64,000 bases of DNA. Source: Pocillopora verrucosa. Taxonomy: Eukaryota; Cnidaria; Anthozoa; Scleractinia; Pocilloporidae. A program made the translations under genes and the position numbers. Below are positions 1 through 64,000 of this stretch, piece after piece. The notes beneath the pieces were generated by a model. The model made no database searches. It saw nothing but the letters and a program-made list of their open reading frames with translations, and was not told where the DNA came from. The first letter of the stretch is position 1. The number at the start of each line of letters is the position of its first letter. Location of the stretch: contig NC_089315.1 in assembly GCF_036669915.1 (NCBI RefSeq), positions 29,194,131-29,258,130 of the forward strand. The letters run 5' to 3'.

Positions 1-70
1 TACTGACAGGCGGCGAGTCTTTCACCAGAAGTGCGGAGGAGATCAACACTATAGGGTCAAGCTGATGTAA
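1..70 (+). other. possible C-terminal tail of a gene entering from the left edge
   Basis: Frame 2 is open from the edge to a TAA at 68-70. It reads about 22 residues ending in HYRVKLM, with Arg, Cys and His. It could be the last piece of a coding exon that begins outside the window. Against this, it is short, there is no recognisable domain, and no AATAAA follows closely. A random open frame of this length is common. Treat it only as a hint to inspect the neighbouring window. Confidence 0.2.
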
Positions 71-3000
71 AACATTTCATTTATACTTACCCGCTGGGCA
101 AAAAATGTATTGAGAGTTTAGACTTCTACACCAGAGCTAAGCTCATGGCTTTTTTAGGATTAATGTCAGTTTACTCTTTCTGTCATGAGTAAAGTTATTA
201 ATTAATTGTACTTTTTTCGGCAGCCATGAATAACCTAGTATATAATTAAGCCCTACCTACAGATGCTGTTGCTAACGTCCTTGAAGAACGCGCGCTATAC
301 GACTTACGGTGGTATTTACACTGTATTTAAGTTTCTGTTAATGGTTATTTTTTTCTATTACCTGAAATCTAATGGCAAAGTTCTTATCCACGACCGTGTA
401 CCGCATAAATCCAAAGCAGCCGAAATCAGAACTGAAACTGGTGCAGGTCTTCTCAAGCGCGCGCGCACAACAGCGGTCAGAGCAGATCGATTGCAAAGTG
501 TGGTATTGAACAAGTGGTCTTTTTATGGCACGTGGGTGTAAGTGAATAGGCAAAATAATCTCTACGGACAGGTTTCCGCGCAAGGCCCGTATGAGTCGCG
601 TTCTTTTCAAAAAGGCACCAGCCGTAATAGATATCTACACCTGTTATGCCATTAGATATCCTGCATTATTAATCAAGATGAAGACAAAATAGCAAAGAAA
701 CAAAAAGGCAGTTTTCCAGTCATAATAAGGGTCCTTTTTCACACTCAACTCGGTTTGTTGTATTTTAACATTTTCCTTGATAATACGAACGAGCGATGAA
801 AACATCATTTGCAGACCATCATAAGAGATATCTTGTTCGAGTTTCCCACAAATCAACCTAACAATTTTAACTCTAATACAGTGAATTTTTAGGTTGCATG
901 CACCATAGAAAAATCATTCAAATTTATCAATATAAAACTTCTTTTGTTGTGTGTTATGTCGACAGCAGGTTGATAAGAGCAGCAGTTAAGCCTTAGTACC
1001 TCCTGAAAGCTGTTTTGAAAATAGGAGATTAAACTGAAAGAATCTCAAGAATATTTTTTAAATTCTTGACAATCTGCCTGAATATTTTGTCAGCTTACTA
1101 ACCATGAAAAGCTTGACAACAACATAATGTCTGAAAATGATTGAGTACTGATATAAATTCGGTGCTAATCCTTGATTTCACTTGCACATTATTAATCTTA
1201 ATTGGTAGAAATTTTCTAAAAGTCTGCTTGAAAAAAAAAACCAGAGAATTTTTTTCTGTAAGGACTAATAATAAAGTGTACAATTATTCTGGAGTCATTG
1301 AGGACAGATATTGATATTTTAAAAGCTTAAAACAGGATGACACTTCTCCACGCGCTTTTGCTGGTGGCAAGAGAACAACTCGTGAAATTTCTACGAATTT
1401 TAAAGTCTACTGACAAAAACATTTCCGTAGAGGTAATTTTAAGTATCCGCGTGTTATTTGACGTACCCATCGAAAATTTTGGGGAATCGCGCCAAAGTGC
1501 GCTTTTTAGCCGCAGAAAACAGTAATACTCAGTTCATTGTTAGGTGAAACTCGGGGAGCAATTAAACAATGATTATAGAATGTGCCCGAGGCAGCTCGGA
1601 GCCACTTTATACTTGGCGCTAATAAATATACTAACTCAGCAGGTTCTTTTGTCGGTCAATTTTTCCATAATATCGCTCGAGGGAGACCCTGAAAGCTTTC
1701 AGAAACAAATCATTTGTTTAACTGGCATGCTATAGCTATAGCTGACAATCTTGTAATGTTTGGCACCTAAACATCAATTCAGGTCATTGTTATCCAATAA
1801 AATTACTTCTGAGGACTAAACCCAAACGGTAGAAGACCCACTTACGACCTCACTGATTCCAGCTATTGTTTCCCTGTTTGGAAACAGCAGCTGCTAAACT
1901 CGAAAACTCAATGTGCGTATCACAAGAACTGTTCTTAAACGATTACTTTGGTTGTTCCAACTCGCTACTTGAAATAGCAAACGTAATCATAATGAAAAAA
2001 AAGGACTCATGAAATGCTACGAGCACGGGCAAAAAACTACTGTGTACATATCCATATCAATTTCACCTCTCAGAGGTCTCGAGTTCTTGAGGTAACAAGT
2101 TGTGAACACGCACCCTCACGGTGACTTAATGGAGCTTGGCTTAAGATAAACAGACACTTTTCAGACGTGAACCACGCTATTGCCTCCCCCTTGCTTTGAC
2201 CTTAATCCATCAATCAGGAAGTCGTTGTTTCAATACAAAACGCTACAGACGAAAATTGTGCAATAATTAGAACACTGAACTTGCGTTTCCTCACTCAAAA
2301 GTATTCTGACGGACTTAATTTATTGAGGAGGTGGTTTTCTCACACAACGAGCGTGGAAAGCCGTGTGAGATATCGTTACATGAAAAGCCATTTCGATACA
2401 TTTTGTAACAAGATAAGTGGATGTGCCTTGTTAAGTTCACATGTGTGCGCAAAATTATTATTAACCCGTTTACATGCAATTAGCAATTAATTTGGCCGGC
2501 TCCTTGCTTTGGTCAACGAAGCTCGCCCAGTATCAGGCAGCTAGTATAAGAGGCGTAAATTGCGGTCAACCGTCTGACTCAGCTGAGGTGCGAGTATCCA
2601 GCGTAGATTCGAACATAATTTATAGGCAATTGTAAAGTATTTCATTTTGTTTTAAGACTGCAACCAATGCAAATTGGTCACAACTTATTTACCCAATCCC
2701 CTTCTGAACATCAGCATACCGATCTGATATCTCCTTACTAAACCTAGGGCATCTTAACCACCGTAACTTACATCGTGGATACCTACCCCCTTTCTCCTCT
2801 TCCCAAGCGGAGCGCGATTTTCTCGTTCTGCATACCTATGCTGATTGGTGACTCAGTTGGTAGTGCGAGCAATAATATCCTCTGAATTTTAGGACCGGAG
2901 CTAAAGGTTCCGGCAGCTGTTATTATCAATGTATGCTAAACGAAACAGTTTATCATATCAAACTGCTAAATGGCCGTTCCAATTTCCTCTGGCAATGTTG

Positions 3001-4198
3001 CTCAATAATATAATCCAATGTTTGGCGAAGTCGACGAAGAATCCGATGCCTGAACTAAAAACTTAAGCGGCATATAAATTTAACATTTGAAAATAACCTT
3101 CGCTTTTGATCGGCGTCAAGTCATATTAAATTTGAGAGTCGGATAATCACTAAGGAGCGAGAAATGCTCGTAAAAAATTCGCCTTATGACAATTCAGAGA
3201 TTCACTCGAACATGCGCACTGTACAGGCGTTCATCCGCGTTCAGTCGAATCAGTGAAATAGCAGTGACTTCGATTGGTAAACTTGAAATAGCCAAAAAAA
3301 CTCAATTTCAGTACACTTACAGCAAGAACTTTCTGTAAAAGCACGGTTTGTTAAGAATATATATTAAAACGAAACACTCATCATGCAGTCATCCTTAATT
3401 GGTAAAGCAATCTATATTAGCATTTCTTTCTTTATCAAAATTAAAGGGTTGTAATTAATTAGTTCTAGTTCGCCTTGAGAATTTTAAATAAAAGACTGAA
3501 AATGTTGCTGTTGGTTCTATCTCGTCTTATTGAAAAAATCTTCCCCTTTCTGTCCCGGATAAAGACAAGAAGCAAAGATTCTGGTAAAGCTTAACATTAC
3601 ATTTTATCAGTTCAGTAAGATATATTGAAGAATATTTTGTTTGAACCAATGTTAAAATTCATTGGAATCACGCAATGTTTGTGCAGTTTTGCCACAGGAA
3701 TTTTCTTTGTGTGCTAAATGGGAAGTTAGAAGAGCAAAACATATAACTAAGGTGAAAGACAATAAATTTTCCCAAATTTCTGGTTCGTGGCTTGGCGGGG
3801 AAAAACTCTGGCCATTCGCAAAACGATTTCATGTTACCCATGGTAACAGTTTTCGTAACATTTCATTAAGGTCTTTCAGACGCCAAAAGAGAAAACCGTC
3901 TCAACTGATACGTTCTACCAGAATAACGAGGCTGTTTCAATGACCTTTTTTTTTTTAATTATACATACACGCACACAAAAACAAAATTATAACCTAGACA
4001 CTTTTCTGCAATATCATGTGTCGTTGATATAAAGTCACTTTCAATTTTCAAGGTGTTGTTATGATACCTATAAAACTACAACAAAGAGGCTACGCTGATT
4101 GTTTTAACTTGCGCCATTGAAGTGAACGCATATACAGCTACGTATAGCGGGAACGCAGAGAAAAATAAGATAGAATGAAAATCTAAAAGCTCGTTACG

Positions 4199-4233
<35 letters not shown>

Positions 4234-7200
4234 GAGAGAGAGAGAGAGTGTGTAAAATTTTGACTTTTTGTGTGTGTATATTCTTGTATTTTTGTAATTA
4301 ATTATTAATCTTTAATCATACCTAATGCTTGACATGTATCGAAACGAATTCACAAATTAAAAAATTAAACCTCGTCGTGAGGCATAAGTGTTTTTGTTTA
4401 CCCTCCACGTTCTGAGAAATTTTACTCGAATCTAGCATTTTTGTGGTCATGCCGACTAAATGTCTCCCCTCAAGGTAACTACTGACCACAATGAATAAGA
4501 AACTTCGTTTGGAACTGATCAAAAACAATCTTTCGTTGAATCCGTATTTAGCGAGTTCGACGCGCACGCAGTTTTAAAATATAAATGTAAATTATTATCC
4601 AACTCTCCTAAAAAAAATTGGATGAATTGAATTGAATTTTAAGTCAAAATACTTACCAAACAGATAAAGAGATATCCCCAACTTTAACTCGGCCCCTTAT
4701 AGTAACTATTGGTTAGGATCTCGAGAGAGCGGAAGAGTCCTGCCGCTAGAAAATTATTCCGACAGGTGATACATCATAAATATCAATCATGACAAAATTC
4801 GTGAAAAATTTATTGGGCCCTTCGAGGGGAATGCTGAGGTGCAATTGAACAATGGAAACTTTTCATTTTGGTAATGACTGAGAAAAACTTGTTTGTACAC
4901 GTCGCATAAGGATGATTTTTTACTCATTGCGCAGCTGGGTATTGTTGATTTGTAATGTGGGTTGACAACAACATTAAATTACATGTAAATACAAATCTTT
5001 TTTTTTTTCTTAAAAAACGCCTATTAGACCCAACAACTCTTAAAAAATAAGAAAACTATCGCGGTTTAAAGCGATTGATTGAAAGGAAGGAATATTACAC
5101 TAAAGTACTTGCCATTTGTAACGGATTCCACTTCTCCATGGCTAGAAATTTAGAGAAATTGGATGATTGTTTTAGAAAAGGCTTGGTAATCGATAGTCAT
5201 TACTCTAAACTCCTTATTAAAGAGCCCAAAGAGTGCTCATCAGTAAATATCTGTGGGATACTCCTTCAAAAATGAAACTTATAATTCATACGCAAGATTT
5301 CAAAGATTCGTGGAGGGGTGCAAGTGTTTTTTGCGTTGTGTGCCATGTGATTTGACCCACACGAATGTGTAAATGCTTTCGTCACCATTTCAATGAGCTC
5401 AATAGGATTGTTTTAATAAAATGATAATCACAAAACAAACACTCAACGTGAGATGTATGAAAACCCAAGGGTGTAGTTCTCTTGTGTGTGGACGCAAGTG
5501 CAGCTAATTCAGCCAGATCGATGACTTTAGGGTGTTAAAGGTTGCGTGAGGAAACACTGATCTTATGCATGAAGTTTCCATTCTTAAAGCTCCCGGCTAC
5601 TAAGATGTAGTTGGCATTTTCTAATGAGCAAACTGATGAGTCAAATATACGTTTCAAAGGCTTACTATTACGTACATAGGAAAGACAGAAGCAAGAATCA
5701 AAACTCTGTGTGAGGAACCCTGAATTCTTCCTCTCTTTCTGTGTCTACTCTTTTGAGGTACTTCGACAATCTCGCTTAATTCTATCAATGCTAAGGTTGT
5801 TTTTCAATTCTTTATCACTGATTAGCATCACTTTTCGACTAGACATCCCCGTTGTCTCGATCAGTTTAATTCAATAACATGCTAATATGAGAACGTATCC
5901 TCGATCTCTTGAAAACTAACGCCGCTGGAATATCTGTTATTGCTTCAACTTCTCCACGCATGAAAACAAAGTCAGGTGTTTCACGTTTCAGACAAAGATC
6001 AAGCCACTTATAATAGCTAGCACGCTATTGTTCTTGTCAGTTGTACGCTGTAAACCCAATTATTTGTAAAGCAGAAGCCACCGACTTCATTTCTAATTTG
6101 GCTAATCCTGCACAGATAACTTGTTCATAATTTTTACTCAGTGATTTCAGAATTCTGGGGAAGGTCAACATGATTACAGGAACTCTTTGAACCCTCTCAA
6201 ATGCGAGGCTCTATCCCGGCAGTGGAGTAGCACGAGACATTCCGTAACTCTACAGGAACCTTTATCAAATTCCAATCAACTGCAATGAAATAAGGAGGAG
6301 AAATCATTCAATGCCTAGGGATGTCTGTACCCTTATCGTATGTTAGATTACTGAGTAATTTTCCCTCTTCGAGATAAGGGCGGTTTCTTTTTTCGCTCAT
6401 TTTCCGGCTCTCATCGATAAAATGAGAATCTCTCATCACGATTTTTTCGTAATTTGTTATCAGTAAAATACATAACCTTCCAGAAACCCTCATATGTAAA
6501 TGATTTAAAACGGATGTAAGTAGCTCGTGCCACTGTTGTCTCTTTACTGAGAGATCCATAATGCGATGTAACTCGCTGGCGTCTGGTTGACGCTGCTGTT
6601 ACTTTTTCCAGCTGTTTGAACGAAATAAGGGATCTTCTTCCAGCACTCGTCACAGAACTTACCTCAGTATTAACAGGGTAAGAACCAGCTATCCCTTTAA
6701 GCTGCGACGAAAAAAAACATGCCTAAGCACTGACTGTTTTCTTTGCACGGCACTTTCCACCGACTTCACCCATCGTTTGGTTCATTCAGTCGATTTCAAA
6801 TGTCAAAATCAGCAGATGGTTTTAAAGGCTTGGAACAGTTCTCTTCCTGTGGCATTCGGTTTCGTTTTTATCATCGCCAGTTTATCTAGTGCTTGCAGTT
6901 AATAATTACCTGGTGATAGATTTCTCCAATGACTGAAATAAATTGCAGCCAGCTATTTCAGTAGAGCCGAGAGACAAAAGCGTAAGGAGAGTTTATTACA
7001 GTAATCAAAAGTCAGATATCTATTAGACTGACTACTTTGGAGATCAGAGGGATTAAATCCGATATGACTCATGAACAGCACGATATCTTTTAGACTTGTC
7101 AAACAAATGTATCTTGATTAAAGGACGTAAAAGGAAAGTCAAGATGTTCCGTACGTGCAGTACTTGATTTTCAAGTTACACACGTGGAACTCGTTATGCG

Positions 7201-8351
7201 AGCGAGTGGACGCCAAAATCAGAGAAGGATTTTTAATTTAATAATGCAAGTGTTTCCATGCAGCTAAAACTGTACCGGGTCAGTGCAATAAGAGAGGCGT
7301 ATACCATTGAGACTATGACTTACTGTGTAGGAAGACTCTCTCTTTGTGCTACTTTTCTAGACTATAATTATGGTATCTTTGTCAGATTAGTTTTTTGATT
7401 CTCTAAAACAATTCTCTGTTCGATGACAGTTCCAACTTGTGCGGCTTAAACTGTTAAATTCAGCATTGTTCAATATACAGTTTCAGTTGAGGTATCTTTG
7501 AAGTATAATCTGGTTTATCCGGAATCAGTGGAGATCTGGTAGAGTTGAGTCGACCACTTCCTATAAGTGGTTTTGCTGTTGTTTTTTCTCCTCCTTCGTT
7601 GGTCTTCCTCTTTAAAATATTTGAAACAGAACTTGGCCAAAGGGAAGCCAGTTTTTATTTGACTGAGTCTTAATTCAAGATAATGCAGTATCGAAACTCG
7701 CATGAATCGGCGCGAATGTTCATTCTAAATAATTGGAATATATTATATTTAGAGAGAGTTCTAACAGGAGTCGCTTCCCTCCTTTGATGATAAAACTCAT
7801 TGTTCTCAGTTTACGTTAAAAAGTGGGTTTCCTGTTTTTCACTTTTCCCACTTAACTAATCGACTCATTCTAACAATAGATTTTACCCTCGGGAAAGGAA
7901 TGTTTTTGATAATATGTGGTCAACGGAAGTCTTACTCTTTGACAAGCAAACGCAAAAGCAAAGTTGGTGGACCTTTCAAGGAGTCGGACAGCATTTTTTT
8001 TATTAAAAAGATCTTTTTAGAAAAACCAAAAAATTGTTGAAAGAAGTTTTTGAAGTAAATTTTCATCAAAAAGAGAAAAAAAAAGGAAAAGAGAGAGATT
8101 AGAAAAACCGCCGCGCGCGTGAGTGGCCCGAACGTTGTTATTTTTCCATTTCCGGTTCCGCCTGCGGAAAGCTGTTGATTGGCTTGTCAATATTTCACAC
8201 TTTCATAATCAAAATGTAAAGATCAAATATCGAAGGTTTTATAAAATATGCAGCAGAGCAAACGAGCGGACAAACGACTGCAAGAGAAGTTGCCGTTGGA
8301 GTCTGCCGTACTTTGACTCCCTTATAGCAAGTAAATTTAAAGGAACTTAAA
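71..8351. other. intergenic stretch with no supported gene
   Basis: About 8.3 kb in which I find no protein family, no spliceable coding exons and no structural RNA. Open frames of 60-93 codons occur on both strands (for example at 3662-3943 and 6308-6559), but their translations are compositionally ordinary and resemble no family. The notable low-complexity element is the TA/GA microsatellite near 4200. A short CG-rich patch at about 8109-8120 lies just upstream of the next gene and may belong to its promoter or 5' UTR. Confidence 0.6.
4202..4248. repeat. (TA)n followed by (GA)n microsatellite
   Basis: About 30 bp of alternating AT runs directly into about 17 bp of GA repeats and then TGTG. 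It is a compound simple-sequence repeat in non-coding DNA and probably polymorphic in length. Confidence 0.9.
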
Positions 8352-11300
8352 ATGGTTAAGGCAGTCACGAAACCCGCCGCCGAAAAGCCGCCGTCTGGCG
8401 GATCGGTGCAAGTCAACCTGGTCGAAGAGAGTAACGTCGAAGTCGCAAAGGAACCAGTCGTGGTGGAATTTACACGCACAGAACGACGAAGACCTCCGCG
8501 GACGTGTGTTTTCGTAACTCTCCTTTTATTGGTGTTACTGGTAGGATTCCTGGTTGTCTACTCAATCGAGAAATCGAACCGGTGAGTGGTTTTTCTTTAG
8601 TAAAGCGGGTTTGTAAACACTTTCAGGATCGGAAAGTATCAATATCAAATATGCAACGTTTAATTTTTTTATTTGTTCTGTATGCACTGTCCTGTAACCT
8701 TGGCCTGCAGCGACGTAAATGCTTTATTTCACACTGCACGATTGCTGTACTCTATTTCCCGCAGAGTGCTGTATTTTATTTATTGAATGTAGTCATTTTT
8801 CAAACACAAAAGGTCTGTTTGGATTTTGATCCGCTGGCTCTCTCTCTCATTTGTGTCATTGAGGCGATAAAACCTGAAGAAACCGCTAAGACATCCCAAG
8901 CTCATAATTGCATGGTAAAACCTATGTTTTATTTTCCGGAAGAAATTGTCGTAAAGATAAAAGGTAAATTTAATATGTCGGCGCATAAAAGATCACTGCG
9001 AGCGCCTTCAGCACCTCATGTTATCTGATGGAACCCTACCACTTTCACCGCTACTCGGCCAATGAAAGTCCATTTTGATGCGTCGCCTAATTACTTTTAT
9101 TGACTACGAAATTAACCTGCAAATTACTGGAGTCTTTTCTCTGTTGACGACGACAAAAAACTTGTTGTTATTGTAATTAATGTTCTGAGTCACCTAGATC
9201 CTATGCGGGCAATACCAAACAGACCTTGGGTTTCTACCCTCTGTCTACACCTTTGCGATCCTCGGTAGGTGCGATTGATTTCCAAGACTTCACAGTTACA
9301 TCTCCTAAAAGTTCTATTTGATTCCCCGAAACTAAAGATGCTGCGTAATGAAGTCATTAAGTGCATTTTATTTCTTTGTGCTGGACGGCATTTAAGCTTC
9401 AAAGAAAAACGCGTCGTTTTATTCTGAGTCATTGTCCTTTAGAGCTAATGCCACCCAGGGAATCGAATTAGCGGCGCTGATTTACACGCGAGTTGAATGG
9501 CTTTGGGTTCTCTGAAAGAGCCTTAGTCTTAATTTTATAAGTGGATTTTTGCTTTGTGGGTTGTTATGGATCTAGGGTTTGAATTCCACAAGTTGATCAG
9601 ATGACATCATTCCAACCCAGAACCCAGTCCCATGAAGAGTTTGAAAAAAGCCTACTTTACTTTGTTTTTGTACTGCTCAGTGGCATCCAAGTGTAAGTTG
9701 GATCTTCTTGGGACAAAGTTAATGAAAGATATTTTACTTTTGAATTATCCATGTAGCAAGGATCTTCGATCATTTTGTTCTGATGCTTAACATCTACCAA
9801 AAAGTTGAGAACAACATTTTCTCAAGATTGTAACCAGAGTAATGCACCAATGGGAAATGCTTCGCATACCCAATCAAGTATACTATTTACCTTTCTAATT
9901 AAAGCTAAGCATAACCAGATAAAAGAGCAAACCTAGCTTTTAAAGTAATTTGTCTCCGTGGATTAAGCCTCTTGTAAGTCAGATCAGTGGCATTTTGATT
10001 CTGCCCAAGATGAAATCAACACAATTTAATGAAAAAACCTGTCAGACATTGTTTCATAGGGTTTCATTATGGATTAATATTATCTATGAATGGATCTACT
10101 CAGTGGCTTGTCAAAAGATAAGGCACATGCCAGTTTATGTTACAATAGCAGGAATATCAAAGGATGATCGGAACCAATGAAGAGCCCCGTCATCAGAGCT
10201 GGGCAGTAGGGCAAGCTTGGTTAATGAGAAGTCTTTGTATTTGATTCATATCCACCTCAGCTACTGAATGGATCCACCTTAGCTACTGAATGGAGACATA
10301 GTCCTGTTAAAATGAGTACTTGACTCACTTAATTTTTTGCATGAACAATTTGCAATATTTTACATGTCATCCTGGTAACTAGTTTATTGTGCATATATGG
10401 GGAATTTTCCTGCCTTGTGAAGGTTGTGGCCTCTGTAAAAACTGGCCTCTTGGCAACAGGGTTAGCCAGCCTCTGCTGTAAACACTCAGAGATTTCAGCA
10501 AAGAAAGATTAGAAGGGGGCAGTCTTTAAATTTTGACCCACCAGTCTGACAAGACTATATGAAGAGGTCTTCAGATGGTAAAACCAGAAAGTTAAGGAGG
10601 ATTTATTAGAAAAAATTTAGATATGAGCATATTAAGTGTTATCAGATGTTTCCCCTTCATGGATTAGCTTTGAGTATAAGTATTTCCTTTTGTTCTTGAA
10701 CAAATTCCACAATTGCTAGAGGGTCTTGGGAGATTTCGCTTGTTTTGTATTCCTTGATACAGAAATACAGTGCATAGCCAAAAGAGAAAAGAAAGAAAAA
10801 AGGCAATATTTAAAGGGGGAAAGATACTGTTCTAGACAGATGGCAAATCAATATTTCATTTGACTCATTGCATGCCATCTTTGTTTATAAAGTGATGCAT
10901 TAACATGACCTTTTAATTTAGAATTGTGGAAATTTCTGGCAAATTTGCTTTGATTCTAAGAGCCTGACACATGTTATTAATGAAATCAGTGGTGATTCAG
11001 ACACTAAGAACAAGATTAAAAAAAAGTTACAAAGAGCAATCGATTTATAAATCTATTTGGAGCGACTGTCAATTTTCTTGAACATGGTTATTTAATTTTA
11101 TTTCATATTCACAGGGACAAAAACAGATCCATGCAATGGAAATATGGTGAAGATGGCATCAAGATTACAGATCCTCCAAGGGTATTAAATAATTCAGAAT
11201 CCTCCAGTACATTTTGGTGCGGCACAGACGATGTTTCTTGGGAAACTCAGGAGGAATTTTACACTTTGTCAGATGCTATCAGCCAAGATGACATCATGGG

Positions 11301-14300
11301 TTTAAGGCCAATTTTCAGGAAGGATCTCCCACATAATTATGTTGCATACTGGGAAGCGAAAATCAATGGAAAAACTGGAGAAAAATACGTGATCATCTCA
11401 GCCGGTTTGTGTTCATAGAGTGTATAACATCCTGTTTAGAATGACACTGCATTTAGGCACCTCTAATCAGGCAACACCTCAATAATGTGGGCACCAACTC
11501 TGGTTATTTTAGCTGAGTTGTAGAGCTAATCTCTGACTTAAAAAAAAAAGCAAACACTGCTTAGATAAAGAACACTTTAACCAAATTTGAATTTGAAGTG
11601 GTGATATTGTTACACCAAAAGCTGTTTTAATGGGTGTAAATTTACATGAATAAACTGAAAGAGAGCATGTACTAATAATTGGCCAGGTATAAAGCTTCTA
11701 ATTTCGTCCCAAAGTGGCTTTATTTCATGAAGCTAAACTGTTTGTGGTTTTCTGGGTAAATTAGTAAACAGAAAAGCTGAATGTGTGGTTAATAGGCTCT
11801 TGTGCCTGCTGTGTGATGAGAGGACCCAGTTATCACACATTTATAAGCTGAAAATAGGGCTTAGAGTTAAGTTTACAAGCGAGATGTGACTTGGTACTTA
11901 TCAGCTACAGTTTTTATAAGGGCCCAGCATACTATGGTTAAACAAAACAGCTGGAATAGGATTGAATAGCTTGAACCAAAATGAAACTATTGGCTGTTGG
12001 TAGCAGTGGCTTAACAGTGAAGAGCTGTGTGAATGATGAATGAAGTTTTGTTATTTGTACAGCTAGACAGACGGGAGATCATCGTCTTGCTGAAGAAGGA
12101 TCTTTACCAAGTCCTTCAGACCTACTTACAGCCCAAGCCAACAGTCATGGATATGGCTGTCACAGAGTCTATCGCCTAAGACCTGATGGTCTCATGGCAT
12201 GTGAAGATACTGATGTAAACAAAATGGTCGCCATCACAAGGAACATTGATACAGATTCTACCGTATGTACCATTTTTTTACCTTTTTCTGAGCCTTTATA
12301 AGCTAAAACCACGACTTGAATTAAAACCATAAGCAACTCTAGCCGTTGGGCAATACAGACCAGCACATGCGTGAGAGAGAGAAGTCCCACCGAGTCGAGC
12401 AACTCTTGTAGGCCCCCCAGATAAGGCCAATAATAAAACATTTTGGAAGATGAAGACATCAAGGCCGCGTGAAAGCATTTTTCAAGGAAGAGCCATAGCT
12501 TTCCTAAGCTGTCAAATAGGTCTTAAAAGAAAATCGTAATCGAGGACGTGGTCGACAATGAACAAGCTAAGCGAGAGGATGATAATGGGAGATGGTAATC
12601 ATAAGGGTTTAGCACAGTTCGAGATAATGGAAGTCATTTTTTGCCGACGGCTTAAGTAACGCGATAACACTTTTTGGCATACTTACAATGATTAACGAAG
12701 ATTACGTATAATATGTAAGTATGGTTTTAAGGATTAACATAGGATTTTAGTGATTAAGATCACCAACCCTATAGTTCAAACACTTTTACCAACTTAAGGG
12801 CTGACGGTTCTCCATAAGAAAAACAGATCAGTTACAGATATTTAGAAGTCGGGATTAAGGTAATGGATGTCACATATAATAGGGCGGTGTGGCTGAGTGG
12901 TTAGGGCGCTGGACTTGTAATCTGGTGGTCCTAGGTTCAAGTCCTCCACCCTGCCACTCACTGGATTGTTCTCGGTCGCCCCAAGGTCGACTCCGCGGCT
13001 GTGATGTGTAGAAAGCCTACTGGTTTGCCTCCCGTCAGCCGGGATTTTCAAGCGCTCTATGTTTATTTGGTGTATTTGTTACTCTCTCTTTCATGTTGTC
13101 TAGCCCACAATGTAAACTACTGGGTCCACCAGTAATTGTGATAGCCATATTAAAAATCTATTTTTTTTCTCTGCGGAAAAACAATTTCAAAAAATTAAAG
13201 CAAAAGAAGTCATTTACGGCTCGAGAGATCTTCGGTGTGCAAAGTATTTGTAAACAACCCCGGAGACAATTTGTTCCTTCTTTGTGTTCGTTGCAACCGC
13301 ATTAGAGGCATAAACGATTATTTGGTATGTTTGCGGCGAATTTAAGAGAATTAAAGAAAATGATAGTTCCATCGCACTATAACTTGTGTGAGGCTCACTG
13401 AGGAGGTGCCTGGACCATCTCACTTCTAATGTGAGTGATAAGTAACATCTCAGTCCCCGCAATATCAATTCATCGTCATGTAGAAAATAGAAGAAAAGTA
13501 TCAGATAAACGATTCCGTTTGATATGAATCAAAATTCGCAATGGAAAATAGTGGGAAACTGTACCCATTGCTTGTGCTCGCTCTCATGCGTTCTTGTTAC
13601 ATAGGATATTGATTGGAGACACCTGGACAAACAAGTAACGAGGGAGTTACCCAACATGGAGAGAGAATGGAAAGAACAAGCTGAGCGTTTGAAAAAGACG
13701 CCAGAGTGGAACAGGTTCGAGTGGCTGTCCATGGCGGTAGGGGGTAAGTAATGAATGATGTGACCGTGTACCCCACACACTTTTTGTTAGTGGCTTATGA
13801 AACTTTTGGAGGAAATCGAGTCTCTGTATACAAAAGGAAAACCTCAGATTTGTCTCCCCTTTCCCCCTCCTTCTGCCGATCTTTGGAACTCTCTTTCAAA
13901 AAAAAGGACTCATCACGTATGCTGTTTAAGAGTTGGGTTAATGGGCGGTGTGATAGACAGCTCAACACGGAAAAGAAATGTTGGCTGATAGTCGACCGAC
14001 AATCAACCGACTGTTTACCGATTGTCGGTTGGTTGTCGCTAGGCCATTCTTTTACAGTAACATGTATGTTGTGTACGGGATCTTTTAGTCTTAATGGTCG
14101 CCATTAATGTTTATTTATGCTAAGACTTATTCTTAGTGTTTAGGACGTGATTGCCTGCCGTTTGAATGTATTTTTTTTGCTTTCAGACGTTAGCACAAAG
14201 CCCACAACTCTAGTTGAACCAATCACAACCTCGCCAACACAGGAATCATCTGTTAACCTAGAAACGGAGTATAACTTCGAAGTGGAAGAAACTGAAGATG

Positions 14301-15743
14301 GTTTCAAAGCAGAGCTGGGACTGCAACCGGGCGACTCGGTTCGGATTCCTCTCGGCGAGGGCTTTCGTGATGTTCGTGTCAAGTTCGTCGGCCTTCGGGA
14401 TGGTGATTGGATAAAAGCAAAGAGCGGCAAGAAACGTTGGCAGAAACGACTTTGTCGCGTTTTAAGTGATTTGTGTGATAGTGACGGAAATGTAGATATC
14501 AGTATGGTTAGCAAACGTTTCTTCAAACTGACGAAGACGGGCGATCGTTTTATCAAAGTTAAAGTTGACGCAGACGAAAATTTTGTTCGGAGAAACCTCG
14601 GTGGAAGGGAAATACGTTTTAAAGTAGAACTGCGGACCCGTGGGACTCAGACCATGGTTATCAACTATGGAATTATTTTGAAGAATAGAAGGCATCGGCG
14701 TGCTTTCTCCAACAAGCACTTTGGAATACCACATGAAGAGTTGCTCCCAAAGTATCGTCAGCATCATCATGGCCAGTGCACGACAGGTTCGGGTCCAGTG
14801 GCGTGGGCAAAGATACTCGGTTACTTCAATAATATGGCGGCTAGAACTTACAATTCAAGTTATCCGTGAGTAGTTGTAGTGATTTAGCGTAGCAAACAGA
14901 GACAGCATGTTACATAGTCAAGTTGGCTTGCGAATCAGGGGGAAAGGAAACAGGAAAAAACGTGACGTGTTGCGTGACGTGTTGCGTGACGTGTTGCGCA
15001 TGATGTTGTTTGTTCGATTAGCCGGAGTTTTGTTAATTTTAAAAGAGCTAAAACCTTCCTCCCACCCCCAGAAAAAAATTGTTCTTATCATTAAATTAAT
15101 CCCAGGTCCTCATTATTCCAATATGCAGTCTATCCAAAAGTGTTTTTCTTTCTACATACGAAAGTGACACCATGAATTTTCAAAGTGTGGAAATGAATAA
15201 AGGATGTTTAGGTTAATCCTCTCTAATTTTTCTTACATTTACAGACCACTGAACAATATGTTGGATTGGCCCGCTCATTTACCTCTAACAATGGACGCAT
15301 CGGTAGAAAACATGACGCAACGGATATTTTCCGAGCTTGGATCGCATTGTTCACACCATGGTGGAGGAGTAACCTCCCCTGCTCACATGGGGCGAATCAA
15401 GAAAGCCTTTGAGAAAGTCCCGGGACGAGAGCTTAAAGTTATTCATCGAGGATACCATGAAGGCGAGGCAGGCTCGTGGAAAAACTTGATCATCGATCTT
15501 CTGAAAAAAGGATACCCAGTTATTGTGAGTAAAGACAACAGTAAACATGGCCAGCACCACTATGTGGTTGTAACACGGATCCGACAGAGTGCGAGGTATT
15601 ACAGTTTTTGTCACCGTCAGACAGGCGAATGTTCGCCTTGGACTTTAAAGGAGGAATCGCTGATGTTTGTTCACGAGGAAGACGCGCCTGGTAAATGGGA
15701 ACCCGCCGACATTCGATTTATGGCTGCAATCTTTGAGAGATGA
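8352..15743 (+). CDS. type II membrane protein with C39/streptopain-like cysteine peptidase ectodomain
   Basis: Six exons join in frame: 8352-8581, 11115-11404, 12063-12262, 13605-13743, 14187-14865 and 15245-15743 (678 aa). All junctions are GT-AG. A basic stretch (TERRRPPR, about residues 43-50) precedes a hydrophobic helix at 52-72 with no signal peptide, which implies a cytoplasmic N terminus and an outside C terminus. Residues about 100-240 contain YVIISAG and a downstream Cys pair, reminiscent of streptopain-type propeptides. A Thr/Pro-rich link and a charged beta-rich region follow. The peptidase-like part begins at GQCTTGSGPVAWAKI (Cys484, Ser488). It continues through GSHCSHHGGGVTSP and ends with GQHHYVVVTRI, whose His617/618 would be the catalytic His. 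In C39/C10-like relatives, as I recall them, the nucleophile is a Cys directly before GP-x-A-x-A. Here that position is Ser, so activity is uncertain. An AATAAA lies at 16665. The fold assignment is by motif memory, not search. Confidence 0.75.
10250..10293. repeat. 22-bp direct repeat, two copies, in intron 1 of the peptidase gene
   Basis: Two adjacent 22-bp units (10250-10271 and 10272-10293) contain AGCTACTGAATGG and differ at one base. It is a local tandem duplication in an intron, with no sign of function. Confidence 0.85.
12882..13090 (+). mobile_element. tRNA-derived SINE (intron 3 of the peptidase gene)
   Basis: The left end is a tRNA-like head. An A box (TGGCTGAGTGG, 12890-12900) and a B box (GGTTCAAGTCC, 12934-12944) are correctly spaced. 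The anticodon arm has loop CTTGTAA, giving a TGT (Thr-like) anticodon. The acceptor stem does not close cleanly, so it is not a functional tRNA. A non-tRNA body follows (ACTCACTGGATTGTTCTCGG onward), of the kind I associate with repeated SINEs in coral genomes. The 3' end and target-site duplications could not be defined, so the right boundary is approximate. It sits in sense orientation inside an intron of 1342 bp. Confidence 0.75.
13997..14038. repeat. inverted repeat with 15-bp arms rich in CCGAC/GTCGG
   Basis: Arms CGACAATCAACCGAC (13997-14011) and GTCGGTTGGTTGTCG (14024-14038) pair at 14 of 15 positions around a 12-nt loop. The unit also has a periodic CCGAC pattern. It lies in intron 4 of the peptidase gene and may be a fragment of a dispersed repeat. 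No coding role is visible. Confidence 0.7.
14961..14996. repeat. 12-bp tandem repeat, three perfect copies
   Basis: CGTGACGTGTTG is repeated exactly three times, about 95 bp into intron 5 of the peptidase gene. Each copy holds a TGACGTG (CRE-half-like) core. It is small and probably a simple tandem array. Confidence 0.9.
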
Positions 15744-17389
15744 ACCGAACAATCTCAAGTCAGTCTTAATCAGCAGTAGTAATCTGATTGTCGCTCCTCG
15801 GGCTACACACGTAGGATTTGTATGAACGATACGAAAAATGAACGATAAAACACGACGTTTCGACCAAACTTCGGTCATTTTCAAGTGAATAGTAAGAATG
15901 TCATGATGAATATATATTGACTGCCTAATTTATGAAATGTTTCTTATCCAAGAACTGAGACCCGCTCTCGATGTGCAGTCGGACTCAATTCGTGCAAAGG
16001 TTTTTAATTAAGTTTTTAATTTTTATTTGGTTTTTAATTGGCTTATAATTATTTCTTCTCTCTGTCTGTTCGTATTGTCCGTTTACACTTCCAAAAAACT
16101 TTACACTTCTTACACGCATATATATATATATATTCATCGTGTCATAGAATTCACTTTGTAAATATTGTAATGTAACGAAGGCTTCGGGAAAATTGCCTTG
16201 ATACATAGGTAACTTATATTTGGTAAGTTAAATTATTTTTGGTCATATTTTTCAAGTTTTTATTTTTTCGGTGTACGAAATGGTGATCAATGGAAATTTG
16301 TACTGTTGCTATTTGTTGTATCAAATTTATGTCCGCAGTTTATCCGGTGAATTTCAGTTTTTCGTCAAGCAGTGTCTTACTTTGTTTCGACGGCTGTTGA
16401 CTTTTTTATTACTTTATCGTTATTTTTGTAATAATTTTTTTCAGGGTTGACTTCAGAATGTCCATCTTTTGCGAGGCGCTTTTGCTTCCATAGAACAGAC
16501 TTTAAGTATGCAGCTTTTGCGGAATTTTTTATGAGCAGTGTATGAAATATCCTTCTTTACTAAAAAGAACCTTGTATTTGCTTTTCGAAAATCGATAAGT
16601 ACAGACTTAGGTCCTGAATTTAACTGCCCCAGATACCAGACACTTAATTGTAAAACCTATATGAAATAAAATGTCCTGCTTATTGTATATTTCATCCTTG
16701 GAAATTGGTGTTTTTTCGGTATTCATTTTCTAAATCCATACCAATCCATTTTCTTCAAAAGTTTATTAGATATGTTTGGTGTCTGTACCTTAAGTTTGAG
16801 GAGAGAGACCGTAAAGGCGAGGCTTGTCAGAGAATTTTGTCGTGGAGCCGAGCTGCGTGCATTGTGTAAAACATTGAGGTTGTGGTATGGCTCTCAGCCA
16901 GAAAAACGCCCTGAGTAACATTGATATGTGAATAATTTATGTGGAGTTGAACAATCTGCCACTGTTTCACACCATCTAGTTGTTGACCCAACTTTGCCTG
17001 CCAGTTCTCTCTAGTTCAACAATTCAATTTTTTTTGCGACCTCGAGCTCTTTTTTTCCATAAATAAAGCACAATTTAGGTGTTAATGACGAAACATTTGT
17101 TGTCCCTGGCAGAATATTTGAAAACGGACAACTCCCATCAACCTCTATTCCAAGGGAAACATTCACGAAATGCAAAACGTATTTTTCGTTTGCCCGAAAG
17201 ATAAATAAAGCCACCTGCGATGCTATGGGGAACCGCACGAAAACAGACCATTCTTCCTTAATAATTTATGAACGTTTCCAAGTATGACACAGCGCTGCCA
17301 ATGTTCAAAGCTCATTTCAGCATTTTTAGGAGTTTGTTTGCAGTTCGTTCGTTTCTCCGCTTAGGAAGGAAAAAACAAAAGAGGCTAAC
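15744..17389 (+). other. 3' UTR of the peptidase gene and spacer before the amidase-Hint gene
   Basis: The spacer begins with the downstream region of the peptidase gene. A likely poly(A) signal AATAAA is at 16665-16670. A TA microsatellite lies at about 16117-16132, and a Penelope-like fragment at about 15840-15885. No further coding exon is supported. A minus-strand open frame at 17011-17238 resembles no family. Confidence 0.5.
15840..15885 (-). mobile_element. Penelope-like element fragment with degenerate hammerhead-type core
   Basis: Read on the minus strand this gives GACC-loop-GGTC-GAAACGTCGTG. That is the stem II, GAAA and cleavage-side arrangement of hammerhead ribozyme motifs carried in the terminal repeats of Penelope-like retroelements. 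The expected CTGATGA box is degenerate (CTTGAAAATGA), so self-cleavage is unlikely. No reverse transcriptase or GIY-YIG coding sequence flanks it, so it is at most a terminal fragment. The assignment rests on motif memory. Confidence 0.45.
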
Positions 17390-20170
17390 ATGAAGGTGAT
17401 GATGGCGATACTCCTTGTGCTTAATATTCCGGTGGCCTTTACCAGTAAGTATTAGTATCCTTGTATGCTCTATTTGTGGCGGTTTGATCGGCTCCGTTAA
17501 GTGTGGATGTTGGCAGCCGCATAGTTAGTAATACACAGCGGGGTTTATGTAAACATCACTAAGCCCGATTAAGCCTTTCGTGGGGTCTTGTAATCCTGCT
17601 ATTCACCACTGGGATCTCGAGGGTTTAGTTTTTAAAATAAGGACACCACCTACTATTCATGCGAAATAAGTTAGGCTCAGGAAGCCTTATACGATACACC
17701 AACTTAAGTTTTGAAGCTAACTAGAATTTTTGCTCTTCCGTGCTGCATCTTTAGATATCACAATGACGTCTCTACAGTCTTTCGCTCAGGAAACGTTTTT
17801 AACATGCTTTTAACTGTACCTTACTGCATTGCTTTCTTTCATTTTTCCATATGCGCAATTTAGTTACTTTCGTGGTGGTTCCATTTTCATTGAGGGCTAA
17901 CGGTACGGGAGGACTTTCTAGCGATCTCGTAATTCGGTATCCGCACCATGATATAAGGACAAGTTTTTATGTCCATTGTCTCGTGATACCAATACTTTGT
18001 ATGAATATACACTGCCTGGTTCCGTATACCAATCTGCCGTCGTTTACTGAAATTAGTGAGACGTATTAGATGCGAAAAAAGCAGCCGGCCGATGGAAACT
18101 TAATCGAAAAGTCTATATAAACAACTTTAGAAATCTTCGATATGCCACTAAGTCTTTTGAAATGTTCTAAAGGTTTTTTTCGGAAAAGTGCCTGTTTCAT
18201 TTCTTTCAACGAACGCTAATTAAATCCCACATTCCTTTGAAATGAGGAGATTTGCGCGGGAAAATTTTTAAGTTCTTTGACTAGGAACCCCGCTGTGCTC
18301 TCTTTATTTCGAACCGAGGTTATGGCCGCAGCAAAGTGAATTCTATTACACGATGAATATGTAAACATATGTGTGTAAGAAGTGTAAAGTTTTACGGTCT
18401 CAAGACATTAACACTTTCATTGCATCTACAGAAATGCTGCCATCTTTCTCCATCCTTCAAAAAATGTATCTTGGCGATAAAAATTATGGAGGGATTTACA
18501 ACCGCTTGAATGTTGAAGAGTACCTTTTCCCAGAAGACAGTGGTGAGCTCAAATTCTATCCAAACGCCACATGCATATTGCGCATGAGCGCCGTGTTAAA
18601 CGTCACAACAGAAAGGAACGGAAGCAAGAAAGGTCTGAAAGGCTACCATTATTTCTATGAACGAGCACCTCTGTTAGAGTACCTCAAGGAAGAATTTGGT
18701 AAGCCTATTGTATCTAACAATACCGCAGTTTTTCGAGGGCAAGTGGGAATAATGTTCGTTGACATCAAAGATGGAGATGACAGCAAAGATTGTAGCGTTC
18801 TGTTATGGGACGGGAATGGATTTCATCAAGCAAAAGGTGTCCTAAAACACAAAAATTTCATATCTGCTCAGCTGTGGCCTGCTCCTACAGGTAAGTGGAA
18901 GATGCACGTCGGAGTAACATTTGGGTTTAGGGATTTAATCAATTAGAGTGCCTGAGCTGAATGATTTTATCATGTAGACTATCCTTGCTGACCTGACCCT
19001 AGCCGAGGAGACCTCCCCTTTGAAAGCTTGCCTCGGTTGGCCGTACGTGGTCTGGGTACGAGATAATTAGATGGGCATTTACAGTTTGGGAATAGAATAT
19101 CGGGTTCAAGGCTTATAGCTTGTAAAACACCTAAGTAAATTAGCTAATGAATCTTTCCCCTTTGTATCAGATGGCTGTGTAATCGACGTCAACGTTAAGC
19201 AATCAGGCGGGGGAACATGCTTCCCTTCGAAAGCTAAAGTAGAGGTCAGATCTGGGAAGAAGATTCCCATCAGTGAGCTCGCCATTGGAGACACAGTCAA
19301 GACCTTTTCTAGGGGTGGTGAAGTTGTCTTTAGTCATGTGGTTACCTTCTTGGATCAAGCGCCTGACCACAAGGGTAGGTGGTACACTTGAATAAATTAT
19401 TTCTACATCTTTGTATTTGTCTCCTAAACTTTTTACTTATTTTTAAGTTCTCCTAGACAAGGTGTTTGCCGTTATTACATTTACTTGGAAATCACTGGTT
19501 ATCCTTGTAATCTGATTGGCTTCCAAATTCTCATACTAATTTGGTACTAATAAAAGTCCTGGGAGACTTGTATTTGAAAAGACTCTCAAGGACAAAACTT
19601 TTAAGATACAGATACAGCTCAAATTTTCTTCCCTACACAGGTCATTATTACACCATCACTACTGAAGACTACATCAAGCTCACACTCAGTGAGGCTCATC
19701 TTGTGTTCGAGTTCCGACCTCTGAGTGCGAAGTTGGGAGGGAATACCTTTCGCTCAGTGCATGCATCCCAAATCAAGCCTGGTGACTACATCCTCGTTCA
19801 CGTTCCAACGTACCATGCTCCTATTGCAAGGAAGGTTATGTCAGTCTCGACGGCTGAAAGATTTGGTGCCTTTGCACCAGTTACCCAAGAAGGGACCATG
19901 ATCGTGGACGGTGTTTGGGTATCGTGTTACGCTGACATTGTGGATCATGATTTGGCTGATTCTCTCATGTCCCCACTGAAGAGCTTTTACAACATGGCCC
20001 CTCAAACGCTAGGAGCAAGAGGCTTGAACGTTCATGGGTACCTTAAACAAGTCTTGCGTCCCATTGGCTTGCGAATCCTTGGAAAAGAGAAGTTCTATCA
20101 AGGACCTGAAGGCGAAGAGACTGCGGGGAAAGACAACACCATAACATCAGTTTATCACCAGAATATCTGA
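17390..20170 (+). CDS. secreted Tae4-like amidase domain fused to Hedgehog-type Hint domain
   Basis: Four exons join in frame: 17390-17444, 18432-18890, 19171-19374 and 19641-20170 (415 aa), all GT-AG. Exon 1 encodes a classic signal peptide (MKVMMAILLVLNIPVAFT). Exon 2 (residues about 19-171) matches the type VI secretion amidase effector 4 family. It has the nucleophile region NATCILRMSAVLN, then GYHYFYERAPLLEYLKEEFG, a hydrophobic strand, and CSVLLWDGNGFH before LWPAP. Bacterial Tae4 cleaves peptidoglycan cross-peptides using Cys and His; here the usual GH before xxLWDG reads CS. Exons 3-4 are a Hint/Hog domain. They show GGGT then CFPSKAKVEV (predicted splice before the Cys), ISELAIGDTV, TLSEAHLVFEF in place of the TxxH block, SCYADIVDHDLADS, and a C-terminal hydrophobic tail like a sterol-recognition region. 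Hint domains self-cleave and can attach sterol to the upstream part. AATAAA is at 20247. Introns and exon phase show a eukaryotic gene rather than bacterial contamination. Confidence 0.85.
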
Positions 20171-21404
20171 GTGGACTTTCTTTTTCTAAGTAGCTAAGCG
20201 AGATGGATCAAGGGACAGTGTTAGTAACCGTAAAAAAAAGCTTATAAATAAACGTGCAGCACATTGATTAGGAGGCAGCGTGAAAGCGAGAAAAAAGCGG
20301 TGTTGTGGTGTTGCAGTTTACCACTCATATAGACTTACAGTCCAAGTTTAAGATGTCCTTTCTAAAAAACGAGGACAAGTGGTTTTTATTTATTGTTTTA
20401 GTAATATATCTCCCAATAGCTTTTGCAAGATTTTGGTAATTTACGCCAGAAAGTAAGGGTAGAAATTTCATCTGTATTTAAATGGTCTGTTACATGAGAA
20501 AGGTCAATTAATATTTCATGGAAATGTTTGTTACAAATCGTTCATCTCATGCGTCACAGAAGGATTCCCAATGCACTTTCCTGTTACTGTAAATAAATGA
20601 AAATGTAATCCCGTCGCCAGATGGATTTACTCTTTGAACCAAAAGGGGGACGCAGTTTATCACAGTGCTGATAAACTTTATTGGCCATAACAGTGTGTTA
20701 CGAATTGTCATCGTTTGTACTAATGACTGTAAATTAGATAAAAAAAAACTCGCCACTATATTATGAGCCTCTTTTAACGGCGAGGAGCGAAAGGATCGCG
20801 TCATATCTACGAAGTTTTTTTTTCCTTCTTTCTGTTTTTTTTTTTTTAATGAACAAAGTAAAAATAGGTCAATTGTTTTGCATAAAATACTTCACTCAAC
20901 CGAGTAACTCCCACACATACCAAAATAGATCCTTTTTCACGGATGATTTTCCAAAAAGAGATTAAATCACATATTAGCATTCTCCTCCTTGCAAATACAC
21001 TCTGTATAATTTAAAAGGGTTACGGTGATTTAACCTCATCCCAAAGGGCTCAAAGGAACCAGAGAGTCCTTTTCATTCACGTTACAAGCGACTTTTCCGT
21101 TCAGGCTGGAAGAAAATTGATGACACGCACGCTTCATGTTCGTTCGTGCGCGTGTGCTCTGAGAACCTAAAATTATGATTATGATACGAAATTTTCTCTT
21201 TCAGAGCAAAATATAAACAAGGCATATGGCATTTTGTAAGCTTTGCCACCTGATTATTTCATTATTAAAAATTTTCCCTGTGGTATCTAGATTCTACCCA
21301 GCTCTCCCGCAGGCCATACATATTTCACCCAAATAAATTCAATTAGGTCTACTTTACAAGTTTCAGTGTAATTCATCTCACTGTCGAGGGACGAAGAAAT
21401 TCAA
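20171..21404. other. convergent intergenic spacer
   Basis: This lies between the end of the amidase-Hint gene (+) and the end of the first C2 gene (-). It holds the poly(A) signal of the former at 20247-20252 and T-rich runs near 20815-20850. The open frame at 20547-20804 on the minus strand looks random. I see nothing else. Confidence 0.6.
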
Positions 21405-24400
21405 TCATTCAATAAAATACTCTTGGAGAGTGTGCCATTGCTCTATTTCAAGGTGAGGCTTTTCCATGGCTTGTTCCCAGTGTTTGTATTCGCTCTCGAC
21501 ATTCACGCAATACCCAAGATGCACCGTGCCCAAGGGGACGTCACGCACTCTACCACGATGCTTAACCTTGAAGAACAGCGTGATCTGAGGCAGTTTGTCT
21601 GAGTCCACATCGAACACATACATTTCGCTGAAGTTTGGTGTTTTGGTGTTATGAGCAGTTTTTGTCGTCCGAGTGCTAAGCTTCCGTCCACAGAAGGTGA
21701 GATCTAGTTTCACAAATGGATCTGAAAAAAGATACCGACAGTCGACGTTAACTGTACGCTATTACCAAACCTTTTCCAAGAGTTTTTGAACAGTGTTTGG
21801 CGAGCCGAAAGGACATGTCGATCGAACTGCACAACGATATTTCACTGCAATTAAATAAGGTATCTAAAAAATTCAACCATTTTCATTTAATGTACAATTG
21901 ATTGTCTTAATCGAGCATTTTTCTTGATACTTTGTGCTTCAGCATATGGGAAAACTCCGATATATCATCCATGAAAATAATCTAAGAAGTTATTAATCAT
22001 TCGTTATGGTGGAGAGAGTTTGTAAAAAAATTATCTTGTTTTATTATCTTTCTTTCTCTTATTTATTTATATACTTTGTTTTTGTTGTTGTTATCTGGAA
22101 GGGCTACTCACTTAGTCTCCCGTCCTTTGTAATCTGTTGTAAGCCCCTGGCACAGTTTACCTTCACCATTAGTTTTTGATCCGTCGGGTTGTGACACAAA
22201 GAAATCGATAGCTCGCCAAGCCCAGAGGATAAATCTTCAACTTCTTCCTGAAAACAAACAAAGTCAGAAAAAGATAAGGAAGGTTATAACAAAGGTCAAT
22301 GATGGACGACCCTCTCGAGTTTCTCCATGGTTTACTTAGTTGCATTAATTAAAAGTTAGAGTTCCGAAAACTTTTGCCTAGGGGCCATTTTCTTGTCAAA
22401 GGGGGGGGGGGGGGTCGATACAAATGCTTAGTCGTTGCTTTCCATGCCTACACGGCCAACGTAGAAAAGGTGATGTAGAGAGGGGAGAGAGGATGGAGAG
22501 GGCAAAATTGCTTTAAGGGCGAAGCTCATTCTCTTCTTTCGCTTCCCCTTCTACTATGGCCACGCATGCACAGACTATAGCTGTATAGCTGTCCGTTTTC
22601 GATAACTAAGATGTGATTGCAATGGTGAAATCTGTTTCTGCCTGACATCATTAACTCAAAACATTGGAGTGCGTCTCTGCCTGAAATATTGACGGATGAG
22701 ATTAACTAAAAACCAGCCGAGACATTTATCAATCCGATGTAAAAAGTGAGCTTGTTAGACTCAACGGAAGCGAATACTTGACTGTCAAAAGCGGCTACCT
22801 AAGTGGCTTGGACTCGATGGTTTTTGCTTCTCCCAGTTATGTTCCCGAAATAAAAGCGAGCCCAAAAAAGCGCTCAATTGTAGGTCATGAGGTTTCCGGA
22901 AAGGAAAATGTTCTTCAGACCGCAACCAGAAGACAAAACTTTTTTCTCCACCTTTATGGTCCTCCCAATTTAGTTTAAGACGACCCTTTCACAGTCGCTC
23001 GTAACCATCAGCGTCAAGCGCGTAAGAATTAATTTTATCCTTTTTCAGTTGCTGTCCTCGTATCAAAAATTTTCTGCTAAGTTCTCTTTTTTTTGTCGCT
23101 GCTGTGAATAAAACAGCTGCTGCATTCGTACAAGGACTTAACAAGAGTGGAGGGGGGGAGTTTAAAATGTGTATTTTATATAATCCCTAATATCTTCCTA
23201 AATTTCATTCAGACGCTGGTGAACAACCCCCCCATTGTAAAATATTGTGTTGATGAAATTTCTATTTTTTTAATGCATTGCGTCAGCATCCCTACCGTCG
23301 ACAAACTTTGCAATTAGCACAAGCCTCTCAACGTGCTCCAGACCTATATCGCTTAAATCAACTCCTAACAACCCAAATTTAGCGACCAGTTTGCGTCAGC
23401 ACAACGGCGATATCGATCATGAACCGTGTGGAAAAGTTTTAACATAGGAGTATGAATCACTACCTGAGAACTGAGAGGGAAAGAAATGAAAAATAAGGAA
23501 GTGTGGAATTATTTAATTTTGTCACATGGGAAAAAGTCTAAGATGTTTCTAAGCTATATGAAGAAGGAAAATTTATCATCTACGTCGCGGCGTCAAGTTT
23601 GTCGCCTTTCTGACGTAATGTCATCGTCTCCCTCGATTGTTTGGGTTCCGGCTCTTTTCATCCGGAGCATAGTTAATGTATATTTTTCCAATTCATTAGA
23701 AAAAACCAAAATCCGAGATTTTTACAAAAACCAAAATAAGCTGTTTTTTTTTTTTTAAATTACACAGCAAAATTGAGGAGCAAAACAAAAGAGCATCGCG
23801 TCAAACTGTGACATTGACGGAATCTTTTGAAAAATTTCAATAGATTGGAATGAGGAACTTTCTGGTATTTTACATGATATAAGCATCCGTTCATTTAAAT
23901 AAACTTAATTTTTACCGTCTGTTTCTGATATCTTGATCAACAATGAATGTTTCTTGGGTCTTCTGTAGATTTTGTCGAACTCGTCAAAAATTTTGAGTTT
24001 TGTGAATTTTTTTTAAATCTGTGATATAAAAAACTGACATTAAATAGTCACGCAATATAAGTCAATATTGTGTAATTAGCTGCGCTCAAGAAGTTTCAAA
24101 ACACATACCTCGATGGGGCATTCTGTTTCATCTATTTCAACTGGAATCAGGGGAAGAGTTTTCGTTGTTAACTTGTTCGGCGGAAGATCTTTTAAAATGT
24201 ACTCCACTTCTCCGATAATTGTGTTCGTTTGAGTATTCAACAGCTGAAAGCGTAACATACCCTCTGAAAGTTTTCCTTGAGTTATTCCGTACGCCTCCAA
24301 TTTTTCATTAAACTGCGGATCGTTCGTTTTCTTAACTACACGAGTTTTCTGTTCCCAAATTTGTTTGCCATTTAAAACTATCGATGCAGCGACATGTATA

Positions 24401-25140
24401 TCAGGTGGATGTACGCTTCCCAGAATCACTATCTTAATCCCACGGGTTGCGTAAATTTGCAGCAAACGAAAAGACTGATCGTAATATAGGGAAAACTCAA
24501 GTTTTCCCAAGTTTATCTCTGGGTTTTTCTTGTGAACCGCAACTTTCCTTTGCTGCGGAATAGAGAGATTTTCTTTCGAGGATTGCTTTTGTGGGTGCGA
24601 AATTTTTCGCGGTGTCCTCGGGGTTCTTGGCAATTTGGGTGTTATGGACGGAGGCGAGATTGTTCCAGTGTTGATTGCATCTAGCTGTATGCCTCCTCCA
24701 TCTTCCGCTTTGCGCCGCACGTTGACACTGTGAACTGTCGCTGACAGATGAGCATGGCCATGCCGATACTCCTCTTTAGAAATACTACAAGTTCGTTGAA
24801 GTTCTCCGATCGCCGGTTGTTGTTGTGGAACAGAGACGGCCTGGGGAATATAAAATGGTGGAATGTCCTGGTTGATTATTGTCCGCGAGCGAAGTGTAGG
24901 ATCAGATGTCAGCTGGGTGTATTTATAATTATTTGTTGAAGAGCGTTGATGAAAATACTGTATCAGCAAATAAACAACGACCACAACCAATCCGGCGACT
25001 AAACCCAAACCAACAGCCAAAACAACTACAATAAAGAAGGAAAACAGAAAGGTTAAAGCACTATTAAAAGCAGTCGAATATATTGTCACTGATACTAGAA
25101 ACAAAACGTTAGATTGAAGTAGTTTACCTTGATTAACCAT
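21405..25140 (-). CDS. synaptotagmin-like protein, one membrane segment, C2A and C2B
   Basis: Minus-strand exons in reading order are 25140-25128, 25025-24109, 22247-22112 and 21721-21405 (460 aa, phases consistent). The first intron (102 nt) has good splice sites but is also an open in-frame stretch. If retained it adds 34 hydrophobic residues. The spliced N terminus is MVNQ followed by a Val/Leu-rich helix (about residues 5-27). A Pro/Ser/Arg linker follows (TPKLPRTPRTPRKISH). C2A runs about 177-305 (LGKLEFSLYYD, RVVKKTNDPQFNEKLE, IIGEVEY). C2B runs about 311-460 (LGELSISLCHNP, NPFVKLDLTFCG, KTPNFSE, HWEQAMEKP, EQWHTL). The end carries the synaptotagmin W-x-x-x-M-E-x-P and WHxL marks. The Ca2+-site aspartates of both C2 loops are mostly absent, so phospholipid or protein binding is probably Ca2+-independent. 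Exact family membership is unknown. Confidence 0.8.
22401..22414. repeat. poly-G tract (14 G)
   Basis: An uninterrupted run of 14 G lies in the large intron of the first C2 gene. It is a simple-sequence feature prone to length error in sequencing. Confidence 0.95.
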
Positions 25141-27826
25141 CTAGGAAACTTCTACACGGCTGTCCATTGGTGAATCGAAACCCAAATTTTACTCGAGCAC
25201 TGCTCCATGGAATTTACCTACAGAAATATTTCATGATTGAAGTGAGTATATTTGTCTCGAAATTATTGTAGTCGGTCATATTTTCGAAAGCAATATTGGC
25301 GCGCTTAGTCACCAAGTCAAAAATAAATTATGTTCTCGTTTTTACGTGTTCTATGAGCTACCTTGCTTCCGGTTTGGGACACGACCAATGGGATCTCTCA
25401 AAGCACAATGCTTTCTGTCACGCAAGGAGTAACCGGAAGTCTGCGGGTGAGAACATACTCGAGATTATCCCTTGTAAGGAATACATTTCGCTTTCGAATT
25501 TTCACTTCCTTTGGAAGTAGCGAATGAAAAAGCTTTTAATTTTTTTACTGACAGTTATATTCCCTTAAAACAAGAGAAAATAGGGGTATTTCTGATTTTG
25601 TTGAGATTATGATTATTGCGTGAGTCAAAGACACAGGGTAATACTGGGAAATACCAGCTGTCTCAAATTTCACATAATTTAATTTGGAGTTCACAAATTA
25701 GCGCGAGATAGTGGCGAAATCGTGAAGTTACGCGGGCTTTTAGGACTACGTAGGAACTGAAAAGAATGAAAATGTACGAAGCACCCAAACAGCTTTCCGG
25801 TGACGTTAATGTTTGAACAAACAAAATTCTTTTGTTTATGCTCTCGCGGGATGATTGCGCATATATCTATTATGGATAAACTTCCCAGCTCCCACTCAAG
25901 AGGTAACATATTCTTGTCACGAATGTTTCCTCGTCAGCATATTGATTCCATAAGAGGGAAAATGCTTCTCTCGGTACTAATCTTAGTGATCGGTGGGAGT
26001 ATGAAGTAATGTCTGCATGAGCGGCTTCTTGAGCCCTCCCGGTTCACTTTCCTCCTCTCCCTGTCTATGTTAGTCATGCATAGCCTAAGAAGGGAAATTA
26101 TTTTAATGGAACAGCTGAGTTATCGGGGTGAATTTTCTAGTAATATAAATTTCTGTTTGGTTCAAATATATTCTTCATGTGTTTACTCAGCGCCATTCCT
26201 TCTCTTTCCCCTTATCCTCGCATCTTGTATCACTATGTGTGTTTCCCTTCACTATTTCATCTGACATGTTTTTGGAGATGCAGTGTAGAGTTTTAAGTAA
26301 TTGACGGGTTTATAGATAAATGAAAAGTTTCCCGTTTAAACTCAAGGGATGATTATTTTGTACATAAGTCTTATAGGCGTTGAGCAGGTTTTTGATGATT
26401 GCGTGCCTGCGTGACCGGTTGACTTGTTTTTGTAGCCAAATATAGACTCAATTTAGAGCAATTGTGTGATTTCTTCCGCAATGGATTAATTTATCCATTG
26501 AATCTGAATATTTTGAAACATGATTGCAGTTAAGCTCTCCATCTTCTGATAATGACTTTATATTTATAATTGCTCGAGGAATTATGTAAACCACAGCTGA
26601 CCTTGCCGGCTCTGGACAAATATGTGTCTGTTTCAGCCCGATGACCTGTTACAAATCACATATCGCCATAGTAGTTTCAAAACAAGGAAAAAATGAATGA
26701 TATCAAACAAAACTTTTTAACCGTTTAATTTGACCTTGAAAAGTCGCTCTATATGCCTTTTTGCGCCAATTAGTGGCTGCTCCATGATGTCCCAACCTTG
26801 CACCAAGAGTAGATTTGTTCTCTCCCCAGATTCTCCCACACAAATATTAAACCCTGTGCGGTTCATATCAGATTTTCTCAGAAGAGAAGGACTGTCTAAC
26901 AAGACTGATGAGCGAGACCGAATCTCGGATTTTTTAATGGAACTCGGGTCGATTTTTTTATCACAGCAGTATACACTATATCATAATTGGTCAATCAGTT
27001 GTCTGTCTGGATTCTCACAAACCGCCATAAAAACTCCGGTTTCCACTCACGTAACACAAGTGAAATACATCGCTGTATTAGCAGCTCATAGTGAATAGTC
27101 GAAGATTGTATGTCTCCCTCAATTTTCACGGATTTCCCATCTTATTTCATTTTCATTGTGAAAATACCATAATTATCATACCTGGAGGATTATTAGCGAT
27201 GAAATACAGGATTAAGGTTTCATAAAATCACACTAAGTCAGAGATTACTTAACACGACTTTATTTGCTGCCACCCAATAAACAAAAAGCGCCAATAATTA
27301 ATATATGCAAGTTAGAACGATATTCTTTTTAAACAATTATAGAAACCAGTATTGAAAACGAAACAAATTGTGTTAAATATATTACGAACAATTCCAATAC
27401 TGGTCAAAAATTTTTCTTGCTGTATTTGAGGATGAAATGGTAAACCTGCTTAATAACAAGGGGCAAATCGTTTCAGTTGGATGCGTATGGTGACGAGAAA
27501 AAATTTTAATGACAATGATATGTAAATAATAGTTACTATCTCTCGCGAATTTACGAAATACCACCTAGGTCAAGATCGCAATATTCCAAATATATATCTT
27601 AACAATGCGTCACTCTCTTTTAAATTAGTAAGTCAGCTGTGATTCGTTTGTAAACTTAATTTTTAAATGAGTCCGATAGCTTTCCTCAAACACTTCGCTT
27701 AAATGCGTATGAATAAAGGGGCTTAATTTACAAGGAATTTTTTCCTGTTTGTGTTTAATTTCCATTTTGCCCCGATCGTCATGTTATTGTCAGAGAATTC
27801 ATTGCAAAAAAATTTATTCAATAAAC
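25141..27826. other. spacer between two minus-strand C2 genes
   Basis: About 2.7 kb upstream of the first C2 gene and downstream of the second. The left part should contain the promoter and 5' UTR of the gene starting at 25140; I cannot point to a core promoter. A C2B-like fragment is annotated separately at 26717-27020. Otherwise only short open frames without family resemblance are present, for example at 25296-25520 and 26067-26264 on the plus strand. Confidence 0.5.
26717..27020 (-). pseudogene. candidate relic (or unassigned exon) of a synaptotagmin C2B domain
   Basis: Read on the minus strand, one frame gives features of the last part of a C2B domain. IDPSSIKKSEIRSRSSVLLD is followed by a Lys-Ser-Asp loop, CVGESGE, GWDIMEQP and IERLFKV before a stop. 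The spacing matches the HWxxMxxxP...I-x-x-WHxL end of neighbouring C2 genes, although WH has become RL. An upstream overlapping frame reads KKSTRVPLKNPRFG, which is like the strand just before, so a frameshift may separate the two. No clean splice acceptor links it to the gene at 27827-28860, which already has its own stop and AATAAA. It could be a decayed C2B of that gene, or chance. Confidence 0.35.
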
Positions 27827-28860
27827 TTAGAAAGCAAGCGGGTTCACTCTTTTGATAATCTTCTCTAGTCTGTTAGCTCGTAGTTCTGACAAGGGCATGA
27901 TAACTTCCCCAATCACATAAACAGTGTCTTGCACATGATCAAAATCCAACACCACAAAGTGTACAGTGCACTCTCGTAATTTGTTGTGAACAAAACCAGG
28001 AACGATGAAAGTTTCGTTGAAAGCAGGATTCGAAGTACGTGAAATTCTGCGTGTCCACTGCCACGACAACATCTCGGGTAATATGCGCATTTTAACGCTG
28101 CAACTAGGCGGGCGTAAGAAACTTTCGTTTGGCGTAGAAATCCCAACAACTTGAATTACGGTAATGTGTAACTCACGACTGGCCGTGTCGTAAAAACACG
28201 AGAACTCAAGCCGACATTCCTCCTCCTCTGATGAAAATTTCTTTTTTAAGAATTCTTCTGGGTTAGGATTGAATAATCCATCAGATTTAAGGGTGGTGGG
28301 TAAACTCATTCGTTTTGATAGTTTTGGCTTGTCTGAGCCGGTCGACCCGTTTCTCTCAAGACTTCGCGGGCTCCCGTCTTCAACGTCCTCACTGTCCTCC
28401 GGGATGGTAGCAATTGCGCCAGCTTCGTAAGGCCTTGTTACGCGAATTCTTCGATGATCACCATCGTTTAGTTCGGTTATTTCCGGGTAAGATTCTGCGG
28501 AAGACTTTGCTAGCGTATATACATTTGGTTGGACTTGAACTGGTCGAGTTTGGGCGGCGAGGAATGCGCCATCGGGATTTGAGGCGGAATAGTAATCGAT
28601 CTTCGCACGTACATCCCGTGAAAGTGGACTATAAGTCCCCGATCGTTTTGTATAAACAAAATATCCAACACAGACTACGATGGCTCCCGCCAGAAAACCA
28701 AGAACTGACCCCAAAATAACGCCAAGAACGTTGGGATCCTGTCCGAAAAAAAAAATTATGAGTGGCAGTCAAATAAGAAATTCTTCAAAACTTGCCGCGA
28801 TTTAAAAGGACGCCAAAGTTTGAAAGTCTTTTAAACTATACCGTGTCTACGTACCGTCAT
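27827..28860 (-). CDS. synaptotagmin-like membrane protein with a single C2 domain
   Basis: Two minus-strand exons: 28860-28855 (just ATG ACG, followed by GTACGT) and 28738-27827, giving 305 aa. Starting at the two-codon exon gives MTDPNVLGVILGSVLGFLAG. The membrane helix is about residues 6-30, followed by YTKRSG. A polar linker rich in Ser, Asp and Glu follows. One C2 domain occupies about 172-290 (CRLEFSCFYD, LHITVIQVVG, WQWTRRISRTSNPAFNETF, VIGEVIMPLSEL). The protein ends about 15 residues later, with no C2B. Loop aspartates for Ca2+ are not evident. AATAAA on the minus strand lies only 9 nt past the stop (27813-27818), which implies a very short 3' UTR if used. The tiny first exon is my choice by phase and consensus and is less certain than exon 2. 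Confidence 0.75.
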
Positions 28861-30391
28861 TTGAACGTTCTTAAGTCATGCTTCCTTTTTCCGCAGTAAA
28901 AAACGTTGCTTTCTCGAGTCACAACCAAACGGGAACTTATTAATGCATAAACGTGTCGAAGGCTCTGCTTACTTGGACTTTTCGCGGGGTCGAGTAGTTC
29001 GATTACCGTTTGCAAATTAGTTGTGAATATAAATAAGGCTTATTAAAGGCATTTGTATCTGTCCATCATACACGTCTTTCAAAGTTCCGCATTCACTCGT
29101 GCGTAACATTTTGTTCCATTTGGCCGTGGGTTTGTTGTTATGCAAAATACTGCAAAGCCACTCAGCTCTCTTTGCGTCACACAAGTAACGATATTTACGC
29201 TGAAATGAATTAGATTACTCTTCGAATAATGAACCACTATTCGATCAATATTAAATTATGTATTTTGGACCGCCAATCTGTTTTTTCTTCCCTTCTTGCG
29301 TTCCAGATTCTACCACAATACATTAATGCAGAGCTCTAAAAGTCGATGTCATGTAAACATCTCCCTACCATTACTCACTTTTTGTTGATTTGATATCTTT
29401 CGGGTTGATTTTCATTGATTTTTGACGTCTTGCAGTGAATTCCTTGATTGATTTTATTTTCAACCTTTGAAAACAAAATTCCATCCAAAATGGCAATTAT
29501 CATTCCAAAGTATCTGCCGAAATAAGATTTTTGAACGCTTTCTCTCTAAGGCGAGAAATAGATAATAGAGGTTATGTCACTTCACAGGGTCGAGTGAATG
29601 GTACATTCTTTTAGGAAACAAAGATATTATGATTAAAAAAAGCAAATGTTTGAGCTACACTGTAGTAAACTGCTTGTTTGTTGAAAGGCCGAAAGTAGGA
29701 AAGCCTTGAGAATTTTTTTCGGTTTCGTTGTGGCGCAAATTAAGAGAACTGAAATAAATTTATCTAGGTGGTGTTAGGGGGGTAATTAATCGATCTCTTT
29801 TCGAATGAACCCAATGCATTTAAATTTTGTCAAAGCTAATTAACCATCTATTATGAGAACAGTTTGAAAGATTCCTATTTCCAAGTTTCCCGAAAGCGGA
29901 GGTTTTTATCTAGTGTAAACACTCTTCTGTTGGGCACGCAAGAAACACATAAATAAAGCACCTGTTTTTTCTTCAATGGAGGTAGGTCAGTCAAGACATA
30001 TTGGATTTATTTAGGTCGTTAAAAATAGTAAGACGTATATTGGCAGGAAATCTTAAATCAATAGTTCCCAGGAAATACAAGCTTCAAAGTGACGAAAATT
30101 TTGGTAGAAAAGTCGCCAAGATGACTAGAATTGGGGACGATTTTTCAGTTTTTTTTTTAAATTTGAAAAATGGAGGTTAAATCTTTCAAAGTGTTCATGC
30201 GAACCGAGATCTATCTAATTATATCTTTCCAATATAAGAAAAGTCACAATAATATCGATCTTTTTCCGGTACAAAAAATGTATTCCACTTTTTGATTAAA
30301 AGTGAGAGTTATCATGGGTTTTCTTTTCCTTTAGTCATATACAGAGTAGTTTCTCGATTAATTCCCATTCATTTTAAGAAGTCCCATTATC
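28861..30391. other. spacer between the second and third minus-strand C2 genes
   Basis: This must contain the promoter of the gene starting at 28860 and the 3' UTR of the gene ending at 30392. No AATAAA was recognised close behind that stop. I see no coding exon, RNA or repeat worth naming. Confidence 0.5.
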
Positions 30392-33300
30392 CTATGCGTT
30401 GTCGGTAGGCGCACGCAGCACATAAGTCCTTTTGAATTTATCACATGACTTAAGTTCCTCTAATGACACGTCCACCTGAGCAAAGGGTTTGTCGTCCTCT
30501 CCCAAACGCACAACCATAAATCTGAGGATAGCTTCTTCTAAATCCATTGCTTTTACTCCAGACATGACAAAATGGTCTCTCAAAACAAAGCTGTCCGTGA
30601 TGTTTACCGTCCTTGTACGCTGCCATGTTGAAAATTTTGGTAAAAGGCAAACTTTCACGTAAACATCGCATTCTGGCATTACATTTTCGTTTAGAGTAAC
30701 TTCAAGACCCAAAATAGAGACGTAAAGCAAAGAGGTGACAGAATTACCGTTCTTGTACAAAACAGACACTTTTAGATTTCCTACTAAAGCTTCTTTGTCG
30801 CTCGTAAGATGATTGGATCCTTGGTCGATATTTTGCTGCTGTTTGCGCTTTTCACCATCTCGTCGAAGTGCATTTAAAAGAGTAGACATTATTTGAGTGT
30901 CTTTACCCACTTTTAAAATTCGCTGATCAAAATTTTTTGAATGTTCTCTTTGGACAAGACCAACATCCTTTTTTTCTGAGGCATTAGTAGTTGAAATTCT
31001 ACCATCCACAGTCTGGTATTTCTTTGCATCTTTAACTTCTAAGTTGTCATGTAGAGTGTTACTTAGAACCACCTTTTTCTTCTGCCTCGAGTTTTTATCG
31101 GGAAAAAAACTATCTGTGTCAGATTCCACAGCGAAGCTTAGTGTCACGCTTGATGTATCCGCTACACTTTCATCGATCGGTGCAAAGCAACTTGCACCCC
31201 TATTTTCTTCCAAGTTTATTTGAAAATTGTTTGCTTCATCGCCACAACTGCGACCGCTATGGAACTTTCTTTTAGGTTGCTCAGCAAAGCTGCTCGCTCC
31301 TCTCAAGTTCATATCTCTCAAAGAGCAGAAATCACCAAAGATACTCGCCCCTCGAAGTTCATTCTCTCTGATATCCGTGTTCACAAATTCACTTTGTCTT
31401 GCAGTGGTTTCAATGATCGCTCTATCTTCTTCTTCACTTTGGACAGCACCCAAAATGCTGGCACCTCTTAGTTCTGTTTGCTCAGAGTGTAACGCCGCTT
31501 TAAAACCTTTTTCAGGTGTGCAGGGAAACTTTTCTACCGTTTTCTGGCAATGAACTCTACACGAAGGTCCATGAATACACATCGCACTTGACGCTCTAAG
31601 GAGATTTAAAGTACTCTGTCTTCCACCTTTCGCGAGACGCTCAGTTCTTGATGTAATAAGCTGACGATCGTCATTCAGAAACTCAGAACTATTTTCAGCA
31701 GTTATCGTATTTGTCTTATTTGATTGGCTGGAGGTCATCTGAAACTCACCATGCCCTTTGCAACTACCTGGACCCAAACACAGTGAGCCTGGTGCCCTTA
31801 CCGTTTGCAAGCAGCTTAGGCGACCTCCACGATGGACTGAGTTCTGAGCCAGAGGCAAATCATCTTCTGAAATTACCTGCAGTTTTGCCAACAGCTGTAA
31901 ACTTTCCTGAAGTGGTGCACGCATTTTTCTCCGGCTCGATTGACAGTCCCTCTCATGAGTTGCGCACCAAGGCCTTCCAATGTCCTCGTCAGGAGAGTCA
32001 ATAGCCGAAGGGCTAATCTTCCCTCCTTCATTGCGGAACTCTTCCACATCGTTTAGCCACTTTTCCAAATCCATGCGTCTCAGTGGACTTTTATTAATTT
32101 CTCTCATATTCTCTGACGTTAAAGATCCAGATATCTGCGCACCTGGAGTTTGAGGCTTTATCATATCACTGTGAGCTGTATATGCGTCACATTCGCTCCC
32201 ATGATTCTGAGTTTTATTTGAGCTTTGTGCAATATCACCCCAAGTGAGTTGTGTTTTGTTAACTTGAGGCTTCTCTGCACTGGTTCTCATTTTTTCAGCA
32301 TCTGCCCCATGTATGGAACAATTGCAGCCTTTAACACATAAAGTACTAGGAGCACTTTCTAACTGGAGCACACTTGCTCGTCCTCCACCATAAACTCCAT
32401 AGTCAAACTGAGGTGTCTTATGCCTGCCGGGTATCTCATTTATTTCTCCTTCGTGGAAACTTAAAGAATGATGTTCACTGATCGGATACTTTTCTAAGCT
32501 ATCGACTTCGTAACTATCCGGAGAATCAGTACCAATTCCGCTGGATGCAGCGGGATTTCTTTGTGCATGGTCGTCTCTGCTAAAACATTCCATCACGCAA
32601 TCCCTGTCTTGATACGAAGTCTTTTTGCAATCTTTTGTGTTGAAATGAATTGGACTTACACCTGTATCTCTGACTTCCGCCTTAGACATATTTACTACGC
32701 ATGTCTGCCCAAGTAATCCCCCGATGTTGCCAACTAATCCGCTGACTGGCTGGAACTGCGGTAAATCTTGATATTCTTTCCTTACAGCATCCACAACGTC
32801 GTTGTTTTCTTGCTGCAGCACAGAGGACGGTTCTTTTGCGATTTTCTCCGGTATGTTATGAAAACGAATCGTCCGTCGCCCATATTTTTGTTCAAATTTT
32901 CTTTTAAACTTATCCTCCGACATTTTTTTGCTTTTGCATGGGACGGTTCCGCTTGAAAAAAGTATACCGCCGAAAATGAGCATAAGTAACGCGCCAATGG
33001 CAGGGAGAAGGAACGCGCTGATATCAGCTGAGTTATCTTGAGGTATGGCGTCAGTTTCCTCAGAGGTCTGGTCAGAAAGGTCTGAAATAAAGTAGATATG
33101 TTACGTGAAAAAATTCAGAATCTATCGATGTCAGTAGGATAGTTTTTGTTTTCTATTTTATAAACCTCTGAACAAAATTTAGAATTATACACTGCAAAAT
33201 AAGTTTTATGGAAGTTCACTCTTTGTAGAGAGATTGGCTAAAATTTATTCCGCTCTTTTTATAAAAAAGCATATTCAGATTGAAATAATAAGTGCCGCCT

Positions 33301-34688
33301 TGAGATGAAGCAGGCTTTTAAAAATCATTGAATCCTGAATCATCTCAGTTCTGTCCATGAGACCCAAAATACGAAGAAGGTAACCAGTAAGGAATGCTGT
33401 GAAAATTTTCCCAAAGGATTTCTTATCTCTTAATTCACAACAGCTCATAAATATTGGTCACCCTCAAATTATCCGATTGACCGTTAATTACGAGGCTCCC
33501 CTACCTTGTAATTGTTCCAGGAAAAAAATTAATGTGGAATTATTGTAAAAGCTGTCATAATACTTTAAACTTCACGTCGGTAACTAGCGTTATGTGTTAC
33601 AATTTTTGGTTCAAAATTTGTCATTCTATCTGGAGTCGAAATGGAAGAAACCAGATTTATAACGATGACTTTCTTGCATCAGATTTATTCATCATTTCTT
33701 ATATATTCCGGTTTCGTTCTTTACCAACGAAAACAAAATCACAAATAGAAACAGAAAAACAGAGTTATAAATTAAGGTGACACTCCTCTTAAACAAATAA
33801 TGATTTTTGCCACCTGTCAGTCCACCCGTCGTGCCAGGTGGGAAAAGAAATTGTTTCCAATAACTTTCTTTTTTCTTTATCAGATTAGAAACGATCAGAA
33901 ATGAAGCTTCAATTCCAATGCAAAAACTAAATGATCTTTTTAGTTATATATCGCCTAATAGTTATTAGTTCATGGTATGCTCTCTTGATGTCCCATGCAA
34001 TGAACTACGTTCACGCCCTTTGGGAATGACTACTCTTCGGACTGGGCGTAACTAGCCAAAAAGACTCTTTCACGAACACAAGAAAAGTCATATTTTTGAA
34101 GTTCTGACGTCCAAAATACGATATATCGAACGTCTATAAACTCTTGTTTTTATTGGCATGTATGTCCCTTGCTCCTCTGTCTACACAGGCAGTGCTCTTT
34201 ATCAGTGTTAAGAGAAAACCGTCGGAGCGTGAGATTGAAATATTGCTAATGCCGGTTGTTATTAAAACGTCAGTACCTTGAGTTATCAAGAAAACCTATC
34301 GCTGTATCCTTGTTCCGTTTTATAGCATAGACTTGCAAAACTAAAGCTTAAGGATTTTAGTTGTTACCTGACGAAGTTTACTTTATACAAAATATCAAAT
34401 TTAACAGACAAAAATTGCTTGCAAACATGCACCTGTGACCTGCGAAATGTCCATGCTGTACATAAACACATAAGCCCAAACACCGCTCGTAACAATCAAT
34501 TTATCCAATTTCGGATCAGTGTTTAAGACAAAAGCATGTTTTGGTTTTACTTACTCAACGCATACTGTGTTCTTCCATTTGACGGTATTTCCATAATCTA
34601 AGGGAACAATCCCGTCGAAATTTCCATCAACACCTCCAGCATCTTCCACTTGAACTTCACCTCTGCTGGTCACGTGTTGACGTCGCAT
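30392..34688 (-). CDS. long single-C2 membrane protein with repeated CX5CX2H motifs
   Basis: The main exon (33081-30392) is certain. Proposed upstream exons are 34688-34555 and a 23-nt exon 34455-34433, which fit by phase and give 948 aa. The long donor (GTAAGT) is strong; the micro-exon donor (GTGCAT) is weak. The N terminus (about 72 residues) is acidic and has no obvious signal peptide. A membrane helix follows at about 73-94 (ISAFLLPAIGALLMLIFGG), then a Lys-rich stretch. A disordered linker of about 700 residues contains two internal repeat families. One is three copies of GGRxSxL...C-x5-C-x2-H (about 283, 469, 535). The other is four copies of an RGAS core (about 590-680). One degenerate C2 lies at about 816-940 (GNLKVSVLYKNG, YVKVCLLPKFSTWQRTRTV, LRFMVV). 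It is the longest and most diverged member of the cluster. The function of the linker is unknown. Confidence 0.75.
31180..31480 (-). repeat. four RGAS-core protein repeats
   Basis: Four short segments of the long single-C2 protein share an RGAS core, mostly preceded by Leu or Asn and followed by a hydrophobic residue: ELRGASILGA, ELRGASIFGD, NLRGASSFAE and ENRGASCFAP. Their spacing is irregular (about 14-41 residues), so they look like repeated linear motifs rather than a folded repeat. Confidence 0.7.
31541..32392 (-). repeat. three degenerate protein repeats GGRxSxLx(n)CX5CX2H
   Basis: Within the long single-C2 gene, three units at about 32306-32392, 31750-31832 and 31548-31634 encode a shared pattern. 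It is GGR-x-S-x-L, then Ala and Ser, then Cys-x5-Cys-x2-His. The sequences between them are unrelated. Conserved spacing of two Cys and one His suggests metal binding or a recognition knuckle. I recognise no named family. Confidence 0.7.
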
Positions 34689-35331
34689 ATGGCGTGAACT
34701 CAAGCGCAGTCATGACAACAGTGACGTCAAAACCCTAGATTCTACGAACATCGCTTTACTCCGCATGTAACGAACACCAGATCACAGGGACACCAGGTTA
34801 GACAAAATTATCAGATATTCCATTATCTCTTTGTATAAATGGCTAGCATTAATTTGATCCCAGGAATTTTAACCATACAAGCTAAACCTTTAAATGTTTT
34901 TTCCCAGAAAAAGCTGGTAAAAATCAAGCGCGTTACTGCGCAAGAAATGTTCCAAAAACTTTGTAAACTGATCTTAGGTTTAGAGCAATAGGGATCCATA
35001 GACTTAAGTATTTATTTAATCCTCCAGACTCCTGAATCACGAATATCCCAATGAATCTGTAAAGATGTAGTCAGTGCGTAGCGTAACGGAAGCCAAAAAT
35101 TGAAAATGAAAACTTATTATACTTCGACAAGCAATTTATTAAGATAGCTTTTTCAATGTCACTTTTCACATTTCCGTGGTATCCCGAAAATAACTAACAC
35201 ACTCAATAAACAAAATTTTCGCTGAATATCCGCGCTTAAGAGTAAAACTGCAGGACCCGTCGATCAGAACCGGTGGCCATGGTGACGTCACGACTTGTGG
35301 AAGGCTGGAAAGAAGTCTTTGTTTTATCGCC
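34689..35331. promoter_or_regulatory. candidate bidirectional promoter with two full CRE sites
   Basis: The start codons of the minus-strand gene (34688) and the plus-strand gene (35332) are divergent and 643 bp apart. A palindromic cAMP-response element TGACGTCA occurs at 34722-34729, 33 bp before the minus-strand start. Another occurs at 35283-35290, 41 bp before the plus-strand start. A half-like TGACGTCG (34678-34685) and an E-box CACGTG (34671-34676) fall inside the first minus-strand exon. CREB/ATF-family control of both genes is inference. Sites that close to ATG could lie in 5' UTR DNA. Confidence 0.5.
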
Positions 35332-38300
35332 ATGATGAAATGGCGACCATCGGAGGATTCGCCTGGCATGACGCTTCCGACCTTCAAAGGTAAGGAATGC
35401 TTGATTTAACACATGAAAAATATTGTTGGAATACTTATTGAATTATGAAGATTATTTTTCCGGATATTTTGAAAAGATCACTGCAGCGGCGGCCAATTTC
35501 TACACGAAGAAACTCGGTTTACCGCAGCGGAATTGCTATTTTAAAACATAATAGCTTGCATGCTCCTGACCAATCCTGTTCTTCAGTCAAAACGAATTTT
35601 TTAATCCATACTATAAAAGTATAATTATCTGTTTTTTAATTCGAGCCAGAGGTTACTTGAAAAAGGTAGGCTCCGGAATTGGATTCTCGTCTTGATAATT
35701 ATTTGTATTGATGTCGTTTGTCAGTTTGATCAAGTTTGATGAATTTGCTACAGCCTTGAAGTGTAACACTTAATTGTATTCTTACAGAAAAAAAGAGATG
35801 CTTCTCGTTTTGAATTTCACCTGCGCTGAGCATGCAAACACTTCAAATTTTTTGAGTACTGGGTATTGAGTTGCAAAGAGCACTATGATGTTGTTAGAAT
35901 GTGCTTTGTGTAAGATAAAGGTGCTTTGACTTAGAACGCTGAGTGCTGAATGGTGGATGGATTTATTGATATTTTTTATGATTCGTTGCTCGAAATCAGC
36001 TATGACTTATATTTAGACAAAATTAGGAAAAGAGATGAAAGACCAAATCGTCACACCTGGTGCCAATTGAGAAACATTTCACCAGTAACTGACCAATCAA
36101 AGATCACTGCTTTATTTTGGCGCCGTAATGAATTTGTTGTTGGGTCGTACCGCGTTTACATACAAATGGTGCATTCTTGTCCATAGGATGCACTTGATAT
36201 CACTTTTAAGCTTGAATCAATTCAGATTCACACATAAGGAAAATCTGGTGAAAGAAGGATATGTGTTCTGTTGTTTTGCTCTTTTGATACGTAGGCATGC
36301 ATGGCAACTTTTATATTTGTCCCAGTTTAGAGTTAAGTTGATCTTTATGAACTGAAACAAAGAGAAAATGAGGGCTCCTTGAGGAAGAATTGAACTACAT
36401 TAGCGAACTTCAGTGTTTCTGACACACTTTTTCTCCCTAAAAAAAATTGCATTCATGAAACGCGACCATTTTCTGCGAGACTTTGAAACCATGTAATGCA
36501 AGAGAAGTGAACGATTTGCTCGTTTTTTTCAGATCTGTTATATTGTCTTTTATACTAGGGTAGCCCTTAACAACTAAATTCCACCTGTATAAACTTCTGA
36601 GCCGCTTGCTTGGCCAAAACATAATAAAAACAGACACGTCGCCCCTTTCATATGCAAATGCACGATGATGATGCATTCAAAATGCGCTCGAGTGAATTTT
36701 GTACAGTTATAACGCACCCTGTGAAAAATTGGTGAATTGATACAAGGGAGGCTATTTATCTCCGAGTTGCTAAACAAGAGGTGAATTTAAGAGAGAGAGA
36801 GAGAGAGAGTAAATTCACGGCGATGGTGGAGGTGAAACTTGTGTTAAATCTTGACCGGTTTAGTGTAAATTGGGTAAGAGAAGTAGATTATGGCGCCACT
36901 TCTTCCTACCCCGCATCGACATAACAAGTCGTCTCTAACTAGAGACAGTAAGAACATCAAACGTGGTAAGACGCTTTTTTTAATAAATATATCGACGGAT
37001 AACGTTTCTATTTACCTGTCGATAGATTTCTCATAGTAGTTGCGATATCAACTCATCGTCAATGGTTTTATTTTTTTATGATACTTCAGATCAAAATGAA
37101 CTTGATACGGGCAAAATGTTCGTCCAAGAATTGTGAGCGTTGACACAATTATAGTCTAGGAGGATTTTTCATTAAGTCTGTTCTTTTATCAGTATAGATT
37201 CTTGCATTTTTGACAAATCTTTGCATATGAAGATTGCTGAGGATCTATCTATTATTCCATCCTTTCAAACAACAAATACATGTAAGATAAATTTTCGTTA
37301 TTTACCCAGTGCAACAGTAGTTGTTGATAACCATGGCAGAAAATTTATATTGTGAGAAATTTATTACAATATTACCCTTCCATTGCAGATCAGTGTGAAC
37401 ACCAATTCAGTGTTATCTTTTAGTCTGCATTTCAATACCATGTCTTGTTGGGCCTTGTTGAAAAAAACTTGAACCCCTTGCGAGAATTTGCGCGTCTTAT
37501 CGCCGCTTAAAAAGAAAAAAATCGTGCTAGTCATAGGCTGGAAAAAAATTAATTTGACATCAGCTTGGCCTGCTACCATTTTGAACACAATTTGAAATAA
37601 TCTTTACGTGAAAAATTTGGGGCTTTAAAACGTTAGAAATGTATCAAAACTGTAATCTGATAAATTAACCCCGGCAATTTAACCTGAGGGGCCACAGGAA
37701 AGCCTTTTGACATATTAAAATTCTGCGATGTTTTCTTTCCTTTTTCTTTCTCCCTCTCTTGAATTTGCATTTTGCCGTTTTACTGACGAATAATAAAAAA
37801 ATTATCAATTATAATTTGGTGTTGACAATGATTATACGCAATTGTTTCTGGAAATATTATCACATTTTGATATTCCCAATAAAATTAACGGTGTATTTAA
37901 TTATTCCGTCGCGGCTATTTAAGTTGCTTTGTCATTTTTTTTTCGAAATATTTATGTGCGAGGGAAATTGGCTTTCAACGCCACCTAAAAAATTTGCATT
38001 TTCTATACGCAATAATTTCCCTGAGGAGTGCATAAATGCATGCATGTTATTTATATATATATATTTTTTTTCTTTCAGACTTTGATCCTCGCAGTAAACC
38101 ACACTCAGCCAATTTTATGACACGCTTTGCATCCAACAACACGGGATTATTATGTCTCTTTGGCATTCTCGTCTTGCCAATCCTCTTAGGCTTTGCTATC
38201 GGCTACCTTTTAGTTGTTTTAGGCGTCAGCGCCTACAAAAAGATAACAGGGGAAAAGTCACGCGCGCATGCCGCAAAAGAAGCCTCGCAGAAGATACAAC

Positions 38301-40716
38301 TTGTCATGGGAGACAAGATAGTGGACTCTTCTTTCCCTAAAACTGTATCTTTAAATGTTCAAGAGACAAAAAATCGTAGTTTTCCTTGTCCTCCTACAAG
38401 GTATTACTACCATCGGCTGTGTAACTATTCCAATGAAATTGTTAATGGCGATTCGACCACATTCAATGACGAAAGCTCAGTCTCTGGAGACGAGACAGAT
38501 CACAGGTCACGAGAAAAAGTGACGCTACTTACCCCGGATGTTCAAGAGTCGGACTCTAGTACGCATGCGTCACTAGAAGATAACTTGGATAAGACTGAAG
38601 AAGAAGTGGTAAGAGAAGACATCAGTTTTAAACAGGACAAGGACTCGGGTTTTTCTGGGGAGGAAAACAGTCCTGGGAAGAGAAAGAGATGTAATTCGAG
38701 TCCCACATCCACACCGCAAAAGAGGCACTTGGATTTGCCAGAAAATAAAACGAATGAGATGAACTTGAAAGAGATAGGTCTCATAGGAGAAGATCAAACA
38801 CCATCGCCTGATAACCCGGATGGAAAACTTGGAAAAGTTCGGTTTGCCCTTCACTACAATGTTGCTAAAACAGAGCTTCAAGTAAACGTAATAAAGGCGG
38901 TCGGCCTTCCCATAACTGATAATAAGGAAGGAATTAACCCACTGGTCAAGATATCTCTACTACCACAGCAGTTCTGTTGGCAAAGAACAAAAATCATCGA
39001 AGGAACCCCAGATCCCGTTTTCAACGAGACTTTTGTTATTTCAGGTTTTTCAAAGGATAGAATCAAAGAATACGAGTTGAAGTTCAGAGTAGTGAACTTT
39101 CACGACAAGTTCAAAGACCGATATGCTGATGATGTCATAGGAGAAATACTTTTTCCTTTGTCGGAGTTAAAGTTGATGGAGAACAGACCCTCGTTTTCGA
39201 TCACCAAGTGGCTGTACTTATCACCTCCACCTCCATTCGGGGTAGGTTAAACAGACAAACTAGGGCGGCCTAGTTTTCCTCTATATAATCCTTACATACC
39301 AAAATCCTAGAATATGCTAAGAAAAAATCTTTCTTTAATTAAGACCTTTTCAAAACCCACTAAATGTTCGAGAATATTTCTACAATCTTTGAGTGGAACC
39401 TCAGCACCTCTTTAAGAAAGAGAATGGCGTGCACATTTTGTACGCTGGCTAGCGCTTGAATTAAACCGAAGGCGCGCAGTATTCCTCCTGATTTAACTGA
39501 AATAGAAAATTGTAAAAGTAAGTGATGGAGACACCCAAAAACTTACAAACTTATAAAGCATACAAAGTAGTCGAATCCTTTACTTCATAGAACAATTTCA
39601 CTTCAGAATCATTCCCAAATCCTGTTTGTTCCTAACAATCACCCAAAAAACCAAGAAATCAATGGGTACTTTTAACATACCCGGATTCTTTTGTCACCGG
39701 CCTGCTTCTATTAAAGGATGATAAACCCCCCTCGAACAACCAGTTATGTTTGTAAATGAGCTCTTTTTCATGTATTTTCTCCCAACTCTTTAACGTTCAT
39801 GATCTGAGTTGTAATTCGCCTTTTTAGCTGTCATACATTTCTTTGTAATTTAGTGAAGAGAGTTTGGTGCTATATAAAAATAACACCCTATAGCTTCCAA
39901 TTTTGTTGAATTTTTTCACCTCTTTTCTGCAGTAATGAATTAAACCTCTGTGCCTAAACAATAGTTACTTTCGTTTGTCCATCATTCGTCAGATGGAAGC
40001 GGCTGACATCGGAGAACTGTGTGTATCGTTGTGTTTCCGACCGATCAGCGGTCGACTTATCGTAACTGTCACCAAGATCCGTGGATTACCAAAGGCAATT
40101 GCAGACCGCACAGGTGAGTTATTGCAGGCTCATTTAATGGCGTTAAGATGTTCAACCTTAAACACAACCTTAAACCAAACTTTAATCTTCAACAAAACAA
40201 ATAGACAAAATAAAGCAATGGTCTATAAGCATTTTGCTTCTCATATTTTTAGCTGTACTAAAATGATTTAGCGCTTGAAGTATTGAATTCACCTGTTGCA
40301 TTCATATCACAAAGAAACGGTGCATACAACATGAACTTCGAGTTGCCGTGTTTGCAACTAAACGGAGCCACCTTAACTTCTACGTTTCTTTGTCTACAGA
40401 CCCGTACGTGAAGCTTGCGCTATACTGTGATGGTGTCCGCTTATCTAAGGCCAACACGCGCGTAAAGAGACGGAGCCTCAATCCCGTGTACAACGAGAAG
40501 TTTAATTTCAACATTTCCGCTGACCAGATATCCCTTACAACCGTAATGCTCAAGATAGTGAATCATTCGGAGATCAACACTGGCGGCGGGAGTTTGGGTA
40601 CGGCTATTCTTGGATTTGATTCCTTTGGGTCTGGGCAGGAGCAGTGGAAATCAATGATCGAATCTCCAAGTAGGCATGTCGAAAAATGGCACAAGCTTTA
40701 CAAGGATGTTTACTAA
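35332..40716 (+). CDS. synaptotagmin-like protein with C2A and C2B
   Basis: Four exons: 35332-35389, 38079-39241, 39993-40113 and 40400-40716 (552 aa), phases consistent. Exon 1 gives MMKWRPSEDSPGMTLPTFK. It was chosen because its phase-1 end and GTAAGG donor fit the acceptor at 38078; the 2.7 kb intron makes this the least certain join. The membrane helix is about residues 43-69 (LLCLFGILVLPILLGFAIGY). A linker rich in Ser, Glu and Lys contains a basic patch GKRKRCN. C2A runs about 268-395 (GKVRFALHYN, NPLVKISLLP, WQRTKIIEGTPDPVFNETF, VIGEILFPLSEL). C2B runs about 412-552 (GELCVSLCFRP, DPYVKLALYCDG, LNPVYNEKFNF, EQWKSMIESP, EKWHKLY). C2B keeps the DPYVKL aspartate, but loop 3 lacks the DxD pair and C2A has Asn in place of Asp. 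It is the best-preserved member of the cluster. Confidence 0.8.
36791..36810. repeat. (GA)n microsatellite
   Basis: A perfect GA dinucleotide run of about 20 bp lies in the first intron of the plus-strand C2 gene. Confidence 0.9.
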
Positions 40717-43700
40717 GAGTTTGACGAATTTTCTAAACTTGTAAGATTAAGTAGTACAGACCAAGAGCCCGTATAACTGCTGGTGCTTATCTACAGTTTT
40801 TCTCGAGGGGAGATCATTACTGATAGAGACATAACAAATCTGGTTGGCACACACTGAGGGGAATAGGTTTTACGAGTGTTTGTGAGAGAGGAATTCTCGC
40901 GACGATTGGGAAGGAGGAAAAGACTATCATCAGATTAGAAACCAAACGAAGAGCGGTTGTTAGGAAGCAATTTCCGGTCGCGATGGCGACACGCCCAAAA
41001 ACCACAAGGGGAAATTCAAAGATAAAGCAAGCGATAATGGTCTCCGTGTTTGCTTCCTTTGTTGAAAAACGGCTGTTGTTTGAATATTTTTGAACTGATG
41101 TAATGTTTTTTCTTATGGCGAGAGTGGTCATCTTTATGTTACACAGAATTGTGCGGCTATATTTCCCTCGATTATGTGTGGCTAAACTGCTAACTCGAAA
41201 ACAAAGGGAAAAATTTGTAAGAAGAAACAATTCTAGGCACTAGTAGGTTTAACATGACCAAACTGCACTTTTAAAGAGAGCAAGTTATATTGCTACTAGA
41301 TATTATTTATTGAAGCCATGACTTATAATTAGAATTAGCTGACGATGATGGTGCAATCCAACGTAGGACATCATTTGTTATGAAGTAATTTCGAACCCCT
41401 TCCCACAATACTATTCCTGCTCTAACTTATCTCCTGTGCTTGGCTGCTTATCACTTATTTTGATAACATCACCTGGACTTTTCCGCCGCTATTGTAAACG
41501 TAACAGAAGGGGTAATGTCCGGCTGAGGGTGTGACGGAGTCTTGCAAACAATTCTACTTTTCCGGCTTTGCCAGTTAAACATAGATTTCTGACGTAAGTC
41601 GATGGGTATTTACGTCATCTCTCGTTGAAAAATGCCTGGGTGCCGTAGATGTTATAATCTGTTGCGTTGATAAGTGTCTGATCGCTCACTAACCGAAAGG
41701 AAAACTGTAATCTAGGAAACTCTCGGGGTTTACAAGAATTGCCGTGCTCTTGTAATGTATGTATTAGTGTTGATTTCCTTCTACTGAGTTGAAATGTCAT
41801 GCGCATGCTCAAAATTTCCCTGCATCGGAAGAGCGGCATTAAAATGATACCTTCAAAAACATACTTGTACCTAATTAAAAACATTGTGGTTTCTATTTTT
41901 GGTTCCGTAGCTACAAGCGCTTGATAAACTTGTTTGGACAATACTAATGTGGGTGTTTTTCAAAAACAAAAACTTACGCCGAATCCATTAAGATTCTTTT
42001 GTGGAACAAACTTGTATACCCTTAAATGTTATTTTTCTAGAAATAGACATAATCGATTTATGAACTTGTTCATATAGATTTCACAAAGTAGTTTGTGTTT
42101 GTGTAAGACTGATCAAATTTGTGTTGGTATAAATCGTATCTCATAGTGTTTTTTTAAATATCATAGGGAAACGAAAAAAATAGGTCACCATTCCGTACTT
42201 GTATCTAATATCTTCCTGTAATAAACTCCAGAACCTTCTGCAGCAAAAGTGAGGTCGATGAAATTTTTAAATAGGGTGTAGAAATGTACAGAGAGAGCCG
42301 AGAGGGGCTCATATCAGAAGCGGTAGATACTACCGCATGATAAAAATAATCCCTTAAAGTAAAATAATTTCCGAGGAAGTCGGCCGTTATTCTTGGGCAA
42401 AATACCTAGATAGGTATTTAAAATATTAATCAAAATTGTGTTCATTGCTTTTAGTGAGGGGGGAGGGGGGGAGAAAGGCATTTTAGAGTAAGTAAATGGC
42501 TTCCCTTTTTCAACCTAGAAAATAAGGGGGGTTGTCATTTCCTTGGCTCAGTGAAAACTGTTTTTGTTTGAATTTTAGACCTATTAAAATCGTGATCGTA
42601 ATTTAAGACACGGCAAAAGAGAATCACCTTTCTGGGACAGGCAGGTATTGGAACTTTCGAGAAATAAACCTCTGGCCTCTTAAGTCCATCTCCCTTCTTA
42701 TAAAAACTAAAATACTAAAATTCAGCTTAAATGCCATGTTTAGATTAATGCTCTTTTCCCTTAAATCATTGGGGTCTTAAAAGACAAGCACTTTTAATCG
42801 TTTCCCTCGAAAATCATACCCGATTTATTAAAGACCGTGATGGCCAAAATCACAGACACAAGTAGCTAAAAAAAACTCAAATGTCGGGGCTAAGGCCTAC
42901 ATTGCTTATTTAAGGGAGTTCATCTTCTTTCTCCACCTGGGAATAAAAGCAGGTGCTACTTAAACTTAGTGGATTAAGACCATCGATAAAGTTGTGAAAA
43001 ATCCTTTAATTATCTCCGGTCGGTAGATTCTCTTCATGTCTACTTTGTTTGAAATTAGATCAAGAAAGGTTAGCTTTCAAGTTCTGTTTCCTTTGATAAA
43101 AAGCATATCAGTAATGTACTGAGTTTAAATAGGATTTACAGCTTAACTGGAAGCAAAACACCGGATATTTGAAACCCTTTTTCTAGCCACCGGTTTGTAC
43201 ATGTTCACTGTGCGTATTGAATATTTGGCGCAAGGCTTTGTTGGGCTTTCACTGCTTTAATTGGTTTAGTAGTTTGTAAATTTAGTGTCATCTATTCAGG
43301 CTCAGGATGTCCTTGTGACTCGCAAATTGAGTTCAAACACCACTCTAACGATTTTGTAAGTGAATGCATTTGAAAAAGTCATCGACAGTCCTTTCTTCCT
43401 TCGAAAAACGTTTGAAATACACCGTTAAAACCAGTCATTGCCGCACAATTCAAACTGAAAAGCGCATGGGATTTATCACGAACAACTCCTCCCAAATAAG
43501 CCCGACTTTTCATCACAATCACCGCTCGTGCTTCTCGGGTTTTCACCGGTAAGATAGATTTTCCGGTCAAAAACATCAATACTTGTTGCGCAATCTTTGC
43601 AGATCTGATTGAGTGCTATTGGAAATCGAAAGTCCCCCTCAATCGGTGTATTACCACCGATCAGTCTGAAATATTATAAGATGAAACTAAATATTCTATG

Positions 43701-46700
43701 GTATGGTTGCTAAATTGGGTATTTATACTGAATCAAAGATTAAGCAAACAAAGTAGCATTTTAGATACTTATGAAAATCCTAAGTTAAGTTTCATTCATT
43801 AGTGGCTTAAAATTCAATTATAGCTATAAGTCATATCCCTTGCATCGAGCCGCTGACCGCGTTGATGCAAACTTTTATACAAGCTCCTTTATTTACATAG
43901 TATCAAACAGACTACCATTTGATTGCAATAGTAAATGATCTAGAAGCTTATATTATTTTCTGCGAGACTAGCTATGAACTAGTTTGCTTCATTTACAATA
44001 AAAATGATAACATTAATGATAATAATAATATTAGAGGTAACGATGACAAAACTTCTAACACTGATAATAATAGAATTTTTAGTGATTATTTTGTTCCATA
44101 GTTTGGCGATTAATCCCTCATTTTTTTCTTGAAAGCCAAGGATATTGGGAAAAACAAACAATGAAAACACAACATGACGTAATACTTTATGTTATTCTTG
44201 TCTACTAATCTTATTTTTACTTGACACAATGGCAAATATCGCTACGAATAATCTCTCATCGCAAGACCTTTGTGTACAACCGCAGAATTCGCACATATTG
44301 TAATTATAAAACGTCGATAACAGTATTTTCCAATTTTTTGACCCCTAACTAACACCACCTTTGCGTGGGGTATTTTCCACTTGATAAATTCATCTCTTCT
44401 CCTTCCTTGGATCTTTGTTCACATCACCCAACAGCGACAAAAAAAAAACCTTTTGAAAAGCCTTAGACGGTTCCGTAGCTTTTCCATTCGTTGGACTTTG
44501 CTTTGGCCAGCTCGTTCAAAGAAGAAAGAAAAATAACGATGTCAATATGCACTAAGCTGGGTTCTCAGTGCACGATACAAGAACGTTTTTTTGTTCAAAA
44601 CAGGTTATTTGGTTAAAACTTCTGTCGCCGACACGATATGGGGGTTTTTAATCCGCTCTAACGCCACTCAGCAACTGTAACTGAAGCCGTGTTGTCTTTA
44701 GCAGTATTTTTGTGTGCAACAACTCTCTAGCTTAACCTTTAGAATAATGTCTCCGGTGCGCAGCGGGTGTTTTACCCACTAATCACCGTCTGAGGAGATA
44801 TTGGCAACAGTGATCACTTTGAGGGACTTTTGTAAGACAAGGCCTCGCGTATTTGACGAGGTGGCTCAGTTTGATTCATTGCTATTTGAAATTTAATTCC
44901 CGTCAATTACAAAGAATAAAAGCCGCTGAGAAAACAGGAGTCTTCCGTGAGATCCTGCAATTTTTTCAAGTTTCTGTCGGTTAACGAGATACATTGGGAA
45001 ATATAACCTTATTGGTGTATCAATAAAAGCCACTAGATGAATCGAAGATATGAAGCCTGGAGAAAGTTCTCGTTCACTAGTCAGGTCTTGATTGCGTCGG
45101 GCTAACTTTTAAATTTGATAAGATTATTAAGGAAACTTGTACCCTCTCGGTAGCTTTGAACAAGAGGATCGCATTCTCTTGATCCTTAATTAAGTGAGGC
45201 TAGTGTCAATCTGAACAGTGAAACTACATAGCTGAGATGGTGTGATGGAGTCCGCCATCAGCAAAGGGATGGGTTAGGAAGAAAAGGACAAAAAAAAAAC
45301 GAACTATAAGTGAAAAGTTGCATACGGAATTTTGTAATGGTGAACCAAGCAAGCTGTTGCAAAATTTAATTGAATTGAACCCAAAGTGTAATCGATTTGA
45401 ATCCGGCTGAAATACTTGATGTGAATCGACTGTAATCGTACTGTAGTTTTTTAGAACTTACTGGCAACGGTCTGACAAGTCTCATGTCACCACTACAGCC
45501 ACCCTTGAGGTTCGCCAGAGAAGGATACCTTCTCACCAACGTGAACAAAGGAAATCTAGGATTGTGTGCTGCAGAGAGAAATTGGCTAGAAACTCACTCG
45601 CTGTTCCATGTTTTTTAAATTGCACACATTCCCTGCTGAGTAAAAATGATTCTTCAAAATCACGCACAGTCATCTCACACGAGAATGATGCTCTGATCTT
45701 TGATAACTCTTGTGAAATAAGGGCGTACTGACCCTACTTTAATGGAGCACTTGATATATAGTCAATTCCAGCAAGAGTCAACTGCGTAAACCTTTTGTTT
45801 AACGAGTAACATTACAAAGCTGTAAAAGCCTTAAGACGTCGACGTTTAATTCATAAGACGGCATCCAACGAAATTTTGAGGTCGACAGGTATTTAATGGC
45901 ATTTGCTAGCTTTTCACTGAGCAAGTGACTCAATTTCTGTTCTTTAAGTATTTCGGTTTTGTTTCTGATAACAAGCGCTTAACTTTGTCAGCGCTTACGG
46001 TGTTGCACAGAACCAATAAACTGCTGATTATATTTTCAGTTCACTTGAAAATACCGACCCATAATCTCTCAGGCTGAGAGGTAACACTGAGTAATATTAA
46101 TAAGCCGCAGAACAAGACCTTGTAGAAACTCGTTGTACAAAAACTTATGCTACGTGAATATTTTTCATTTAATGTCTTCCTGATTTGAGCTTTGATCTTG
46201 GTTCTAATTGACCTGCAATTCTTTCTTTATGTAAAAACAACAGCAACACATGTTTCCAATAGCTAGCTGCTGCGATAATTAATTAGATATGCAAACTAAT
46301 TATGAATTGTTATTCAATGTTCGCGTGCCTGCATGGGTTTGTCGTGCGTTGTGGTCGATATCAAAGATAGGATTCAACAGACAATGGTCGGGCATAAACT
46401 ACAAAAGAGAGTTTGTTTTTGCAATTGGATAAGAGGAAATTTAGTTAACCAGCCAGAGATTACATGAAAAGGCTTCAAACCGGACAGATTAAATTCCCGT
46501 ATGAATTGCACGAAGCTGAAAACGTTAACGCTAATATATTACTTCGCTTTTGCCGGTAGTCGTTGTCAGTTTTGTTGCTTTTACTGTTTTGTGAACGTCT
46601 CACTGAAAACCCGTGTTACTTTTCTCTGAGCTGCCAACCTTAAAACGCAATAAAAGCACCTTTAAAAGCTCTACATACCAGCCATCAACACAGACTTACT

Positions 46701-49700
46701 CAGGAACTGAGATTACAGTCATAATGTCTGCAAATGGCTTTATAAAAGAGTTTTGACAAGCAACCATTTGACTTTATCAAATTCCTATCTTGCGAAGGAA
46801 ATGTCTCAAAACACTGTGATATCAACGCACGGTGTTTCATCCTTACTCTTGACCAAACGCTGACAAACGGTCAATCACAGACTTAGCTCACAAGATAGAT
46901 TTCCTAATTAAAAAAGTTTTGAGGGGTTCTTGACATATTGGCTTCGCAAAGAAACCTAATATACTTAAAAAATTTAACCCTGTCGAAAAAACAAGCAGAG
47001 AAAATAGAGGACACCGATGCCTATCTTTCACGCAAAATAAGAGGGCATTAATCACTTGCTATTTTGAAGTAATGTTTTATGACGGTAAACTTTTCGTCCT
47101 TGCGTTCAAATTTCTCATCATTTTAGGTTGAGATTTACAAGAGCTGCTCCTTGACTCCGTTCGAAGTACTCCATAAGCTTCATAAGATTTTAACTTGACA
47201 GGTTTTTCTTACAAATAAACACCTCCGCCCTTCCGCCCTTTGGCGAACAGGGTTTCGACTAAAATCACGAAATTTCCGCTCTCGCCGTCCGACCGTCGAC
47301 ATTTACTCGGCGCGTCCAGTATCATCTGATAGAAAAACTATTCGCCGGAACTTTGCCTTTGATATCAATCTATCTGTTGTTTTAAAATATCTCGGAAGCG
47401 TCCAGTGCTTGCAAGAAAAGAAGGTAAGATTTCGAATCGATTAATTAAGGAACATTACACATGGGTTTCTACGTTTGACCTCCTGGGATATATCAACAAA
47501 TTTTTGCTTAACCACATGGTCACGTACCGAGAAATTGTCCTTTCTCCCAAATGTATCGTCACCCAAAAGAGAGAATTTTTCTAACCTTTCTAGAGAATGG
47601 TTCCTTCTCTTCTAGTTTCAAGCTAAAAGCTGAACTTTCGATAGAAAGCATCCCTCATGCTATAACATGTGCGGAGTAAACAGTTACTTTCCAATTAATT
47701 TGAGCACTATAGAATTGTCTGTTAAGCCCTAGCTCATTGTTGAAGAAAGCTCTCGCTAATCGTCAATAAGGAATGAAACACAAGATGCCAGTCGCTGAAC
47801 AATTCTAACTGTGCCTATCTCCTAGGGAATATCCTACCTTGAAGAATGTTATCTATGCTAACCGTCAATTAATGAAATTATGAACGAAAACAAAATACTA
47901 AAAGCGGAAACGTAATCTCTTAAAACATTTTGACTTTGGACTGCTAACGCAAGAGTTGAATTTTACCTTTATGGGATCCTCGCGTGAGAGAAACACATAA
48001 TTTTATTGGGGATCGAAATAGTTTCGGCGAACCGTTCGAAGTTTTCCTTTAATTTCTCCCTGAATCATTAAAACTTTCCTCGAAAGTTCCCCCGTCGATT
48101 GTGGAAACCACTGAAATCCAAAGAAGATTCCAGACAACTACTTTGTTGTTATCAAATTCAGTTTTGTACAGAGTAAAGAAAATAGAAATTTAACCTTACT
48201 TCTGCTTAAACAATGTAATGATACTTTATTTTTGCCGCAACGAGTTGCTGGAAGCTCAGAAACACAAAAACGGGGTTGAATACAGTACACTTTGCACACA
48301 CATCAGTCCTAATGGCCGCACGCCAGCAACAGTTATCTGGGGCAAGCTGTAGACCATTCAGTGATACACTCTCGTGGGTTGATCTTTACGAACAAATTGG
48401 CATTACTGATTATGTTGAATATAAAAAAAGGGAGGGTTCAATTTTGGGTAACAAATGACCAAGACATTTGTAAACCAGCTGCATAAACAGTATGACTACA
48501 ATTAACTCATCTTCTTTTCCTTGTTTTCTCATGAGGTTGGCAACTTGCATCGTATCTTAACGGACCCAAGCCTTTGGATAGACAGAAGAGATTCTACGGA
48601 GTAGAAGTATTTAAATTGAATAAACTGTAAATCATACAACAGGTTTGTCAAACACAATAGATAAAAAATTACAAGAATTCATTTGTTATGATTTTGATAC
48701 ATGTTAAGAATACATTACACAGAAGTATACTGAAGATGAATGAAAAAATTTGTTCACTGCAACTGAACCGACTTACGTCTAAAGCTTCACTGGCAGAGTG
48801 CGTTGGGTTATCAGCTGAAGCAATTGCTATCTGATCTAAATGTTGTTCATACTGTTATTAAAAGCTTTAGTCATGAGAGAACTAGTGAGGCGTCAGTAAT
48901 CGATAGCTTCGACTATCCATGTTTTCGTTTGAACAAGTAGTATGTTTTTCGCCCGTATGAGTAAGGGAATCTTGATTACAGGAGAAGTGCAAAAGAAATA
49001 AATTCTCTAAAGGCACATTTCAATCCCCTAACAAATTCAAAATGAACTCAAAACTGTGATTTTACTACAAGCATTGCAAAGCTATACGCCTGACAGTGCT
49101 TTCCGAAAGATAGATGTATACTGACAATTCTTTGAGGGGGTATCTCGAAAACCAAAACCTTTTTAAAGATTGGGGTAAATCTATTGTTGTGGTCAATTTC
49201 CTTGGCTTCAGTTGATTTACAGGCTTTTTGCACCCTCTTCCAAGGTTACCTTGTGCCCTTGGACGCCTTAATTAAGGTTGGAGAAGCTAATGAATCTTTA
49301 GCAATAAATGAATTAATAAGTAAACAGTATGAAGTCCTAATCGAATTGAGTCCAACTAGGCGACAAGAACTCGACAGTGATTCATCTCAGGTTAAGCACC
49401 GAAATAGCTCAAAAGTCATATTTCAATGGTATTGTAACACACACTTCAGTTGATCAACTGATCATAGCCCACTGCCTTGGATTGTTTCAGGCAAAATGAC
49501 CCGCGCTTTGAGCGTTCCTCCACGAACGCTAAAGATTGTTAAAATTAGCTGAATGGAGAATGTTTTCTAGGACTGATTGGCTAAGCTATGATTTGTTTCT
49601 GTAAGTTTTTCCATAATGATATTCTTCAATTATATCACTTGTTCAAACAAACCTGTTAACTGACTTACTCGCGGCTTTCAACGATTAGATAACTCGCCTA

Positions 49701-52700
49701 TTATTATTTTGTATTGTCCTTAATGAAATTTCTCGACTAAATCACTTGTTGAAACAAACATCTTAACAAAGTTAGCTGTGTTTAGAAAATAATTGACTTA
49801 GACATAATTCATTTCTCATTGTATTTTCCTTTCTGTTATTAATAGTACTTGCTCAAAACGCTTCACAGCTAACTTTTGTTGGCGGGAGCCTGACTGAAGC
49901 TTAAGTTATTGTTACGTGTGTAATCACAGTTTGAGTTCAGATTTATGTATGAGCGAAAGGGAAGAGCAAAAAATTAAAGATTTAATTCAGTCGAACGGAG
50001 TGTAATTTTATGCTGAAATAAAGGGAGATAAAATAGCCCACTGAGTTTGTGTTTGTTGTTGCTGCTGCTAAATTTTTTTACGGTGAATTACTGTTATATT
50101 TTTGCACGTTCTCCATACTGGATTTCGATTTCTGATGTTGTTGAATAAGGTATTATTTCACCTTATATTTTCCTTCAGCATTTCTTTTAAATCTTTTATT
50201 TTATAGTTTGCTTTTCACTCAAGGTATCAAGAGTTTTAAAGCATGATATGTGTCATTCACTTGGTTTAGCTAAGACACCTAGATGCGTCTGCTTCTAGCA
50301 AAACATTTTTGTGAAATTTTGTGAAAAGCATAACTTGAACTGACTCAAACTGTAACATTGGTATGCAGCTATTGAATTAACACAGATTTTGACCTCCGGA
50401 ACAAGAGAACTTAGAGAGCCTTAGATCGTGTTAGACACAAAGCTCTAGAGATCAACTAAAACGATGCCTGTCCCAACATATATGTGTGTGGCAATTTTTA
50501 TGCTACGCCAATGATTTATTACGAACGCTCCTTTTTTATAACACCATATCAAAATAGCCTTAAAATTTAGTTTTCGTTCACAGCTACCCGATTTTTATAT
50601 CATATTTAAATCTAAGGATTTGACTGTTTTTATTTATCATTTATGGCAAGCTTATAGCGATATTATTTCCTACTTTCCTTCGATTAAATTGGAATTTTTG
50701 AATTGGACACCCAGCAAAAATTCCTTAAGTCTTTTAAAAACGCGGCATATCGAGACTTTGTGACTCCAGAGTGACCAAAGTAATGATAAAGCTGATTAAT
50801 GAAGTCGAATAGACAGCAAGACATCACACGCTTAAAGATCTTACAAATTTGAAATGTTCCGTTGCGACCCCTTCTCCGTGATTCAAGCCGGGTTTAAGTG
50901 CTTTACACGGACATAGAGTAGAAGTTGCAATGTTGGTCTGAACAAAGTGATAAATTCAATTTAATTCGGTAGAAAACAGGTAAATGAGGGATAAAAGTGT
51001 GAAAAAATTACGGGTTTATCCTCGATCGACATAGAACATTCACATCGACCACTTCGATCTAAAGCAAACTTCAACATTACTGTATTAGCTTTTGAATTAC
51101 GCTTTGAAAAGCGCAATCGGATGATTCATGCGGCAACGTATGATCTGTAATTACGCTAACGTTCTTTGATATCGGAATTTCCTAAGTTTCATTAAAGGGC
51201 AAATTTTGGGACACTACAACTATTGAGTGGTTTCCTTTCATCAAAGTAGTTTGACTTCACCCACCGATCGTTAAATGGTGTTGGGGACAAGTACAAACAT
51301 CCAACAGATCCTTAGTTCTAGTGCAGATTACACCATTACAAAGCTATTTACCACAGCTAGGATATTGCGGAGAATAAAGGAAATGTATTGTACCGCTCGT
51401 TTGCTGACAAAGATGCCTACAAATACCGCTAAATCGACTTACTCTCATGGCCAGCTGTGTCATATCGAGAACGTCGCGCGCGAAAATTCCACGAGACGAA
51501 TATAAAGCGTGGATGGCCCAGGCGTTTTCGAAGCAAAGATCGAGATCAGTTTAAGAGTCCCTGAAAGAGACGAGGCTCAATTACAAGTAAAAACAATTTC
51601 AGGAAAACATTGCAATTACCGGAAACTGCTCGAAACAAAAGAGGCGTCCATTTTCAGGAAGAAAGTAAACTGGAATTCGGTTGGCAGGAAGTGAAAGAAT
51701 TCATCGACTAACGCGCATTTGGTAACGAAAGAAAGACACGCGCGTGGAGAAATCATTTTTCTGGCGTGCGTCAATAGCTCGAGTTAATGGCTCACTAGGA
51801 GATTATTTATTTAACTCAACTTCAAAAGAAATTAAGCGATGCTGGTCTGAAATAGCACATTGGATCTCTAAAGTACGTTTCTAGACTATCAATCTTCACC
51901 GCTCCATTAGGGAACGATTAAGATCGTTCAGCTTTGATAGTAAAAGATGGCGAAGATCCTTGTTTAGATGCGACTGTCTAGTCGTCAATTTGATTTGATG
52001 TTTTGAGAATAGGCTAGAAGATCTTTATTGCAAAACCAAATTGAAAATTATTTATACAGCGCATTCCGCAGACCTAAGACTTGTTCACACGACGGGATAC
52101 AACCAATAAACAATAAAAGCCCTCTACAAACATAAAACTGCCGTAAAACAGCAGAAAACTATGCAATGACACCGGTATGGAAATAGCCCATTTATTTTAA
52201 GCAAATGCGTTTTTCAGATCCACACCTCTTTTGTGATGGTATTCGCCCATTTCCTCTGGCGGCTGCCGGCGCACGCGTCAACCTTGGCCACTTTTTATCC
52301 ATAAACGACTCATGTTACCCTCATTAATTCAAATAAACAAGCTTCGTGAAAACAATTATAAACAACACTCGAGGCTCTAACCGACCTTTGTTGACTTAAA
52401 CCCGACTACGAATCAAAACATACTTTTGGCAACAATAGGGCCGAGAACTGCTCCTCATGAAAAAAATCTACAAAGCTACAAAGAGTCACATTTAATCCAT
52501 TTAAACTCGGACCTGCGATGGCCGATCTGTTATCGCGTCTAGGTGAACTTTAATCGCCCGCTTAATTGCTAATTTGTTTTTCGATCTAATCAGTTGTTTA
52601 CTTTGTTAAAGGCTACGCGCATTTCCTGAAATGCGTCTTTCTGCGGTTTAAAATAGAAATAAATACGCGGATTTACGCGCAAAATACGAGCCTTACACAG

Positions 52701-53348
52701 TTGCCCGTGAAATCAATCGCGTTTACCGACCACGTAAACTGTAACTGAAAACTTTGATCGCGCCTGTTATAAAATTAGTTAAAATAACAAAGCGAAAAAC
52801 AACCCTAAACAACTTGAGAACTCTTTTGTTTTTCTAAGGAATGCGCACAGGACGGAATTTACGTTCAGTTGACAGATAGTTTTAATTTACGCCAGATGGC
52901 CGAAGCATTCCTCGTGCGCGCCGCATTTATCAAAGGCAACCGACCGCCTCTAAAACGATGAGTGGAGAGATATAAATGTGCCGAGTTGACAACTAATTGC
53001 ATACCCCTCGCAACCACATAACGTGAATCTGAGGACTTTCTGGTCTGGGAAAAGACGGTGCACAAGATTTCTGCATCATAAGAAGGTTTGCTGTAAAAAC
53101 ACCGACTACAAACCGAACTTGGGTGGTCTAGAAAACTGTCAGACTTAAAATAAAGGAGTTTAGGAGCTTTTACACTGAAGAAGTGTGAGATTCATCTCCA
53201 GTGGTGACTTCGCAGTGTGTTGACTGCTGTGAAATAGAGCGATCTCCGTCCGTGCGGGAAACAAGTGATTGAGTGGCTCTCCCAAAGGAAGCAGATTATA
53301 GCCCTGAAATTGACGCTAGACAAGAGCTAGGTGTTAAGTTGAGTTTGC
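40717..53348. other. 12.6 kb gene-poor region upstream of the forkhead gene
   Basis: No exon, RNA gene or named mobile element could be supported. Open frames up to about 137 codons exist (for example 40817-41230 on the minus strand, 49184-49453 and 51275-51694 on the plus strand). Their translations show no domain and they lack consistent splice or start context. Low-complexity spots include a G-rich run near 42457-42475 and an AAT/GATAAT-rich patch near 44000-44080. Position upstream of a developmental transcription factor makes distal enhancers likely, but I cannot delimit any. Confidence 0.5.
52971..52976 (+). promoter_or_regulatory. candidate TATA box of the forkhead gene
   Basis: TATAAA in the context GAGATATAAATGTG lies 373 bp before the forkhead start codon. 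That would leave a 5' UTR of roughly 340 nt. No other TATA-like element stands closer in good context. This is a consensus match only. Confidence 0.35.
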
Positions 53349-54314
53349 ATGGCTATGGAACAGCTGAGAAAAGGCGATTTATCCGCGAAGGATATCGTTG
53401 AAGAGTGCACAGGAATGGAGACAGGAAACCTCTCGAGTGCTGACACGATGACCGTTCCGATGAACGGACACAAGGAAATAACTACCGATACATCATTGAT
53501 GTACCGTTCAGGAAATTTTCATCAGGTTGCCATCCAATCCTCGCTCTTCTCAGTCGATATAAAGAGTCCCGAACCGAAACGAAACCACATCACGGGTAAA
53601 TCCAACATGCAGTCGCGAAGCAAGCCTTATCTCTCTGAAGAAGTAAAGCCGCCATTTTCATACATCGCGCTGATCGCAATGGCTATTGACAGCTCTCCGT
53701 ACCGCATGAGAACCCTGAATGAAATCTACGAATTCATCATGATGCAGTTTCCATATTTTCGGAGCAATCAGCAGAAGTGGCAGAACTCCATTAGACACAA
53801 TTTGTCTTTAAACGACTGTTTCATTAAAGTTCCCCGGAGTTATTTTGGTAAGCCAGGTAAAGGGAATTATTGGACCTTACATCCAGGCTCAGGGGATATG
53901 TTTGGAAGCGGGAGTTTCCTGCGCCGAGCTAAGAGGTTTAAGTGTCGTCCTCCACAGAAACCCAACGAGCCGGCATTTGTGCGCAAGGTTAATTCCAATC
54001 ATCATTTTAACTTGTTCGTGGACGAGTTCAGCCAGCAACTTCGAAGTTTGCACTTTCCAACCTACTGTGACCTTAACGCAATACCTCACAGGATCAGCCC
54101 TGGAGAATCTTGCGCAACACCGTCTGTACATTCGCAGCTTTCTCCAATACAAAACATCCATCGCCCGACCGCGCGCTATGCCTCGTTAGACGGTGTTCGG
54201 CGCCTTCACGCCGGTGCGTTTCAGCCCGTCCAACAAACCTCCAAATCTCGACGAAGCGGCAGTTTTATGATAAGCGAACTGATCGAGCAAAAACCTCTAG
54301 AAACGACTGAGTGA
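53349..54314 (+). CDS. forkhead (Fox) transcription factor, intronless
   Basis: Single exon, 321 aa. The forkhead DNA-binding domain covers about residues 99-198. It has [14 protein letters not shown], helix 2 [14 protein letters not shown], recognition helix [20 protein letters not shown] and wing [13 protein letters not shown], then [19 protein letters not shown]-x-x-GDMF-x-x-GSFLRR-x-KRFK recalls FoxB/FoxAB, while other positions are FoxD/E/L-like, so the class is left open. Flanks are Ser/Gln-rich and probably disordered. FMISELI near the C terminus fits an Eh1-type Groucho-binding motif (F-x-I-x-x-[IL]-[IL]), which suggests repressor activity. FSVDI before the domain is a weaker candidate. 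The start is the first ATG of the frame; a second Met two codons on is equivalent. The gene stands alone in more than 20 kb, as is usual for developmentally regulated factors. Confidence 0.93.
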
Positions 54315-57300
54315 GAGGTAGAATTAGCCTACTGGTATTTTAAGAGAAGGACCGAATTGATGCGGCTCAAACTGCCCTTGCAAGCCTCTAGTTCCCTACG
54401 AACAGCAAAACCAATGGAGATTGAGGAACTCAGGTACTTTAAAATGAGGCGATATTGCGAACAAATTGCTTCTATTAAACATTATCAATATTTGATAGTC
54501 ACTCAGAAGATATTCAGCTGTATTCAGTTCCCAAATCATTTGTATAATTTGTCTTAAGTCTCGTTTTAGAGATGGGATATTTGGAGAGCACAAAAAGCAA
54601 CCGTGATGAATCAAAGAAGAAAAACGATTACCTTAGGTGTTAAAATAATTAACTAGTTTTTTGCAGGCATTTTTCTCATCACTGAATGATACATACAAAA
54701 TGTTTTTTGTATTGAAACAATTAGCAAAGATAATTACACAGTGAATTTTGCTTTTTATCCTAATGTTTTCACCAAACTGGCATTCAATAGGCGCGAAGCT
54801 ATTGATTTGTTAAATAATCATTTAAATTGCGTCTATTCTGTTAGCCGTCAAGAGCAAACAACATGTTTGCGGCGTTAGTACTTCGTATTGTTCTCCATTG
54901 TGCAGAAGTTTCTCGGCGCGTGATGATCGATGCTTTTTTGACGATTTTGCCATGTGCCGAGTCAAGGTACCCATAATGAGCTTCATCGGTCAAAATTCAG
55001 TTCAATTTTATTTTCAATGATTATCGACTGAGTTTTTCAGCTTCAAGTTCTTGATCTGAAATGCTGTCAATGTTATTTATATTAATTACTAGAGGATTAA
55101 AAACCCGGTTGTACGAGAAAACAAATTTAATTTAGAAGCAGGAAGGATGTCCTGGACATCACAGTTTGTACAAGTTTTCGTTAACACACCACAATCTTAC
55201 ATTATACAAAACGAAACAATTAACCTCAGGAATTTTTATGACGTTGGTTGTACCTCCCTCCCTCTTAGTTGTAATAGCTTGAAATAATATAGGTGAATAC
55301 TAATCGAGTTACACGAACTATTTTCCGCTAGTTTTTGAATAGAAATAATCGTTGAATAAACGAGAGCAAAAGCTCAGTTTTAAATGGATCATTACGAATC
55401 TAATAAAGCTCCCTTGAAAGACAGAAAGAGCAATGTCTTGCTGTTCCGTATCTATATTTAGATCAGTTCTATAGTTTGCCTTGTCAAAGTTGTTTATATC
55501 GACGGAAGGGTGTAGCAAAAGACGAAACCATACACAGGAAGCTATAAATGGGTTTCTCCCCGCGCTACTGCAAGCGAAATTTTTTCAAGAGGAAAAGGTC
55601 GTTGCTCTTTTTTTAAAATCGGAAAGCCTTATATTGCTGGCAAGCCTTTGTTTTCTTTGGGTATTAGATCAAGAAACATTTTAAAAGGTCGTTTAATCCA
55701 GTTTGTAAATCCGCTACTGAGTGCAATCCCGCTGTGCGAATCATATCCCCGTTTCTAATTCTCAGATGTTTGTGAAAGATAAGCATTCGAGATTTCCCCT
55801 GGCCGGACAGAAAACATCTATTTTTACAAGAGATTAAAAACTTTTCAATTGGTGTCCGAAAAATGGTTGTTGACTGAAGCAATTTCTGGAAACAGTTTTC
55901 GGCGGAAAAGGCGATTGTTTCCCAAGAGTTAAGCAAATTCTTGGTGGGGTTTAGAGAAAATCGATGCCTCAAAGTCTACTCTCCTTTTGTTGATAATGTT
56001 CTCAACTTTAATCTTTTTTAAAACCTCGATAACTTTTTACATTGCTTTTTAATCTTCTTACTAGTGGTATACCGCGCGGTGGTTCCCTTAGTTGCGTTTG
56101 ATACAATTGTGTATTTACGTATTAAGCGGCATTTTTCTGTTCCACGCCCATAAACCATGACAACATTTGCTCTCTATAATTTACCCCTCCACTGAATGAT
56201 TGACGCAATTCTCCTATCCATGAACGCGAAAATTCGCCGGCAATAACTTGGAAAAATCTCGCGGATTAAACACCACTGACTTGTGATCATTATTTTCACG
56301 TGTACTGTAGATATTTGATGATAAGACAAGGTAAGAACTCGGATTTGGGAACTGTAAATCCGTTTACAGCGTCTGAAAAAACAACGGAATTGAATAAAAC
56401 CACTAAAGCGGCAAATGAAGGCCGAAAGGTTCCTACAGTTTTAACATCTTCGAGTGTTGGCGTTTAATTGATCCCGCGTTTAGCAAAAAGAGGCAAAGAA
56501 AATACACTTTACATCAGCTAAGTTCCCTTACTGCATATTTAGCATGTTCCGTAAGACATCATTACAAACTGACGCAAAGCAATCTAAGATAGGTTAATTC
56601 CGCTTTACACGACAACTACTGCTTCCTTATCGTGCAAAATCATGACATTTAATTTACATTTAATTCCAGCTGTACTCTTGCAGACGATTTCTATGACATA
56701 CAAAAAGTCATTAAAGAATTCAGATTCTAGTCCCGCTTAAAATTCCGATCGAAACAATTCTCTAGCTGCATTTTGCGTAGATCGTGATTTTTGATCGAAG
56801 ACGAACTCATAGTGGTTATTTCGCTGACTGATACCTTTAGAAGATTGAACTTCTCAAATAAAGCTTGCCTTCCAGGTTGTAAACAAAAAATACTTTTTTC
56901 GGTATCAATTGGTCAAAATTATATGACTAACTACAACAGATTTAAATTGGAGATGAGAGACAAAATGACCTCTTAACGACGACGCAAACTGCAAATTTTT
57001 CTGGAACAATGATTACGTTTAGCTTCAGTCATTCCACCCCCCAAAGATCTCTTCTTCACAGCGATTGCAAATGTTTTCACATTATTCTTCAATGAGCTGA
57101 ATTCCGTACATCAAAAAAATAAACTCTCGCTGTTCACCGGCGGTGGTGTGAGTTATGTTGGGATCTAAATCTCTTTAATCATGAGATAAATGTGGTTAAA
57201 ACTACATTATTTCCCTGCTAAATTGCAATAGTTTTTCACCGGAATATAACAACTTAACAGCAACGGGATTCAGAAAGTGGCAAGATTTTATGGAGTACTT

Positions 57301-59218
57301 ACAAGTGGGAGAGTATATTAAGATTGTTTCAACCACCAACACTCAATTGTGGTTTTGTCCGCGTACACATTCACGTCACAGGGACATCTGGAGGAAATTT
57401 TTTGAGGCTAGAATCATCGACAAAAATAACCCTGTTTTTTAGTGAGGGAATGTTTACAGGGAGGTTAGCCTTGACAGAACTATACAAGAATTTTTTAATT
57501 AAAAATTCAACGGGTTTTGAAAGAATGTCCATTGAGCGGTTTCAATCTATAACTTCGCGATAAGAAAATAGTTACTGGCGTATGGCACTGAAAGTATACT
57601 CTAATTACGCTTAAAACTCTTCAGCTCGGCATCACTCTTACGAATAACATGAAACGTGACTTGATCTTTTTTATCTTTGTTGTAACGTTTAAATGCGAGG
57701 TTTACACGCAGTTAAAGCAGGAAATATTTTTAACTTCTGAAACTTGTCGCCACGTGTCTTGCTATCGTGCTGTTTAATCCATACCAATTTACCATCGAGT
57801 GAATAAATTGAACACTTTCTTGTAATAAAAAATGCAAATTCTCTTTCCTCTTCTTTTCTTAAAATCTATAAACTTACTTGGGAGAATCTAATTTCTTATC
57901 AAGACCGTTTCACCTTCGACCCGAGAGATCCGCTTAGACTTGGGTTTCCCTTGGCTACTTAAGGACCTTGCTACTTGAATTTAATCAAAAAAGTAAAGAG
58001 TTAGTGATTAGTCGTTTTTAATCAGACGTAGCCAGACTGCTTGGCTAACAGCAAATTCTCGAGAAATGTTAAATCTCCAAGTTCCTAAAAAAGCCCTTGC
58101 GCGTGACTCCTGTAAAAGTTTAAGTGGAATTTTTACACGGTGGTCTAGAATTCGAGTTTGACTTGGGCGTGAATTGAAACGAATCCATTTCTTTTGTCCA
58201 TCTCAATACAATTGTGGATGTTTTCCTTAACCGCAAAATTAACTGTCAAATTCTAAAATTGGCTTTCTGTTGTGAAAGCACCTTTCACTCGCCTGGAACA
58301 AAGAAAATATGTCAAAAATAATGTCAGTCGAGCTTTGCATGCGGCGTGCAACTCGCTGCCGGTGTGTTTAAGTAAATACCTTTCCCAGGAGCTGTTCAAT
58401 GGTTTACGTTTGTATTCTGTTTCCAATTTGACGAAAAAACATATTGTTTTGTTATCATTTTTGTCGGCTTGTTTTGACGACAGAATTCAAACCTAGCTGT
58501 TTTCTCGCAAATTACTGAAAGAAAAACTTTAGGAAACATGTGCAGATTTAGAAACGCATTTTGACTTGTTTTTTTAGCTGTTAGCGCCATCAAAGAAAAC
58601 ATGCAAACGTGGGGATGCTAGAACAGAACACTTCGGTATTCACTAATATAGTTTTGTTTTCATTAAATCTTAGCTAAAACAGTTTTAGCAGGCTTGTTTT
58701 ACAAAGGCATCGTGTTGACCCCTTGGAAGATTAATGATTATCACAGATGATATGGATTTTGCAGTAAATCGAATAAAACCGAATTCTTTTAGTCATTTCG
58801 ATAATTACTGAACTATTATTATTAATTTGCTTCAAGTATACACGAGGCGAATTCGATTTGCCTGATAAAAATTTCAATTTTCCGTTGAAGTATCTCTTGC
58901 GACTAAAACAAATAAACCGACCCGTTTCAACTTTGGTTTAAAAGGATAATATTTTTACAAACAAAACGTGATGATGAAGTCAAAAGGTCTTAAAACAATG
59001 CATAAACGAGGCTTAAATTCCAAGCATATCGGGTTAAATGACTAAGCTTAAAGTATTTTGATTCATTCCAACACCATTTATGTTTCTTTAACCATCCTAA
59101 CCAGTGCTTCTCTTGATCTCTAAGCACTGTATCGCAAAATAACAATGAAAATAAGATGTAATATTTTACTCCTGGAGCAATAAGGAAACTCTTACAAGTC
59201 TATTGGTATCACGCGTGC

Positions 59219-59394
59219 TGATATCATTGATATGATAATTATTTCATGATATCACCACGAGATATTGCATGTGATAACAGTGTATTTTGCTTTCTAGTTA
59301 GGTAGATATGCAAGGTTATCGCTATCTAGGATCAAGGATATGTATATCGAACTGATAAACTCCCAACCTAGATAAATGCAAACCTACTTAACTA
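59219..59394. repeat. pair of inverted repeats (possible MITE-like fold-back DNA)
   Basis: The first hairpin has perfect 9-bp arms TGATATCAT (59219-59227) and ATGATATCA (59246-59254). The second has arms at 59295-59330 and 59367-59394. These share TAGTTA-GTAG at the outer end, TGCA in the middle and TATCTAGG at the inner end, and the left arm carries an extra 8 nt. Together they form about 175 bp of fold-back DNA. No terminal repeats or target duplications were recognised. Confidence 0.6.
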
Positions 59395-60967
59395 CCAGTG
59401 ACGCAGTCGATATCATAAGTACGTACTAAAGACATTTTCCTGACATTGTTAACTATGCCAATTTCCCTGACATACACGATTAGTCATCTGGCATACATGA
59501 TATCTCTTACAACACTTGGTTTTTAAGAATGAATACATGCTTAGATCAGATTTTGTTACTTTCATTAAAGCTTACATGATACTGGAGAAGCAGAATTTCG
59601 TAAATGAAAAGTTTCATTTAGGCTTTCTCTTTCCCAAATAAAGTGGATCTGTACCTTCTGACTCAATATCTCCTTCTCTGTCCTCCGCCAAATGGCGATT
59701 CTTAAGCGTATGCGCAGTTGGTTACTCTATGATGAAACTTTTACCAGTTACATAACGAACACAACAAATTTAAAAGGTGAATACTGAGAATGCAAGATAT
59801 TTAATGGGCAGCTGTCATTTATGAATAATACCCTGGTTAGATCCGATGGTTTGTGCAAAAAATTCGCTTCACTTTTTTCGCGTTTAGTCCCTGGTGAAAC
59901 GACGGCTTCTTTCGTCTGTTTCACGTGCTTAGAGCGCGCGTGGTGATACGCGCGTGGAATTCTAAAGCGCGTGGCCTTAACTTTGAACTTTGAATTTTTT
60001 GCACCTGTATCTTAAATCGCTTTACGGCAAAATTTTAAAAAAAGCCATTAAAGAGGTTTGGCCATTCCATCTTCAGTTTTCAGCTATTGCATATTATCCA
60101 GTTATATTAAGTTCCCGCTGTGATCCTCAAGTCCGCCCTACACAAGTGCATTAAGATTTTATGCATGTCTGTCTTCGATGGCGTTCCACTTGACGCAAGA
60201 AAACTGCATTTCCGAACAGTAACCAAATGCCTTTTTAGCTCTTTTGGTATATCTTCTCGTCAGCCAAGTTTTCATTTAATTGAAAATGCCTAAATCAGTT
60301 TTGGCTTATGGAAGAGCAGAAGTTTCTTATCTGCATTTCACAGGTACATTTCTCCAACATACTTTTCCGTGCAAACCCCTAAAAAATATTTGACAGCCCA
60401 TAGCACCTGCAACAGAAGAGCACATATCGCATTAGCTTCATATCCGGCTGTGGTTAACGTGTTTGGAAACTCAAAAGCCACCCAGAGAACAAAACCCCAA
60501 TTAAACCGATTGGGAACAAACAGATACTAATGCAGGTGTGTCCATAGATCAACCACACCATTGAACTGGCTGAACGCAGCTATTTTTGACTTTTTTCCTA
60601 AGCGAAGTTGCCATTGTTATGAGTCGGCTCTAGGAGTGCGCGCTTTCAGATCTTCTCGCGTGCATCTTAACTCGATAACGCACAGACAAAAGCTTTGATC
60701 AATTGGCCATTATTCTATCTGAATAGGCTTTCTTGCTTGTCTGAGAACACAGATCACAGGGCGTGCATGTTGTGAGGTCTGTAATGCTACAGAAAATCCA
60801 ATCACAGCGCTGACGAAGGGTCTCACCGCATCCGCCAAACAATAACACACAAACTAGACAATCCCTTTCCGTTCAAAAGACTGGACCTACCACACTCGTT
60901 ACACCACGCCCAAAGATTCGTTGAAATATTGAAATATTTCGCTATACTTCTAAAAGCATCGTTCAGC

Positions 60968-61165
60968 CCATTTATAATTACAAACGAAACACCATTGTGT
61001 CATTTCGTTTAAAGAAAGCTTTGATCAATTACAAGAACTGTCTGTTGCCATGCAAACCTGGCAAATTTGCCATTTATAAACGAAACATCATTAGATCATT
61101 TCGTTTAAGAAACCTTTGAACAATTACGAGAACTGTATGTTGCCATGTAAACCTGGCAATTTGCG
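60968..61165. repeat. two-copy direct repeat, about 98 bp per unit
   Basis: Copy 1 (about 60968-61070) and copy 2 (about 61071-61165) share long blocks such as CGAAACA, CATTTCGTTTAA, CAATTAC, AGAACTGT, TGTTGCCATG and AAACCTGGCAA, with scattered substitutions and a short indel. Inside each unit AAACGAAA and TTTCGTTT form an inverted pair. It looks like a local tandem duplication old enough to have diverged. It lies 6.7 kb downstream of the forkhead gene. Confidence 0.85.
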
Positions 61166-64000
61166 TAAACCAGTTGGAAACGCCTTGATAATACTTCAGA
61201 ACTTTCATACGATCATGCAGAAACAGCTTCCTCATCGATATGATTATAATGAAAAAATAATGTCAAATCAATAGTTTCGACCCATGTAATGTTTCCAAAA
61301 GTTTCTGCCAATAAGTTTTCCATAGCGACTTTCTCCTGCAGCCGTTGAACGATGCACTAATACTGGAACCAAGACGCGACGAGGGAAATCAGTAGCGAGT
61401 CTAGAACTGGACTGCTTGAGAAAACCTCGATAAACTCGAAAATTGCCCACTAACTGTTCTACCTCGGACGAATTATTTCCCAAACCTTCATTTATCTACA
61501 AAAAGCGTAGCGAGAGTACCAATCAGAACGACTCCCACAACCCCCCAATTTTCGGTTCTCCCCTTTTTAAGAAAGAGTGACATTGCAATTGCTGAAATAA
61601 AACCACAGTCTGTTTATTATTGTTTTTAATTCTGATTTCTTGAACCGTTTCTTGATCAACAAGAAGAGAAAGGAAGAGAAAGAAAATGAGCTAAGAATAA
61701 TCAAATCTTTGGTTTTATTTGATGGAAGCATTTGATTTCATTTTAATTCAGGAGAAAATAATCTCAACAGAATGAAAGTTGGAAAGATGGGAATTTTGAT
61801 GCAAGGTTTATAATTTATATAAACGAAACCTAGCTTGCGTGTATTCTCGAAATTCTTACGAAGTTTTCGGAAGTAGCTAGCCTGTCTGTCCAGAAACTTG
61901 ACAAATTGAATATTCATGTGGTTTCGTTGTGTTATTCGTTGTCATTATGCGGTTCACCGATTCGCGGAATTTTCTTAAAAGCTTGAAAAAAAAAAGAAAG
62001 TTTTTTCTTAGACAGAATGATCTGAAAAGCCCACGCTTCCGATCTGCCAACTCGATCGGTTTGCAGTTTTTTATACATCGGCCACAATCTTGGAATTTGC
62101 GATACGTGACCAGCGGAACACTCTGAATTTGTGGTTTGGTCTTAGAGACGACATGTAGAGCTGTTTTTTATGTGACAAGTTGAAATACACAAATACTCGG
62201 TGACTAATCGCTCAATATCGGATGCACTTGAACTCGTCGCAGCTTCTTCTGTCATTTTCAGGTTAAACCGAAAGATTTCTCCTCCCAGCGGGAGAAATCG
62301 ACGCACGACATGTAAGAAGCAGCGGTAAAATTCTTGCTTAATCAATGGGATCTCCTGAATCCTGAGAAGCAAATCCTGCTGCAAAATCAATGAGTCTAAA
62401 TGAAGTTTTAGCGAGATTAACCATAACCTTTACCTTCATTCTTTGTGTTAACGGAAACGGTGCCTCTAAGTCTCCCTTTTCGGTTCTTTTTTTTTTTTTG
62501 AGAGCTTGAGGAATAATAGAGATTAAAATTCTGGCTCTTGAATAAGACCGAGAAGCGAGAGGATAGTTTTCATTCCTAGACAAGATGAAGATGTTGCGCA
62601 GTATCAAATTCGATGCAGAATCGAACAGAGAAGAACGAACATTTGCTTGCTTAATTGAATCCTGAGGAAATTGTATACCAAAGTATCTTTTTCAGTTTAT
62701 TTTTATGCAAGACATATTTATGCATGTGCTGATTGTGAAGAGAGAAAATTTCTTCAAAATAAGTGAACTTCAGGGAAGATGTGCATATCGCTGACTGCTT
62801 AATTAACCACCTCTGAAATACCTCAGAGACTATACCAAACTTTCCACTGGCTCGCAGACCAGGTATTCGTCAAATACATATGAAAATGAGCAAATAAGAC
62901 AAATTTTTGGCGACAACTAACTATAGACAGCAAGAAGATTACATGAACACAACATGAATCACGTTTATCTCAAATTTTTCAAAAGGTTAAAGAGGAAAAA
63001 TGATCATAAAAAACAGACAGAGAACTCATGGCGCGTTTTGTAAAGAGTTGCGGTTTCTTCGAAGCTGCACTCAGCTCAATTACAAATTTCAAATCATTTT
63101 TATTGCCTAACTCTGGGCTTCTTGCTTTATTATATTTTCGATATTTGTACAATTGATCCTAAATCAACGCTGCTGGCGAAAAATTCTTACATCTTAGTGA
63201 TCTACCTTTTCCCAACTTAATCAGCGGAGTTAGGAGTGGCACACGCACATATATGTAGGAAGTTGGATATATTGTACAAAGACAATAAAATATTCCGGCC
63301 CTTTTAGCGTGAGGTAGACGTGGTTAGGTGACAAAATCTTCAACCGCTTCAATTGGTTTTTATTTGAGATCGGAAATACAGTAATTTTCACCGGGTAAAG
63401 TGGTGGGATCACCTCAACAACCTTTTACAAACGAAACACACTATCAATTAACAGCTTAGACATGATCACCGCTTAAGGACCCGTCTTGTCCACTTTTCTC
63501 ACGAGCTTGCACCATGAAAATTTGCGTTCTCTTTCCTGCATCAAAGCCTGCTTATTTCTACCTAAGCAATTTTCCTGAGAAGGATGTCTCTATTGCTAAG
63601 ACGCTAAATAAAAAACATATTTAAATCAATGCGATCTTGGGAAGTTATATAAGGAAATAGCCCCAAAGTCTGCATTAACTAAAAAAAATCTATTTACTTA
63701 AAATAAATCGGCTTTTTTGTTGCTACGAGAAGGAGAGTAGCTTCAGCAATGTGGGAGGGAACGCATCCTTATCCAGTTAAAGAACTTTTGCTTAAGCGCA
63801 AATTATATCACTTGGGATTTTTAATATTTCTCTGTACGTGATAAGCGGTCTTATCAAAACTTGTACTTTAGACCTGGAGACGGCGTGTGCGATGTAATTT
63901 GTGGTAACAGCAAGCACGCGAACTCGCGCTTACTTTTGATGCGATACGCTTTAATTAATTTTTTAACACAGTTTTGCGGCAGGTTAAACAAATATAGTTG

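Follow-up and report, generated by a model that had tools for sequence, protein, structure and literature searches.

The locus and its relatives in other corals

The window considered here was a stretch of 64,000 nt from the genome of Pocillopora verrucosa (contig C4:29194131-29258130; the genome is of 353 Mb in 52 contigs). On its + strand, at positions 17390-20170, lies a gene of four exons, hereafter Tae4-Hog, whose spliced frame runs uninterrupted for 415 residues (Table 1). The exons are separated by three phase-1 introns with GT-AG ends (987, 280 and 266 bases), hence the signal-region, Tae4-like and Hint exons stand in one in-phase frame, as the initial annotation had proposed; its assignment of the Tae4 part to exon 2 and of the Hint part to exons 3 and 4 was borne out by the spliced frame and by the profile matches. 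The product of exon 1 has a hydrophobic N-terminus that by eye resembles a signal peptide, and we considered it as a putative one. A similar hydrophobic stretch is found ahead of MLP in five of the six full-length relatives, the sixth (P0001) beginning at the exon-2 part. Judging from one protein search, the gene is apparently single-copy.

Ten neighbouring frames were scanned, three of which carry C2 domains and one of which belongs to a forkhead gene, these being common kinds of animal gene; the 902-aa open frame at 30395-33100 had no Pfam match at E <= 0.1. The upstream + strand gene at 14144-15743 gave a weak match to Peptidase C10 (streptopain-like) in 15201-15740 (E 0.0057, below the cut-off), and the GQCTTGSGPVAW stretch, in the frame preceding 15201-15740, resembles by eye the nucleophile region of Cys peptidases; this gene possibly encodes another secreted Cys peptidase.

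Table 1. Coordinates of the features considered (positions are those of the window unless a contig is given).
Feature	Position	Strand	Description	Basis
Exon 1	17390..17444	+	start codon, putative signal peptide MKVMMAILLVLNIPVAFT, phase-1 donor	spliced frame
Exon 2	18432..18890	+	Tae4-fold domain, aa 19-171	
C66 codon	18572..18574	+	equivalent of the Tae4 nucleophile Cys44; 25/25 rows	
C139 and S140 codons	18791..18796	+	C139 in 25/25 rows; S140 at the Tae4 His126 position (His 0/25)	
H150 codon	18824..18826	+	near the Tae4 Asp137 site; His 24/25, Tyr 1/25	sequence spacing only
Exon 3	19171..19374	+	linker with C174 (7/7 full-length sequences), first third of the Hint domain	
C188 codon	19218..19220	+	Hint nucleophile, predicted cleavage point T187/C188	
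Exon 4	19641..20170	+	remaining Hint (S256/H259 motif, C335 of SCYA), predicted C-terminal helices, stop	
C335 codon	19925..19927	+	equivalent of Drosophila Hh C400	
C2-domain frame	21408-21758	-		Pfam scan
C2-domain frame	24079-25140	-		Pfam scan
C2-domain frame	38036-39247	+		Pfam scan
Hint cluster (L003-L009, L014, L015)	C1:35.10-35.58 Mb		eight Hint copies, seven of them unbroken and the eighth split	
WSC-Hog locus (L011/L012)	C5:27664866-27665370		WSC domain, then Hog with a frame change inside Hint	

Six full-length relatives join both parts across the same junctions as the window gene, which confirmed, at the level of sequence, that the fusion is real and conserved in corals and upheld the claim that one eukaryotic gene joins a Tae4-like and a Hint domain. 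Two of them, P0002 with 413 aa and P0003 with 415 aa, have longest contigs of 1383 and 2098 nt, respectively. Both contigs fall short of the 2781 nt that the window gene spans, and we infer them to be cDNA. In 24 further relatives of exon 2 (P0009-P0032) a Gly stands just beyond the end of the window's exon-2 reading and is followed by divergence in every case, a pattern that fits genomic DNA read across an intron from the same exon edge.

The initial annotation knew of no described animal protein with this architecture. This holds only in part: entries from three named corals exist at NCBI, namely P0001 of Oculina patagonica ('tiggy-winkle hedgehog protein-like'), P0006 of Montipora capricornis ('uncharacterized protein') and P0007 of Acropora millepora ('desert hedgehog protein-like'). 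Neither a Tae4 identity of a Hog N-terminus nor a Tae4-Hint fusion was found in a search of mainly open-access literature. Among the coral genes that databases call 'hedgehog protein-like', some are not hedgehogs.

The exon 2 domain and its active site

The curated Pfam cut-off for Tae4 (PF14113) is 27 bits, and the window protein, at 16.2 bits, is below it. Eight relatives, seven of them with the domain, were scanned in the same way: P0005 (27.1 bits), P0006 (27.5) and P0022 (30.9) were above the cut-off, P0001 (19.7), P0002 (18.5) and P0003 (16.9) were below it, and P0007, among the seven with the domain, had no PF14113 match at E <= 0.01. The exon 2 domain has the Tae4 fold, and the proposed Tae4 identity stood, with the window protein itself under the cut-off. 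Descent from the Tae4 branch of the NlpC/P60 cell-wall amidases is the best explanation of this N-terminal domain.

The catalytic dyad of Salmonella Tae4 is described as Cys44 and His126, the latter contacted by Asp137, and the growth effect as abolished by Ala at Cys44 or His126 or by mutation of Asp137 (PMC3695027, available part). We aligned 25 rows (the window and P0009-P0032) and placed the His126 position by alignment to 4j30, with the following V-x-L-W-N-G as anchor. The Cys44 equivalent, C66, is present in all the rows, within an invariant C-x-L-R-M-S motif. At the His126 position there is a His in none of the 25, but Ser in 14, Gly in five, Lys in two, Asn in two, and Asp and Pro in one each; in the seven full-length sequences the same position holds six Ser and one Asn. 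The residue preceding it is an invariant Cys (C139). Near the place of Asp137, as judged by spacing, there is a His (H150) in all rows except P0022, which has Tyr, followed by an invariant Gln (Q151).

These residues suggest that normal Tae4 amidase activity has probably been lost. The kept C66 might be explained by a C66-C139 disulfide, both Cys being invariant, or by a relocated Cys-His pair, in which case an altered catalysis could survive. An antibacterial amidase role is doubtful, since the His126 essential in Tae4 is absent from the coral family. Of the term 'amidase' used in the initial annotation, therefore, the relation to Tae4 stands, with C66 conserved throughout, and the antibacterial role is in doubt; pending proof of activity, the name should be dropped for the coral domain.

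The Hog domain and the other Hog genes of the genome

Hog domains cut themselves at their first Cys, and Hedgehogs attach cholesterol in doing so. The Hint module of the window protein was matched in the Pfam search with an E-value of 1.9e-43. The nucleophile Cys, the (T/S)xxH motif and SCYA are present in all seven full-length sequences, with Ser in the window protein at the equivalent of Drosophila T326, while the active-site Asp for sterol transfer (D303 in Drosophila, D243 in human SHH) corresponds to D233 and is kept in six of the seven, P0005 having a His. The Hint identity of exons 3-4 was thus verified. As regards the cleavage before CFPS suggested from the letters, C188 is the Hint nucleophile, and residue conservation supports T187/C188 as the likely site. 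The residue at -1 is Thr (T187) and in one relative Ser; it is Gly in Hedgehog and Asn in one hedgehog gene of the same genome (L001). The Hog relatives P0005 and P0034 both have His for the active-site Asp (TFLHQ and TFIHR), as natural variants.

After SCYA, where Hedgehog proteins have their sterol recognition region, helices were predicted (H324-345 and H352-368 in P0001; pLDDT of the block 55-68); the full-length structure model had low overall confidence (pLDDT 64.9, pTM 0.44). Upstream of the Hint Cys, each of the seven sequences has 3 to 7 glycosylation sequons, and three Cys before the Hog domain are shared by all of them. We considered it quite probable that Hog processing takes place in the coral protein.

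A search of the whole genome returned 15 Hint matches, grouped into 12 loci. C10 and C11 hold the two hedgehogs, L002 and L001, with HH_signal E-values of 6.9e-38 and 1.8e-31, respectively; the remaining ten loci are the eight Hint copies clustered on C1, the WSC-Hog locus on C5 and Tae4-Hog itself. In the cluster on C1, AIG1/GIMAP exons adjoin both loci tested (L003 and L014), and the four aligned copies (L003, L005, L007, L008) have His for the active-site Asp, which may point to a nucleophile other than sterol. At the WSC-Hog locus the Hint region gave overlapping matches in two frames; the frame change may reflect an assembly error, an intron or a pseudogene.

The Hedge exons of the two hedgehogs (L002:759-1031 and L001:2453-2728) matched peptidase M15_3 with E-values of 4.6e-4 and 3.5e-4, both below the Pfam cut-off, and that of L001 also gave weak matches to VanY and other M15 families, likewise below their cut-offs. 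The M15_3 matches agree with the kinship reported between the Hedge domain and DD-peptidases (PMC6027127, available part) and M15A enzymes (PMC8052667, available part). By these matches, a single coral genome carries Hog behind two unrelated folds, both of them kin to peptidoglycan peptidases. The tree of Hog domains gave no resolved branching, so that the Hog of Tae4-Hog may or may not derive from a hedgehog.

Interpretation and comparison with known systems

With moderate confidence, we read the gene as encoding a secreted, self-processing Hog protein with a Tae4-derived domain that would act as a pseudoenzyme. Precisely, in the secretory pathway C188 would attack the T187-C188 bond to form a thioester, a sterol, or else some other nucleophile, would then resolve this thioester, and a lipid-tethered Tae4-fold domain of ~170 residues would be released to the cell surface; secretion, self-cleavage, sterol attachment and lipid-anchored display are inferred steps. 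The displayed domain most likely would not cut peptidoglycan by the Tae4 mechanism. With less certainty, it would serve as a sensor, a decoy or a short-range signal by binding a host partner or pieces of peptidoglycan, normal catalysis being absent. Counting against the joint reading are the Thr at -1, the Ser for T326, the invariant C66 and C139, the near-invariant H150, the Tae4 score of the window protein under the Pfam cut-off and the low confidence of the full-length model.

An unlikely alternative is that the N-domain has no link to peptidoglycan, its scaffold now serving the host as a ligand or as an adhesion or matrix protein, with processing in the style of the nematode warthog and groundhog proteins. 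The loss of the active-site His and the sequons before the Hint Cys in every full-length sequence agree with this, as does the commonness of divergent Hog N-termini (PMC2362128, available part); the invariance of C-x-L-R-M-S in 25 of 25 rows suggests, on the contrary, continued use of the old pocket or a need for it in folding.

We gave a slightly lower probability to a domain that is still an enzyme, with C66 as nucleophile and H150 as base, lipid-anchored and cutting the peptidoglycan of nearby bacteria, which comes close to the proposal of the initial annotation. C66, H150 and Q151 are kept in 25, 24 and 25 of the 25 rows, and the place of His126 is taken by a variable but mostly small residue (Ser or Gly in 19/25). 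Against such an enzyme are the absence of His126 from every row, the Tyr for H150 in P0022 and the usual arrangement of papain-like folds, where it is the His, not the Cys, that the third residue contacts. A Cys or His does occur at the third site in the NlpC/P60 enzymes Tse1 and YkfC, though beside the usual His (PMC3695027, available part).

An artefact of gene modelling or assembly that joined two neighbouring genes, as the separate Tae4 and Hint exons of a window read as DNA only might suggest, is largely refuted and has almost no probability left, given the phase-1 GT-AG introns and the same junctions in proteins of three corals and in two cDNA-sized contigs.

Tae4-Hog is a variant of the Hog proteins and not a categorically new system. 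Genes of the dae type are defined as eukaryotic and secreted, with the catalytic Cys and His kept. Tae4-Hog is an animal gene with introns and a putative signal peptide, but without the catalytic His; dae genes were reportedly traced by Chou et al. (2015) to Tae-type amidase effectors. Compared with the T6SS effectors themselves, the coral protein lacks the catalytic His (25/25 rows), is fused to Hog and is encoded by an intron-bearing animal gene.

Hog proteins with new N-termini occur in Cnidaria (PMC2362128, available part), among them a gene of Nematostella and Acropora (Nv 120428/DY579185) with a novel secreted N-terminus and at least three conserved Cys. Tae4-Hog, compared with it by description only, likewise has three shared Cys before Hog in all seven sequences; this gene could be of the Tae4-Hog or of the WSC-Hog family, as both fit the description, and in the first case it was noticed in 2008 with its N-domain unrecognised. 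The AIG1/GIMAP-Hint proteins of Acropora, in which AIG1 is joined to PF01079 Hint (PMC3723955, available part), also place an immunity-linked N-domain on Hint in a coral; unlike Tae4-Hog, that domain is an AIG1 GTPase and the four copies aligned here have His at the active-site Asp position. The nematode warthog, groundhog and quahog families similarly have lineage-specific secreted N-domains on Hog, for which, unlike Tae4-Hog, no bacterial enzyme ancestry is named in the available part of PMC2362128.

Another close comparison is with Hedgehog. Both have an N-domain, secreted (putatively so in Tae4-Hog) and kin to bacterial peptidoglycan peptidases, followed by a Hog with nucleophile Cys, (T/S)xxH, active-site Asp, SCYA and C-terminal helices, the helices of Tae4-Hog being predicted at low confidence. 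They differ in that the N-domain of Tae4-Hog is of the Tae4/NlpC-P60 Cys peptidase fold and not Hedge (PF01085, HH_signal, is absent among the four families matching the window protein at E <= 10), in the Thr instead of Gly at -1 and, with respect to both hedgehogs of the same genome, in a Hint split by an intron instead of lying in one open frame. For Hedgehog it was proposed that a bacterial cell-wall peptidase was transferred to a cnidarian ancestor and fused to Hog (PMC6027127, available part). Tae4-Hog is a cnidarian case of such pairing, comparable across corals, in which the cell-wall peptidase fold is an unrelated one. Only tentatively do we suggest that, in animals, Hog has taken up folds of bacterial peptidoglycan peptidases on two or more occasions, as Hedge and, separately in corals, as the Tae4-derived domain, with catalysis abandoned or altered and the pocket turned to recognition. 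On this view a bacterial weapon would have been made into an extracellular signal or a sensor of microbes, lipid-anchored and similar to Hedgehog. Tae4-Hog offers a natural parallel to the possible origin of Hedgehog, in which it can be tested whether lipid-anchored signals or microbe sensors can arise repeatedly by joining a disarmed cell-wall enzyme to Hog processing.
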